Origin: Sarcomyxa edulis
Lineage: Eukaryota; Basidiomycota; Agaricomycetes; Agaricales; Mycenaceae
Assembly (NCBI GenBank): GCA_009761415.1
Contig: QUOL01000032.1
Span: forward strand, 51,121 to 115,120
Reading direction: 5' to 3'
DNA length: 64,000 bases
The stretch's first letter is position 1, and every line of letters begins with the position of its first letter. Under the pieces are notes generated by a model. The model searched no databases, was not told the DNA's origin, and saw only the letters and a program-made list of their open reading frames with translations. The translations under genes and the position numbers were made by a program. This document shows, one piece after another, positions 1-64,000 of this stretch.

Positions 1-1020
1 GTAACACATAGGTAAATTAAAAATAATATACATTAACATATCCCTTATAAGTAACGGTTATTCAATTTAGCCCTCTATTATAGTATACTCCTCCCTCTAG
101 TAGGATCCATACGTTAGTTAGAGTAACCCTAGCAATGTTTAATAGTCTTATTTAAGTTTTAATTCTTGTATCTCAAATTAATAAAAATAGAACTTAAAAA
201 ATAAATATATTAAAATAGCTTTTGTAGACTTATTGAATCTATTTAATAGTAGTTTATCTAAACTTTTTATAAATTATGGGGTGAAACAATTTAAAGTCTT
301 TTCCTTATTTATTATTTCATTATTTTTTTAATAAATATTACTTAAATTATGTAGGTCAACAGTCTGAGTATTTAATTTTAGATAATTTTTTTTATTAGTA
401 TATTGGGTAGATGTTTACTCCTTTAAACAACTTACTTAAAAATATAAATACAGCCTAACTAAAAATAAGTAATAAGTAACTCTAATTTATAAGATATGTG
501 ATAAGGTATAACATTAATAAGTAGTTAAATGTATGATAGACAAAATAAATATATTGATAGATTAATAAAAAGCACATTATATTTTTTCGGGTAATCTTAC
601 TAAGCTAAAATCCGTAATGTAGGATATTAAAAAGAAAATAAAAAGTAAGGATAATTAATATTTAAAATCTAATAAAATTAGTAGCTAAACTTTAAACTAT
701 TTTTATTAATATAACAGTAGGTGTAGAGTAGATATATTAATGTACTTAGTCTAAATTAGTTGCTATTATTTCTTGTAATAAAATGGTAATAGACAAATTA
801 GTATGATAATATATTTATAAATTATTGATCTGCTTTATTTATTATTTGGTTATTAAAGGTATAGTATAGATTAGGGTACTAATACGAGTAAATAAATATT
901 ATAATCTCATACTTAAAGTAAAATGTAAATACAGTGATATTTCATTAGTAGGAAATAGGCACAAATACCATAAACAGATAATAGCAAACTTACCTATTTG
1001 TTTCTGTACTTATAGTTAGA

Positions 1021-1075
1021 TTAAAAAAAAAATAAATAAAATAAATAAAATAAATAAAATAAATAAAATAAAAAA
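1021..1075. repeat. AAATA-type microsatellite
   Basis: Tandem array of alternating AAATA and AAAT units, about ten in a row. Simple-sequence expansion with no coding potential. Confidence 0.8.
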
Positions 1076-1179
1076 ATAGTAGCCGCATATAATAATAAAT
1101 CATACTTAAAACTTAAATTTAGATACACATTTATTTAGTAATAATTAAATAAAAATTATAGCTAGCTTTAGTTCCCCCA

Positions 1180-1250
1180 CTATTGTTTTTTCAAATATCT
1201 ATATAAAACTTATTATTGTTTTTTCAAATATCTATATAAAACTTATCATT
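1180..1250. repeat. Two-copy tandem duplication
   Basis: A unit of about 33 bases containing TCAAATATCTATATAAAACT occurs twice head to tail, nearly unchanged. Confidence 0.8.
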
Positions 1251-1339
1251 CTCCTTAGAGGGAAGGTTGCCTTAAACTATCTATTTACTTCTTTATTTTA
1301 TTACTACTTCTATAGTTAGCTTATCTTTTTACTTAGTCT

Positions 1340-1570
1340 TAATAACTTTACTAATCTATTCCTTCTTAAGAACTTTACTAATCTATTCCTTCTTAATAAC
1401 TTTATTTATCTATTCCTTCTTAATAACTTTACTTATCTATTACTTATTAAAAATAATAACTTTACTTATCTATTACTTCTTAAAAATAATCATTTTACTA
1501 ATCTATTACTTCTTAAAAATAATAACTTTACTAATCTATTCCTTCTTAATCACTTTACTAATCTATTCCT
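1340..1570. repeat. Tandem array of a 25-33 base unit
   Basis: Roughly eight head-to-tail units with the core CTAATCTATTCCTTCTTAAT, followed by a variable AAAATAATAACTTTA-like segment. Units differ by small substitutions and length changes, as expected of replication slippage. Confidence 0.8.
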
Positions 1571-1652
1571 TAGATATATGTTGTATTTATATTCCTTAGA
1601 TATATGTTGTATTTATATTGTTTAGATATATGTTGTATTTATATTGTTTAAC
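1562..1652. repeat. Three-copy tandem repeat
   Basis: A unit of about 27 bases built on TTAGATATATGTTGTATTTA occurs three times in a row, directly adjoining the previous array. Confidence 0.75.
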
Positions 1653-4144
1653 CTAGTAGTAATATTTAAAAATATAATTTATAAATAAATCGGGTAGTAT
1701 ATTAAATAGGCAGTAATTATAGCATTGCATATTAACTTTTTAAATTGCCAATTTTAAATAGGAACTATACTATATGTATTATAAAAAAAATATTTAAGTC
1801 TTTATTGATTTTTCTTTTGTTTATATTTTTTACTACCTTTATTTTTCTACTATATTATAATAAACCTAATGGTAGATATATAAATTAGTATGATAGCAAG
1901 ATTTAACTAAGTTGTTTTATTTATTTAATAAATAGAGTAAAAATGTAGACAGATAACTAATAATACTATGAATAAATATCTTTAGTTTAGGAAATTTAAA
2001 GTTATAAATAAATTAATCTTTTGTTTTAAACATTAAGATAGAGGTACAAATAATCAACTATTAGTAATAGGTTAAAATAAATAAATCAGGTAGCAAATAT
2101 AAGTAATAAATAATCTAATTGTAGTATATTAGAAGAAACAATTCTTGAGTAGGTTAGTTATAAGTAAATGTACAATAGTTTATTATATGTTAGTATCAGG
2201 TAAAGGAACAAAAATAGTATAAGGGAAAGAAAAAAAAATAGTATAAGTTAAAGAAAATAACTATTATAACTAATTTGAGGTAGAGCACTTATAATGATAT
2301 ATAATATATAGAATAAAGATTTATGTAATACATATACAGCAATTTTCTCCTATTTCACTTATTATATAGAGTAAGCTAATTGTATACCTTTGCTATTCTA
2401 ATTAATATAACAGTAGGGTACATTTATTTTAAATTACGCTAGTATGACTTATTATTACTGCTACTATTTATTATATGTAATTATTTTTTTTTAAGTAATT
2501 ATTTTTTTTTTAAGTAAATATTAATACGAGAGTAAAAGGCTAGGAGGATAAGGAAGATTCTCAATAGGTATAACTAACTTAAATTTAGTATAATCTAGTT
2601 TATTTAGAACTAACTTAAATTTAGTATAATCTAGTTTATTTGTAGAGATATATCTTTACTCAAAACAACTAAAGGTATAAATATATCAATGTAGGCAGGC
2701 AGTATAAATTAGTACTCTGCTATACTTATTACCTTCTCTGTCTCTAGATATAATATATAAATAAAATATTAAGGTAAAAATGTACTAATCTACATAAGTG
2801 AGAAAACAATTATTTAACTAAATATAACTTGCATTACCCAAATATTTGTAATAGGTAACATTTTTTATATTTGACTACTATTATTCTCTCCAGTTATCTC
2901 TGGCTATATTCCTTATTACACTTTATTAATAAATAGGTAAGACTAAATTAAAAACTTTAGTATAAGTTTAATTAGTTTCTAGATATTATTAAATATGACT
3001 AAGGTAATACTAACTTAATGTTCTATAGTATATTTATTATAACTTCCTCTAGTAATATATCTGTAATAACTTAAATATAGATTGATTTAGTAAGTAGAAG
3101 GTTATACTTTATTTAGTTAGTTATTTAGTTATTTATTTAATTATTTATTAATTACTTATTTATTTATTAATTATTATTTATTAATTATTTACTTATTTAT
3201 TTATTAGTTCTTTATATTATTATTTAACTATTAATTAGTTTATTTATATATATTTATTATTTAATTATATTTATTACTTAGTATATTAGTTCTAGTTATT
3301 TAGTTAATAATTATTTTATTTATTTATATATTTATATTTATTACTAAAGTATATTTTTTATTTTTTTATTTATTTATTTATTTCTTTATCTCTTTGTTTA
3401 TATTGGATTGTATAGAGTTAAAGTTTTATTCTCTTTAATTTTAATTTTGTTGTTACTATTAATATTTTATTTATCTAGTCGTATAGTGGCTACTTTAACT
3501 CGTGACTATATTAACTATACTATTTTATTTTGATCTGTGTAATTTCTATTAAAGTGTGTTCCATAGTTTTAGTTTATTGTAAATCTCTTAATATCTATTT
3601 TATGTTTCTCGTCCGTCTATAATATTCTATTTCGTCTATAATATTCTATTTTGTCTATAGTATTCTATTCCGTCTATAATATTCTATTCCACCTTTAACT
3701 TTTGAATATATTTTTATTTGTTATTTTGAGTTATCGTTTTTTAATCTAGTCTAGGCCTCATTTCCCCATTGGTAATTAACTCGGTTAATCTTTTCCAACA
3801 AATGTCCCCTGTGATTGATTCTTTTTTTTTTGGTTTAAGACTGGTCGTGTTTTATCCTAGGATATTTTTTTCTAATATTTCGATTGTTTAACCTCCTCTT
3901 CCTCGATCTAAATAAAAGTTTTTACTTTAAAATATTTAAAAAAATGGTTCTTTGGTTGACTGTTAATACGTATTAATAAAAGCAATCTATGGTACAATAA
4001 ATAATAATAATAATAATAAGGTAAGTAGTTAAATAGGTAAATTAAAAGCAGGTTATTACTTACCACTTAGTATATAGTTTATTCATCTTTATATTTACTA
4101 GTAGTTTCTTAAGTATGATACATTTATTTATTTGCTGTTACAGC

Positions 4145-4221
4145 AACACTCAGTATTTGTACTATAAATTTAACACTCAGTATTTGTACTATAAATTTAA
4201 CACTCAGTATTTGTACTATAA
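4145..4221. repeat. Three-copy tandem repeat
   Basis: A 27-base unit beginning AACACTCAGTATTTGTACTA is repeated three times, just upstream of the atp6 relic. Confidence 0.8.
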
Positions 4222-4339
4222 TTAAGTTTTATTATATAACAAGGATTAAATATAAATATACTTGGTTTAGCTTAATCTTGTAGTTTTTTAGCAGCGAGTT
4301 TAAAAAATATTAACTATTGTTATTACCATTATTATCTAT

Positions 4340-4618
4340 AATAAAATGTTAGTATATAGTGTAAGAGCAGTACCATTAGGTTTACAACATTAAACAGAGG
4401 TTTACAACTATTAGCAAATACTTTTTTGGGTTATTTATTAATAGCTATATTAAGTAGTTTAATATATAATCTAATGAGTTAACTATAAATACTATTTTAT
4501 TACTAATAGGATGTATACCACTAATAAAAGTATTAGGTATAGAAGCATTATAGGTATCAGTAACAATGATACAAACTTATGCTTTTTTTATACTAGCATT
4601 AAGTAATATCAAAGATTA
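4340..4618 (+). pseudogene. atp6: atp6 3'-end relic (ATP synthase subunit a)
   Basis: Frame-broken remnant of the C-terminal third of Atp6, the proton-channel subunit of complex V. One frame reads PLGLQ, then GLQLLANTFLGYLLIAIL, which resembles the family segment around the conserved 'GLRLxANxxxGHLL' region. After frame changes comes GCIPLIKVLGIEAL, an in-frame TAG, then VSVTMIQTYAFFILALSNIK with a D and a stop. This matches the conserved C-terminal pattern 'GLELAVSxIQAYVFxxLTxSYIKD'. A short duplication of GTTTACAAC disrupts the start of the match. It is on the plus strand, unlike the working genes. The functional atp6 is not in this window. Confidence 0.7.
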
Positions 4619-4779
4619 GATATACTATTTTTTTTTTAATATACTTAAATATAATAATAATATAAAGATTAAACAGTATGATAATACCTTATTATAGTTT
4701 ACTTAGGTTAATAAAAAATATAAAAAAATAAGAGGATCTGTAAAATAAAGGTAGTTTAATACTATTATATGTATAAATG

Positions 4780-4955
4780 TTATTAGCATTAACAATAAAA
4801 CTTTTAAGTAGTGCATTAATATTAAATAAAAGTTTAGGTATAATATATAGTATAAATATCTTAATGTTATCAGGTTGGAGGATCAGCAATAGGATTAGCA
4901 TTATTTTTTAGTTTGTTAGTTAGTTATTACAGATTACATGTTACATTTACATTTA
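4780..4955 (+). pseudogene. nad4L: nad4L relic (complex I subunit 4L)
   Basis: Plus-strand remnant of a second nad4L. One frame reads LLALTIKLLSSALILNKSLG followed by IIYSINILMLSGW; after a frame change comes GSAIGLALFFSLLVSYYRL. These correspond to the family segments 'LLAVTLL...SSLGF', '[11 protein letters not shown]' and '[16 protein letters not shown]'. It lies between atp6-like and nad5-like remnants. A complete, clearly different nad4L lies on the minus strand at 53243-53509, so this copy cannot be the working gene. Confidence 0.65.
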
Positions 4956-4959
4956 AATA

Positions 4960-5600
4960 TTTAATGTTATTAACCGTTATATTGTTACCTTAATCTTTAG
5001 TATAATAGTAGGTATTTTAGGTAATACATTTGGAAGTGAAAAAAAAAGTATTATAGCAAGTAGTATAATTACAGTATCATCTATATTATTATATAATAAT
5101 TATAATGCAGTATTAATAGCTAAGTTACTACCTTTAATAAATATAGGATATTGATTACATTTAGAAAAAAAAAATTACAGGTAAATTGAGGGCGTATTGA
5201 ATATAGATAAAGTATATTGTGTATCATTACCATTATTTATAAGTAGTTTAGTACATTGATTTGCAGTTAGGTTATATGAGTTACAATTTACATAAAATTA
5301 GATTTTTTTTTTTATTTCTTTATTTATTTATTTATTTATTAATGTTTACCTTCTTTATGGTAGTATTAGTATCAAACCAAAATAACTAAGTATTATTTAT
5401 AAATTGAATATCTAGGAATAATTCGCAGAATATTTATTAATACCCTCCTGATTTACATGCATATCAGCAATAAAATTAGCTTTATTAGTAGTATTAAGAA
5501 ATTCTGATCTTTGGTGATACCCTTTATTTAGTTGTTTTTAGTTGTAGCATTAATAGTAATGTTATTAACTTATGGTTTTTTAAATTATTTATAAATAGTA
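4960..5600 (+). pseudogene. nad5: nad5 5'-part relic (complex I subunit 5)
   Basis: Frame-broken remnant of the N-terminal part of Nad5. Recognisable blocks are an MLLTVILLP start, VGILGNTFGSEKKSIIASSI, ITVSSILLYNN, LLPLINIGYW, FISSLVHW and FFMVVLVSNQNN. Then, in changing frames, come IEYLGII, LLIPSWFTCISAIKLALL and LRNSDLW, matching the family region 'GWEGLGIxSYLLINFWFTRxSANKxALKAxxxNRxGD'. Several in-frame TAA/TAG and frameshifts break it. The first block differs strongly from the resident Nad5 ([16 protein letters not shown]), so it may not be a simple recent copy of the local gene. No remnant of the rest of nad5 was found. Confidence 0.65.
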
Positions 5601-7439
5601 AAACTCCTTATATATTAAGTTTTATATTGCTAGTAGTATGATTGCTAATGGTAGCTCCTTAATCTAAATTGGTTTTTACTCTTGTTTACTGTTAGAAATA
5701 AATGGCACACTCTTGTATAACTTAAATAAAGTAAAGGTTTACTGTTAGGAATAAATGGCACACTCTTGTATAACTTAAATAAAGTAAAGTAAAAGTAAAA
5801 AAAGAAAAGAAAGAGTAGAATAATTAGATAATTAAAAACATATATAGAAGAGAAACGTTAGTTAAAGAATATATCAAATCAGGATCCGGGTTTTTTGTAT
5901 AGTATAAAATGTATCCAATAAATAAAGTAGATAAAAAGTAAAAAATATAATATATCAAATGGTAAAGGTACACTACATTAATATAATGTAAGAGAGTTTA
6001 ATAAAGATAGAAGGATTACTATTTTAAACAAGGAAAGAAGTAGCAATTAAAACAAATAAGTAGCAATTAAATTGATCAGTATCAACAGTAACATCTAATA
6101 TAAAGAGTGGTAAACTATTTAAACATAAGTATATAATAACTAAAGCTCCATTATCCTATTAAAAACAGTACAATATATTAAAAAGTACCTATAGCAGATG
6201 TTAAAAAAATACTAGGTTATAGTAATTTAAAAGTGTTTATTTTACTCTAGAATATGGTAAAGGTAAATGTAGAGGCAGATCATTTAAACATATGAAATAT
6301 ACTATTACTAAAACCACTACCTAATACTTTTATTAGTGGTATATGTATTTTATTAAGGGTGAGATATCTATTTCTTTCTATTATTTGAAGAACCATCAGT
6401 ACCACCAGATATTTCTAGGTGTACAACTCGATTAATACCAGATATAGATAATTTTTTATATAATAAGTTTTATAAAAATTAAGGTATTAAACATCTTTTT
6501 TAGATACATTAATACATTAATATATAACACCATTAAGTTAAGCAACCTAATTAAATGGTAAATGGAAAAAGGGTATCTTCTATAAATCTATGAATCTATG
6601 ACCAGTTAAGATTAAATGGAAGAAATAGTAAAGTAAATCTAGTAAAGTAAATCTAGTAAATTCAATATAGTGAAGTAAACCTAGTAAAGTATATTGTATT
6701 TATGTTAGTTTTGGTGTTGCTATATTCAGCCCTAAAATAAATGACCTATCTTTTAATGTGTACCAATCATTGATATTAGAGTTATATATACTAGATAATA
6801 TTTCTAATATAACTATCGCTATATCTATATAGCCTAACATTAATGTACTTATGTTAAACAGTTGAAAGAGCTATCAAACATAGGAAAGGAGATACAGTAT
6901 AGATGTATAACAATACTATTCTTGATGTATTTGATTATTATTGTAGTAAAATACATGTAACTACTGATAATGTAAGCATTTACAGTATAAAGATAGGTAT
7001 TACAAAGTTAAACCATTGACACAGGTATAAAAATAGTGTTTATAACTATAATTGTTTGTGAGAGTTGTAGTACAAAATCAATATAGGTTTTAGATAGTAT
7101 CTTAGATATCATAGAGTGTTAATGCTTAGCAAAACGGTAAAAGACCTTTAGAAACAAAACTAACAAGTAAAAAAAAAAACCGTTATATCTTGCAATATTG
7201 CGGATAATCCCTAAGACATAAATATTACTACTAGATAACTTAAGTAACTTGCACAAAACCTTAGTTGTATTCTACAGTTTTAGTTAAACAGTAGTACACC
7301 CATTTGCGAATCGAAACAAAACGTACCTTAGAGTTCTGCTATGCATTGAGTTCTGCTAGATTTGCATAGACGAATTTCCGTTTTATAGAAAAGCCCCGCT
7401 ACAGATAGCAGCAAGCGCCTCTCGACGCACATTCGCTCT
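5601..7439. other. Spacer without recognisable gene
   Basis: No ORF, tRNA or intron core that I could support. It contains a two-copy tandem duplication at about 5685-5789. From about 7100 the sequence becomes visibly richer in G and C as it approaches the group II intron remains. Short readable peptides around 6380-6450 could not be assigned. Confidence 0.5.
5685..5789. repeat. Two-copy tandem duplication of about 53 bases
   Basis: The unit beginning GTTTACTGTTAG and containing AAATGGCACACTCTTGTATA occurs twice in direct succession with only one or two differences. Confidence 0.85.
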
Positions 7440-7689
7440 TTACCAGATTTATTTTTCCGGTTAAACTTTGGATTCAAGTTTCTGTAGTTCTGATCGAGCT
7501 ACCCGTACAATCTTGTTGATCAACTTTTTATCATATGATGCTAAATATCCATCATCCTATAATTTTATAAGTGTTTTTGTAACACCTATTTTTAATTCGA
7601 TGTCAGTATACGTAATTAATTTGTTAGGTAAAAAAAATTTTTCTAGTACCTCTGTAACGACCTGTTAATGGTTTATCCATATTAGTTTT

Positions 7690-8690
7690 TTCAAGATGAC
7701 ACTCTTGATGTAGCAGTTGTAAGTTTGACAGGTTATTGATGGTATCTCGTAGTTTCGTTACATTTCCTGCTAAAGCTCTTGGTAGTATGTGATCAATATG
7801 AACTCCGTTTAATCAGTTCGCTATTCTACTATCTTTGATGTTAAACCGTAGATTTTTTAATAGTCCCTTCTTATCATTAGACTGTGTTCCATTAATTTCT
7901 TAAAAAAAAAATTTTTTTTACAACATTTTCAGTATTTTTATTTAATAGATCACTTCAGTTAACTAGGTTATTCTTACAATGAGGACATTTAAAATTCTGT
8001 TTTAATAATAATTGACTTCGTTGGTCCCCCCTCATCTTATTTATAAGCAATGCACGTTTAATAATACGCTGATGTATCTATTAACATTTAATTTATCATA
8101 ATATTCATGGTAGGAATGATTGGGCTTCATATTGAGGGAGTATCTAAATCTGTGAGTCTTATTTTTTTTTAAAGAGCTACTTCGAAGTGTTCCTTTAGTA
8201 ATGTTTGAGTTTGTAATTCTAGGACTATCTGCTCAACATCTATAGGTATCACTTTTCTTATGATAAAAGGCTCGAGGAGTACCTTTACGAACAACAACCG
8301 TGTAGTGTAGCATAAATATGTCATGGAAAGAGTGATCATGTTTATTCATAAGAAATTTTCTAATTCGAAGTCAGACATAAGTATCTAAGTGCCGTCTTAG
8401 TTGTCTTGAACCTGGAGTAAACGGAGTAGTTGGATCAACCCCGGATTAAATAGTTGATCTTGTTAATTAACTCATAAAATTCGATATGTTGGTTGGAAGT
8501 GGAAGTTAATAGTTTGTATATCTGGTCTATTCATTTTCCAGCTCTATGTTTAGAAGTTTCAATTAATCAGTTGACCTTCCGAGGGATAAGTAATTGGTGA
8601 GTTCATCCAAGGAAATCAACCTTATTACCAATTTTTCATGGAATAATTTTGGTTTTCTCTTTTGAAAGCTCAAGTCCTCTGATAAAAAAA
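7690..8690 (-). pseudogene. Group II intron maturase fragment (RT tail, domain X, HNH)
   Basis: Remnant of a group II intron-encoded protein read leftwards. It opens at reverse-transcriptase motif 6 (RGLELSKEKTKI), passes through VDFLGWTHQLLIPRKVNWL and a domain-X-like stretch (RQLRRHLDTYVWLRIRKFLM). It ends in an HNH nuclease region with a zinc-ribbon CPHC at about 8010, then HIDHILPRALAG and NLQLLHQECH. Such proteins reverse-splice their intron into DNA. At least three frameshifts or stops separate the pieces, and everything upstream of motif 6, including the YADD catalytic site, is missing. It abuts, head to head, another maturase fragment truncated at the same motif. No matching domain V was found downstream of it (towards lower coordinates). 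Confidence 0.75.
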
Positions 8691-9655
8691 AAAAAAACAG
8701 AGCTAAACTTAAATCTAAATCAAACAAAAACTAAGATTACAAACATCAGAGATACAAAAATACCTTTTTTAGGCTTTCTTATTGACAAGACTAAGCCCTC
8801 ATTATTCTACTATACTAGAAGATATACTAAAGGGTGAATAACTCGAAATAGACTAGTAAAGGTTTTCAGCAGAGAGGAGGAACACTTACTTTAAAGCCAA
8901 ATTATACTAATATAATAAATAGACTCGCATTAGCAGGTTATTGTGATAAAGCAGGACTACCTAAACCCAATTTTAGGCATTACCCTGAACCACAAGTTCT
9001 AGCAATAACTAAAATTAACTGAATCATAAATGGAATAAATAGTTACTATAAAGTCTCAGAGGTACGACAATATGTAGTAACGCGCGTTCAATATATACTA
9101 AGATATAGCTTAGCAGCCGTTTTTGCAGCCAAATATAAACTTCGTACTCGAGCCTCAGTATTTGCTAGAGCTACAAAAGATTTACACAAGCTGATTAAGC
9201 CTAGTGAACTAAATCATTATAATATTAAAAAAAAAAGACGAGAAAAATTAGTTAAAGGTATCGGAGTAAGATTCGTGAGCTATTCTGAAATCCCTAAACC
9301 GGATTATGATCCTTTAAACAAGAGATTTAATGTTAGCCTATCTTTTGAGGAATTCCTTAAGTTAAAAGCTTCCATGCCTTTTATTCTGAAAGATCCCCTA
9401 GAAAGTCTTAAATGACGTAGTCTTAGAGGTTCCGCAAATATTTACGGTAGCTGCTATATATGTGGTTCAACAGATAATGTTAAAATGCATCACGTTAAAC
9501 CTATTAAGAACATCTCGCCTCATAAAACATATCTTGAGAAGCGACTTATGGCTTCCCGACGTACTCAATATGTACTATGCCACACACATCATCTTATGGC
9601 GCATACTGTTTCAATAGACAAAATTAAACACGAATATGAAATAAAAAAAAAATGA
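8690..9655 (+). pseudogene. Group II intron maturase 3' half (RT tail, domain X, HNH)
   Basis: Plus-strand C-terminal half of a group IIA intron maturase. It opens at reverse-transcriptase motif 6 (TELNLNLNQTKTKI) and continues FLGFLIDKTKP. After one frameshift near 8880 comes a long open stretch with the thumb/domain X region (LALAGYCDKAGLPKPNFRHY, INGINSYYKVSEVRQYV). An HNH domain follows with CYICGSTDNVKMHHVKPIKN and CHTHHLMAHT. The upstream RT motifs 1-5 are absent. It is followed at the normal distance by a well-formed domain V and VI and then a cox1 exon, so it belongs to a cox1 intron whose 5' half is missing here. Confidence 0.8.
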
Positions 9656-9740
9656 AAATGATAAATAAGCTGACGATGACGTTTAATAGCTCTTTTTTTA
9701 ATTGCAAACAATAATCTATTTTAGATAAGGTTGGGTTGGA

Positions 9741-9820
9741 GAGCCGTGTGATGGGCGACTATCTTGCACGGTTCCGAGGGAACTCTAGTAATATAAAATT
9801 ATATGAAAGTTTGACCCTAT
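9741..9820 (+). mobile_element. Group II intron domains V and VI (3' end of a cox1 intron)
   Basis: Positions 9741-9774 form a canonical 34-nt domain V hairpin starting GAGCCGTG and ending CACGGTTC with a GCGA-type loop. The following helix GGGAACT/AGTTTGACCC (about 9778-9817) leaves an unpaired A near the 3' side, as domain VI requires for lariat branching. The intron would end at the AT at 9819-9820. This is the 3' end of the intron that encodes the maturase half at 8690-9655. Confidence 0.85.
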
Positions 9821-9873
9821 ATTTCAATAGTTTATTTTACGAAGTAGCTGGTGGTGGTAATGCGGTATTATAT
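9821..9873 (+). pseudogene. cox1: Isolated cox1 exon between two group II intron halves
   Basis: A 53-base segment whose frame reads YFNSLFYEVAGGGNAVLY, matching the conserved Cox1 segment 'NFNTxFFEVAGGGDPxLYQHLFW'. It is bounded exactly by group II signals: an AT intron end on the left and GTGCG on the right at 9874. The preceding and following cox1 exons are not in the window and both flanking introns are truncated. It is therefore either a stranded relic of a broken cox1, or a genuine internal exon joined to the rest by trans-splicing. Marked as a pseudogene because nothing in the window shows the rest of cox1. Confidence 0.65.
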
Positions 9874-10399
9874 GTGCGCGAAGGTAAAATTGCGTCATGC
9901 TTTGTAGTTATTCTTACTTCCAGCATTAGTTCATTAATTTGAACATTCTCTCCGGGTGAGTTATCCATTAATAAACATGTAATCAGAATCCCCAAGTCAC
10001 ACGGGAAGTCCGATATTATTGGCTTAAATTATTGTTGACCTTATAAACACCGGGCTAGAGTTGAAAAATACTCTATTAGGTCTATCTGAATCAGCTATGG
10101 TACTATAGTAGGATTAAAGGAATCATTTAGACGATTTAATTTAAAAAGGAGCGCAGATAAGAGCCTAAATAATATTTATATTATAATTTTGAAGAGTAGT
10201 ATTTTTACTATTTTAAATTGAATAATATACGCTTTAAAAAGAGCTAAGAGTAATCTTAGGGACAACGCAAATAATACACCGTCGGAGAAATCTTCTGTAG
10301 TAAATGGATCAAATTACAGCTCGTATGGGATTTATCAGATAAAACAAGAAGCTTGTTAACTACAAGTAACTCTTTTACCTTTTGCGGTATAAGTCAAGT
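9874..10399 (+). mobile_element. 5' end of a second cox1 group II intron
   Basis: Starts GTGCG directly after the cox1 exon, the group II 5' consensus. The exon frame stays open into the intron as far as 10360, with TGA read as Trp, as is usual for IIA introns whose maturase is translated as an exon fusion. A frameshift near 10350 separates this part from the reverse-transcriptase pieces downstream. The 3' half of this intron, including domains V and VI, is absent. Confidence 0.65.
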
Positions 10400-12225
10400 T
10401 AAAGGATTAAGATATATGTCAACTCAAACTAGTTATTCTGTACTTAGTAAGCTTGATGAAACATATTGAATCCTAGAGGAACAATTATCCTCCTTGATTA
10501 TTGAAGAATTGAATAAACAAAAAGAATTACCTTTAAAAGATCAAAATTGATTAACAAATGTCGATTCCGATATAGTAGATTCTAATTCTTATATTTTCAA
10601 TAAGTACATTCCAATGTTGGTACAGTTACGTCAATTCTTAATTGGAGTTAGAGTTTCTCAAGAAGTAATGCCTGATTTTAAATTAGAAATAAAATTAAAT
10701 GATCCATTTTCTGAACTTAAAAGAAAATCTTCTTATTTGTAAAGAAATAAAGACAAGCACTAACCTAGAGGAAACTCTTAAAATATTAAAAGATTTAAAT
10801 GAAAAACTAACTACAAGCTATTTAAAGTTAGAAGATGCGAAGATAAAGATATTAAGTAAATGTAAATATCCCGATGAAAGATTTTATAGAACTAAATATA
10901 GACCTGAACCTATTGTCAGAAAAATCGTAGAAGACAAAACAACTTGAACCTCAGTCTTAATGTTTAAAACATGAGACCGAAGAGTTAAAGATAGAAAAAT
11001 CATTCAACTCAATAATATATAAAATTGAAGCTGTAAATCGAAGATCCAAATCTAAGGGAAAATATACCGGAGGAGTTGATGGAGTAACTTTTCTTAAAGA
11101 AATTAAATTAATAACAAAGGCAGATCCGGGAAAGGCTGAAGATAATCGTATAATAGCTATAAATGAGATCGCATATCAACATCCTGCAGTTACGATAAGT
11201 AGAACCGCTAAAGGTTCGAATAGTCAAGTAACACAAAGAAGAGAACTCAAAACGGAAAGAGAGTACCTAAGAAATATATTACATAAAACAGATCTAGGTA
11301 AGTTTTTTACTAATCTCAGTAATAAGGAATACTCCCTAATTAAGGATAACCCTTGAGATTATGTGAAAAAATATAATCTTATGGTTAAAAGACATAATAC
11401 TCAGTTAAAATTTGATCTTTTAAAATCTATGCAATTTAGCAGACTTAAAGAATTAAAATCTAACAAAGTATTAAGAGTTAACTTACAACAAGCTAATGGT
11501 AAAGTGAGACCTATATGTATCCCCGTATTAAGAGATAGAACTATTCAAATGTTCATGCATTTAATTCTGGAACCTTATATGGAACCATGTGGGGATAAAA
11601 ACTCTTGAGGGTACAGACCAGGAAGAGGAACAAACTATCACTCAACTAGCAAGTATTCTTAAATACTACGAGAGTAGTGCTAATATTTTTAAAGATAAGA
11701 TGGAACAATCTTTTGCAAAAGGTAAAGCAGTCACAATTCCTAAAGCTAGATCAGGTCAAAAATCTTTAAAGATTCAAGTGAAGGAGAAATTCTTAACTTC
11801 TAAAATGAAAAGTATATTAAACAAGGATCTAGATAAACCAAAATTCTTTTATGAAAATAAATTCATCTTTGATGCTGAAATCAAAGGTTGTTTTGACAAT
11901 ATTGATCATAAGTGAATATTGGATAATGTACCCATTCCAAACAGTTACCATAATATGTTAAAAACAATGCTTAAAACGCATATAGTAGAGTTAGAGTATA
12001 ACAAAACTATTAGAAACAGAATAATTTTAAATACATATAAAGTAATATGAGTTACAAGTGAGAAAAAGTATGATATCCAACAATCAATGTATAAAATGAT
12101 AGATGTAACTCTTCCAAAGGACAATAATAAAGGTGTACCACAAGGGGGTATAATTTCCCCTCTATTAATTAATTGAACACTAGATGGTCTCTCGCATGTC
12201 GCTAGAACCTCAAGCGTTGAAAAAA
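10400..12225 (+). pseudogene. Group II intron reverse transcriptase, truncated before YADD
   Basis: N-terminal half of an intron-encoded reverse transcriptase. Motifs in order: GKYTGGVDGVTF (about 11065), VNLQQANGKVRPICIPVLRD (about 11480), GDKNSWGYRPGRG, FDAEIKGCFDNIDH (about 11870) and GVPQGGIISPLLINWTLDGL (about 12135). The catalytic YADD motif and everything after it are missing. The reading frame stops in a repeat beginning GAACCTCAAGCGTTG and a poly-T tract at about 12207-12260. Other damage: a stop at 10740, a hairpin repeat inserted at 10949-10977 with a frame change, and a frameshift at about 11635. This is the 5' half of the second cox1 intron. Confidence 0.8.
10949..10977. repeat. 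Dispersed hairpin repeat, family 1
   Basis: CCTCAGTC, TTAATGTTTAAAACATGAG, AC. Inserted in the reverse-transcriptase frame of the broken cox1 group II intron, where it shifts the frame between VRKIVEDKTT and EELKIEKSFNSIIY. Confidence 0.85.
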
Positions 12226-12946
12226 TTTTTTTTTTTTTTCTTTCTTTATTTTTTTTTTCTTTCTTTTTTTTTGTTCTCTTTTTTCACTCTTTTTTTTTTA
12301 GTAGTCCTTTCTTTCTTTTTTCGCATCTTTTGTTTGGTCTCTATTAAAGAAGATTTATTTCTAGGTTGTCGCTTTCTAGATTTTGGGGGAAAGCAATGCA
12401 TGATCAAGGGGGGATTTGGAGGGGCCTTTACAAACATTTACTAGGATAATAAATATAAGCTTCTACCCCCATTTATTAGAACAGACCTACAATTCATATG
12501 ACTATTTAGAAATAAAAATAGCTATATCATAAATAAATTGTTTTTGCCTTTTATTTTCAGCTTTGGACCTTTGGTTCGATAACCAATGAACCCCCTCTGT
12601 GAGGGGGGGAGGGGGTTACGTACAAAGAACGGAAAAACTAATAGATTTAATTTTACATTTAATAAATATATAAAATTAAGTTTTATAAAAGTTTTGCTTT
12701 TTTTTTTTGTTTCTTAAGCCCATTTAAATTTGTTTTTGTACGACATTCAAACCTGGCGCACACCCTACAATTATATCTAGATACAACTTAGGGTAAGCAA
12801 GCAAGAATAAAAAAAAAAATTTTTTTTTTTTTTTTTTCAAGTTCAAGCAAGGAAAAGGAAAACTTAAAAAGTAAAAAGAAAAAAGAAAAAACAAGACAAA
12901 CAAAAAAAGCCGGAAAAAATAAAAATTTAACAATAACAATCCGAGG
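12226..12946. other. Low-complexity spacer with a GC hairpin
   Basis: Mostly poly-T and poly-A tracts in both orientations. At about 12560-12618 there is a CCTTTGGTTCGATAACC motif (shared with other dispersed repeats) followed by a GC-rich hairpin, CCCCCTCTGTGAGGGGG. No gene was recognised. Short ORFs here are products of homopolymer runs. Confidence 0.6.
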
Positions 12947-15217
12947 CTAAAAATCTTTAGCTCTACCTTTACCCTTGATATCGCGGGATGGTTTATTATC
13001 TAAAGATGTGTTAGATTGTGAGTCTCTTGTAGAAGAATTAGTACTATTTGAACTACCATCCGATGTAGGAGTATTTAAGTTTTGTGTACTATCAGAAGAA
13101 GGGCTACTTGAGTCTGGGGAAGCTGAATCTACCACAACCCATTCAGAAGATGTTATTGATTCAGAGCTGTTACTGTTGCTATTTTCGGAACTGTTTTCGT
13201 TTGATAAATGTGGAGCTGTTTCAGTCTCTGGTAATGTGTTAGCTACTATATTATCTCCTGTCGCGAGATCCAAATTATTAGCAACCGGGCTTACGTGGTT
13301 TAGATTGCTCGGTCCAGCAACAGCATTATTAGTGTTATTTTGAACATAATTACTTGGGCCAGCAATAGCATTATTATTTTGTGCATAATTACTTGGGCCA
13401 GCTACAGCATTATTATTATTGTTATTTTGGGGAGACATAAAAATAGAATTGCTTGTGCCGGATTCTGCGTGATTATTTTCAGTATTAGTTGTAGTCGCTT
13501 GATTACTACTATTAGCTGGGTAACTTGAACCTGAAACTAAATTATTACTATTATCAAGATTTAACTTGGGTAATGGTTTAACAACAGGATTTTTGGATGC
13601 TTGAATTCCGTCTCTAACAGATTCATATTCCTCGTTAGTTAGCGTTTTAACTCTAGATAATTTTGATTCTTTAGCTCAAAACTCTTCCGCTTGAAACTCT
13701 TTATCTACAAGATTAGTAGAATAATCTGAGCCTGGAATATAAAATTCAGCTTTTCGAGCCGGTTTTTCAGGTACTTCAGTTGTTGTATCTACAAGATCTG
13801 TAGAATCATCGGAATCTGAGATAAAAAATTTATTTTTTTTTTTTGATTCATCTGATACATTAGAAGAGCTTGTATCTGAAATTTGCGTATTAGTAGAACT
13901 ATCAGAAAGACTAGAGTTAGAGTCTACTGAAGAAACACTGCTTGAACCAATAGAAGATTGACCAGATTCTATTGAAGACACACTGCTAACAGAACCCATA
14001 GAAGAAATGCTATTTGTAGAATCAATTGAAGAAAGACTACTTATAGAATCAAGTGAAGAAATACTACTTAAAGAACCCATTGAAGAAATGCTGCTTGTAG
14101 AATTACTTGCAGGGATACTGCTGATATTATTATTTTCAGATGTATTTGTAGAAGTTTCTTCAGGAGAAATACTTGTAAGGTTATTGTCTATAGCATTTGA
14201 AGAATTATTTGGTATATTAGGTTGGTCTTGTGTTGTTTGCATTCTTTCTCTAATTGCTGCAAATTCATCGTTTGTAAGAGCTCTAACTCTAGGAATACTT
14301 GCCCCAGTAGAAACATTGTTATCTTCAACAACAGCAGGTTCTGTACGAGCCTGAACAGGTGCTTGAGAGCCTGCATTTTGATTTGCTACATTTGCTACAT
14401 TTGCTACCGGAGTATTTCCATTTGTGGCCGAATCTGACCCCTCAACATTTTGGGCTGGTGTACTGTCTGAAGTTTGTGTATTCATATTTTCTCCTGAGTC
14501 GGAGCCTCCATTTTGTGAAGTTGAATTATTAGATTCAGAATTACCGTTACCACCTAAATTAACAGGGTTTGTTTCAGGTCGGTTTTGCTCGCCTGAAGGT
14601 CCAGCAACTGGTCCTGGGGTTGGTTGTGAAGATCCAGGTCTTGGTTCTTCGTCATCATCCTCGGTATCCGCTAAATAACCAGGGTCATCGGATGGAACGT
14701 TTGGGGTAGGTTCTTCGGATGGAACGGTGGGGATAGGTTCTGATTCATCGTCCGCCAAATATCCTGGATCCTCATTTAGAGAAAGACCTATAGTTAGTGT
14801 ATTCGAATTGGTATTAAAGATAAGATCTACAATTACACCATAAACTTCTCCTGGATTGAAAGAGAATTTTAGCCACTCATACCATCCCATATTTATATCA
14901 GTAAACATGTGGAAATAATACATGAAATTAATATTTCAAAGAGATTGGAAAAAAATTCATGAATCATTAAAGCTAATAACACTATAATTACTAATAAATA
15001 AATAAAGCATATTACTTAAAATAAAATAATTAAATATATTTTTTATATAACTTAAATTAGAATTAAAAATATATGCTAATTTGCTACTATATTTCATTTT
15101 CATTAAAATTAATAATAATAACAATGAAACCGTTACTATAAATAAAACAATCTTAAAATTATCCCCCATAATTAAAGCAATAATACCTGAAATAATATTA
15201 ATCAATAAATTATTCAC
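12947..15217 (-). CDS. Hypothetical membrane protein with Ser/Asn/Pro-rich tail
   Basis: A single uninterrupted frame once TGA is read as Trp; function not recognised. The N-terminal 90 or so residues are hydrophobic with about two to three membrane segments (INIISGIIALI, LFIVTVSLLLLLILM, FILSNMLYLFISNY). A more ordinary stretch follows (WYEWLKFSFNPGEVYGVIVD). About 450 residues of low complexity come next: Pro/Glu/Asp-rich with a duplicated DPGYLAD, then Ser-rich SSISS repeats, then Asn-rich GPSN repeats (AVAGPSNY, AIAGPSNY), ending GKGRAKDF. The start is uncertain: GTG at 15217, or ATG at 15169 (740 residues). The frame stays open up to 15841, overlapping the end of nad1 in the -1 frame. 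It directly follows nad1 on the same strand. It could be a free gene or a -1 frameshift extension of nad1. Confidence 0.6.
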
Positions 15218-15492
15218 ATAAAATATAAAAATAAAAGACTCTATAAATTGTTTTAATCTTAGAGTGTTATACGCATTACCAAAATATTTAAGTAAGGAAG
15301 CGTATAGCCCTGATATTAGCCCAGGTTTTTTATTATTCTTTTTATTATTATTATTATTATTATTCTTATTATTAGTATTATTATTATTATATGAACCACC
15401 ATTTACTGGTTGAGATAACTCTTGTAATTGAGAATTATTCTTAGAAGTATTAGTGTTAGCAGAATTTGAGGAATTTACTGTAAAGTTAGAAT

Positions 15493-17922
15493 TTAAAATG
15501 TTGATATTGCCATATCAAATATAACTATTAAAGATGGGATTAAAATAATAAAAGCTATAGATATTGGTAATAATTGATTTCAACATAGAGAAATTAGTTG
15601 ATCGTAACGTAAACGGGGTAAAGTAGCTCGTACTAATACAAATAATGAAGCTATTAAACCAGATTTTAATCCAAGTACAAAGTAAGGTGAGTAAGGGAAT
15701 AATATTAGCATTATTTTTAGACCCAAACCCACCAAGGCTAAGAACAAACCCAAAAAAAGTTGCAAAAGCGATTGCAAAAAAAATGTTAAAAAAGTTAGCC
15801 CCAGGAATTGCATAAAAAGATCCAAAAAATAGTTGCTTCAAATTAATAAAGATGATTGTGAGTAGGCAACTAGAGCATACTCTAATTGCGTTACCAAAAA
15901 ATGCAAAACATCTTGTAAAGCTAAAAAAGAAGTAAAATTGTACCCCCCGAAGAAAAGAGTAACTGTTACAGTACTGTACAAAAGTATTGAAGAATATTCA
16001 GCCAAAAAAAAGTATACAAAAAGATGTGAACTGTGTTCAGTGAAGTAACCCGCTACTAATTCAGATTCCAAGAATTAATTAAAATAAAAAAATTTATTTA
16101 GCCTTCCCCAGTCGTACTAAGTCATGAATGACCAACCAAGGGTTGAAAAAATTCAGATTTAATTTCTTTAATGTAAAATTTACCTTTAAAAAGTTTACCT
16201 TATTTAATATCCCTAGAAATAGTAGTTTTATGAACATTAAATTTAATTGCTAATTTTACTTGATTAGAGTATTTTTCAATTAAATTATTGTTTTAATCAT
16301 ATAACCCTAAAGGTCTAATACTTTTTTTAATTGACATTAATTTTTTAGTATTTTCATTATGGGTTTTACCAAACATAGGATTTAATTTTCCAGGTTTACT
16401 TATTAAACTTAAAATAGATTCACTTTTTTTACCAAACATAGGATGATTACTCTTGTTTGCAAATCTTAATTTCATTTTTTCTATTGCTTGTTTTGTGTGT
16501 TTGTAACCTAACATTGAATTTCCCTCTTTTTGAAAATTATATAAAAAAGAAAAAGGAAAAGCAGAGATAACTGTTGTTTCAATATCAGTTAGCAATACAG
16601 CAGGATCATTATGGAAATAATATATAACTACCTTAAATAAATTTAGTTCTTGATTTAATTTAAATCAAAACAAAGGTCCATCTTTATGAATAGATCTTTG
16701 TAATCTTAAGTTTGAATCTCTTCCTTTAATATGATCCATTAATCTCGAATATAGATCTAAACTAGAACCAATATATTGTTTAGAAGTTTTAGTATTTATT
16801 ATACCATAAACACCTGCTTTCTTTTTTAATTCTTTTCTTAACAAGTTAGTATTAGAAAGATCATTATAAGTTATTAAAGGTTTAACAGGTACAACGTTAA
16901 ACTGAAGAATACTAAATAATTATAAAAAATTTAAATTTTCGCATTGAGAGTTATCATTGAAAATTAGGTAAATAATAAACAGCAAAATAAATAATATTTT
17001 AAGTACAAACCATAACCTTTCAGTTATAGCTGGACTATATCATATTTCCTTAGTTAATAAAGAAATGATCGCGTATTGCCTCTTAGGTAACATTTCTTGT
17101 ATTGCTTAATACAATTTGTTTTCCTGCTGATTATCCATTGTTACATACTTTAAATTTTTACTATTGGGTATAAAAATAAATAGTATTCAAGTCTTTAGGA
17201 GTTTCCAGCATATAGCTATCTTTATAGAGGCCAAATCTTTTTTAATAGTAGTGTTTCTTAGCCTCTTGTAAATCAAAAGGAGTCCGAGCAGTTTCAGCTA
17301 ATATAGCAATAAAAAAAATTAAACTTAAAGGCAATAAAGGTATAAAAGCCAAAACAGCCAGTTGATTTTCAACAATTAATGTATAATTTAAAGCACCGTT
17401 TATAACTACAACTACAAGAATTATTGAACTTAGTAGTAATTCATAAGATACTACAGCAGCAGTAGATCTTAGAGATCCTAAAAAAGCATATTTTGAATTA
17501 GCAGCTCAACCAGCAAATAAAACACCATAAAATCCTAAAGAAGAGATTGCCAATGTATATAAAACACTTAAAGATAATTCAGCAATAGCTAGACCGTCCC
17601 CAAAAGGAATAGCAGCTCAACCTAATAAACTGCAAATAAGAGTAATAATTGGAGCTACATAGAACATTATTTTATTTGAATGAGCAGGTACTATATTTTC
17701 CTTAAGAATTAATTTAACAGCATCGGCAAATGGTTGTAATGTACCTAATAAACCTGTGGTATTAGGACCCACTCGACGTTGATGTGCTGCTAATTGTTTA
17801 CGTTCCAGTATAGTTAAAAAGGCTACAGCTAATAGGATAGGTAAAATCACGCAAAGTATAGTAATTAAAGGGAAAACTAAAGAATTTAAAGATCCGATAA
17901 ATGAGTAGAAAAGATTTGTCAT
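15493..17922 (-). CDS. nad1: NADH dehydrogenase subunit 1 (two exons)
   Basis: Membrane subunit of complex I that forms part of the quinone-binding channel. Exon 1 is 17922-17260 (221 codons) and exon 2 is 16068-15493 (191 codons plus stop), giving 412 residues. Conserved segments: [50 protein letters not shown] at the exon 1 end, [14 protein letters not shown] at the exon 2 start, and [16 protein letters not shown] near the C-terminus. The splice falls between DLQEA and ESELV, with T before and G at the intron end. Several Trp are coded by TGA. The protein is longer than the usual 330-370 residues because of a Leu/Phe-rich insertion of about 50 residues before the VRATLPR motif. The 3' end overlaps an open -1 frame leading into the downstream ORF. 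Confidence 0.93.
16069..17259 (-). mobile_element. Group I intron in nad1
   Basis: Interrupts nad1 after the codon for Ala in DLQEA. Core motifs read on the minus strand: P at about 17206-17222 (ATATGCTGGAAACTCC), Q at about 17130-17145 (AATCAGCAGGAAAAC), and S at about 17028-17040 (GATATAGTCC). The 3' end G is opposite 16069. It carries a GIY-YIG endonuclease gene downstream of the core. Confidence 0.85.
16200..16919 (-). CDS. GIY-YIG homing endonuclease in the nad1 intron
   Basis: Intron-encoded endonuclease expected to nick or cleave intronless nad1 and so spread its host intron. GIY motif: [19 protein letters not shown] at about residues 25-45, with the catalytic-type Arg in [12 protein letters not shown] and a Glu in the IETTVISAF helix. 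The C-terminal half holds DNA-binding modules of the NUMOD3 type ([29 protein letters not shown]) and an end resembling a helix-turn-helix ([18 protein letters not shown]). The frame is intact for 240 codons, but no ATG precedes the GIY motif; the frame opens after a TAA at 16920-16922, so a non-ATG start (TTA or ATT) is implied. It looks functional, unlike most other endonuclease genes here. Confidence 0.85.
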
Positions 17923-18774
17923 TATTTTTGTTGGTTTTTTTTTTAAGGTTTGTATCAGACAAACGGTCTGACTATGAATTATTTAACAAATATCTATTTT
18001 TAATAAGTTTTTTTGTTTTTATTCTAACTTTTAATAAGAAATAAAAAAAAATCACTTCTTTAACGCAGTAGAGGAAAAAAAGTGCCTAAATTAAAAACAT
18101 TTCTAATAATTAGTTATTTGATTTTAGATCTTTGTAAAAAATCTTAAAAATTAAACTATGTAAAAATATTAGAAAAACGATATCTGTCGGCACTACCCAT
18201 TAGCAAAGGTAAATCAGGTCTACGGTTGGAAGCTAAAAAGCCTACAGTTAAATTTCGACACAGTTGCATTATATTCGAATTTATGTGGGTAGATGCAAAA
18301 TTAGGAATAGTAAAAAGAAGTAGATAAAATATAGATGTAGTTTAAGTTTTTTTAATCTATTTTTACTTTCATTCTTTAATTTTTTGTATTTTTAAGCTAT
18401 TGCCCTTTAGTTTAATACCTTTGGGTTTTATTTACTTAAAAAAATTTAGCCTTTCGCTTTCGCTAAAGCATATAGCCAGAGACTCGTCCTTTAATTTATT
18501 TTGTGATTAAAACAAAAAAAAGGTCAAAAAAAATCTTTGGCTAATAAACACAACTACTAGGTTTTTGACGCCTGGAAATTACGTTTATTTATATCACAAT
18601 GGCCAAGGTAAAAAAAATTGTTACTATTTGTTAGTTTTTCTTTTTGTTAAGCTGCTGCTACGCTATTCAAAGTTAATAAAAACGGGGGAACAATTTATTT
18701 TATTTTTTTTTTTATTTTATTTTTATTTTATTTTATTTGATTTTTCTGTGAAGAATGCCAGTAGAATATGGTAA
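17923..18774. other. Spacer upstream of nad1, with an ORF-like stub
   Basis: No assigned gene. Minus strand 18350-18165 has an open frame of about 60 codons with more even base composition than its surroundings. It reads MQLCRNLTVGFLASNRRPDL, then PLLMGSADRYRF and a stop. I do not recognise it. It could be a decayed exon or a short unknown gene. The remainder is A/T tracts. Confidence 0.4.
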
Positions 18775-18845
18775 GCTCTCTTCAGGAATCGAACCTGAAC
18801 CAAAATTTTAGAAGAATCTTATCTTATCCATTAGACCAAGAGAAC
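18775..18845 (-). tRNA. trnR: tRNA-Arg (UCU)
   Basis: 71-nt cloverleaf. The acceptor GTTCTCT pairs with AGAGAGC with one G-U. The anticodon loop CTTCTAA gives anticodon UCU. The T arm TTCAG/CTGAA encloses GTTCGATTC. First of a run of minus-strand tRNAs. Confidence 0.9.
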
Positions 18846-19117
18846 AAAATACTTAGTTTATTTTATATTTTTATAAATCTCTCTTCTTTTTTCTTTTGAT
18901 TAGTCCTCATAAATAAAATACTTTTTCATTTTTTTTGCTCCCCTTAATAAATAGCATTTTAGTGTGTTAACAATTACACTTTAATGAATAAACATCATTT
19001 TTGTTTTATAAGAATACCTCATCAAGCGCATTTTCTCTTATTAAAACAAAAACTTTTTTTTTTTACCTTATTTGTTATAATCTTTACTTTGTAACTGATA
19101 GGTTAGTCTGGAGTACA

Positions 19118-19191
19118 AGACTAGGAAGGAATCGAACCTTAATTTAATAGATTTTGCAAATCTACAATAAAACCATCTATTCACCTAATCT
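19118..19191 (-). tRNA. trnC: tRNA-Cys (GCA)
   Basis: 74-nt cloverleaf. The acceptor AGATTAG pairs with CTAGTCT. The anticodon stem TAGAT/ATCTA encloses TTGCAAA, giving GCA. The T loop contains GTTCGATTC. Confidence 0.92.
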
Positions 19192-19269
19192 GAATAAAAA
19201 CAAAACAAAACAAAAACTATTACTATAACTATTACTATTACTAAATTAGAGTTTTGCTTTTTATACAAT

Positions 19270-19339
19270 ACGAGGTATCTGAATCGAACAGATGATTCCT
19301 AATTGGAAGTTAGGGGTTATACCGCTTAACTAAACTCGC
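19270..19339 (-). tRNA. trnG: tRNA-Gly (UCC)
   Basis: 70-nt cloverleaf. The anticodon stem CCTAA/TTAGG encloses CTTCCAA, giving UCC. The T arm ATCTG/CAGAT is present. The acceptor GCGAGTT/ACCTCGT has one mismatch. Confidence 0.88.
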
Positions 19340-19384
19340 TTTTTATTTTGGTTTGGTTTTGTGTAAAAATAACATAATATGATC

Positions 19385-19457
19385 GAGCCCTGCCAGATTC
19401 GAACTGGGACCACCCTAGTCGACAACTAGGTACTCTACCTATTTAAGCTAAGGGCCC
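19385..19457 (-). tRNA. trnD: tRNA-Asp (GUC)
   Basis: 73-nt cloverleaf. The acceptor GGGCCCT pairs with AGGGCTC. The anticodon stem CCTAG/CTAGG encloses TTGTCGA, giving GUC. It is GC-rich for this genome. Confidence 0.93.
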
Positions 19458-19895
19458 TAAACCCTATTTTATTTAGCTAGCATTTATTTTTTTTATTTTT
19501 TTGTTTAGTTTTATATAAATTAAATAATTATGCTTAATATTAGCATAGAAAGGCACTACGGCACACATCTTTGCTTAGCTGATTAGAGAGATTAGCCCCA
19601 AAAATTTTTAAAAGATCAAAACGCAAACACTAGAAAAAACGAAGTTAAAGTTAAAACACCTTTGGTTATTTTGTTTTTTATTTTTACAGAATTAGCTTCA
19701 TTTTAATGACTCTTTTATAAAAAATATAAATAAAAAAAAAAGTAATATAATTAAAAATAAAAAGTAAAATTTAAACTAAAAAAACCATACGCTTATTTGC
19801 TGTATCTTGCGTTAAGCCCCTCTGATCTTAATGTTTAAAACATGAGATCTAAAAAAAAAATAAGGTTCAGAAAAAAAGAAACCAAAAAAAGAAAC
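19458..19895. other. Spacer between trnD and trnW
   Basis: A/T-rich, with one copy of the hairpin repeat (19819-19849). No ORF or tRNA could be supported. Confidence 0.5.
19819..19849. repeat. Dispersed hairpin repeat, family 1
   Basis: Copy of the element beginning CCTC, with core CTTAATGTTTAAAACATGAG and ending AGAT. The two halves form a hairpin with one bulged A. Related copies lie at 10949, 27451, 31991, 50061, 51872 and 56842. Confidence 0.8.
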
Positions 19896-19967
19896 AAGAG
19901 CGCTGTGACTCGAACACAGATTGATGATTTTGGAGATCACTATACTAACCAATTATACTACACTCTT
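19896..19967 (-). tRNA. trnW: tRNA-Trp (CCA)
   Basis: 72-nt cloverleaf. The acceptor AAGAGTG pairs with CGCTCTT. The anticodon stem GTGAT/ATCAT encloses CTCCAAA, giving CCA. The T arm CTGTG/CACAG is present. CCA decodes UGG. Because the genes here also use UGA for Trp, either the wobble C is modified or another tRNA reads UGA. Confidence 0.88.
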
Positions 19968-19974
19968 TAAAAAC

Positions 19975-20050
19975 AAGAACGCTGTGATTTGAAAAAAGAG
20001 AGAGAGATTGGTGATTTTGGAGGTCACTATACTAACCAATTCTACTACTT
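19975..20050 (-). pseudogene. Degenerate second copy of trnW
   Basis: Tandem near-copy of the preceding trnW. The D arm and anticodon loop are almost identical (TTGGTTAGTATAGTGAC, CTCCAAA). The anticodon stem has a C-A mismatch, the T arm is replaced by a CTCTCTCTCTTTTTT run, and the acceptor 5' strand is lost. A functional tRNA is unlikely. Confidence 0.75.
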
Positions 20051-20257
20051 AAAAACAATTGCTAAGCAGTCTCTTTTAAATAGGGAGCTGTTATACTTGT
20101 TAGTATTTTTTGTTAAAACACCTACCATTTAATTCTTACCTTTAATCAATCCCTTTATTTTAAACCCGGGATATCATCAAAAAAAAATTTTTTTTATAAA
20201 TATAGTAGTAGTAGTGGTTTGTTGGTAAACATTGACCAATAGTATTGTTGCCATAAA

Positions 20258-20718
20258 ATGTTAGAGAGCGTTATTCTAAATTTCCTATTAAAAGCTTTAG
20301 GGATTAATGAGGGCAAAAAAAGTTAGAAGGAATAACTGAAAGAAAAAGAAAAAAAGGAAAAACTGGAAAAGCAAGGGTTAAAGAAAGTGTATACTCTAAA
20401 CAATTTGAGGCTATAATAGAATCACTCCAAACATTGTTTGAAACTATGGATAAAAGTAAAACATATAGTTTATTCTTTACTACGGTTGATAGTGATCTAA
20501 ATAAACAAACTACTCTTGGCAGTGGATCATTTCTAATTACGAGTGATATGCCAACTAATATAATTAATTCAGATTCAGAAAAAAAAATTAAAGTTGGGTT
20601 AGCTAAAATAAAAAAAAAATGAAGAATAAAGTCCTGACAAATAAAGATCCAATCCTTTGAAGCCTTAATAGTCTTATCTATTGTTGAATTATCACTATTA
20701 ACCAAAAGACTTGTATAA
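20258..20718 (+). pseudogene. Unknown plus-strand ORF with a frameshift in an A7 run
   Basis: Not recognised. It begins ATG at 20258 (MLESVILNFLLKALGINEG). The frame then stops just after the A7 run at 20315-20321, while the next frame continues KKLEGITERKRKKGKTGKAR and SKQFEAIIESLQTLFETMDK, through SDMPTNIINSDSEKKIKVG, to a TAA at 20716-20718, about 150 residues in all. The composition is that of a soluble, Lys-rich protein and the two frames join naturally at the A run. This suggests one gene with a single-base slip, or a frameshift resolved by slippage. The opposite strand is also open (20304-20780) but reads as an unlikely hydrophobic mixture. It is one of very few plus-strand genes. Confidence 0.4.
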
Positions 20719-21192
20719 AAATAACTTAAATTATAATATTTACCCACGTACCTTTGGTTCAAGAAGGGAACTAAACACAAGGAACCACTTCACAATCCAA
20801 GAGCTCTAGCCCTCATATTCAGGACAGCTTTTTTTTTTAATAATAATATAATATAAAATAAGACTCTTATGCCTTTAGCCTAGATTTTTCTTATTGTTTT
20901 TTTTTTTATTTTTGTAGGACTTTCTTCTTTTTTATTTATTTAACTTTTTTTTTCTTTTTATCTTTAGTTTTGAGAGAAGTAAAAAAAGCAGCCTATAAAA
21001 TATAAACCGATAGCAAATATAAGCGTAGGAAAAAAAGTAAAATGCTTTGATTTAGCCTAGCCTAAAAGTATTTTTTTTTTTTGCCTTTAATAAGCCGGTG
21101 TTACCATATTTCACTAAGCAAGACTGTTATATATAATTCTGTGGCTAGATAGGTACAAAATAAGGAAACTATAAAAATTTAATTTACATTAT

Positions 21193-21245
21193 TACCGGGT
21201 GCTGTTGAATTTGAACCAACGACTTTATGCAAGTGCTCACCCTAA
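21193..21245 (-). tRNA. tRNA-like 3' half or armless tRNA (uncertain)
   Basis: The minus strand reads GGGTGAGC, then hairpin ACTTGCATAAAGT, then a convincing T arm (GTTGG, TTCAAAT, TCAAC) and AGCACCC. The five outer bases GGGTG/CACCC pair. No D arm is present in this span, and no standard cloverleaf could be folded with sequence further upstream either. It may be a tRNA remnant, or part of a long-variable-arm tRNA whose 5' half I could not place. Confidence 0.25.
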
Positions 21246-21298
21246 AAATTGAAGATTTTAATTAACTAAATAATTTATTTTCACTTTGTTATAAGCAG

Positions 21299-21645
21299 TA
21301 AGCCAAAGCAAAGCAAAGCCAAAGAAAGAAAAAAAGATTTTTTTTTTTTTTTTTTCTTAGTTCTTAGGTTTCTTAGTTCTTAGTTCCTCCGTTTGTACTT
21401 AAAAAATTAAAATATTTACACCTTTGTAGTATCTATATTATCTATATTATCTATATTATTTATATTCTCTATATTATCTACAAAAGGAAAACGAAAAAAA
21501 AAACAGATAATATTTAAGGGCCTTTAATGATTATCTATAAAAAACTGTATTTAAAACAAATTAATATAGAATAAACAACTAACTAAGAACTAAGAACTAA
21601 GAAAAAACAAAAAAAAAATCTTTTTTTTTTTTCCTTTGCTTTGCT
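21299..21645. repeat. Imperfect inverted repeat, arms of about 70-85 bases
   Basis: The left arm (21299-21385) runs AAGCCAAAGCAAAGCAAAGC, poly-A, poly-T, then repeated TTCTTAGTTCTTAG. The right arm (21578-21645) is its near reverse complement, with repeated AACTAAGAACTAAG, poly-A, poly-T, CCTTTGCTTTGCTTTGG. The loop is about 190 bases. In a single strand it could form a long hairpin. Confidence 0.75.
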
Positions 21646-22196
21646 TTGGTTCATTTTTCTTTCCTTTCAGTTTTTCCTTTTTTTTTCTACATTTTTTTAA
21701 CTTTTGATTTAATAACCATAAGTTGGATGATTTGAAAAAAATAGGCCAGACCCTCTTTAATTAGAATCAATTTCAATTTATAGTTAGCAAAAATTAATAA
21801 ACTATAAAAAAAAACTAATAAATTTAATCTTTTTTTAGTAATTTATTTTTTTATTAGGTCGTGCTTATTTGTAACCATCTTAATTAGTTTATCTTTAACA
21901 GTTTACGTCCGCGCAATTATTAGGCTGTCGCAAAGGTAAATATGAGGAAGTCGCTAAAAAAAAAAATAAACCTAGATTTATTTAGACTAGTCAAGACTAT
22001 ACAAAACTAGACTTAAATATAAAATACTAAACTTAATTAAAAAAATACATTATTTAAATTTTTATTACTTAAATTTAGATTAATTGTGTTTGTAGCTTAA
22101 ATGTTGTTATAGTTTTATTAATTTTTGTTTGCGTTTTCCCTTTGGTTTTAGACCTACAGGAAAAACCAAAGGCAAAAAAAAAGATCCTCTTTTTTG

Positions 22197-25100
22197 TTAG
22201 CTTTTTCTCCCTTTCAAGGGAAAAGTTGTTGCAACATCCATGAAAGTGTTTTCTAATAAACCAACAAAAGGTACTAATACTAAAAACCAAGCAAAATATA
22301 GCCCTGTTAATATACCTCCAATGCTAGAATAAGGTTCTTCTGGGTGTTTTCCCCCAAGGATTCCTAAACCCACAAGTATTACTGATAACATAGAAAATAA
22401 AAATTGCATAAAAGGTCTAAATAGATTTCCTCTTATTCTAGATATATCTAGTACAGGTAATGTGAAATATATAACTAAAGATCCAAACATTGCTATAACT
22501 CCTAATCTTTGTTATTAATATAATTGATAGTTTTTTGTTTACCTTCGGTTTTTTTTTACTTGCATTTAAAGCATCTGAAGAAAAACCAAACTTAGTAAAA
22601 CTAAATATTTTTAAAATGTATTTTATTTTTTTTTTTACAGCATTTAGCTGCAATTATTTAAACGCGTGCATCTTCTAAATATTGCGTTTTTTACCATAGG
22701 CTTAAGCCAGCTCTTTTTAAAATATTGTAATCAGGTTTAATTAGTCTATGTAATATTGTTCTCTCTCAATAACAACGGTTAAAAAAACAAAATAAAAAAA
22801 GCCATTGAGGATACCCACTTTCCTTTAAATTAATTTTTAATGTTAGTAAGTCTCACTATATAATGATAATTGTCTATATTCTATGATCTAGTTGTTCACA
22901 CTACATACAGTAACAGACTTAAACTATCTCTAATCGTAGTTGAATAGAATTAACCACTATATATACCCACTCCTGTATCTAGTTATCTTACATATAAAGT
23001 CATATAAACTGTCAAACATGAATATAATAATATAATAATCATTACCCGCCTATTTTTGTTTTATATAAAATTTACTCCACAGAAGCCTAAAGTTAAGCTT
23101 AACTTACTAATAAAAAAAGATATAAACTAAAGAATAGCATTCTTATAGTAATTTAGTAGGTAATACTCACCTGCTGCGCCTCTATCTTAATGTTTAAAAC
23201 AAAAGATTAACAAAAATTAAAAAACCAAAAAAGGGTCAGGGTAATTCAAAATAAGATAGTTAATGGCAGCAAGTTAAAAAAAAAATAAAACTAAATAATA
23301 TATTAATAAGTGGGCTATATCTTTACTTGGCCTGTGGATATTACCACTTACAATTTTGTAGGTAGGTCAAAGACCAACACTATATTGGCAAGCTAATCTA
23401 CGTATAGTCTCTGAGGATACTGCTGTCTGTCTGGCTATATATCTGCCTTATGGTTTCCTGCTGATTCCCCTACACTTAAAAAAATTTTAACTCTTATAAT
23501 ACAGGGCTTGTAAAAAAAAGGATAATGACTTTTCTTTATTTTCTTTAGAGTATTATCAAATGATTTATTAGGGCTTCCAGCATAGAGTAGATTTTATACA
23601 AACCATTATGAGTTTAGTTTGTTAGGAATTGATCTTAAAATAGCATAGAAAGGTAAAAGATCGAAAACAAAAATATTTTTTTTTATATAATATTTATATA
23701 CATCATATTACTACAATGATCGGACTATATCTTCATAATATGATTAAAGTGTTAATCTTAAAATGTCTCGCGTATAGTCTCTGAAGATCTACTAGAATAA
23801 TAAGAGCTAAGCTCAAAATATATCCGTTGGTTTCCTGCTGATAGTCCTTTAAGCACGCATACACATATTTTAAGAATCATGGTACTTTAAAGGGTTTTCC
23901 AGCAAATAGCGAGATTAAGTGACATCTTTTTCTATGGTAGATTTAAAACCAGCGTCAATAATCTATATAGATTTATAAAGTTTACTATACTAGAGACCTA
24001 AAAGGAATTGTTTCTCTTTACGTATATAGCATAATTTATCCTTTAATCTAAAAAAGATTACCCCTTTTTACTCTGTTACTCAAAGTAGTACAAGATACTC
24101 CTAAAAATTTTCCACATTCTGAATAAGTATTAAAGTAATTAATAATATTTTCGAAACTATCTACTAATTGTATGGCTACGGGTTGAGTATCTATACAAAA
24201 TCTCTTTAAAGACTGACTTGAATAAAAGTTCTCCCGTCTATAATTTCGTAATTGAATGGTAGGCTTAATAATTATTCACCACAATTTAAGACCGCAATAA
24301 ATTGAATTATGTTCACAGGCTTTTTTTTTTATTTTTTTTAGGTTAATATTTTGGGTTAACTCGTCCTCCGTTGCATGGCAAATAGAATAAGATCTAACTT
24401 TAGGTGTTAATAATACAATACCATCAAAGAAAAAAGAGGTGAATTTTGTATCAAGGAGTGATGAGAACACGAAGATAAATTTTTTAATGGAAACAGAATA
24501 GCAGTGTTAAAAAAAGAAATATTTTTTTTTGTTTTCAGGCATTTAAATTGTACTAAAATTTAGAAAATTTTTATAATAACTAAATTTAATCTGATTTACT
24601 CCTTAAGGCAGAGAGTAAAAATAAAGCCTACACTAACGGTAGACAGGGGAAGGTAAAAAAAAATATCACTCCGGAACGATCGAAGCCGGAGTAACCATTG
24701 GATTAGCGGGGATATAGTTATCGCTGTGACCTAGGTAATTGGGAAAGAAGAAAACAAATATTGATAAAACAAGAAAAAATGCAAAAAAAGTTACAAGATC
24801 TTTAAACAAAAAAAAAGGGTGCATTCCATATCTATCACCGTTAGATGTTACTCCATTTGGATTATTGGACCCGTGAATGTGAAGCTTATGTTTAAATTTT
24901 ATTTTTAAATACCTAGTTTTCTAGCTTTCCTTTAGTCTTAATTAATTATATATATAATTTATAAAGATTAAAAAAACACAAAAGTGCAACTTTTTTTTTT
25001 AGTTCCTCCAACCCGAGAGTTGAAGAACCGAAGGGTTCAAAAAAAAAAGAGTGAAGTGAATATTTTTGTTATTTTAAATAAAATAAAAAAACAAAAAGAA

Positions 25101-28100
25101 AGCCAAAAGTGAAAAGAAGATAACATATAAGGTAATACTAAAGATCTTAATTGATCCATATTTCGACTAGGAATATAAACTATATATTGAGATTTAGCTA
25201 AATTAGCCACATTAATTGAAGAATTGAAATTAAATTTATTCTTTAGTGATTCTATCAATAAAATTACTTCATCTTTAGTATAGCTATTAGTATGTAATTC
25301 TACTCCAGAACCTGATCAAGAAACCCATTTTCAATAGGCTAAAACCACTGGAGTTAATAATTCCTCTATGTTTAGAGGTATAATTTTAACTTTTTTATTC
25401 TAAAATAAGGAATATAATTAATTAAAACAAGGTAAATTTCTAGTGGCGAAAGATATATTATATCTTGTATTTCCCGATTCTTTAATTAAAGAAGATCCTT
25501 CTTTCGGCGGTGAGGCACAATAATCTTTAAATAATGAATAAAGATGGTAAATGAAATCTGATTGAGCTAGACTTTGTAAAAATCGAACTCTAGCACTTCA
25601 TTTGGCTCCTTCATTTATATTAAATTTTCTCATATGTGCGTCCCCTAAAATATTACCTATTAAAACTTCTTTTAAAAATCCTTCAAATTTTAATTTAGAT
25701 TCTTCAATATTAGTAAGCCGCTTAGTTTTTACCTTTTTATTTTTGTCTCCTTGGTCCCTTTGGTTCGATATTCTCGGAAACGAAGAACAAGTAAATAAGT
25801 ATTACAAAAAAAATTTAATATTTAAAAAGCTCTTAAGTTTTAACTTTTCTAAACTGAAGCATGGAAAATCCTGAAGCAATTGTTTAGATTTAATAATTAA
25901 GAGCTAAGTTTTGAATTTTTTTTTTTTACAAATGTATATCTACCTTAAAGAATTTAAATAATGCTTAACTGTAAACGGTAAACAATTTTTATAAAATTTA
26001 AACAATGGAATTAATCATCATTTTTAAGATCTACTCAGTGAATAAAATCTAATTAAAAATGTTACACGTAAATTCTCTGAGTACTGAAATAGTTCTGCTG
26101 ATTGACTAAATCTCTAAATTTTTAATTAAATTTTTTAATACTAGAGATTAACTAGTTTTCCAGCATATAGTATAATTCTCTTTTGATTTAACATAAAACT
26201 CTGCCCTACATCTCCCAATACACCACCTTTCCTTAAAATAAGTGGAAAATTTTATTAGCCTTTGGTTTTTTCTTGAAATAAATATTACAATATTCTGTTA
26301 AAGGGAAAAAGATAATCAAAAAAAGGCCCTTTATATTTGAGCAATTAAATGTGCAACTACTAAAGCAGCTAATACAAAGGGTAAAATATAATGTAGAGAA
26401 AAGAATCTATTAAGTGTAGCATTTGAAACACTGAAACCTCCTCCATTATATGACTATAATATAAGATATCAATATTATATTATATTTATCATTAATAGAT
26501 TTTATCATCTAGTGATTTAATTATATGTTAAATTGTTAGTCACTAGTTTACCGTAAAATCGTTGAGTCATTAACTAAATGTTTAACTGCTGATTATAATA
26601 TTTTATATTAGATTTTCACTTTATTCTTAGAGTAAAGTACTAATATGGAATTAATAAGTTCCAGCAAATAGGTAAAATTTAATTGTCCAAAGAGAAATAG
26701 AAACTTTGAATATTAAAACAAATTTGTACTCAAATATTTAAGCCCTTATTCAGGTAAATTCAATTTTCCGTATCGTTTGCTAATTTTGAGATAATTAATT
26801 CAATTTTTATACTGAATCAATTTATCTCCCAATAACCTCCGCTTAAAAATTTAAAAAAAAAATTTTTTTCAACGCTTGAGGTTCAAAAAACAAACAAAAG
26901 TGCAACTTTTTTTTTTAGTTAGTGAGGGATTATCCGTTGAAGAAAAGAAATTTATTACAGTTTGAATATCCTTTTTAGAGGATACTTAAAATTGAGCATG
27001 TCTGTCATTTTCGATTGTTATTTGTCGCTTCTACAACCCAAGACTTAAAAAAAGATAAGTTTAGATAGTCTAAACCGGTAGCTGGTAATGAAGGTAAATA
27101 ATTTGAACTAGGGATAATTAAGGGCAAATCAGACATCTTTTTAAAACCATTGATCATTAAAAAAATAGCTTTTGCAAACTGATTTCTTCTGCCCATTGCC
27201 TCAACCTGAGTCAGGGTGAAAAAAAAAGTGAAACTTTTTTTTTAAGTCCGAGGTTAAAAAATAAATATCGTGATATTTAAATAGTGGAAAAAGTACTAGT
27301 TGTAACTCTGTTTTACTAAAAGTTAAACTAAAGGTCTGTTTCCCTTTAGGATTTTTATAAGGTCCATTTATTCTACCTATTCCTAATACATTTTAGATTG
27401 CCTTTAACATTTTAAGGTCAGTATAGATTAATTCTATTTTTAACCATGTACCTCAGTCTTAATGTTTAAAACATGAGACTAGCATATTTACGTACAGCAT
27501 CAGATGCTAAACAGCGATGTATCCGTAACCATCTATAATCCCAGCTAATCTAGCTAAATAAGTTTCGGGTATAGTTAACAGTCGTTCTGTTTCTTTCTCG
27601 TTCTTCGTACCCGCAGTAAAAAAAAAACTTTAGTTTTTGGGTTATCGTTCTTCGTACGTACCCCCCCGCCCTTGCCTCAACCTGAGCCTTTGTTTTAACT
27701 TAAATTAAGTCAAAATCAGGGTTAAAAAAAAAGTTAAGACTTGCACTTTTTTTTTTAGGTACTTCTCGAACCAAAGGGAACCAAAAGGAATAGAGGAGAT
27801 ATACCTCTTACTTTCCCTCAATTAATGGTACCAATCGGATCTAATGAATTTAAACTAGTTAGGGAAATTTGTGTATATATAATATTGTTTGAATATTCAA
27901 AGGTTGTTTCACAGATTTTATAAAAATCATATTTTCAGATCAATTCTACTATGTCCTGTCCGAATACAGGTATAGCACTTAAAAGATTAGTAATACAAAA
28001 ATTACTTTAAGGTAGCTAAACAAAAAAAACTTATAAAAAAGCAGCAGAAATCTAAAATTTATACTAAAAATTCGCATTAAAAAAAAAAAATAAGCTTTTA

Positions 28101-31100
28101 TTCTTTGTATAGAACGAGCTACAACTAAACCTTCTTTATTTTTAACTGGTTTACCGTCATTTAATCTTTTTGTTATAGTATCATTACTAACATGTAAAGA
28201 CTTAGCGCAAGATGTACCGCTTGTATAATAACTAACAGTACCGTTTAAAAAATATACTTTTATAACATATGTGGATCTTATATATTTATTTTCAGAAATA
28301 ACCATAGCTCTTCCTTCTGAATCTATACTAATTAATGGTTCGGATTTAATTAATAAATCTAATTCAAATTGAGTTTTAGTATCCAAAATTTTAGGACTAG
28401 GATTAGTAGATAATCTATTATCGTTCATAGTATTACTTAATTTTATCATTAATTCTTTTCCATTATCTGTTAAGTGTTTACCTTAAAAAATTAACATAGC
28501 TAATGTTTTAAATTCTAAAAAATCTTTATACTTTTTAGCTCTAAACTCTAAACTCTCTAAATAAGGAATAAGAATATTGTAAACAAAATCAATTTGAGTA
28601 ATATCTAATAAAGACACAGCTCTATGACCTTTATTACTTTTTTTATCCAGAATGTTAATCAATTTAGTTGTACTACCTAACAGATAAAAGTGTTCATCCA
28701 ATAAATTTAAAATAAATTCACGTATTTTCAATAAAAAGTTTTTATTAATTGTAGTAGTAACAAGAGAAAAATGAACAGACATATCGTTTACTTAAATAAA
28801 AGGTTCCGTCTCCTTCTAAAAATCCTATGAGATAATTACCAGTAATATTTATAATATGATCTTTAGGTAAATCAAATACTACTCTGTTAAAATTCATACT
28901 TTTTTTTATTCTTATTATATTTGAATATAATTCATGTACAACTAATTCACTAGACTTACGATTTTTAAATATAAAAAATGCTTTTTTAAAATCCAAATAG
29001 TCTAAACGGTTGGTAGTATTTAATGTAAATTTATCAAATATAGGTATTATTACTCTTTCAATCTCATTTAATCGTGAAAAAGTAAATACTATGACATCTC
29101 TCTCTGAGTTTAATCTACCACATTTCAATATGTTTTTAATATATTCTAAAACTTCACGATAATCCTGATGTAAATAAATTCTAAAAACAAATTAAAAACC
29201 TGATACTTCTTCTTTTTCATTTTTTCTAGTTCTAATTAAAAAATTAGATTCTGCTTCACAAAGGCCTACAAATCATTCAATAAATTTAATATCTAAAGAA
29301 GATTTAGGTAATTCTCTATGGACATCGTTTAATTCAGAGTTCACGGCGGTGGTGAAACCTCCATCATCACAATTTGAATTTATATTTTTGATATTATCAC
29401 TCTTGCTAAAATTAACAGTATATAATAAAAAAGAATATATAACTCTTATGAAAAATACTACTGAATAATTTAAGCCTTAATAATTAAAAAAAAAAATATT
29501 TTTTTTTTTTGAGAGAGCTTATTTCAAACGATGATATTAAGAAAGAAATACATTAAACCTTTGTATTTAATTGCAGCTTAGTGCAAGCTAAAATTAACTG
29601 CACTAAAATAATTGTCTTAAAGTTGGAGATGCGACCCTCCAGGCGTTAAATTTCTTTAACGGATTGGACTATATCTTCATTTAATTTTATAATTTATTAA
29701 AAATAAATGTACCATGTATAGTCTCTGAAGATTCCTTATTTAAGGCTTCCCTGCTGATTGTCTTTTGTGTTAAAGATTTTCCAGCAATTAATGGTATTTT
29801 ATAACAGCTATTACTCCGCATGTTTAACTGTTGCACCCCACAGGCTCATTTGTCCATACACAGGCTCTCAGATTTATCATGCAAATAGTAGATTCATTAT
29901 TAACTTAATTCTATAATTATTGATTATAATAAGTTATACTATTTGTTTAGAAAGGATTCTGATTAAAGATATATTTATAAATCTAGTAGAGTATACCTTA
30001 AATGTATAATGTTAATACATCAACTGCCGTCTACTCGTTGCTCTTTTACAATGACCTTAATTTAAGTTATTGATTTAGATACGCGATTATCCATTTATTT
30101 TTCAATAATCTTCTAACTTATTACCATACCTGAGTAATTAATTCAGCCACTAATAGCCTTTCGACTACAGCTTGGTATAAGAAGCTTTAGGACTTCCCCG
30201 TAGTTTGGCAGTTATACCCTTAAAAACGATTTCCTATATCCTTTGGCAGGTAAAACATAACCCAAAAATGCTATCAATTTTGTTATGGCTACGCACGTCT
30301 TTGGGTTCATAAACAAAATTCGACTGTACATTAAACATTGCACTATCTTTGAGCAAGTCCAACGGTGACCCAGTCTGTAGCGATTGTTTTCACAACCGAC
30401 GGTCTATTTTTTTTATAAAAGTTAACCGTTTACACCGTCATCGCCAAGAGCAGATTCTCCCTATGCGCTTCTCAGTGCATACAATATGTTATATAGTTTA
30501 ATATCCATGGCCCTTTGGTTCCCTTTGGTTCCCTTTGGTCACAGAACATTCTTGAAATTTAAATGTTAAAAATTATACGTATATTGGACTTTATATTTTT
30601 GAATTAAATATATCCTTTTAGTTTATAATTCATAGTAGGGCTCATATGAGGACCTACGATCCGAGAAAAATCAGGCATAGAGCGTTTCCATATGGATATT
30701 CGCCATTGGCCTTCTTTACCAGTTCTTACTACGGAAGTTTTTAAACCATACATACTTGAAAGTAATTCGGCTAATCGAACAGTATCTTCATGAGTAAATG
30801 AATGTGTAGAGAAATATACACCCTGTCCGAATTGCCGGGAACCATCTTGCATAAACCAATTAGCTATAGCTAAAGGAGTTAAGTATAAATGAATCCATTC
30901 GGGTACTCTTTTTATTTGTTTTCCATCTACATTATGATAAAATCCATCATGAATCCAAACTAGACTAGTGAAAGTGAAAAGACTTAACCGATAATTAAAT
31001 GCAGCAGCCATTTCCATAGGATTTGAATAAACATTGGACTTAAGGGATTTCTTATTGGCCGACCTCACATAAAGTACTGGTTCTTCTAACCCAATGTAGC

Positions 31101-34100
31101 CAAGTTCTGAAAAAATTCGCCATAGATGGAAAATGTACCCTGAGTTTTTTAATGATTGATCAATGTTAAAACGAACGCTAGGAAGAACCTTACCAGGAAT
31201 TTTATGAGACCAGAAATCGCCTAACATTCCACCTATAATAATTTCAAGTGGCTTAATGTTGTGAGGTCCAATTCGCGAGATGGATTTCATACTAGGCATA
31301 ATAAATGGTAAAGTAGACAGTTCTATGCATAAAGAATCGGAGTATAATAATTCAAAATTACAATTTGGCCCTAACTGAGCCATCATCAAAATTAATATCA
31401 CTATACCTATAGACCAAAGTAATACTCTCGGTGTTCTATATGAACCGTAATATAATCCTCTAGCCACGTGAGCGTATACAAAAATAAAGAAAAATGAGGC
31501 TACATTAGCATGAGTATATCTAACATACACTCCGTTATTTACGTCTCTCATAATCATTTGTGTTATGAACATGTTAATTTTTTTTTTCTACCTTATAATA
31601 AATTGCATTATATTTATAAACACAGAATAGAATAAGGAAAATTACAGTGGTTTTGAGTTAAAAAAAAAAATGAAAAAGCTGAAAAAGAAAAGCCTACTTT
31701 GATACTTGAAAATTTATTATCCATCTATAAATTCCTTTAATTATCTAAAAATTTGTTTTTTATTCTTTTGTGATGGTTTGCTTTTATTTAATAAATCATA
31801 AACAAAATGCGATTATTACCATTTAAATTAAACATGTCAGCAACCACTCTCATGGTTGATCGGACTATATCATATCTCAATTAGTGCAGAATTATATAGC
31901 TTTAAAAAATGAACCTTGAAAAAAAAAAGGGGAGCTTTTTTTTTAACCCTGAACCTCTGTTTTAACTTAAATTAAGTCAAAATTAGGTTGATCTCATGTT
32001 TTAAACATCAAGACTGAGGGGCAAGGGTCAGGTTGAGGCAAGGACTAAAAAAGATCTCTCGCGTGCAGTCTCTGAGGATTTTACTCTTGCATTACACAAG
32101 GAATTTGGTTTCCTGCTGATTACCCTAACTTTTAAATTAAAAAAAAATAAAAAAAAACTTCTACTCCGAGATGGTTGTTTAGGATTAATTACAAAAACTC
32201 TTCGGCCTTCCCCAAGCCGTAGGGTCAGCTAAAAAAAATTAGGAAGGCTTTTCTTTTTTTTTTATGGGTGTCCCAGCATATAGCGAAGTTTAAAGAACAC
32301 AATTGAGAAAATAATTTCGTGTTCTACAGAATCAAAAGAGAAATCTATGTTAGCTTGGTAGTGCATTGCCAAAAAACAACCTGTTAGTATTTGTAATACT
32401 AAACATAAACCTAGTAATGAATAGGGGTCAGATAATACTGCCCTCAGAACCGTACGTGATAGTTTCCCATCATACGGCTCGCACCCGAGATATATTCGAA
32501 AATATGTTTCAGTGGCAGAGCCAGAGCATTAATAAAAGTTCACTAGAGTCTTTATACTTTTGAAATTCTATTTAGTGAATCTACTTATTTCTTTCAAATC
32601 AGATGCAGTTAGTTTACCGTTGTGATAAAGATGATGATGATAGGAACATAAAGGTATTTGTTTTCTCTGTGTAGCCCGGGCATAAGTTGAGTTACCGGTT
32701 CTCATACGAGTACGTACATTATTGACAGACCGTAAGTGATGCATTTCTATTTGGTTAGAACTACCACATAGAATACATTCTTTACCAAAAACGCTTTGAG
32801 TCAGTTTACCTGATCAAGAGATACCAACAAGATCTTAAAATATAGGTAAATTTTTTTTATTTTTATAGTCATGGCGAACTTTCATTGTTTCAGGTCAAGT
32901 TAATTGTATATCCGTTTCAGGGTCTTTTAGGCGTTTACCAAAGACACTTAAAGATTTAGCAAAATTATTGAATTTATATTTTCTTGCTAGAGTATATGCA
33001 CATGACATTTGAAAGAAATATAAAATATATCTTAGTCTGTTGTAATTTGACGCGAAAGAGTAAAAATTTATCAGACCGTTGATTTTAGAATTGAAGAACG
33101 TAATGATTTCATAGTGGCTAAGATTAGTCAGTTTAGTGTAAGCTATCGGATGATATTTCCCTAAACTATCTTGTCTGATGAAGCCATTTTTTTTCAATGA
33201 TCCAAGGATGTTATCAATTGGAGCTTTAATCAGTAGTCTTGGATAACCTCTTCTCTTTGATTTTCGCCCTAAAGAATCTTGAATTTTATGAACAAAAGAT
33301 ATATTCGTTTTAAGTTTAACAATTTCAGCTCCTAGAAATTGGAATTTGTTGTCGCTTAAATTTGTTATCAAGGTTTTATCTAGGTTGAGAGTTAATCCAC
33401 AATTTTGTAGAAGAAAAGATTTTACAAGATTTCTGTAATATACAGCTTCATCATGAGATCCTTCTATAAGTATTACAAAATCGTCAGCATATCTGATAAA
33501 CATCATACGTTTTAAATCTGGATCTTTAGGTAAACCTTGAGGTATGGTTCTTAATTTCAACTTTAACGGTAATCTTTTGTCTAAAGGTAATTTGTTCATT
33601 TCGTATCTAATTTTTGAGTATTCCGGATTTGCTTTCCGTTTAATCCCAGTTTCAAATTTACCTATCAACTTTTCCACGAAAGAGTCAAACTCATTTAGAA
33701 CTATATTAGCTAGTATCGGACTTAAGATCCCTCCTTGTGGAGTTCCTACATCCGAATTAATGAGCTTTCCTGTTTTAGACTTAGAACCTGCTTTAAGATA
33801 TTTTTTTATAAGTTCCAGGAAACGAGGGTCTCCGATTTTTGTTGATATTTTTTTCATGATTACTTCATGAGGTATCATGTCAAAACATTTACTAATATCT
33901 CCTTGTATAACTCAGGTAAAGTTTCTACCTTTTAAATATAGAGGTAGTAAAGCAGAATGTACAGATCGGCCAGGTCTGAAACCGTGACTGTTATCAGAGA
34001 ATAAATCTTCTCAAATGTTTTCAAGAATAACTTGTAAAGCTTTCTGAACAATTTTGTCTCTAGGGGAACCTACAGCTAAAACCCTAAATTGTCCTGGTTT

Positions 34101-35114
34101 ATTTGGTTTGGGGATTGTTACCGGTTTAAATTTAAAAATTCCACTTTGTAGTTCCAGGGCAGTTTTTTTAAATCATTCCAAGTCAATTCCATCTAGAGTT
34201 TCAGATGTAGTACCTGGTGACATGTTCCCGGCTTTACCTTTAATCATCATGTAGCAACGGATTAAAAAGTTTACATCGTATAATAGACTAACTAGGTTGT
34301 AATACTTTTGATGTTCTTTCTGAAGTTTACTTATCCTACTTTTTAATTCTACTTGAAAAGCAATACGTGAAAGGGCTATATTTTTATTTTCTAGCTTGTT
34401 CTCTCGTGAAGCTTTCTTTTGTTTCAAATTAGAATTTATTTTAGATAAGTTATCTCGGCTAGGACCCTTCATTCTTACAACAGAATTACTAAGTTCCCTC
34501 TGTGTCCGCGGTGCTGCTAACTTATTTAAGTACAGCCCTAAGCGGTTTGTTCCCAAATTTGCAGTTGTGTAATGTTTAATGTCCCTTTCTCTGTAGATGC
34601 TTGCGCACAAAATACTTGCTGTGGTTGTTGTTTGATCCACTCAGTAAAAGTTACTATCTTGTAACGCCGTCGAAATTACTGACAACATTTTACCTATTGG
34701 TCCTTGTAAAATGCATAATTCGAACTCTACCAAACTATTCTGCTTTATTAATGGATAGAGCCACTGGAAAAGATTGCAGCTGTACGTGTCAAGTTTGTTA
34801 ACCTCATCATGGAGAATTCTACTAATACCGTCCACTAGAAGGGGCAGTCCTTCCTTTACGGCACATTGCATGATTGCTATCCGACAAAAGATGTTCTTGG
34901 CATCAGAAACCGTATCATACTGTAGTACGTATATAAATAATATAATTATTAATGTCAGAAATACGTAAGAGCTCGGACATTGAGCTCAGTATACACAACG
35001 CTTTAGATGGCGCACTCCAAAGTTTCATAAATAAGATAAATTAGCAGGCTCCGGCGAATCGACTAAGTAAGAATTAACTAATCTAAGTATAACATTGTCT
35101 TTAAGTGTCCTCAT
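22197..35114 (-). CDS. cob: Cytochrome b (ten exons, nine introns)
   Basis: Haem-binding membrane subunit of complex III. Exons on the minus strand: 35114-35016, 32420-32319, 31554-31378, 30274-30248, 29858-29827, 27995-27937, 26443-26340, 24884-24665, 23661-23616, 22506-22197. They total 1176 nt, 391 residues, a normal Cob length, and the frame closes exactly. Landmarks: [20 protein letters not shown] start, [54 protein letters not shown] across exons 4-5, [65 protein letters not shown]. Haem-ligand histidines lie in [14 protein letters not shown] and LHYILP/VAHLIALH. Exons 4 (27 nt), 5 (32 nt), 6 (59 nt) and 9 (46 nt) are very short. TGA codes Trp at PEW and, split by an intron, at ELIW. 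The exon 2 end follows C instead of the usual T. Confidence 0.93.
22507..23615 (-). mobile_element. Group I intron 9 of cob
   Basis: 1109 nt, between NK-CT and A-TTA-GGA (codon Leu). Core motifs on the minus strand: P about 23572-23590 (GCTGGAAGCCC), Q about 23460-23475 (AATCAGCAGGAAACC), R about 23402-23417, S about 23323-23333 (GATATAGCCC). No intact ORF remains in the roughly 800 nt downstream of the core, which includes a weak copy of the hairpin repeat at 23179-23207. Confidence 0.85.
23662..24664 (-). mobile_element. Group I intron 8 of cob
   Basis: 1003 nt, splitting the TAT codon of PEWY. Core motifs: P about 23892-23905, Q about 23832-23845, R about 23770-23785, S about 23713-23724 (GATATAGTCCGATC). 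A decayed homing-endonuclease tail lies upstream of the core. Confidence 0.85.
24040..24480 (-). pseudogene. Endonuclease C-terminal remnant in cob intron 8
   Basis: Minus-strand frames read [20 protein letters not shown], then [20 protein letters not shown] and [13 protein letters not shown]. These look like the DNA-binding C-terminal modules of a GIY-YIG type intron endonuclease, with a helix-turn-helix-like end. No catalytic part is present. Probably the tail of a lost endonuclease. Confidence 0.45.
24977..25048. repeat. Dispersed repeat, family 3 (AACCCGAGAGTTG hairpin)
   Basis: Contains AAAGTGCAACTTTTTTTTTT followed by CCAACCCGAGAGTTGAAG and AACCGAAGGGTTC. AACCC and GGGTT pair to form a hairpin. 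A nearly identical block, with the two parts in swapped order, lies at 36739-36816. Confidence 0.8.
25037..25870 (-). pseudogene. Broken LAGLIDADG endonuclease in cob intron 7
   Basis: First motif region [19 protein letters not shown] at about 25610-25690, continuing [39 protein letters not shown] and [16 protein letters not shown]. Two in-frame stops follow (TAA, TAG at about 25395-25425), then [20 protein letters not shown]. The second catalytic motif is degraded: [14 protein letters not shown] stands where MGDGS-type residues are expected. A CCTTTGGTTCGATA repeat sits near the 5' end (about 25755). Not functional as an endonuclease. Confidence 0.7.
27192..27255. repeat. Dispersed repeat, family 2 (CCTCAACCTGA type)
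   Basis: CATTGCCTCAACCTGAGTCA, then GGGTG, poly-A, AGTGAAAC, poly-T and CCGAGGTT. It interrupts the LAGLIDADG frame of cob intron 6. Relatives lie at 27669, 31918, 37732, 39511, 42731 and 47330. Confidence 0.75.
27451..27480. repeat. Dispersed hairpin repeat, family 1
   Basis: Full copy: CCTCAGTC, then TTAATGTTTAAAACATGAG, then ACT. Located inside the broken LAGLIDADG frame of cob intron 6. Confidence 0.85.
27605..27775. repeat. Compound block of dispersed repeats
   Basis: Contains TTCTTCGTACCCGCAGTAAA with a poly-A/poly-T hairpin (27601-27660), a C-run, the family 2 element GCCTCAACCTGAGCC (27669 on), the segment TTTTAACTTAAATTAAGTCA, a GTTAAGACTTGCAC poly-A/poly-T hairpin, and CGAACCAAAGGGAACC. 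All these modules recur singly elsewhere in the window. Confidence 0.75.
27996..29826 (-). mobile_element. Group I intron 5 of cob
   Basis: 1831 nt, inserted in the GTT codon after WGAT. The core is close to the 5' end: P about 29774-29790, Q about 29748-29762, R about 29708-29725, S about 29657-29670 (GATATAGTCCAATCC). The endonuclease frame lies downstream of the core. Confidence 0.87.
27998..29488 (-). pseudogene. Two-motif LAGLIDADG endonuclease, frame-broken, cob intron 5
   Basis: First motif [19 protein letters not shown] at about 29225-29275, second motif [17 protein letters not shown] at about 28785-28835, both with their acidic residues. Damage: a TAA after KEEVSGF (about 29192), a frameshift after TFYLSKR (about 28785), with the remainder resuming as [16 protein letters not shown], and another TAA after [11 protein letters not shown] (about 28484). 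The last part resembles an added DNA-binding module ([20 protein letters not shown]). Three lesions make a working enzyme unlikely. Confidence 0.75.
29859..30247 (-). mobile_element. Group I intron 4 of cob (389 nt, no ORF)
   Basis: Compact intron between GYVLP and YGQMS, of a different core type from its neighbours. It reads AACTGCCAAACTACGGGGAA near the 5' side (about 30200-30222), a Q-like GGATAATCGCGTATC (about 30078-30093) and CGAGTAGACGGCAG (about 30030-30045). The nad4 intron has the same core type. Confidence 0.8.
30275..31377 (-). mobile_element. Group I intron 3 of cob
   Basis: 1103 nt, between MMA and IAFLG. It carries an in-frame LAGLIDADG gene that starts as a continuation of exon 3. 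The 3' part (30275-30600) includes repeated CCCTTTGGTTCCCTTTGG at about 30510-30540. Confidence 0.85.
30604..31377 (-). CDS. LAGLIDADG homing endonuclease (exon-3 fusion) in cob intron 3
   Basis: Intact frame of 257 codons fused in phase to cob exon 3, so the primary product is probably a Cob-endonuclease fusion that is processed. First motif [18 protein letters not shown], then [20 protein letters not shown]. Second motif [20 protein letters not shown], then [20 protein letters not shown] and [11 protein letters not shown]. Both catalytic aspartates are in place (GD, QDGS). Single-chain enzymes of this type cut the intronless cob allele, and some also act as maturases. It ends [18 protein letters not shown]. 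Confidence 0.9.
31555..32318 (-). mobile_element. Group I intron 2 of cob
   Basis: 764 nt, between SVEH and IMRDV. Core motifs: P about 32268-32285 (ATATGCTGGGACACC), Q about 32108-32122 (AATCAGCAGGAAACC), R about 32056-32072, S about 31860-31871 (GATATAGTCCGATC). No ORF. A repeat cluster (31918-32048) sits between R and S. Confidence 0.85.
31918..32048. repeat. Repeat cluster including an inverted family 1 copy
   Basis: Poly-A/poly-T hairpin with GGGGAGC, then CCCTGAACCTCTG, AACTTAAATTAAGTC, a reversed family 1 hairpin at 31991-32020 (ATCTCATG, TTTTAAACATCAAGACTGAG) and GGCAAGGGTCAGGTTGAGGC (family 2, reversed). Several element types are nested in one intron loop. Confidence 0.8.
32568..32834 (-). 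pseudogene. HNH nuclease domain cut off from the cob maturase by a TAA
   Basis: Same frame as the maturase, directly after its stop. It reads [19 protein letters not shown], then [20 protein letters not shown] and [20 protein letters not shown], and ends at TAG 32568-32570. The C-x-x-C, HH and C-x-x-H-H-H zinc/HNH residues are all preserved. In related proteins this domain is continuous with domain X and nicks the second DNA strand. A single TAA (32835-32837) separates it. Possibilities are recent loss, stop readthrough, RNA editing or a sequencing error. Confidence 0.7.
32835..35015 (-). CDS. Group II intron reverse transcriptase/maturase (cob exon-1 fusion)
   Basis: Open from cob exon 1 through 726 intron codons to a TAA at 32835-32837. 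RT motifs: [70 protein letters not shown] and the catalytic [15 protein letters not shown]; motif 6 reads [15 protein letters not shown], then FQFLGAEIV. The thumb/domain X region follows ([40 protein letters not shown]). TGA codes several Trp. The N-terminal 100 or so residues are a poorly conserved leader. Reverse transcription and splicing functions look intact. The HNH endonuclease lies beyond the stop codon in the same frame. Confidence 0.9.
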
Positions 35115-35877
35115 TTTTTTATTTTCTTTTTTATTTATTTTTAATATCTTTTTTTGTTTGCTTTTCTAGAAGCTCCCTGCAGCAGTAGATCTACCATAAA
35201 ATAAAAAGCAACTCTTTTTAGCTACTCTAGTTTCAGGCATTAACAGAGAGGGCTAATATTTTTAGAAAAATAAAAAGTTTAAAAATAAGTTTAAACCATC
35301 TAAATTTATAATTGGCTTATTTTAAACTAAGACCTTGATAGCTATCAAATTAAAAATAATTTAATTTTAACATTATACTTTATTTAATATAATTTAATTA
35401 GAAATATAAATAATATTTATTATTATTATATTGTTTTTTTTTGTTTATAATTTTGCTTTTTTTTTTAAGAATGTTAAATTAAAAGCTGCTTAAATATTAG
35501 GGTATAATGCTAAGCTACGTAAAACAAAAATAAATGCCTGAGGCCAAGTTGGAGGGCCTGATAAAGTACTTGTTATCTGTGGACACTAAAAAAAAAAAGC
35601 AAAAACAAGGTGCTACTAGGTGTTTACAGTAAAAACAGATTAGGAGTTTATATATAGGGTTCCGATTCTTATTTAAACTTCTAAATACCAGGTAGTTTAC
35701 ACATATAAACTAGCAAAAATGCTATGCAGAAACAATCTAACTTTAACACAATGGCAAATTTTTTGTCTTAGCTTTTTATAGTAGCTAAGGAAAAAAGAAA
35801 AAAAAAGAGTTTAGTATTTATTTAATTAGTTTTATTATTTAAAATAAATTATTATTTCTTTATTTTTTATATATTAT
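35115..35877. other. Spacer upstream of cob
   Basis: A/T-rich, with no supported ORF or tRNA. It probably contains the cob 5' leader. It includes short GC-richer patches near 35165-35200 and 35536-35560 that I could not assign. Confidence 0.5.
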
Positions 35878-35947
35878 AAGCCCAAGAAGATTTGAACTTC
35901 TACAGATTCCTCATCAAGAAATCATTCTACCGTTAAATTACAGGCTT
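35878..35947 (-). tRNA. trnI: tRNA-Ile (GAU)
   Basis: 70-nt cloverleaf. The acceptor AAGCCTG pairs with TGGGCTT (two G-U). The anticodon stem ATTTC/GGAAT encloses TTGATGA, giving GAU. The T arm TAGAAG/CTTCTT encloses TTCAAAT. Confidence 0.9.
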
Positions 35948-36426
35948 TAAATAAATTATTAAATTTAAACTAAACTTTTTTTTTTTGGGTCGGCCAATGG
36001 TTAAATATAAAACCGTTCGATCAGTAATATATAAAGTAAATACCAAAAAGAAATATTTATTTATTTGCTTATTTAATTTCATAGTATTAGCTCTTTAATA
36101 ATTAATGACTCTTTTAAGCTAGGGAATTTGCGCTTTAGTATTCATTTTAAACATCATACGGGCTCATTCATTAAATGAAGGTTGACAACCAAACAAGGGG
36201 TTAATTATTTTTTATTACATAATGGAATAGTAAGGCGAATTTTTTAACTTATTTTTTCAATCTAGGCTTAGGCTGTTTATTTTTTTTGTTTTCATTTTTG
36301 GCACTGCTCGTAAAGCAGCGATGAACAGTGAAGAGTGAAAAATAGTTTTGTTTTAATTAATAAAAAAATGCAAGGGGTTAATAATTTTTAATAATAAAAA
36401 CAGTAATGCGTTGTGCTAATTTTTAT
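35948..36426. other. Spacer between trnI and a small ORF
   Basis: A/T tracts. No gene recognised. Two similar passages, AAGGGGTTAATTATTTTT and AAGGGGTTAATAATTTTT, at about 36193 and 36372, suggest a local duplication. Confidence 0.45.
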
Positions 36427-36744
36427 TTAGTATGTACTTATACTTGCCATAGTAGCAAATAAAAATATATTGATTGCAAGAGTTGTAACTAGAGTTAAAA
36501 ATCCAATAACTGCTTCTATTGTAATCATAAATAGAACTGTAATGATAAGTAGGTATTTTTTCTCCGCTTCTACATTATATTTAGATAATAAATATAAACA
36601 AAAAGCATGTATCCCATTACATTTATGAAACAAAATAAGGTTATTAAGATTATTAAGGTTATTAAGGTTAAATATATCATAGATAAAGAACAAGTAAGTT
36701 TTTTCAGATAAGTTGTAAAATAAAATTTTTTTTAATTCATCCAA
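36427..36744 (-). CDS. Hypothetical small membrane protein
   Basis: 105 codons, not recognised. The N-terminal half is polar with a short LNNLNNLNNL repeat, apparently a nine-base tandem expansion. The C-terminal half has one long or two short hydrophobic segments (LLIITVLFMITIEAVIGFLT, LVTTLAINIFLFATMAS). It lies just downstream of rps3 on the same strand, separated from it by a family 3 repeat (36739-36816) that may supply its start region. It could be a fragment of a longer membrane protein. Confidence 0.4.
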   Translation of the reverse strand: MDELKKILFYNLSEKTYLFFIYDIFNLNNLNNLNNLILFHKCNGIHAFCLYLLSKYNVEAEKKYLLIITVLFMITIEAVIGFLTLVTTLAINIFLFATMASISTY

Positions 36745-36816
36745 CCCGAGAGTTGAAGAACCGAAGGGTTCAAAAAAACAAACAAAAGTGCACTTTTTTT
36801 TTTTTTTTAGAGGTTC
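36739..36816. repeat. Dispersed repeat, family 3
   Basis: CCAACCCGAGAGTTGAAG, AACCGAAGGGTTC, poly-A, AAAGTGCAC, poly-T. Its 5' half matches 25008-25043 almost base for base. It sits between rps3 and the small ORF. Confidence 0.8.
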
Positions 36817-36825
36817 TTCTTTGTT

Positions 36826-39800
36826 TTATTTAATAAAATTTTGTGCCATTAAAACAGTAATACAGAAAGATCCTCTACCAACTTTATTAGTAAATCTAGC
36901 TGAATCTCTAAAGTTTATTTTACCTGGAGAGAATGATCCCATTTGAGCAGATCTAACAGTTTTTTTAGGAACTATTCTTTCTAAATATAATCTTCCTGCT
37001 ACTCTGATTTTTAATCCTACAATTGCACTATCATAAGAAACTCTATCTTCAGGAATCAAGGCATGATTTTCGATTTTTTTTTTATTTCGATCCATATATA
37101 GTTGTTTTCTAATGATTAATTTTTGTCTTTTTCTCCAATGAGTTCTATTAATATATTTACTCATATAACTAACTAATATATTAACTTCATCAGTTGGTTT
37201 ACGTAATCTTATTAAATCAAATTCAATTGATTTTTTAAAAAAAAGATTTAAAACTCTACATAAATTTTTTAAATTTTTATTATACACTTCAACAAAAGCA
37301 TTCATTCTTTCTTCTTCTGTAACATTTTTAAATAATTTAAGCAATATTTTAGTTCTTTTGCTTTTTTTAGGTGGTTTTTTATAAAATGTTGTTTTTAGGT
37401 TTTGAATTCGTAGATCAGACTTTAATCATGTGTCTAATAACTTTCTTCTTCAATTTTCCATAGCTAAAAAAGGGAAATAATAAAAAAATTGTATTATAAT
37501 TTTGTCTGGTCCTATAAGGAAAGTAGGTTTACTAATAAAACAGAACATACTTCTAAATGCTGATGCTAATAAAGAATAAGATTTTTTAATTAATTTATTT
37601 GTTTCTGGGTTAAAATTAAAACTAATAAATTTATATGAATAATATCTGTGATTTTTATTTTCATTAAAATTAATATCTTTTAAGTATTTATTTATTGTTG
37701 GTGTAATAAAAAAAGTTTGATTATTGTTTTTTGCCCTTGCCTCAACCTGATTCAGGGCAGAGGTAGCTTGAATTTCTGCAATATTTGTATAATTTTTTCT
37801 TATTTTTTTATCTTCTTTTTTATCATAAATATTTAACGTTTTATTAATAGATACTTCTGTGGGTTTTACAGGTATTAATTCATTTTTAAAAAAGAACTCA
37901 TAATTTTTATAACCATTTTCGATTTTATAGACAGCTTGCCAGATGTCAACAATGTTTTGTTTATATCCCTTACTATTACTTATTAAAGGAACCTCTGATT
38001 TTAAAACCGCCGTCTTATTAAATTTATCAGTATCAGTATTGCTTTCTTTATTAATATTAGTATTAATATTTATATTTTTATTTGTATTAACTTCTTTTTG
38101 TGTTTGTTCTTTTGTTTGTTTTTGTTCTTCGTACGAACCCCGGGTACTTATCGAACCAAAGGGAACAACAGCAAATTTATTAGATAAGTGTATAAAAAGT
38201 TTTTTTTGTATATTTTGAATTGCTATTAATAATTGACTGTTAGTTGTTGGTGTAATTTGTTGTTTTTTAGATACATTTTTATTAATATTTGTTTTTTTAA
38301 TTAATTCAATAATTTTAAGGGCTGCGGATTTGATATTTAAATATTCTTCATTAAATTTTTTATTTTCACGCTTTAATCATATTTTGTTTAATTGATTTAT
38401 AATTAATTTATGTAATAGTAATTTATTGTTTGTTTTTTGTTTGTTAGTATTGTTTAAAATAATAAATGAGTTAGTTCCATTTTTAAGTTCTTTGACTATA
38501 TTTATTTCTTTTCTAAGACTAAATGCTTTAAATTTTAATATTTGGGATAAATCAATATTTTTAACATTAGTTAAAAAAAGTTGAAGAGGTTTATTTTTTA
38601 AAATAAGAGCCATTTGATTATTTCTTTTTATACTCAAAATAGATTTCTTAACATATTTTTTTATTGTTTTATTTAATTTAGAAGATACATTGCTTTTTAG
38701 ATTGCTTTTAATAGCTTTATTTCCCTTTTTATTTTGTTTGTTTTTTTTAATTTGTTGAGTACCCAAAATTGCAATTATAGCAGCTTTAGCTTTTTTATTT
38801 TTTTTTTTTATATTATTTATTACAACAACTTTTTTTTCTGGTTGGATTTTATTTAGGCGTTGTGTGGGAAGCTCATTAGGATTTTTTTTTTTAAAAACAA
38901 GTAAATCAGGCGTGTTTGTTTTACCTTCTTCTAGTGGTTTCAGGAGATATTTGCTAAGCAGTTCTTTATTTTTAAGCAAGTCAGGGCTAGTATCAGGTTT
39001 AAAATTTTTAGTATTTTTTTTACTAGATTTTGAATTTTTTTTAGCCACGTGGATTCCAATATCTTTAGACAATACAGGGTCCTTTTTTAAAACTGAAGAA
39101 GTGTTTATAGATGATGTACTTGATTTTGCCGGAGTTGTAGTATCATTAGTAGTATTAGTTAAAAAAGGAGGGAAAGGAGCGTTTGTAGAATATTTAGCTG
39201 ATTTTATTTTATTCTTTTTTGTTTTTATTTTAGATCCTTGAGTAGTTAATAGAAAAGGAAGTGGTAATTTATTTAAACAAAGGTTAGATTTGTTTTTAGA
39301 TATAGACGCAGAGGTACAACTAGTTGCCTTACTTTTGTCCTTAAAATTGGCTGAGGGAATAGAATTAGGATTTTGGATATAGTTTTTAGATATATTTTTT
39401 TTAACTATAAGGATTTGTTGTTTTTGTTCTGCAGACCCTATAGCTATTTGACCAGGATGTTCAAGTTTTTCTGTTTCTTTTGTTACCCCTAAGCTGAAAT
39501 TTTTTAATTGCGCCCTAGCCTCAACCTGACTATGCCTCAACTCTGAGGCAAGGCAAAGGCTCAGGGCAGAGGCAGGGACATAAGTAGAAGCAGATTTTAA
39601 GGCTTTTAAAAGATTAATAAGTTGTTCTTTGGTTTTAATTACTTTAGTAGGTCCAGTATAAATGGATCATAAATTGTATGAAACTCCAAAAATTTTTAAA
39701 GTTGCTTCTTTTTTGTTATTTTCTTGTTCAACTGTTGTAAGGCTATGAGTTTGTTTTTCAACCTTTTTTGTTTCTAAACTATTTTTAAATAAATTAGGTT

Positions 39801-40683
39801 TATGTACTAAATTTTCTATTTTTCGATAAATTTCAGGAGTTATAAAAAGTATCGGTGTTGTATCTTTTAAAGAAGGCATTAATTTATTTATTAATTCAAA
39901 TGGCATAATTATCGTAAATGTAGATTTATTTAAATTATTTTGTATTAGAACTTTTTGTAATTTGTAGATTAAACTATTATTTTTGTTGTTTTTCGGACCA
40001 ACCTTAATAATTTTGTTTTTTTTTGCTACTGATTTTAAGTGGCTAAATAAAGATGTTCTATTTTGTGAAGTTGTGCCATTGGCAATTCCTTTTCCCATAT
40101 TATCATATCTTAACTTATTTATTAAAATTAGTGTATTTAAATTACTATGATCTATTCCTACCATATTAACTGAAAATGAAGCATCTTTATTTAAATCTTG
40201 TGCTTTAACAATTCTATGTGCAAATCAATTGGCTGTACTTAGTTTATTTAATCTATATTGTATATATGGAAATCTTTTATTATAAAAATCTGATAAATCT
40301 TTTAATACTTTTAAATTTTGTTGGTTAAAGCTATAAGGTCTTTTTATTTTAGCTATATCTTGGCTGCCTTCAACTAAAGAGTTTATTTCACCTTTGGGTC
40401 TAGATCTGTTTTCTTTTGTTGTTACTATTGCTTTTGCTGTTGCTGTTTCTAAACCAAGAGAAGATTTATTAATTTGTTTTAGCATATTAACATAAGTAAT
40501 AATATGGTCTGAAAGGTTATAAGTTTTTCTTTTTAAAATAAGGTTTCTCAGTTTATTATTTTCTTCCCCTCTTAATGTAACTTCAATAATATTATCGTCT
40601 AACGCATCTATTTTATTTTGCATAGCTTTTTGAAATTTAGACAGCATATTATATTTTATTTGATTAAGACTAATATTTTTCAT
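36826..40683 (-). CDS. rps3: Ribosomal protein S3, greatly enlarged
   Basis: Small-subunit ribosomal protein uS3, free-standing. With TGA as Trp the frame is open for 1285 residues; usual fungal mitochondrial S3 proteins are a few hundred. The C-terminal 170 residues carry the family signature: VGLKIRVAGRLYLERIVPKK, TVRSAQMGSFSPGKINFRDS, ARFTNKVGRGSFCITV. The N-terminal 200 or so residues also look ordered (FQKAMQNKIDALDDNIIEVT, HIITYVNMLKQINKSSLG, NKRFPYIQYRLNKLSTANWF). Between them lie hundreds of Lys/Asn-rich residues. Three dispersed GC-rich repeats are embedded in frame: at about 38125-38168 (coding VVPFGSISTRGSYEEQ), 37732-37763 (coding SALNQVEARAK) and 39511-39578 (coding VPASALSLCLASELRHSQVE). 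ATG at 40681-40683. No intron signals were found. Confidence 0.85.
37732..37763. repeat. Family 2 repeat inserted in frame in rps3
   Basis: GCCCTTGCCTCAACCTGATT followed by CAGGGCAGAGG; CCCTTGCCTC/GAGGCAAGGG-type partners occur elsewhere. The coding strand gives SALNQVEARAK without breaking the rps3 frame. Confidence 0.75.
39511..39578. repeat. Double family 2 repeat inserted in frame in rps3
   Basis: Two modules in tandem, CGCCCTAGCCTCAACCTGAC and GCCTCAACTCTGAGGCAAGG, then CTCAGGGCAGAGGCAGGG. The rps3 frame stays open across the block. Confidence 0.75.
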
Positions 40684-41447
40684 ATTTTTTGGGTTTGTTA
40701 TATTTTTTTCCCCATCCTCGTAATCGAAAAGATATTTAATCTTTATTTGTTTATTATTTATATAAACGGTTTTAATAAAAAAAAAAAATTTTTTTTTTAT
40801 TTATCTATCAAGGGTGCTGGGGATTTTATGAAATTTATTTCAATTTCATACATAGAATAGTGACTAATTGGAGCAAGTTTTTTTTAATTAATCCTTTTTT
40901 ACTTTTTTTTTAATTTATAAGTATAAAAAAAATAAGTGATTAAATACGATTTGCACTTATATTAGTTAAAATATGCTTATTTATATAAGCAAAAACAAAC
41001 TCCAAATAGTGAAATCACATTTTTTAAACAAAACGATTAAATCAAATGGTATACATACGTTCCATAAATAGTTGATTTAATTTATATTTTTTAAGTCTTC
41101 TTTGGTATAATTTAAAAAGAAAAAAAAACATTCCTTTCTTACGGTTTTTCTTATTAGTTTGTCTAAGTGATGGTTAGTTATACGGCCAACGAAAGGATAA
41201 AACAAATATGTTTGCTTTTGTTTTGATAAATTTTTTATATAAGGATACTAATCTTATAATAATGTGAAGTAAATTTTAATTAATAAAAAAATGTAAATTA
41301 ATAATTTATATTAATAAGTTATAATAAAAAAAAAATTAATTTAGACGAATTATCTAAAGAATAAGGAAGCTAAGAATCAAAACATTCTTTCTATTTTATT
41401 TATAAGTATTTTTATTAACAATAGATAATTTTTCATTAAAGTCTCTT
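40684..41447. other. Spacer between nad4 extension and rps3
   Basis: A/T-rich. No gene, tRNA or repeat copy could be supported. It separates the end of the nad4 reading frame from the rps3 start, and presumably includes untranslated sequence of both. Confidence 0.5.
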
Positions 41448-44400
41448 TTAAGAGTTATCATCCCCGGTTTTTTTGTTTAAATCAATTGGGCTCTTTAAAT
41501 TAGAATTTAACTCTTTTTCTTGAGCTACATCCTTTTGCTTATTTATAGAATCAATAATTTCTTGTTCTTCAAAAACAGATAACGTTTTATTGTAAGGTAT
41601 CAAACTAGGAAAGGTAGGAAAATTAGATGTAGTTGGTAAAGGTTTATTCATTAGGAAAGGTTTATTTCTAAAGAATGCTTGAGAATTTAATTGAGAAATT
41701 CTTTCATTTTTTTGTATGAAATTTAAATTTGTTTCTATTCAATGATCAACTTCTTTTTGATTTAGTTTGTTAGAAGCAGTTATTTGTGAAGACAAAAAAG
41801 TTATTAAAGGATCATTAGGTTCTATTGCCTTATTATAAAGTTTATTTTCAATATATTTTTTTTTTTCTATTAAACTAAGATCTTGAAAACTATTAAAAGT
41901 AAATAAAGGTAAGTTTTTTTCAGTTGCTATCGTATCCTGAGTATTATTTATATCAGAATTAGCTGGGGCTCTTTCAATCTCATGCTGTGGGCTAAAGAGG
42001 CTAGAAAGTACTGATTTATTCTTTTTACTGTTATCAGATAGCACAGCGCTTATCTCTTTTTTTTTTGTCCCTATAGCCTCACTGTTAAATTCTAGATCCC
42101 TTGGTGTATGTGACCGGGTCTCTTGTTCTCCTAATTCACGTAAATTATTGTTATCGCTAACTAAAAAAGGAGTTTGAGCTTGATTTGTAGAAATAGAAGA
42201 AGAAGGATAAATACCAATATCAGTTTCTCTGTTATTTCTGTTACTGTTGTTGCAGATTCTACGGATCAGTATATTGTCTCTTGAGTTACTAGGTATTTCA
42301 TTATTATTGTCTCTTGAGTTACTAGGTATTTCATTATTATTATAAACATGATTATTATTATTATTATTTTTATTATATATTTGGTTATTGCCTTTAGGAT
42401 TAGTATGTTCTTGTAATTGCAGAGGTCCCTGAACTCACCTATTCAATTCTTCAACTTCTGCGCCTGCTCCTAGGTAAGAATGCCAAGAAAAAAAATATAG
42501 GTTAAAGTAATTAAATCCGGATTTAATAAATTCTTTACAGCTTTTGATTAAATTAATAATGGAAAATTTTACCAATTTATCGTTATTTTTTTCGTTTAAT
42601 ATAAATATTTTTTTTAAGTTACCGTAAAGGTTTTCTTGTTGCGCTTGCGGTACGCAATTAATTTGTATTTTAATCTCTTTTTTTGGCATTTCCAAGGTGT
42701 GTTCTTTGTTTTGATTTAGATTAAAACAAGAACCTCTGCCCTGAACCTCTGCCCTAACGCTTGAGGCAAGGGTCAGGTTGAGGCAAGGGTGATGTGGTTT
42801 ATTATTGCCAAATATTTTTTCCCCTTTTTGTTCGATAAACCTCGGGAACGAAGACAAAGTCATTTTAAGGCTAGAAACAAAACTAGCTGGTAGCCCAAGA
42901 GAGTACGTAAAAAAAATAAGTTGCAGTGAGGGCAGCCCAAATATTATTGCCAGCCAAACCTCTGCCTTAAGAAAGCAAAACAAATTCATTGCGTTCCACC
43001 AAAAATATAAACCTACTCCAGCTAGACTCGTGTTAAAAAATATTACTTTTAATACATAAATATAACTAAAATTAAACCGCTTAAATATAAAATTAAAAGA
43101 TTTCTTCAAAATAATGTTATCTAAAAGCACCAATTCTTTTTTTCTTAAAATGGTTAATCTTTGTTTAAAAGCTAAATTAAGGTACTCAAAAGCGGAGGCA
43201 TTCATTTTTACATATACTTTTTTTACCCAATTGTATATATATTTAATGCAAGATTTTACACATATATTTAAAAATTTATATATTTTAACAAAACCACAGG
43301 AAACAGAACCATTTACCTTTGGCTTTCTTGCTAAATAAAAAGAAACAAAAAAGTTAAAAAAAGGAAAAGAATAAACCTTAACAAAAATAGTGTTTAAAAA
43401 GGTATAAAGACATTTAACTTTTGTTCGCATAAACAAAAAGTAAAAAAAATGTATTAAAACGAGGCATAAAATAAATATTCAAAAACTAATAATAGGAAAA
43501 GAGTAAATAAAGTTAAATATAAAGCTAATGAATTTAAATAAAACTAACAAAAATAAGCCTAATTTATATAATTTAAAAAAGAATAAGCAAAAAAAAACAA
43601 AAGTTAAAGATATTAGCATAAAAATATAAATTTTGTTGTATGTGGCAACAATTAATAAATTAAATTTATTTAAGTAACCCCTCTGATTTTTTTTTAAACT
43701 GCAGGAAGTAGGGTAAGGCTTAAAAATAAAAATAAGGTGAAAAGATAAAAAAAGACCACAGATAAAATCCCAAGTATTGTGAAAATAGTGTAGTAATTTA
43801 GACAAGAGATATTGGCCTGTAGGTAAAAAAACCAAGTTTATTAAAAAATCTATTACTGCGATTAGGGCTCCGCAGAGAAGGCTCAAGAGGTTTAAATCGA
43901 AAAGCATACTTAACCTAAAAAAACTACTACAACTACAACTACAACTACAACAAAAAGCTTTGACTGTTTGTTTTTTAAACCGGGCATTGAAATGTTCTGT
44001 TAAAGGCTCTAAAAATGAGCTGGCTCTAGTAATAGGAATAGTTCGGAATGATTTAGCTGCTGAAATAATACTAGAAAAAAATGAACCTACTACTAATTTA
44101 CCAGAATCATAAACTAAAATTTGTGGTTTTTGTTTTTTGTTCTTTGGGTTCTTCCAAAGGGCAGATTTAGTCACTGTCTTAGTATTAAAAAAAAAAATTA
44201 GACTTGAAATAACTACCCAGAGAGATGAATTATCAATAGTTTCTACAGGTAGATTGTCAAAAGTTATTAAGGGGTTAATATTATTATATAATAAAGAAGT
44301 AACTGACATGTGAAGACTATCTAAAATTAAATTAGGAAAGATACCAAAACCTATTGCGGGTATTAATAAAGTAATTAATAAAACAAATTCTCTTCTATTT

Positions 44401-47171
44401 ATATCTTTCAATTGTTTTAAATGAGGTGAATAACTACCATAAGAGGTTCTGTTATAAAGTCAAATTGAGTAAATAGCTGATAAAACAATTCCTGAAGCTC
44501 CTAATACTGCTATAAATGGATTTCTTTCTCAAATTCCAATAAGCGATAATTGCTCACCTAAAAAATTTAATGATAAAGGAATCCCGGTGTTGAATAGTGT
44601 AAAGATAAAGAATAAAATAGTTGAAACAGGCATGAATGTAGCTAAACCTCGAATATAGGGTATAACTCTGGTTCCTGTTCGATCGTAAATTATTCCACCT
44701 ACTATTATAAATAAACCGCCCGAAGACAACGCGTGTGCTATAGCCAAAAGAATAGCCCCTTCAATTCCTTGTATAGTGTTAGAGAATAAACCTAAAACAA
44801 CTATACCCATGTGACTGATACTACTATAAGCAATCAATCTTTTAGTATCTTGTTGGATAATTGTAGATAAACTAGCAAATATTATAGCAATAACAGCAAC
44901 TGTTTGTATTAAAGGATTAAAATAATTAGAGGCATCAGGTAAAAAATTTATTAAAACTCTAAGATAACCATACGTAGCCAACTTAAGAATCGTGGCAGCT
45001 AGTATAATAGAACCAGCTAAAGGTGAATCAGCATGTGCTTTAGGTAATCAAATAATAAAAGGATAAAGAGGGGTTTTTACAGCAAAAGCAAAAAAGAACC
45101 CTAATCATAATAATTTTTGACTACTTAAACTAATTTCATATAGAGAAATTAATTGATAATTCGTAGAACCTACAAAACTGTATATGACTAAAATACAAAG
45201 TAGCATAGGTAAACTTCCTGCTAAAGTATATAGAAAAAATAATAAAGCAGATCTAAATCTATCTCGACCATGTCCAAACACTACAATTACTATAAACAAC
45301 ACAGGCAAGACCACGGCTAAAAAAAAAATTTTTCATTTTTTTAACAGCTTTATCATACAAAAAATTATACATTTCGTTATTTGTTTTATTTCCGTTGCTC
45401 CTGCACCTACGGATTTCTAACTAGACCATTAAACTCTTCCACTATTATACCTTAATTAATTATTCTGATTTGATTTATCAAAAAAAACACAAGGAAAACC
45501 GGAAGTAGCAAGATGAGCTTTTTTATTCATTAAGTTAGCAAGCAACTTTAGAAAAATCTTTAAAATTTAATAGTTTTATTTCTTGGTTAGAGTATTTTCT
45601 TTTTCCTTTTTTTTTGTTTTATTTTCTTAATATCCATTTGAAAGCTTCCTTCTCCCGAACCGTACCGAATCAACCTACTCCCTTTAACGTTTTATTTTGT
45701 AATACATTCTAGAATGAAAATGAGGCTTTACTACTTCTCTCAATAGAGGCATAGAACGTTCTCTAGTGTATATTCAATATAATTTTTTTTCCACGTATTG
45801 TAACTCTAATCTATATTTAATTGTAAGTACATTAATTAATCGGACAATATCTATTATTGAATAAGAATCAGTACATATAATTAGGCCATGTCTATGAAAA
45901 GAACAACCTCCCAAAATAATGTTTGCTAAAGCTATAGGAGTTAAAAGTTAATAAATATTATGGGGAACTTTCTATTTTTAGTAAAGAATGCTAAAACCAG
46001 AATTTAGATTTCCAGCTCTAGTACGAGTAGTAACATGAGGGTTGCTACCACAATAGTGAGATAAGATGTAAAATATAAATAAAACATAACTTGCTTTAGC
46101 TAGCGATTGTTTAAACCCTAACCGGGCATTTTCACTAGTTTTAGAGGAGAAAGTAATCCATCCGTCAGATAAGAGCAATCCAATTACACATTCTTTTTTT
46201 TTTATTTACAATTAGCTAGTTTTACCATTGCTAACTGAGTTCGATTAAATTTAATACTACTGTAGATAATAAATTTGAACCAAATACTACTAAAGATTTT
46301 GATTAGGTAAAACCAGTTATTTTTGATTAGGTAAAACCAGTTATAAATCAAGGATCTAATTTTTGCAAAGGCTATCGCATAGCACAAAATAATGGAGAAG
46401 AATTTTAGAAATAAAAAAAAAGGCAAGTAAAGATTTGTATATTAATTTGGTTAGAAGGGTTGCTGATTTGATAATTGCTTTCACAACCCATTAGAGTACA
46501 CCTTAACTTATTATGTTTAAATAAGTAACTACCGTCTACTCGTTGCTCTTTTACAAATTAAATATTTTCTATTAAATCTGATTTAGATCCGCGATTGCCC
46601 ATTTCATTTTCAGTCATCTTAGGACTTGTTACCTTACCTGAGTGATTAGTTCAGCCACTTATAATCTTTCAATCATAGCTTGGTATCCTTAGCTTTAGGG
46701 TATCCCCGGAGTTTGGCAGTTTAAAGCATATAATGAGATCCCAACTCATTTAGCACTTTCAAAGAAAACATAAAAAAATAATAAATCTAAAGAAACAAAA
46801 GCAAATATTTGTAAAGTCTCTAATAATAGGAAACAAATAATAAAAGATTTTATATTTTGGATTGTGTTTTTATGATTTGAAAGTAAAGCAATTGGAGTAA
46901 TAAAGGTAGTTAATAAAACAAAGTAAAGAGATAATCCATCAATACCTAAATTAAAATGCCAAGAGTTCATTTGATTTATTTCATAAATGAATTGATATTG
47001 TACAGAATTAGCATCAAATTGAATTCATAAAAAAAAAGATACAACTAAATTTATTAATGAAGTAATTAGAGCAATTTTTTTAATTATTAATTGATTGTTA
47101 ATAGAGTTTTCTTTAATAGGCAATATTAAGATACAACCAATAATAGGTATAGCTAATAATAATTGAAGCAT
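41448..47171 (-). CDS. nad4: NADH dehydrogenase subunit 4 with a giant C-terminal extension
   Basis: Proton-pumping membrane subunit of complex I. Exon 1 is 47171-46755 (139 codons: MLQLLLAIPIIGCILILPIK, MNSWHFNLGIDGLSLYFVLL, to FFES). Exon 2 is 45311-41448 (1287 codons plus stop). Nad4 homology: VLPVLFIVIVVFGHGRDRFR, KLATYGYLRVLINFLPDASN, YSSISHMGIVVLGLFSNTIQ, IALAHALSSGGLFIIVGG-type region, FPNLILDSLHMSVTSLLY. Homology ends at about residue 480 (near 44300), the usual length. The frame nevertheless continues for about 950 residues to 41448: a membrane-rich part, a Phe/Lys-rich part with a family 2 repeat (42731-42790), and an Asn-rich, charged tail with a duplicated NNNEIPSNSRD. Only TGA (Trp) codons interrupt it. 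Either a fused ORF or a true extension. Confidence 0.88.
42731..42790. repeat. Family 2 repeat inserted in frame in the nad4 extension
   Basis: ACCTCTGCCCTGAACCTCTG, CCCTAACGCTTGAGGCAAGG, GTCAGGTTGAGGCAAGGG. GAGGCAAGGG/CCCTTGCCTC-type complementarity allows a hairpin. It encodes CLNLTLASSVRAEVQGRGS within the open frame. Confidence 0.75.
45312..46754 (-). mobile_element. Group I intron of nad4
   Basis: 1443 nt, between FFES and VLPVL, T before and G at the end. Core of the same type as cob intron 4: AACTGCCAAACTCCGGGGAT at about 46706-46727, GGGCAATCGCGGATC at about 46588-46603, CGAGTAGACGGTAG at about 46526-46540. It carries a degraded LAGLIDADG gene. Confidence 0.85.
45870..46210 (-). pseudogene. 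Degraded LAGLIDADG endonuclease in the nad4 intron
   Basis: First motif VIGLLLSDGWITFSSKTSEN at about 46125-46190, then ARLGFKQSLAKASYVLFIFY, ILSHYCGSNPHVTTRTRAGN and LNSGFSILY. After stops and a frame change come LLTPIALANIILGGCSFHRH and GLIICTDSYS, corresponding to the usual second-motif region 'LTPIALAxWIMGDG...GLxLCTDSF' with the catalytic MGDG lost. The remaining C-terminal part is missing. Confidence 0.65.
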
Positions 47172-48167
47172 ACTTTTTTTTATTTATTTACTATTAAAAA
47201 ACATACATATAAAATGTATAAACGTAGTATTATAATAAATTAAAATCTTAAACAATGTTGCAATTGCGCAATTGAAATTAAAAAAAAAGGTATTCATTCC
47301 AAAGGCTAATTGGAAAAACTAAACCTCTAACCTTGCCTAAACCTGCTGAGCCTCTGCCCTGACCTTAAAAAAAAGTTAAAACTTGCACTTTTTTTTTAAG
47401 GGGCGGTGTGTTGTGTTTTTTTGTGTTGTGTATTCCTAGCCGGAAAAAATGGATCCCTATAGTTAAGAAGGCTATGGCAATTCTATTGGAACGAGTCTTT
47501 GAATTGGATCTTTATATAGTAAAAAAATAAAAAATTTTCCTTGCATTAGCAACCTATGATCCTAGGGCTAGTGCTTTTTTTTTTTGATTAGCTGAACATG
47601 GATTTAAACTAATATAGGTAACACACAGCTATGAGACAAATAGCAGACCTCAAAAATAAAATAATTAGAGAAGCTGTAAATATTGATGGGTGCACAACTG
47701 AATTGGCTGAAATAAATCTTGAATTAATAATACAGAATTATAAGGGGTTAATTAAAATTAAAATAGCTGAAACGAAATAACAATAGGTGTTTATTTGTTT
47801 TAATTTTGTTTAAATTACTCTAAGTTTAAAATATATCCGCCCCTTTGGTTAAATAACCGAAAAAACATATACTGTTTTTTTAAGTGTAGGTGTAGGTAGG
47901 GGAAATTAAAATTAAAACTTAAAATAGTCTAAAACTCAATAGTAATAGTGGTCTTTATTTGAACTAGTAATAATACATACAATTAGATGGGTACATTGTT
48001 TTTTTATATGTAATTAATGTAATAATAGCTTTTTCTTTTTAGGTGCTAGATAAAAACAGACAAGGGATTAATTTTTTTTTTATGCGGCTTTAAATAATAC
48101 AAGATTTAGGTAAATTTCTTTGTGTTGCTATGCTTTAGCTAGAAGCAAGTCATCATAAGGTTAGGGG
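47172..48167. other. Spacer between nad5 and nad4
   Basis: No protein gene. Contains a perfect 14-base palindrome CAATTGCGCAATTG (about 47260), a family 2 repeat with a poly-A/poly-T hairpin (47330-47400), and a tRNA-like hairpin at about 47624-47640 that does not fold into a full tRNA. Confidence 0.5.
47330..47400. repeat. Dispersed repeat, family 2 with poly-A/poly-T hairpin
   Basis: CCTTGCCTAAACCTGCTGAG, CCTCTGCCCTGACC, then poly-A, GTTAAAACTTGCAC, poly-T. The last part matches 27731-27758. Confidence 0.75.
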
Positions 48168-51100
48168 TTATTTTTGATTAGATAATACAAATTTTAAAGA
48201 TGCAAAATATATAATAACTAATTTTATTTCTTCATTTACTGTCCCAGCGTGTAAAAGAATGTTTGTGTCTATTAACAAAGGGGCAAATACTAAAAACAAT
48301 AAAAATAAAAAAGCTAAAGTAATATAAACAGCATAAACTGTTACAATTCCAGTATCTAATTTAGCAATATTTATACCTGTATTTGTTAATGTGTTAGATA
48401 ATCCGTAAGGTCCTAAAAGTTCAATAGCTCCTCTATCTATTAGTTCTGAAATAGTATAACCTCATTTTAATCCTCTAGAAAAAATATAATGGTTAGAAAT
48501 AACATCAAAGTAATATTTACCATTTAAAAAACTATAAATTTTATGTCCGCCTTCCCCTGCCGTATCCGAAGGGTTGGCCAAGGGTAATGAAGTAAAAGTT
48601 AAATTTATAATAAGTTTAGGGTTGTTATGGTATACAAAAACAGCTAATAAAGCCCCCAAAATAGAAAATAATACAGGTAACGATTTAATCATTAAAGGTA
48701 AAGAAAATTCAGCTTCTATTAAAGAAATATTATTAGGATGAATAAATAAAGAATTAGAAAAAAAATCAGAACCCATTCCTACAAATAAATCTGAAAAAAC
48801 AAAACCAAAAAGTATACTAAATAAAGATAAAATAAATAATGGAATTATTACTGCTAAATTAGATTCATGAGAATTTAAATAAGAATGTTTTTGTCCATTA
48901 GGAGTAGTTAAAAAAACTAAACTTATTAATCTAAAACTATAGAAGGCTGTTATTCCTGCAGTTATTGTTCCTAATATAAAAGCATACATTCCACTAAAAC
49001 TATATTGTCCATATGCTAACTCTAAAATTAAATCTTTACTATAAAATCCTGTTAGGAAAGGAGTTGCAAGTAAACTAAGAGATCCTACTAACATTACAGA
49101 ATAAGTAAAAGGTAAAAATTTTATTAATCCACCCATTCGTCTAATGTCCTGTTGATCTGCGAAAGAGTGAATTACCGCACCCGCAGCCAAAAATAGGAGG
49201 CTTTTAAACATAGCGTGATTTACAGTATGGAAAAGTGCTACATTGTATTGACTTAATCCGATTGCTGCGAACATGTAACCTAGTTGAGAAATTGTGGACA
49301 TAGCTATGATTCTTTTTAGATCATTTTGTACTAAACCACATGTCGCACCTACAAAGGCTGTTGTAGCTCCTATTAAAGTAATTACTAATAAGGTTGTAGG
49401 ACTATATTCTATTAAAGGGGAACATCTTAATAATAAATAAATTCCGGCTGTAACTAGGGTACGAATTGCTCCTATTAAGATAAAAATTAATAGGAAACGG
49501 ACTTTATCTTTACCCATATCGTATTGAAAACAAGAAAAAAAAAAAAAAATTTTTTTTTTTAATTATGGGGATCCTCGTAAAGTCTCTGAGAAAAATACTG
49601 TAGTATATATAAATAAAAGCTTTAAAAGTGCCTCACTTTTTACAAGCAACTATGTAATTATTTCTGCTAATTGTCCTTAAGTTTAGTTTTGAAATTTTAA
49701 CCATTTCTGGTCCCGGTCCTGATAGATGAAGCGGTAAAGAGGTATTCAAAAGTTTGGAATTTCTAGCATATAGAGGTGTTTTTCATAACCGTTACCGATT
49801 AAGGCTGTTACCCTATTTTTTATAATTTAAATAAGTAAAAGGATCCTTTTCCACTTTTGGTTTTTTTTTTATTTCTATGTAGATTTGCTGCTATCATTTT
49901 TTATAGGGCCTGATAGTATAACCTAAAAACCTTTCATTTAAGAGTTTTTTTAAATATAATTTTTCAACCCTTTCAATTTGAATCGGCTTTTAAATTTAGA
50001 AGGTGTAGTGATTTTACCACTTTGAGTAGTGCCTGTAATATATGTAAGGGTAAAACTTCTAGTCTCATGTTTTTTAAACATTAAGACTGAGGCTAATTTT
50101 AAAGAGTTTATATTATCAAACGCTATCCACTCTGATATGTAGGTAAAAAGATGTATAAGGTTTAATTAAACACTAAAGTGTAAGATTATAGGTATTAAAA
50201 CCATTATTATTATTAAATATAAGTTAGTAGCAGCATGAAGTAAAGCAGATACTGGAGTTGGCAAATATATTCTTAATTAACTTTTTATTTTTTTTTATAC
50301 TTTAATGTAAAGTTATTAAGAGCAATTGGACTTTATCATAAATTAAATTTAAATAATATTAATTTAAAAACGTTAAGTCTCTGAAGAATAAATATTTATA
50401 ATTTATTGTCTTGCTGATTGTAATATAAGATTTTTACTTATTTTTATTTTTATTTTTATTTTTATTTTTATAAGTACTCATTTTTGTCTTAGTCCCAGCA
50501 TATAGTTTTTGTTTAATTCATGTAATGTTAACAATTACAATAGGAGGCCCCTACTCTAAAATTAAAAATCTCCTTTATTGTTATTAGTCTTTTTTTATTT
50601 TTTTATTATTTCTAGTTTTACTATTTAACTTATAAAGCATAGAAGGTATAAAATAAGGTAAAACGATTGATTTAAGTAATGCCTTACTGTTTGCACTGAT
50701 ATATATTCTCCAACGTAAGGGTTTACCTGCTTGATTCCTTTTAACAGGATGTGCTTCTAAACCAAATTTTGTTTGGAGAACATTACATAACAATTCTACC
50801 TCTGACAAAGTGAAACTATCTGTACATAGTACTACTGCATTACCTTTAGCGCACCCTTCATCCCTTATTCATATGGCTAGACCAATAGTTGTAAGTATAT
50901 CAAAGATATTAAGAGGGACTATTTTAATAAATCGCCGTTTGTTTTCAGATCATTCATATCATTGAGAATGTAATAAAGTTAAAGAAGGTAAACTTTTAGT
51001 ACTAATAGTATATTGAGTAACAGGTTTTCCCGTTTTAGGATTAGGCCAGGGTCTAGTTGTTGTTAAAGTACAAATACTGGAGAATATTTTTTGTCAAAGA

Positions 51101-53243
51101 TGATAGATATAATTTCTATTCTTTAAAGTCATAGCATAAAGAGCATTTGTATTTAATTTAGGTTTACCATTTAAATCTTTAGTAGTAAACCTTAAATGAC
51201 CATCCCCTAATAAATTACCAATTAATGGATTCATAACTTTTTAAGTCAATTCTATGAAAGGTAATCTTTCAGCTAGATTTGGTGATCTGAATCTACCTTT
51301 ACTATCCCTAAATTGATTTAATTCAGGTTTAGCTGGCAAAACTATAGAACATAAATATCTAAGATATAAAATTTAGCTAATTCCTTTACAATTATAATGT
51401 TAATTATTTAAAAAGTAATAAATAAATAAAATAAGAAATAAATAAGGTAGAAAAGTATACGTCAAGCCTCCATAGACTGGGCCACTGCCTATTTTTTAAT
51501 TTTGGTTTTTTTTTGTTCTTAATTTAACTAATGTGAAAAAAGGGTACCGAACCGATTCTAGGTATAATTAAAAGTTTTTAAGGGTCTAAATTTTTAAGCT
51601 TACTTTTTAACTTATTTTCTAAAAAATAAAGGCAAAGGTTAAATATATAAGCATTTAGTTTTTTTATTTGACGACTGTTTTGAGGAGATTTAGCCCTATT
51701 TTTAATTATAAATTATTTGCCATACTACATTATAGCTGATTCCTTTATCCAAGGAATTACTTAGTAGCTAGTAATGTTGGAAAGTCATGTTACACTCTCA
51801 AATAAGGACGAATATGTAGTCAACACGAAGTTCCAGTAACCGGTGAAATTTTTAGCCCCACCCCCCGGCTCCCTCTATCTTAATGTTTAAAACATGAGAT
51901 TAAAAATTTTTTTTAGTCCTACGTGTGCCTTGGGCAAGGGTAAAACAAAAAAGAATTAAAAAAAAAAATTAGAACAAGACTATATCTTTTTACATCACGT
52001 ATAGTCGTTGAGGTTATAGATTTTCCTGCTAGTTGCTGTTTGTTGTTATCTATCCGATGCTCTTGTTTACTCTCCTCAATAAAGCGTTAGTACTGCAAGG
52101 GAGGGCTTGTAAGCAACTAATTATTTTAAAAATTTTTTAGGGCTTAGCCAAGCAAGAAAAGCAAGAAAAAACAACTAATATTACTTATTTAAATTGTGAC
52201 TTTATCATTTTTATATTTTTGTTTAAATACTAAAGACTGGTAATTTATAAATTAACATCCATAAAAAAAATAAATATATTTTAACTGCCTAATTTACTTA
52301 GATAAAATAAAGAATCCTTAGCCTAGCAAAACAAAGAGAAAAAGTAACCTTTAGTTTTTGTTTGGGTTCAGCTTCTTCAGTGTAAGAAAGGAAAGGTAAG
52401 AAAGGAAAGGAAAGAAAGGAAAAAAAAAAATAAATTAAATAAAGCAAAAATATAAAAAACCAAAAGTATTAAATAAGTTAACAGGGTTTCAAGCATATAG
52501 TGATTAGTTAAATATAAAAAATATGATAAATAACTTGGCAGCCTCTACCAACTATGTAATGGGATATTAGCGGATTTAGCTAAAGCACCCCCCAATAATA
52601 AAAATGAAATTATAGTAATAGCTGTTTCATTCATATAAGGAACAGTTGCAAATACAGTAGAATAGTTTAAAGATCCAAATAATGCAAATATTGCAAAGAA
52701 TCCAATACTCATTAACATATCTCCTGTTCTGTTTAGCGTAAATGCCAATATCGCTGCTTTGTTTGCTTGAATTCTAGTAAAGTAAAAATTAATAAGTAGG
52801 TATGAAACTACTCCGATGGATTCTCAGCCTACAAACATTACAAAGAAATTAGCACCACAAATTAATACTAACATCCCAGCAGTGAATGCTGATAAATATG
52901 AAAAAAATCTCTGATTATGCGCATCAGTAGATAAATAATCAATACTATAGATATGTATTAAAGTAGAGCAATATAAAACAGCCATTCCTAAAGAAACTGT
53001 TAATTGATCGAATGAAAATTCCCAAGATATTAACATTAACTCAGTGTCTACTCAACTACCTAAATTAATATAAACAGGGGAACCGGATATACCTACTTCA
53101 TAAAAAGCAATAGAAATTAAAATAGAAGAAAATATTAGGCAAGTACAAGTTATTAAGTGAGAACCCGTTACACCAACTTTTCTACCTAAAAACCCAGATA
53201 AAATAGAACCTAAAAAAGGTAAAGTTATTATTGAAAGATACAT
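48168..53243 (-). CDS. nad5: NADH dehydrogenase subunit 5 (four exons)
   Basis: Largest antiporter-like membrane subunit of complex I. Exons on the minus strand: 53243-52547 (697 nt), 51481-51462 (20 nt), 50261-50230 (32 nt), 49461-48168 (1294 nt). Total 2043 nt, 680 residues, normal for fungi, and the frame closes exactly. Landmarks: [73 protein letters not shown] at the exon 1 end. Exons 2 and 3 read LAQSMEA and [11 protein letters not shown]. Exon 4 starts [20 protein letters not shown] and has [20 protein letters not shown] and [20 protein letters not shown]. The exon 3 end, after C rather than T, is the least certain boundary. The start codon overlaps the nad4L stop by one base (TAATG). 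Confidence 0.92.
49462..50229 (-). mobile_element. Group I intron 3 of nad5
   Basis: 768 nt, within the Ala-Ala-Thr region. Core: P about 49756-49772, Q about 49668-49680 (AATTAGCAG), R about 49568-49585, S about 49497-49511 (AAGATAAAGTCCG). No ORF. An inverted family 1 repeat lies at 50061-50092. Confidence 0.82.
50061..50092. repeat. Dispersed hairpin repeat, family 1 (inverted, expanded centre)
   Basis: AGTCTCATG, TTTTTTAAACATTAAGACTG, AGG. Same element in reverse, with two extra T in the centre. Confidence 0.8.
50262..51461 (-). mobile_element. Group I intron 2 of nad5
   Basis: 1200 nt, between the 20-nt and 32-nt exons. Core: P about 50490-50507 (ATATGCTGGGAC), Q about 50404-50416 (AATCAGCAAG), R about 50370-50385, S about 50324-50334. 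It encodes an intact LAGLIDADG protein upstream of the core. Repeated TTTTTATTTTTATTTTTATT at about 50440-50470. Confidence 0.85.
50584..51234 (-). CDS. LAGLIDADG homing endonuclease in nad5 intron 2
   Basis: 216 residues, intact with TGA as Trp, starting at ATG 51232-51234 just after an in-frame TAA. First motif [20 protein letters not shown] at residues 3-22, second motif-like region [20 protein letters not shown] then [15 protein letters not shown]-terminal [40 protein letters not shown]. Typical LAGLIDADG_2 layout. The second acidic motif reads RDEG in place of MGDG, which could reduce cleavage while keeping RNA binding. Such proteins mobilise or help splice their intron. Confidence 0.85.
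51482..52546 (-). mobile_element. Group I intron 1 of nad5
   Basis: 1065 nt, between HSW and LAQSMEA. Core: P about 52486-52502 (ATATGCTTGAAACCC), Q about 52022-52034 (AACTAGCAGG), R about 51999-52012, S about 51971-51982. No ORF. A family 1 repeat lies downstream of the core at 51872-51900, next to a C-run. Confidence 0.82.
51872..51900. repeat. Dispersed hairpin repeat, family 1
   Basis: CCTCTATC, then TTAATGTTTAAAACATGAG, AT. Located in nad5 intron 1. Confidence 0.85.
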
Positions 53244-53509
53244 TATTTATTTAGTGAAATTGTCCCTCTTAATCTATAATAAGCAACAAGAATACTTAAA
53301 CCTATGACTGATTCTGCTCCAGCGATAGAAATTATATATATACTGAAAATTTGGCCTACGTTATCATTAAATCCTAAAGAGCTGATTAAAACCAAAAGTG
53401 TTACAGCCAGCAACATAATTTCTATAGAAATGATCATTAGAATAATATTTTTTCTATTTAAAATGAAGCCTAAAACACCAATTAAAAATAAGAACATAGA
53501 AAAATTCAT
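53243..53509 (-). CDS. nad4L: NADH dehydrogenase subunit 4L
   Basis: 88 residues, full length, three membrane segments. [20 protein letters not shown] at the start, [18 protein letters not shown], then [20 protein letters not shown] and [12 protein letters not shown]. The conserved Glu residues of the proton path are at IEIML and AGAES. Its stop codon shares one base with the nad5 start, the common nad4L-nad5 arrangement of fungi, implying co-transcription and coupled translation. Confidence 0.96.
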
Positions 53510-53527
53510 TAAGTAAGTATTTTTGTT

Positions 53528-53585
53528 GTATCCTTATGGTCACAATCGAAAAATGTTAACTTTTTTAAAGTTGTTTTTTTTTTGT
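53528..53585. repeat. Leader repeat, copy next to nad4L
   Basis: 5' untranslated region of nad4L. On the minus strand it contains AACAACTTTAAAAAAGTTAA, then CATTTTTCGATTGTGACC and AAGGATA. Shares 18 consecutive bases and flanking structure with the leader of the ORF at 55553-56035. Confidence 0.8.
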
Positions 53586-53615
53586 TTTTTTTAATTAAAT
53601 AAAACTGTAACATTT

Positions 53616-54998
53616 TTAATCTATATCATCCATTAAATCAGTTTTGATTTTTTTTATTTTTGGATCTAGATTGTATGCTTTGACCCATTCTCGGTAAAGA
53701 CGAGATTCTGTTGGAATTTTACTTTGGTTAATCAATTTGCTAGTTAAAATATGTTTTGAGGTACTAGGATCACCGGGTACAAGAGGATCTATTTCGAATC
53801 TATGTATTATTTGAATAGCAGCACGCACTCCAAGTTCAGTTTCGAGGAAAGGTTTCTGGTCCCCATTTGGATTATAGTAAGAGGGTACAGGTACTTTCAG
53901 TCTTATTAAAGACCCGCTATCCGCAAGATATTCTAATATGTTATCCTTTCGTAAAAACCCATTTTCATTAAATAATGAAACAGATACTTTTTTAATCTCG
54001 GATTCATTAGAAAATTTAACTTTAGTAGAGTATACTTCTCCTTGATAAGATTCAAAGAGATCAGTCTTTGCTAAACCGTTTTCATTTTTAAATAAATTGG
54101 GTGCTGTGTTTCTTTTTAATATTGACTTTTCGATTTTAAAATCGGTAGGATTATAAATATTAGTTCATATACCTGCGTCTTTATCTTTAGGATCTAAACC
54201 AAAATGTCTTAGTGGCTCAGCTGAAGGAATAAAAACTTGGATTTTGTTACCTTGGCGTATAGAAGTTAACAGATGGTAATGACCTGATGTAGTTTTATCC
54301 AATACCAGAAATAAACCTCGACATTTTGAATCATTTCTATTTTTAATATAAAGAGAATCTTCAGGGTCAGGCTGTTTTATTACAATATTAGCTCCTTCTT
54401 TCAAAGTTTGTTTTACTTTGTCGAAAGACCACAGATCATGAATTAGAGCGACTCGTTCTAGCCCGAGAAAAAAGACTAATTTATCTGTTACTTTTGTTTT
54501 TATTATTTGATAGTAACGAACATCATAGATAAGTTTAGCATTGTCAGAATTTACAAGATTTTTAAACTTTTGCAGAATACGTTGGTGCAACTCAATAGCT
54601 TGGGAGGATTCTACAATAATGCGTTGAACATTATAATCTACTGGTTTAGACTCATTTGGACCTTGCATCACGTTTAAATTTTCCCTTGTACTAAATTCGT
54701 ATTGATAAAAATTCTTAGAACGAAAATTTGGAAGGTTGGTAGAAAAATAAAAATTTAATCAAGCAAAAAGCCGATTCTGAGGTATAGAGCTTAGAGGATT
54801 TATTTGTTGACCTTTCCAATACGAGGATTTTGCTACAGCCAAAGAGTAATTAGTTGGAAATTTTTGATTAAGGGTTTTATTTTGAATGATGTCTATTATA
54901 TTCCCATGTGTCTTAGAATAACCTATTTTATTGAGCTCAGGAGTATCTACCAAAGTTTTAGAAGCAGAGCTATTACCGGTAATAAGACCGGGAAGAAG

Positions 54999-55042
<44 letters not shown>

Positions 55043-55054
55043 CATTATTATTAC

Positions 55055-55131
<77 letters not shown>

Positions 55132-55469
55132 ACCTCTACTAAGTTACCTTTTGGTGGGTCATTGTGTATAATATGATTTTGTTCAAAATAAATAAAAAAA
55201 TTTATTAAAAAAATATAAACTATATAAAAAAACGAAATAAATAATGTAACAAAAATAATCTTATTGGATAATAATAACAATTTATCTTCCTCTATAAAAT
55301 AATTATAATTAAAATAAAAATAGCATAAAATCCCTAAGAAAGATAACACAAAGATATAAACAAAAAGCATGTAACCTAGATCCGGCATATAAAGGATTAT
55401 ATTATTACCTGTTTTGTAAATAAACAAGCTAGCTAACATAATATAAAAACCTCTAACACAAAAATACAT
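53616..55469 (-). CDS. Hypothetical membrane protein with poly-Asn linker
   Basis: 617 residues with TGA as Trp, not recognised. The N-terminal 115 residues contain about four membrane segments (GFYIMLASLFIYK, LGYMLFVYIFVLSFLGILCY, IIFVTLFISFFYIVYIFLIN). A tract of about 45 almost pure Asn follows (GTT/ATT microsatellite at 54999-55128), then a soluble, charged domain of about 430 residues: NVQRIIVESSQAIELHQRIL, FFLGLERVALIHDLWSFDKV, GLFLVLDKTTSGHYHLLTSI, RLYREWVKAYNLDP near the end. The soluble part looks like a folded domain. It sits between nad6 and nad4L together with the next ORF. Architecture resembles the 12947 ORF (membrane N-terminus, low-complexity linker, long tail). Confidence 0.6.
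54999..55128. repeat. ATT/AAT trinucleotide microsatellite
   Basis: About 43 near-perfect ATT units, read as Asn codons AAT on the minus strand inside the 617-residue ORF. A few interruptions (GTTA, CAT) encode Ser and Asp. Confidence 0.9.
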
Positions 55470-55552
55470 AAAAAATATTAATCCCTTGTTTGATTTTTCA
55501 TTAAATTTTTTTTTATCTATCTTAAAAACCCAATTAACCCTCTGATTTTGAC

Positions 55553-56035
55553 TTAATTTAAGTTAAAACAAAGGTGGATTTGTAGAGTAGAAAAAAAAAA
55601 AGCATTTTTTTGTTTTTTTTCAAGTGGATCCTCTCCTTGTTTTTTAAACTCGTTAACAAAGGAGTGGCCCTTAAAAATAAAGTAACTATTTTTTGCGAAA
55701 TAACATAATTGTATTCCGACACTAAATGAGAGATAGACTAAATATAAACAAACAAAACGTATCATAATTTGCTCTGTTAAACAATTTAACATTTCATAAT
55801 TAAGGTTATAAAGAGTTTTCATATTAAATAAGAATGTAATTATTGAAACAGGTAATAATATAAAGCCAAAGAAATACTTACTTAGAAATAAGTTAGATTT
55901 AAAACTTAAAGCGATACGCAATGTTCTAAAAAAAACGGATTTCCGGAATTGATCCCAGAAATTTTTTATTCTTTCTTTAAGTATAAAGATAAGAATTCAA
56001 ACACCAATTAACAAAAAGGATATCCAAAATATCAT
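55553..56035 (-). CDS. Hypothetical membrane protein
   Basis: 160 residues, not recognised. MIFWISFLLIGVWILIFILK at the start, then IKNFWDQFRKSVFFRTLRIA, FGFILLPVSIITFLF, MIRFVCLYLVYLSFSVGIQL, and a polar end with FKKQGEDPLEKKQ. Three to four membrane segments. The last codons lie in the repeat module AACTTAAATTAAG (55550-55575). It precedes the 617-residue ORF by about 80 bases on the same strand, and that ORF's frame is open back to this stop codon, so the two may be one transcription unit or a split gene. Confidence 0.5.
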
Positions 56036-56039
56036 GAAG

Positions 56040-56110
56040 TAAATAATCTCTTATCCTCAAGGTCACAATCGAAAAATGTATTTTAAACTTTTTTTTTAAA
56101 GTTGTTTAAA
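56040..56110. repeat. Leader repeat, copy next to the 160-residue ORF
   Basis: On the minus strand: AACAACTTT, poly-A, GTTTAAAATA, then CATTTTTCGATTGTGACC and GAGGATA, ending just before the ORF start. Same element as at 53528-53585. Confidence 0.8.
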
Positions 56111-56164
56111 CTTTTGCCCTATTTTTGAAGGGTCTAAAAAAAAATTACCAGGCTATATTTAGCA

Positions 56165-56235
56165 GTTCTTCGTACCCGAAGTAAAAAAAAACTTTAGTTT
56201 TTTTTAACCAAAAGGGGTAAGATTTTTTTTTTGGC
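56165..56235. repeat. Dispersed repeat, TTCTTCGTACCCG hairpin module
   Basis: GTTCTTCGTACCCGAAGTAA, poly-A, CTTTAG, poly-T, matching 27601-27640. A module starting TTCTTCGTACGAACC is also embedded in rps3 (about 38126). Confidence 0.7.
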
Positions 56236-56458
56236 GTTAGCCTGAATAGAATCGAAGAGGTTTATAAATAAATTAAATAATCAGCATTTTTCATAAATAA
56301 AAGAGTAGTAAATAAACGAGTAAAAATCAAATATTTTTTTACTGCGCTTTGGTATCTAAAAAAAAGACATTTATTAATTTAAAGTATTAAAAATTGGATA
56401 AACATAACATTATAAAGTATATTTTATAGTCTTTTATAAATTATATTATATTCTCTTA

Positions 56459-56530
56459 GCCGGAATAGTTTAATTGGTAAAATGAATTCCTTGTAAGATT
56501 TCGATATAGGTTCAATTCCTGTTTTCGGCA
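56459..56530 (+). tRNA. trnT: tRNA-Thr (UGU)
   Basis: 72 nt on the plus strand, opposite to the other tRNAs. The acceptor GCCGGAA pairs with TTTCGGC. The anticodon loop CTTGTAA gives UGU. The T arm ATAGG/CCTGT encloses TTCAATT. One T-T mismatch in the anticodon stem. Confidence 0.85.
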
Positions 56531-56841
56531 AAAAAATAAAGTAAATTAAAAAAAGAATATTTGATTTTTTTTCTACCCTTTTGCTTTGTAGCGGTTTAAT
56601 AAAATAAACATTAAATACGGATTAAAAAAATTTTTTTTTGTTTTTTTTTCGTTCTCGTCTTCTTGTTTTTTGAGGTGTTTCTGTTTCTTCCTAGCCTACT
56701 TTTTTTTCTTTCTTTTTTTTTGAGTTGTAGTTTAATTTGGAAAAACACCATTTTTTGGGAGTGGCGTATATCTGTTCGAGTCAGGTCAACTCAGGTCATT
56801 ATTATTTGGTATTTTCCTTTTTTTTTTATTTTTTTCTTTGG

Positions 56842-56870
56842 CCTCAGTCTTAATGTTTAAAACATGAGAC
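56842..56870. repeat. Dispersed hairpin repeat, family 1
   Basis: CCTCAGTC, TTAATGTTTAAAACATGAG, AC. Located in the 3' flank of nad6. Confidence 0.85.
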
Positions 56871-56918
56871 AACCTGTAGGTAGGGTGCTTAAGTAAAACC
56901 AAAAGCTAGGGCCTTTTT

Positions 56919-57590
56919 TTAGGCAAGTTGGTTTTTTTTATTAGAGCTTAAAATAATTGCAAACATAGCTAATAAAAGTATCATACTTAAAACAAAGAAA
57001 AGCACAGCTGCATAAGTATAAAAAGCTTCACCTAAACTTTGAACTTGTGTAACATATACTAATTTATTATCAGATTCAGCTAAATTATTTATTAATAAAT
57101 TGTTATAAATATAATAATAATCTGTTGGAGATGCTGAATATCCCGGAGATACTGTTAGTTGTTTATAAGTTACATAAGTACCGATAGCACTAGGGTCCAT
57201 TTGTTTAGCTGGCGAAATTAAATAATCTAAAAAAGCTACATTATTATAATTTAATGGGATTAGTGAATAAATAATAGATATAAATATTAATAATAGAACC
57301 AACCCTAAAACCAAATTTTTAAAAAATTGACTCCCAGTAACTACAATTTCAGATAGATCTATATTAATCATCATAATTACAAAAAGGAATAATACAGCAA
57401 TAGCTCCAACATAAATAATAATGTACGATACTCCAATAAAATGAATACCAATTAAAATTAAATAAGCGGCAACTTGAGCGAAAGTAAGTATAACAAATAT
57501 AACAGAAATAACCGGATTCATGATTGTGATAGCAATAACAGCTGAAAATAAGGCACCTAAAATAAGTAAGTTTAAAATAATTGTTTTCAT
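56919..57590 (-). CDS. nad6: NADH dehydrogenase subunit 6
   Basis: 223 residues, five membrane segments, complete. MKTIILNLLILGALFSAVIA at the start, NPVISVIFVILTFAQVAAYL, then the conserved IGVSYIIIYVGAIAVLFLFV and MMINIDLSEI. The hydrophilic loop AKQMDPSAIGTYVTYKQLTV lies between segments 4 and 5, and QVQSLGEAFYTYAAVLFFVL precedes the last one. Membrane subunit of complex I whose third helix acts in coupling. No intron. Confidence 0.96.
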   Translation of the reverse strand: MKTIILNLLILGALFSAVIAITIMNPVISVIFVILTFAQVAAYLILIGIHFIGVSYIIIYVGAIAVLFLFVIMMINIDLSEIVVTGSQFFKNLVLGLVLLLIFISIIYSLIPLNYNNVAFLDYLISPAKQMDPSAIGTYVTYKQLTVSPGYSASPTDYYYIYNNLLINNLAESDNKLVYVTQVQSLGEAFYTYAAVLFFVLSMILLLAMFAIILSSNKKNQLA

Positions 57591-59855
57591 TTTTATAGAT
57601 AATTTTTATTTTTTAATAAGCCTGCGGATACAACCTTTATATATTTTTTTACTTTAACTGAATTTTTTTGTTTTATTTTAAGGATATGCGTAGTTATCTG
57701 GTACTGCTTGTACAACTGACCAACCATAGCCTGCCTCGCTAACCAGTTTTATCTTAAGCTGGAAAATTCATTTGCGTTATTGTTGCTAAATAGGCAGGTA
57801 AAAAAATAAGAGTAAACGCTTTATTATTTTTTTTTTTTCGTAATAGTTTATTATACTGCTCTTTATATAATCAATCTGTCTTGTTGCAATTGAGCACAAC
57901 ATTAGTAAAATACCGTAGTAACTCAAATTATTTTAATATAAAAATTTTTTACGTTAAATAAAAAAGAAAAAGTTATAAAAAAGGGCTTTAGAGTAGGTTC
58001 GCTTTTAATGTTGGTGTTACTCTTTTTAAACCTTGCTTAGATTAAGTTATCCTTAAGGTAAACAAACAAATTAGCTAGAGAGCTTGTATAATTTAAATTA
58101 AACAAAAAGAAATAATAATAAATAAAAAAGGCTATAAACCAAAAGTTAAATATATTAACCCTAAACAGCACCCAAAAAATCTTTTTTTTATATTTTTTTT
58201 ATATTTTTTTTATATTTTTTTTTATACTTAGAATTAATAGCATGTGTAAGCTTGTAGGGCTATTACAGTAAGTAATATTAAGCTGCTAATTAAGGCTGGC
58301 TACTTTAAAACAAAAATAAATAGCTGCATTCAGCGAGTGTAAAAAGGCGAAAAAAAATTTAAGGTTAAAATTATTTAAAAAGGGTTTGTAGGTTTTACCT
58401 AAAATAAGTGACCTCATTCTTGCAAATCTAAATTTAAAAAAAAAAAGACGTTAGAAAAAAGGCACAAGTAGTTTATATTATATAATCGGCTGGCTGCATA
58501 ATGCCTCTATGGTAATAAATCAATATTGCCTCCCCACAGTTTTTCCTACCAAAAGCTAGGTTAACGTAGAACTTTAAATTCTCAATAATTGGTTAAGAAC
58601 TATTAAAAAAATAAACAAATCGCTAGAACTATATTAAATAAAGTCGCGATTAACCCAAGAGGAATTGAACCTCTTTAAATTATACTTTATATTTTTATTT
58701 AGTTTTATTTTATTTTTTTTTTACTGCTCTACTGCCCTACTTTCCTACTGTCCCGCATTTTCCTTATTAATTTATTCTGTTTTATTTAAACAAAAAGGAA
58801 AACAAAGTAACAGGATTGTTGGGTGACAATAAAATATCTGTCTCATAAAACTAAATTAACAAATAAAAACTAGCCCTGCTTAGCAAGTTATTTCCAACCT
58901 AATTTTGTTAGTTATTTTTACTTTTACTGCTATTTACGAGTTGTAAAATTAAAAAAATCAGCCAAAAAACAAACAAAAGGCAAAGCCAAAATAAAAAAAT
59001 TTTATTTTTTAATTTTTAGGCGGAAAATAAGACCCTCGGTTTTTTTCTGCTTTTTTAGTTTTTTTAGGTTAAAAAAAAACTTTGGTTCTTTTTTTACCGA
59101 CCCTTTTCTTTATTTAACCTACGGATACGACAGGGGAAAGCGGGCAATTAAATTTATTAAAAAAAAATATTATTTTTAGGCCATTAGGTTATTTTTAACC
59201 CTTTACTAATAGCGCGCCTTGGAGGACAGTTTTGATTTATTGTTATTTTATTTGAGATATTGGTTTAGAGTATAATACTATAAGAGATTCCAGCCCCGAT
59301 ACTGAGGGTCAAGGGGATTTTTAACAGCTAACTGTGGGCATTAAATATGAATTTATATATTAATGAATAATTTATTTTTATTCGGGCAGTCTTTACTAAT
59401 TAGGCCTATTTAGCCTAGCTTCTTTTTTAAAGTAAGAACGTTTGTTCCAGATAACAATCGGGTTATTTCTTCTTTTGTTACCTTAAACCTATGTGATTGC
59501 TTTCTATTGCTTTTTTTAACTTAAACAAAAACAAAGTCCGGTTAAGGCTAGGTAAGGGGATAAGGCAAAATAGCCTAAAAATTGTAAAGGTAGCCGAGCA
59601 TTTTATAAAATATTTATATAATTAATATTTTTTTTTATAATTGAATTGTTACGGTTAATTGTAAAATAATAAAATAAATATCTTATTTAAATTAAGTTAC
59701 AAAATTTTAGTAGTTTAGTAATTTAGATTTAAAAGATTAAAAATAAAAAGAAGTTAGATTTATTTACTCATAATTTTTTTTTACCTTTTGTTTAGGTCTT
59801 TAAAAAAGGGATAAGGACGATTTTTTCCGCAATATATTTATAAGATATACTTATA
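57591..59855. other. Long spacer between cox2 and nad6
   Basis: No supported gene in 2.2 kb. On the minus strand 57757-57680 reads LVSEAGYGWSVVQAVPDNYA then YP and a stop, with more even base use than its surroundings; I cannot assign it. 58647-58678 resembles the T arm and 3' acceptor of a tRNA (AGAGGTTCAATTCCTCT, TGGGTTA) without a 5' half. The rest is homopolymer-rich, with TTTTTTTATATT repeated four times at about 58180-58220. Confidence 0.45.
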
Positions 59856-62800
59856 TTACATAGAATCGACTCATAATAGGAAATCTTGAGTAGATACTGC
59901 TTCTACTGCTATAGGCATAACGTATTGTTCTTTTTTTTTTATATAGGACTGGACTTTATCTTAATTATTAAATTAATAATTTGTGACGTAAAGTCTCTGA
60001 GGAACCTAAGCTCAATCAATATAATTAAATTTTATACCTACGAGAGATTTGGTTTCCTGCTGATTGTCCATTTAATATCTTATACCATTGTAACTAATTA
60101 TAAATTAGTAGGTTAAGCTTTAGGAGTTTCCAGCATATTAGTCACATTTTACATGAACCTATGCCTTTTAAGTTAATAAGAATACCTTATGAATAATTAA
60201 ATCAATATTTGGTTTAAAAATAATATTGAATATTTATTTAAATTTTATTTCATAAGATAGATTAAACTTATAAACTTAAATTGTAGTTGATCCATGTCCA
60301 ACACCACAAATCTCACTACATTGCGCTAACTCTACGATTATTAAATGTAATAGATATTTTTTTTAGTTTTACTTTTTGTTTTTCAATCAACTTTGCTTTT
60401 TTTTTTTAGTAGTCCTTTTTGTTTTTCCCTTAGGTTGGATTCTGTTTATCCTACAGCCCTTAGGCAATCAAAAGAAAACCAAAAGTTCAGAGCGAAGTAC
60501 GTCACACAGAAAAAGTTATTTATAAGAAAAAGAATAACTTTTATATATTCGACCGTCTTTTAAACGCAAATATAAAGTTTTTCTATTTAACCTTATGTCT
60601 AAAGTATAAAAATATTTAACCGTACTTAAAATACTCTCAAATGCTCTTTCGAAATTTTCCCCTATTACTATTATAGGTTTATTTTTTCTATTGACTTTTA
60701 TGGAATAGTTATCTGTTTTAAATTTTAGATATTCATCGATAATTAATCCTACTTGTTCAAAATTATCAGGTAGAGCTTTATCCGAGTATTTACATAAAAA
60801 GTTATGAAACACTTTACCCATTTTAATATATCTAGTTAAAGTATCCCTTTTTATAGTTAAACCTAATCCTCTTAAATATTCGATACAAGAAGTTAAAGAA
60901 TTAAAATTTAACGTATGACCTACAGAATCTACAAAAGTATTACCTTCTTTGATTTCTAATTCGACAAGTATACTTCTACGTGTACCTAATGTATATATAT
61001 CTTGTCTTTCTCTTTGCATTATTCCTAGTAATTCTTCTATGGATATACTACTTTCAGTAGCCGTAGGTATAGGATAACTTAATAACAAGAATTTATTAAG
61101 ATAAAATATTTTAGAATCTACAAACTTTTTGCAAGTTTCAGTTTGTACTTTTAATACTCTTTTTAACTCAATTCTGGATTTAGCACTATAATAAAGAGTA
61201 CTACACGTTAGATCATAAACATATATAGGATCACCTTTTGAAGAACCTGCATTAACAACTCTTAAAGTATTTAAGTTAAACTCTTTATTCAATAAGTGAT
61301 ATTGCTCTAAAATAAAAGCGTCTTGACTGTTAAATTTATTTCTATCTAATTTAAAGATTATTAATTTAAAAGCTTTTAGCCCTTCTTTATGAAGTAAAGG
61401 TAAAAATTTACCCGCTTAAAAAAAAAGTGTAACTTTTTGTTTCACACTGGATTTAAATTAAATCAAAGCTAAATTAACTGGACAAAACCTGCTAATTTTA
61501 AAGTAATAACACATTCTACGTCTTAATAAATTAGATGAACCTACATACTTATCACCTGTCTTTTTAAGTATAAACATGTATACTCCAAAGAAACCTTTAT
61601 ACATAGATTTACCTGCCAATTCATCTAAAAGTTTATTATTTTCAGGTGTAGTTATAGGAAGATCGAACTCAACACCTTTAACTTTTAATCATTGGTCTAA
61701 TTTAGAGTCAGTAACAATTAAATTTTGATTTCAAATTATTTTATTAATTATTAACGAAGTAGTTTGTTTTCCACTACTAATATGTTCTAACGCTAAAGAT
61801 TCTGGTTTATTAGTTAAAGACTTAATGAAACTAAAGGGTCTTTTTAAACTTACAACGGTTGATATAAAACCACTATGCAACAACTATAACAATTTAACCT
61901 AAAAAGTGCTTTGTGTGTATTATTATAACCCTATTAAATATTTAATATCACATTAATAATAAGTTTATCAAACTATTGTAGAGATTTCCCTAAATATATA
62001 TATTCGTCGTAGGTACCTCCCGGTATTTTACCAACGGTGGCTACGTCAGAAATGTTTAAATTACTACACAGCTAAGCAAATTAGTATATATTTTTTTTTC
62101 TACACCTTTTCAAGTGGGGGCTGACTATATCTTAAGCATTGTCAATATTAACAACACCAACCACCGTTTAGTCGATGAACTGCATACCAATTTGAATTTA
62201 TTTGGTACTTGGCTGCGGATTGCCCATTGAATAATAAATCTTGATTTTCCCATACCACGAGTCATTACCTGTGCCATAAGTATGTTACCACAATTATTTG
62301 GATAAGATTTCTTTAGGGGTTTCCCGCAATTTGATGATTTATAACCATAGGTTCACTACAGTTTAGGCCAAATGACCATAAAAAATACCAGTTCTTTCAG
62401 CTAAAATAGAGACTTGATTTAGACGCAAATAATCGATTAAAATTGACAGTTATTAACTAGTACCCTTCTTCCAAAACCTTGTCAAATTAACAAAGGAGAG
62501 TAGTAGGCTGCAAGTACTTTTATATAAAAATTTAATTATTTTGTAGGATTCATATATTTTTTAACAAAAGCATTATCTCTGTTGTGTATTAAGTCCTAAA
62601 TAAGCAAGTAAATCAGAAACAGTAGTAAATTCGAGAGCTGTCTTTTCTAAATTATCAACTAGAACTATATATCGATTAAGTGAAGAAATTTTAACTTTTC
62701 CTCTACTCTTATTTCGACCAATTTTGTCTTCGTACCAAGAAGGATGCATAAAAAAAAAATAAACGGGGGTACGATTTTCTCCAACTATTACTAATCGCTC

Positions 62801-64000
62801 TTTATTAATGTAACGATTAATATATTTACAATATTTTTTATTATCTAACTTTAGTGCTGCTTGATTCTTTGTTTTAATGTTTAAAACAAGAACAGGAGTA
62901 TCAAATATTCCAAAGAAAGTTTATTGATCTGAAAGATAAGCATATAGTAATCCAATTTCCAGAGATTCTAAAATAAATCCAGTTATAGGTTTTAAATGAT
63001 TAGTATTAGAATATTGTGGTTCACTATTAGTTCTAGGTTTACTAGCATCAATAATGAAGAGATCTGTTTCTAAAGCAGGACTGTATATTGGATGATTCAT
63101 AAGATTAATATATCGAATTAGAGTTGTTTTTTTAATATTTAGAAGTTTTACAGCTTCATTGGTAGAATTAAAATAAGAATTTAATGAACCATCTGTAGCT
63201 ACAGCCGTAAGAGGAACATTTATATTACCTGAAGAAATATTCATTCGATGATCTTCTCAATTAATAAATGGGAAAACTACTATTTTGCTACCAGGTTGAT
63301 AATGATTAATTAATGCTTGTTCATAAATTCGAGCTTCAAATTGAGTAAAAGATCGTAAGATATATTGATTTTAAAAAGAAATAACCTCTAAATTTGTTTT
63401 AAAAACTCTGCGTAATGATTAGTAGTAATTACAATAGGTCTCCAAATAAATTTTTTTCAACCTAAGTTTCTAACCGAAGCATTAAAAAAAAAGAAAAAAA
63501 TGGTGTCTCTAAGTTTTTTTTTTAATTATTACTAGATCTAGTACTATTTGTTTTATGAATTTTATATCTAGTATTTAAATCAGTAGCAGAACCTATGTAA
63601 CAAATATATTCTTGGTTTTCTTGCTCCTTACTCAACATAAAGATATAACATCCAGATACTCCAGCATTTTTTACTAGCTTTAAATTAATTTTTTAAAAAT
63701 TTTAATCGATTTTTAGGACTATATCTTTATTAAGTTTAATCCTTAATAATTAACGTTTAGTCTCTGAAGTATTTTATATTTACTTGCTGATCTTTTTTCT
63801 TTTTTGGTTATACCTGCTACTCTCCTTTAAGGAAGAAGGAGGCCCTCCTAACTTTAAATATATATTTTTAACTATCCAGATAGTAATTATTAAAAGTTTA
63901 TATAGAGGAAAGAAAAATATTCCAGCATATAGTTTAATTACAGGCCGTCACCTGGAACACAATCTAATTTAACACCTAAAGAAGGAACAGCGAATGACGA
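59856..64000 (-). CDS. cox2: Cytochrome c oxidase subunit 2 (3' part; 5' end outside window)
   Basis: Copper-A subunit of complex IV, which receives electrons from cytochrome c. Exons in the window on the minus strand: 64000-63950 (partial, SSFAVPSLGVKLDCVPG), 62425-62375 (51 nt, RLNQVSILAERTGIFYG), 60323-60290 (34 nt, QCSEICGVGHG), 59920-59856 (65 nt, FMPIAVEAVSTQDFLLWVDS then M and stop). Frames join exactly. The CuA-binding residues Cys-Ser-Glu-x-Cys...His all lie in the 34-nt exon and the ligand Met at the start of the last. Each junction has T before and G at the intron end. TGA codes Trp in LLWV. Residues upstream of SSFAVPS are beyond the window. Confidence 0.93.
59921..60289 (-). mobile_element. 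Last group I intron of cox2 (369 nt, no ORF)
   Basis: Inserted in the Phe codon of HGFMPI. Complete compact core: P about 60125-60140 (TATGCTGGAAACTCC), Q about 60053-60070 (GACAATCAGCAGGAAACC), R about 59987-60003, S about 59945-59960 (AAGATAAAGTCCAGTCC). A minimal ORF-less intron. Confidence 0.88.
60324..62374 (-). mobile_element. Group I intron of cox2 carrying a broken GIY-YIG gene
   Basis: 2051 nt, between FYG and QCSE. The core lies near the 5' end: P about 62315-62335 (AATTGCGGGAAACCCC), Q about 62205-62225 (GGCAATCCGCAGCC), S about 62122-62140 (AAGATATAGTCAG). P and Q are of the classical AATTGCGGG/AATCCGCAGCC type, unlike the other introns. The endonuclease frame lies downstream. 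Confidence 0.87.
60516..61880 (-). pseudogene. GIY-YIG endonuclease split by a repeat insertion (cox2 intron)
   Basis: N-terminal part 61880-61440: LEHISSGKQTTSLIINKIIW, KVKGVEFDLPITTPENNKLL, then the GIY-YIG core GFFGVYMFILKKTGDKYVGS with SNLLRRRM. A TAA after NLALI (about 61462) lies inside an inserted repeat (about 61415-61475: TTGATTTAATTTAAATCC, poly-A/poly-T hairpin). The frame then resumes AGKFLPLLHKEGLKAFKLII, ILEQYHLLNKEFNLNTLRVV and runs to 60516 through GIMQRERQDIYTLGTRRS and TLTRYIKMGKVFHNFLCKYS. The C-terminal 258 codons alone lack the catalytic Arg/Tyr motifs. The enzyme was evidently whole before the insertion. Confidence 0.8.
62426..63949 (-). mobile_element. Group I intron of cox2 (after VPG)
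   Basis: 1524 nt, between VPG and RLNQ. Core: P about 63920-63936 (ATATGCTGGAAT), Q about 63782-63794, R about 63757-63772, S about 63715-63727 (AAAGATATAGTCC). A decayed GIY-YIG gene lies downstream of the core. Confidence 0.87.
62590..63700 (-). pseudogene. Decayed GIY-YIG endonuclease in the cox2 intron after VPG
   Basis: GIY-YIG core NAGVSGCYIFMLSKEQENQE then YICYIGSATDLNTRYKIHK at about 63570-63690. It is interrupted by a TAA, a poly-A/poly-T block (about 63485-63530) and frame changes. It resumes WRPIVITTNHYAEFLKQI, then TQFEARIYEQALINHYQPGS and KIVVFPFINWEDHRMNISSG, and 107 open codons to a TAA at 62921. After that stop come TPVYFFFMHPSWYEDKIGRN and VSDLLAYLGLNTQQR. A weak family 1-like palindrome (about 62866-62890) sits just after the stop. 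Catalytic Arg and Glu positions survive, but no continuous product is possible. Confidence 0.7.

What the first reader, a model, noticed from the sequence alone, without database searches (positions are those of the whole stretch)
41448..44300. nad4 carries an in-frame extension of about 950 residues
Nad4 homology ends at the usual place (LDSLHMSVTSLLY, about residue 480), but the same frame continues to 41448 without TAA or TAG. The continuation has membrane-rich, Lys/Phe-rich and Asn-rich sections and an embedded GC-rich repeat. The total would be 1426 residues, about three times a normal Nad4. A chance frame of this length in such AT-rich DNA is very unlikely, so it is either a fused free-standing ORF or a protein tail that is translated and tolerated or removed. 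Known families give no precedent that I can name.
Basis: partly seen in the sequence, partly recalled or inferred. Interest (0 to 1): 0.75.

Follow-up and report, generated by a model that had tools for sequence, protein, structure and literature searches.

The report
Mushroom Nad4 with a giant tail
In a mushroom's mitochondrial DNA the respiratory gene nad4 runs without a stop into a 945-residue unknown reading frame; fungi are already known to fuse extra reading frames to the ends of such genes, so this is an unusually long case of a known habit rather than a new system.

Summary
On the minus strand nad4 is complete to its usual end (44286), and the same frame stays open for 945 more codons (44285-41451; stop 41448-41450). 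A dinucleotide model gives about 8e-29 for that. The contig is mitochondrial DNA of an Agaricales-like fungus.

"No precedent" does not hold. Of the 120 listed Nad4 proteins of 716-2278 aa, 117 carry C-terminal tails over 100 aa, in 37 clusters at E 1e-5: homing endonucleases, but also membrane or disordered tails. Print has a doubled nad4 and "C-terminal fused extensions" (PMC8581569, PMC4019555). The 120 best-listed Nad4 proteins of 440-1400 aa end normally (largest tail 77).

Best reading: an orphan mitochondrial ORF captured in frame at the 3' end of nad4. The first 126 tail codons lack any ATG, yet are stop-free (P 5e-5) and show a coding signal, as if read from nad4. Nothing here shows translation, and the tail's fate is unknown. 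Two overlapping contigs differ by single-base indels, so the junction should be resequenced.

The parts
46766..47171 (-). nad4 exon 1 (135 codons, MLQLLLAIPIIG...DLLFFYV)
   Evidence: ORF; weak Pfam Oxidored_q5_N (E 0.0024, below cut-off); Nad4 profile positions 1-140. The exon edge is set by homology, not by a mapped splice site.
45324..46765 (-). nad4 intron, with a LAGLIDADG reading frame (about 45690-46202) that looks broken
   Evidence: tblastn of LAGLIDADG tails of other Nad4 proteins matches 45690-46202; stops in and around that stretch in the frame. Edges set by homology.
44286..45323 (-). nad4 exon 2, complete to the conserved C-terminus ...LDSLHMSVTSLLY
   Evidence: Pfam Proton_antipo_M, E 3e-68; Nad4 profile positions 124-482; 78-84% identical to the 120 best-listed Nad4 proteins
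43908..44285 (-). tail residues 1-126: leader without any ATG
   Evidence: no stop (1 of 20,000 simulations, P 5e-5), GC-by-codon-position signal P 0.0002
43416..43913 (-). tail residues about 125-290: hydrophobic segments
   Evidence: Kyte-Doolittle segments 125-158, 210-230, 216-266 and 252-290
42891..42992 (-). tail residues about 432-465: further hydrophobic segment
   Evidence: Kyte-Doolittle
42704..42790 (.). GC-rich dispersed repeat inside the tail, with an exact 13-base tandem duplication (42730-42755)
   Evidence: copies elsewhere on C26 and on C24
42272..42376 (.). Asn-rich coding: AAT/AAC runs and an exact 33-base (11-codon) tandem duplication
41451..42365 (-). tail residues 641-945: Asn-rich then charged, low-confidence in the model, with GC-by-codon-position signal
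41448..41450 (-). first in-frame stop after nad4

Best explanation
A genuine in-frame C-terminal fusion in a fungal mitochondrial genome. An orphan ORF (hydrophobic first half, Asn-rich and charged second half) sits directly behind a complete nad4 whose stop codon is lost, so one frame of about 1426 codons results. Mechanism, inferred: ribosomes run from nad4 into the tail, which gives the tail expression without its own start. The Nad4 core folds into complex I as usual; the tail leaves from its C-terminal end and is either carried as an appendage or trimmed by inner-membrane proteases. Shown here: complete core, single open frame, coding-like ATG-less leader, many parallels. Not shown: transcript, translation, processing, any function.
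For: Complete Nad4 core. 945 open codons against about 60 expected stops. The leader (tail 1-126) has no ATG, no stop (P 5e-5) and a coding position signal (P 0.0002), as expected if it is read from nad4. No tRNA, no Rfam match above cut-off and no intron family in a relaxed search of 41200-44500 lies between core and tail. No second nad4 C-end was found on C26, and the only other nad4 copy found in the assembly is divergent and broken, so the extended gene is most likely the working one. Other Nad4 proteins carry C-tails of many kinds: 117 of 120 listed, 37 clusters at E 1e-5. In print (passages): Phlebia radiata cob and nad6 'C-terminal fused extensions', Marasmius tenuissimus GHA63 nad4 'almost double in size', Shiraia bambusicola nad4 of 682 aa.
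Against: Tail residues 127-430 and 431-640 show no significant GC-by-codon-position signal (P 0.43 and 0.18). Nine of 26 tail Arg codons are AGG or CGG, never used in 42 core Arg codons, so the tail may not be under the same translational selection; the VAR1/rps3 ORF also uses AGG 3 times and CGG once. Codon-usage similarity is not specific to the reading frame (0.84 in frame, 0.87 in one reverse frame). The Phlebia authors call their own extensions 'putative non-translated'. None of the 120 best-listed relatives of 440-1400 aa has a long tail. A GTG at tail codon 38 could serve as a separate start.
Confidence: 0.62

Rival explanations
1. Assembly error at the junction: nad4 really ends within a few codons of 44286, and the tail is a separate overlapping or adjacent ORF in another frame.
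For: Both other forward frames hold stops within a few codons of the conserved end. Two mitochondrial contigs of this assembly that share 5.47 kb differ there by 14 single-base indels and no mismatch, so base-length errors are likely present. A neighbouring long orphan ORF overlaps the 3' end of nad1 out of frame (first ATG at 15586, nad1 stop at 15493-15495). A GTG at tail codon 38 could be its start.
Against: A separate ORF would lack an ATG for 126 codons, yet that stretch is stop-free with a coding signal. Stops close by in other frames are expected in such AT-rich DNA. Nine of the 14 indels lie in the last 0.6 kb of C24, a contig end. The 945-codon frame itself is unbroken.
Confidence: 0.15
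2. The frame is open, but the mRNA is cut or ends near 44286 and the tail is not translated with Nad4.
For: The Phlebia radiata authors interpret their cob and nad6 extensions as putative non-translated. Codons unused in core genes occur in the tail; the middle lacks coding periodicity.
Against: An untranslated 945-codon stretch should collect about 60 stops. No tRNA that could punctuate the transcript was found there.
Confidence: 0.15
3. The tail is a decayed mobile element (homing endonuclease ORF) inserted in frame, as in the mORF hybrids of Glomus and Allomyces.
For: Homing-endonuclease tails on Nad4 are common: by the precomputed Pfam column 19 of the 120 listed proteins carry a LAGLIDADG or GIY-YIG domain; 18 of these 19 are among the 30 proteins printed, where by eye the motifs sit behind Nad4.
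Against: No Pfam domain in the whole tail, and none above its cut-off in its two parts (one sub-threshold match, E 0.17, to a disordered-region model). No duplicated native C-terminus found on the contig.
Confidence: 0.06
4. The region is an intron or contains one, with a short last exon elsewhere.
For: nad4 has an intron upstream, and group I and II intron matches lie elsewhere on this contig.
Against: The Nad4 core is already complete. A relaxed Rfam search of 41200-44500 gives one hit, to tmRNA, far below its cut-off, and no intron family.
Confidence: 0.02

Closest known systems
[quoted passage not shown] passages seen)
   Same: Core respiratory genes of an Agaricomycete running in frame past the conserved end
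   Different: 43 aa beyond the last conserved residue for cob, a 326-aa nad6 ORF; its nad4 has 490 aa
nad4 of Marasmius tenuissimus isolate GHA63 (PMC8581569; passages seen)
   Same: nad4 almost doubled in size, without intron, in an Agaricales fungus; differs from the other isolates of the species
   Different: The nature of the extra part is not described in the passages I saw
Nad4 with hydrophobic or low-complexity C-tails, such as P0002 (468 aa), P0013-P0015 (374-442 aa) and the 44-member cluster that includes Edenia gomezpompae Nad4 (817 aa in all)
   Same: Nad4 followed in frame by a long segment without endonuclease domain (precomputed Pfam; sequences; P0002, P0013 and P0055 rescanned)
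   Different: No significant sequence similarity to this tail; shorter
Nad4-homing endonuclease fusions (e.g. P0001, P0016, Porodaedalea P0003 and P0004)
   Same: Same junction, in frame at the C-terminus
   Different: Tail is a recognisable LAGLIDADG or GIY-YIG domain
Large TM-containing ncORFs of Agaricomycete mitogenomes (Heterobasidion irregulare, PMC4201751; passages seen)
   Same: Long orphan mitochondrial ORFs with membrane segments; the authors suggest a possible plasmid origin
   Different: Free-standing with their own ATG (required there); here joined to nad4 and without ATG for 126 codons

Membership tests
Fungal mitochondrial core gene with in-frame C-terminal fused extension | Core protein complete to its conserved end | tested here: met
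Fungal mitochondrial core gene with in-frame C-terminal fused extension | Same frame continues well beyond the conserved end, beyond chance | tested here: met
Fungal mitochondrial core gene with in-frame C-terminal fused extension | Longer than the same protein in relatives | tested here: met
   115 of 120 control Nad4 proteins end within 9 aa of LLY, maximum 77
Fungal mitochondrial core gene with in-frame C-terminal fused extension | Extension transcribed and translated | not testable with these tools
   no RNA or peptide data held
mORF / homing-endonuclease gene hybrid (Allomyces, Glomus) | Endonuclease domain in the insert | tested here: not met
mORF / homing-endonuclease gene hybrid (Allomyces, Glomus) | Native C-terminus duplicated downstream of the insert | tested here: not met
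Free-standing TM ncORF of Agaricomycete mtDNA | Long orphan ORF with membrane segments | tested here: met
Free-standing TM ncORF of Agaricomycete mtDNA | Own ATG start near the 5' end of the open frame | tested here: not met
   first ATG in the tail is codon 127
Free-standing TM ncORF of Agaricomycete mtDNA | Codon usage like conserved genes | tested here: inconclusive
   0.84 in frame, 0.87 in one reverse frame, single core genes 0.64-0.92; AGG and CGG occur in the tail and not in the core genes counted

The most novel reading that the evidence does not exclude
The 3' end of fungal nad4 is a recurrent capture site where ORFs of different origin gain expression by fusion, and the products are matured from one polyprotein. 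Here the tail would be a 945-residue membrane protein made only as a C-terminal part of Nad4 and released by an inner-membrane protease, or kept as a new complex I appendage.
Probability: 0.2. Interest if true: 0.7.

Novelty: new member of a known kind. Interest (0 to 1): 0.36.

Why it matters
Mitochondrial core proteins are thought to be tightly constrained, yet Nad4 proteins in the collections searched carry long C-tails of many kinds (37 clusters at E 1e-5 among 117 tails). This case, longer than any of those 117, asks whether complex I tolerates a tail twice the size of the subunit or whether mitochondria process polyproteins. It also warns annotators that an over-long nad4 in a fungus is not by itself a sign of error.

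Tried and rejected
Tail homologues: none among about 5.8 billion proteins at E up to 10 (word-based, candidates of 520-1654 aa only, and only the 7995 sharing most words were scored), none in Pfam above cut-off, PDB sequences or viral contigs (nad4 itself also none). Apart from itself, the only tail-like DNA listed in the own assembly is the GC-rich repeat.

Conserved junction linker: by eye the first 45 residues of the tail resembled the linker of P0001 and of Macrolepiota Nad4 (P0217). Shuffles do not support this for the window (P 0.21 and 0.37; P0002 0.02 uncorrected; the best score over 118 linkers was reached by 12 of 40 shuffled queries). P0001 and P0217 are related to each other (score 80, 0 of 2000 shuffles).

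Profile comparison of the tail with the 37 tail clusters: above probability 20 only one short hit (P0041, probability 50, 31 columns in a hydrophobic stretch); not taken as homology.

Structure prediction of the tail from its single sequence: mean pLDDT 40, 2 of 945 residues at 70 or above; too poor for a fold search, none was run.

Alternative stop usage as the cause: no dedicated test; the frames of nad4L, nad5, nad6 and nad1 on the same contig close with ordinary TAA or TAG in table 4.

A first codon count contained a cob exon in the wrong frame; it was redone, and the core figures quoted are from there. The rps3 ORF counts (AGG 3, CGG 1) come and do not depend on that error.

Full report
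What is there. The window is the last 64 kb of a 115,120-base contig (C26) of a 35.6-Mb, 40-contig assembly. Gene content, introns and TGA=Trp mark it as fungal mitochondrial DNA. Among the best-listed Nad4 proteins the named ones are about 80-82% identical (Pleurotus, Leucopaxillus, Infundibulicybe, Amanita and others); the highest, 84%, is unnamed. So the owner is an Agaricales-like mushroom; the species is not known to me. On the minus strand nad4 has exon 1 (135 codons), an intron with a LAGLIDADG frame that looks broken, and exon 2 (346 codons) ending in LDSLHMSVTSLLY at 44286. A profile of 120 normal-length Nad4 proteins covers both exons up to profile position 482, so the core is complete.

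The tail. The frame then runs for 945 codons, 44285-41451, to a stop at 41448. In a dinucleotide model of the same DNA this has a probability of about 8e-29, and about 60 stops are expected segment by segment. The tail is a mosaic: residues 1-126 without any Met; hydrophobic segments around 125-290 and 432-465; a Lys-rich part between them; a GC-rich dispersed repeat (42704-42790, relatives elsewhere on C26 and on C24); an Asn-rich part; a charged end. GC by codon position shows coding periodicity in 1-126 and 641-945 but not in 127-430 (P 0.43) or 431-640 (P 0.18).

Is the fusion real? The strongest argument is the leader. If the tail were a gene of its own it would normally begin at an ATG, but none occurs before codon 127; still those 126 codons hold no stop (8.5 expected, P 5e-5, 1 of 20,000 simulations) and show a coding signal (P 0.0002). 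This fits reading from nad4. A GTG at codon 38 leaves a loophole. Against it stands assembly quality: contig C24 ends with 5,474 bases that match C26 9663-15132 with no mismatch but 14 single-base indels, nine of them in the last 0.6 kb of C24. Base-length errors are therefore likely somewhere in these contigs, and stops lie close by in both other frames. I keep an assembly error at 0.15.

No spare nad4 found. C24 also carries a second nad4-like sequence, 43% identical to the window's, with a stop inside and a frame change; its longer open piece matches Nad4 proteins in my set at up to 51%. It is broken, and its Nad4-like end is followed by a stop. The extended gene is thus the only intact nad4 that I found in the assembly, which may be incomplete.

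Precedent. I asked for Nad4 proteins of 716-2278 aa: 440 at E up to 0.001, 120 listed. Of these 120, 117 carry more than 100 residues after the Nad4 end. Few have a named source (Porodaedalea, Rhizoctonia, Edenia); most are unnamed gene calls that I did not verify, and two (P0075, P0089) look to me like bacterial NuoM-NuoN fusions. The tails fall into 37 clusters at E 1e-5 by single linkage; some clusters may still be distantly related, since endonuclease tails fall into several. By the precomputed Pfam column 19 of the 120 carry LAGLIDADG or GIY-YIG domains, three (P0063, P0078, P0095) VAR1/Rps3 and four (P0038, P0047, P0071, P0077) COX2_TM. The largest cluster, 44 tails, includes Edenia gomezpompae Nad4 (817 aa). 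Some tails, such as those of P0002 and P0013-P0015, look hydrophobic or disordered by eye; P0002 and P0013 show no Pfam domain besides Nad4's own. The longest of the 117 is 631 aa; the window's tail clusters with none.

The counter-sample, the 120 best-listed of 7504 Nad4 proteins with a permitted length of 440-1400 aa, has tails of at most 9 aa in 115 of 120 and at most 77 in all. One qualification: P0001, with a 381-residue LAGLIDADG tail and 79% identity, scores 589 bits, the same as the last row, so tailed relatives begin just beyond that list. Long tails are scattered, and most near relatives lack one.

In print (passages seen, no paper read whole): Phlebia radiata cob and nad6 with C-terminal fused extensions, thought non-translated (PMC4019555); a Sclerotinia borealis atp9-like ORF without stop followed by 213 unrelated residues (PMC4162613); Glomus endonuclease ORFs in phase with atp6 and nad3, marked as expressed in mRNA (PMC3630166); Marasmius tenuissimus GHA63 nad4 almost double in size (PMC8581569); Shiraia bambusicola nad4 of 682 residues in a table (PMC4366305). 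A survey of intronic endonuclease genes reports GIY-YIG genes absent from nad4 (PMC7487136), unlike the GIY-YIG tails seen here. I found no paper that treats Nad4 C-tails as a class in eight term searches (two were for single organisms) of an open-access library; most subscription papers are missing from it.

How it most likely works. Shown: complete core, one open frame, a leader that looks read from nad4, many parallels. Inferred: loss of the nad4 stop joined it to an orphan ORF of the membrane type known as ncORFs in Agaricomycetes (PMC4201751; the same contig has further long orphan ORFs at 12950-15586, overlapping nad1 out of frame, and at 53619-55469). The joint product would leave complex I at the end of the last Nad4 helix, which from recalled complex I structures faces the intermembrane space, and be kept or trimmed there. 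Removal of an exon-fused endonuclease by proteolysis is cited in PMC7487136. Codon use gives a mixed signal: AGG and CGG make 9 of 26 tail Arg codons and 0 of 42 in the core genes counted, so a young or weakly translated tail is possible.

Verdict. A real and unusually long example of a known kind, with an unknown tail. The interest lies in the general and, as far as I could find, little-discussed fact that Nad4 takes up so many kinds of C-tail.

Noticed in passing
L017 677-3269 (contig C24): A second, divergent cox3-like (by eye) and nad4-like pair on another mitochondrial contig of the same assembly; the nad4 copy is 43% identical to the window's, holds a stop and a frame change, and its longer piece matches Nad4 proteins in my set at up to 51%. 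Possibly foreign mitochondrial DNA.
   Followed up: partly
L021 1-5474 versus contig C26 9663-15132: Two mitochondrial contigs share 5.47 kb with no mismatch but 14 single-base indels, 9 of them in the last 0.6 kb of C24: base-length errors in the assembly or two forms of the molecule.
   Followed up: partly
12950-15586: A long orphan ORF with Asn-rich, membrane and Ser/Asn-rich parts (by eye) whose first ATG (15586) lies inside the 3' end of nad1, out of frame with it.
   Followed up: partly
36829-40683: A 1285-codon ORF whose last 264 residues match VAR1/Rps3 (71.8 bits); much longer than the rps3 ORF of Phlebia radiata (444 aa). The match is missed when the whole ORF is scanned.
   Followed up: partly
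53619-55469: Orphan 617-codon ORF with, by eye, several hydrophobic segments followed by a long Asn run made of AAT-type repeats like those in the nad4 tail.
   Followed up: no
contig C26 17055-20928 (L003-L004): Broken pieces that look like a plasmid-type DNA polymerase (by eye, no family search run).
   Followed up: no
P0217 (Macrolepiota fuliginosa Nad4): A 56-residue C-tail related to the linker of the LAGLIDADG-fused Nad4 P0001: looks like the stump of a lost endonuclease fusion.
   Followed up: partly
P0038, P0047, P0071, P0077: Nad4 proteins that carry a COX2_TM Pfam match in the precomputed column: it seems fragments of another core gene are fused behind Nad4.
   Followed up: no
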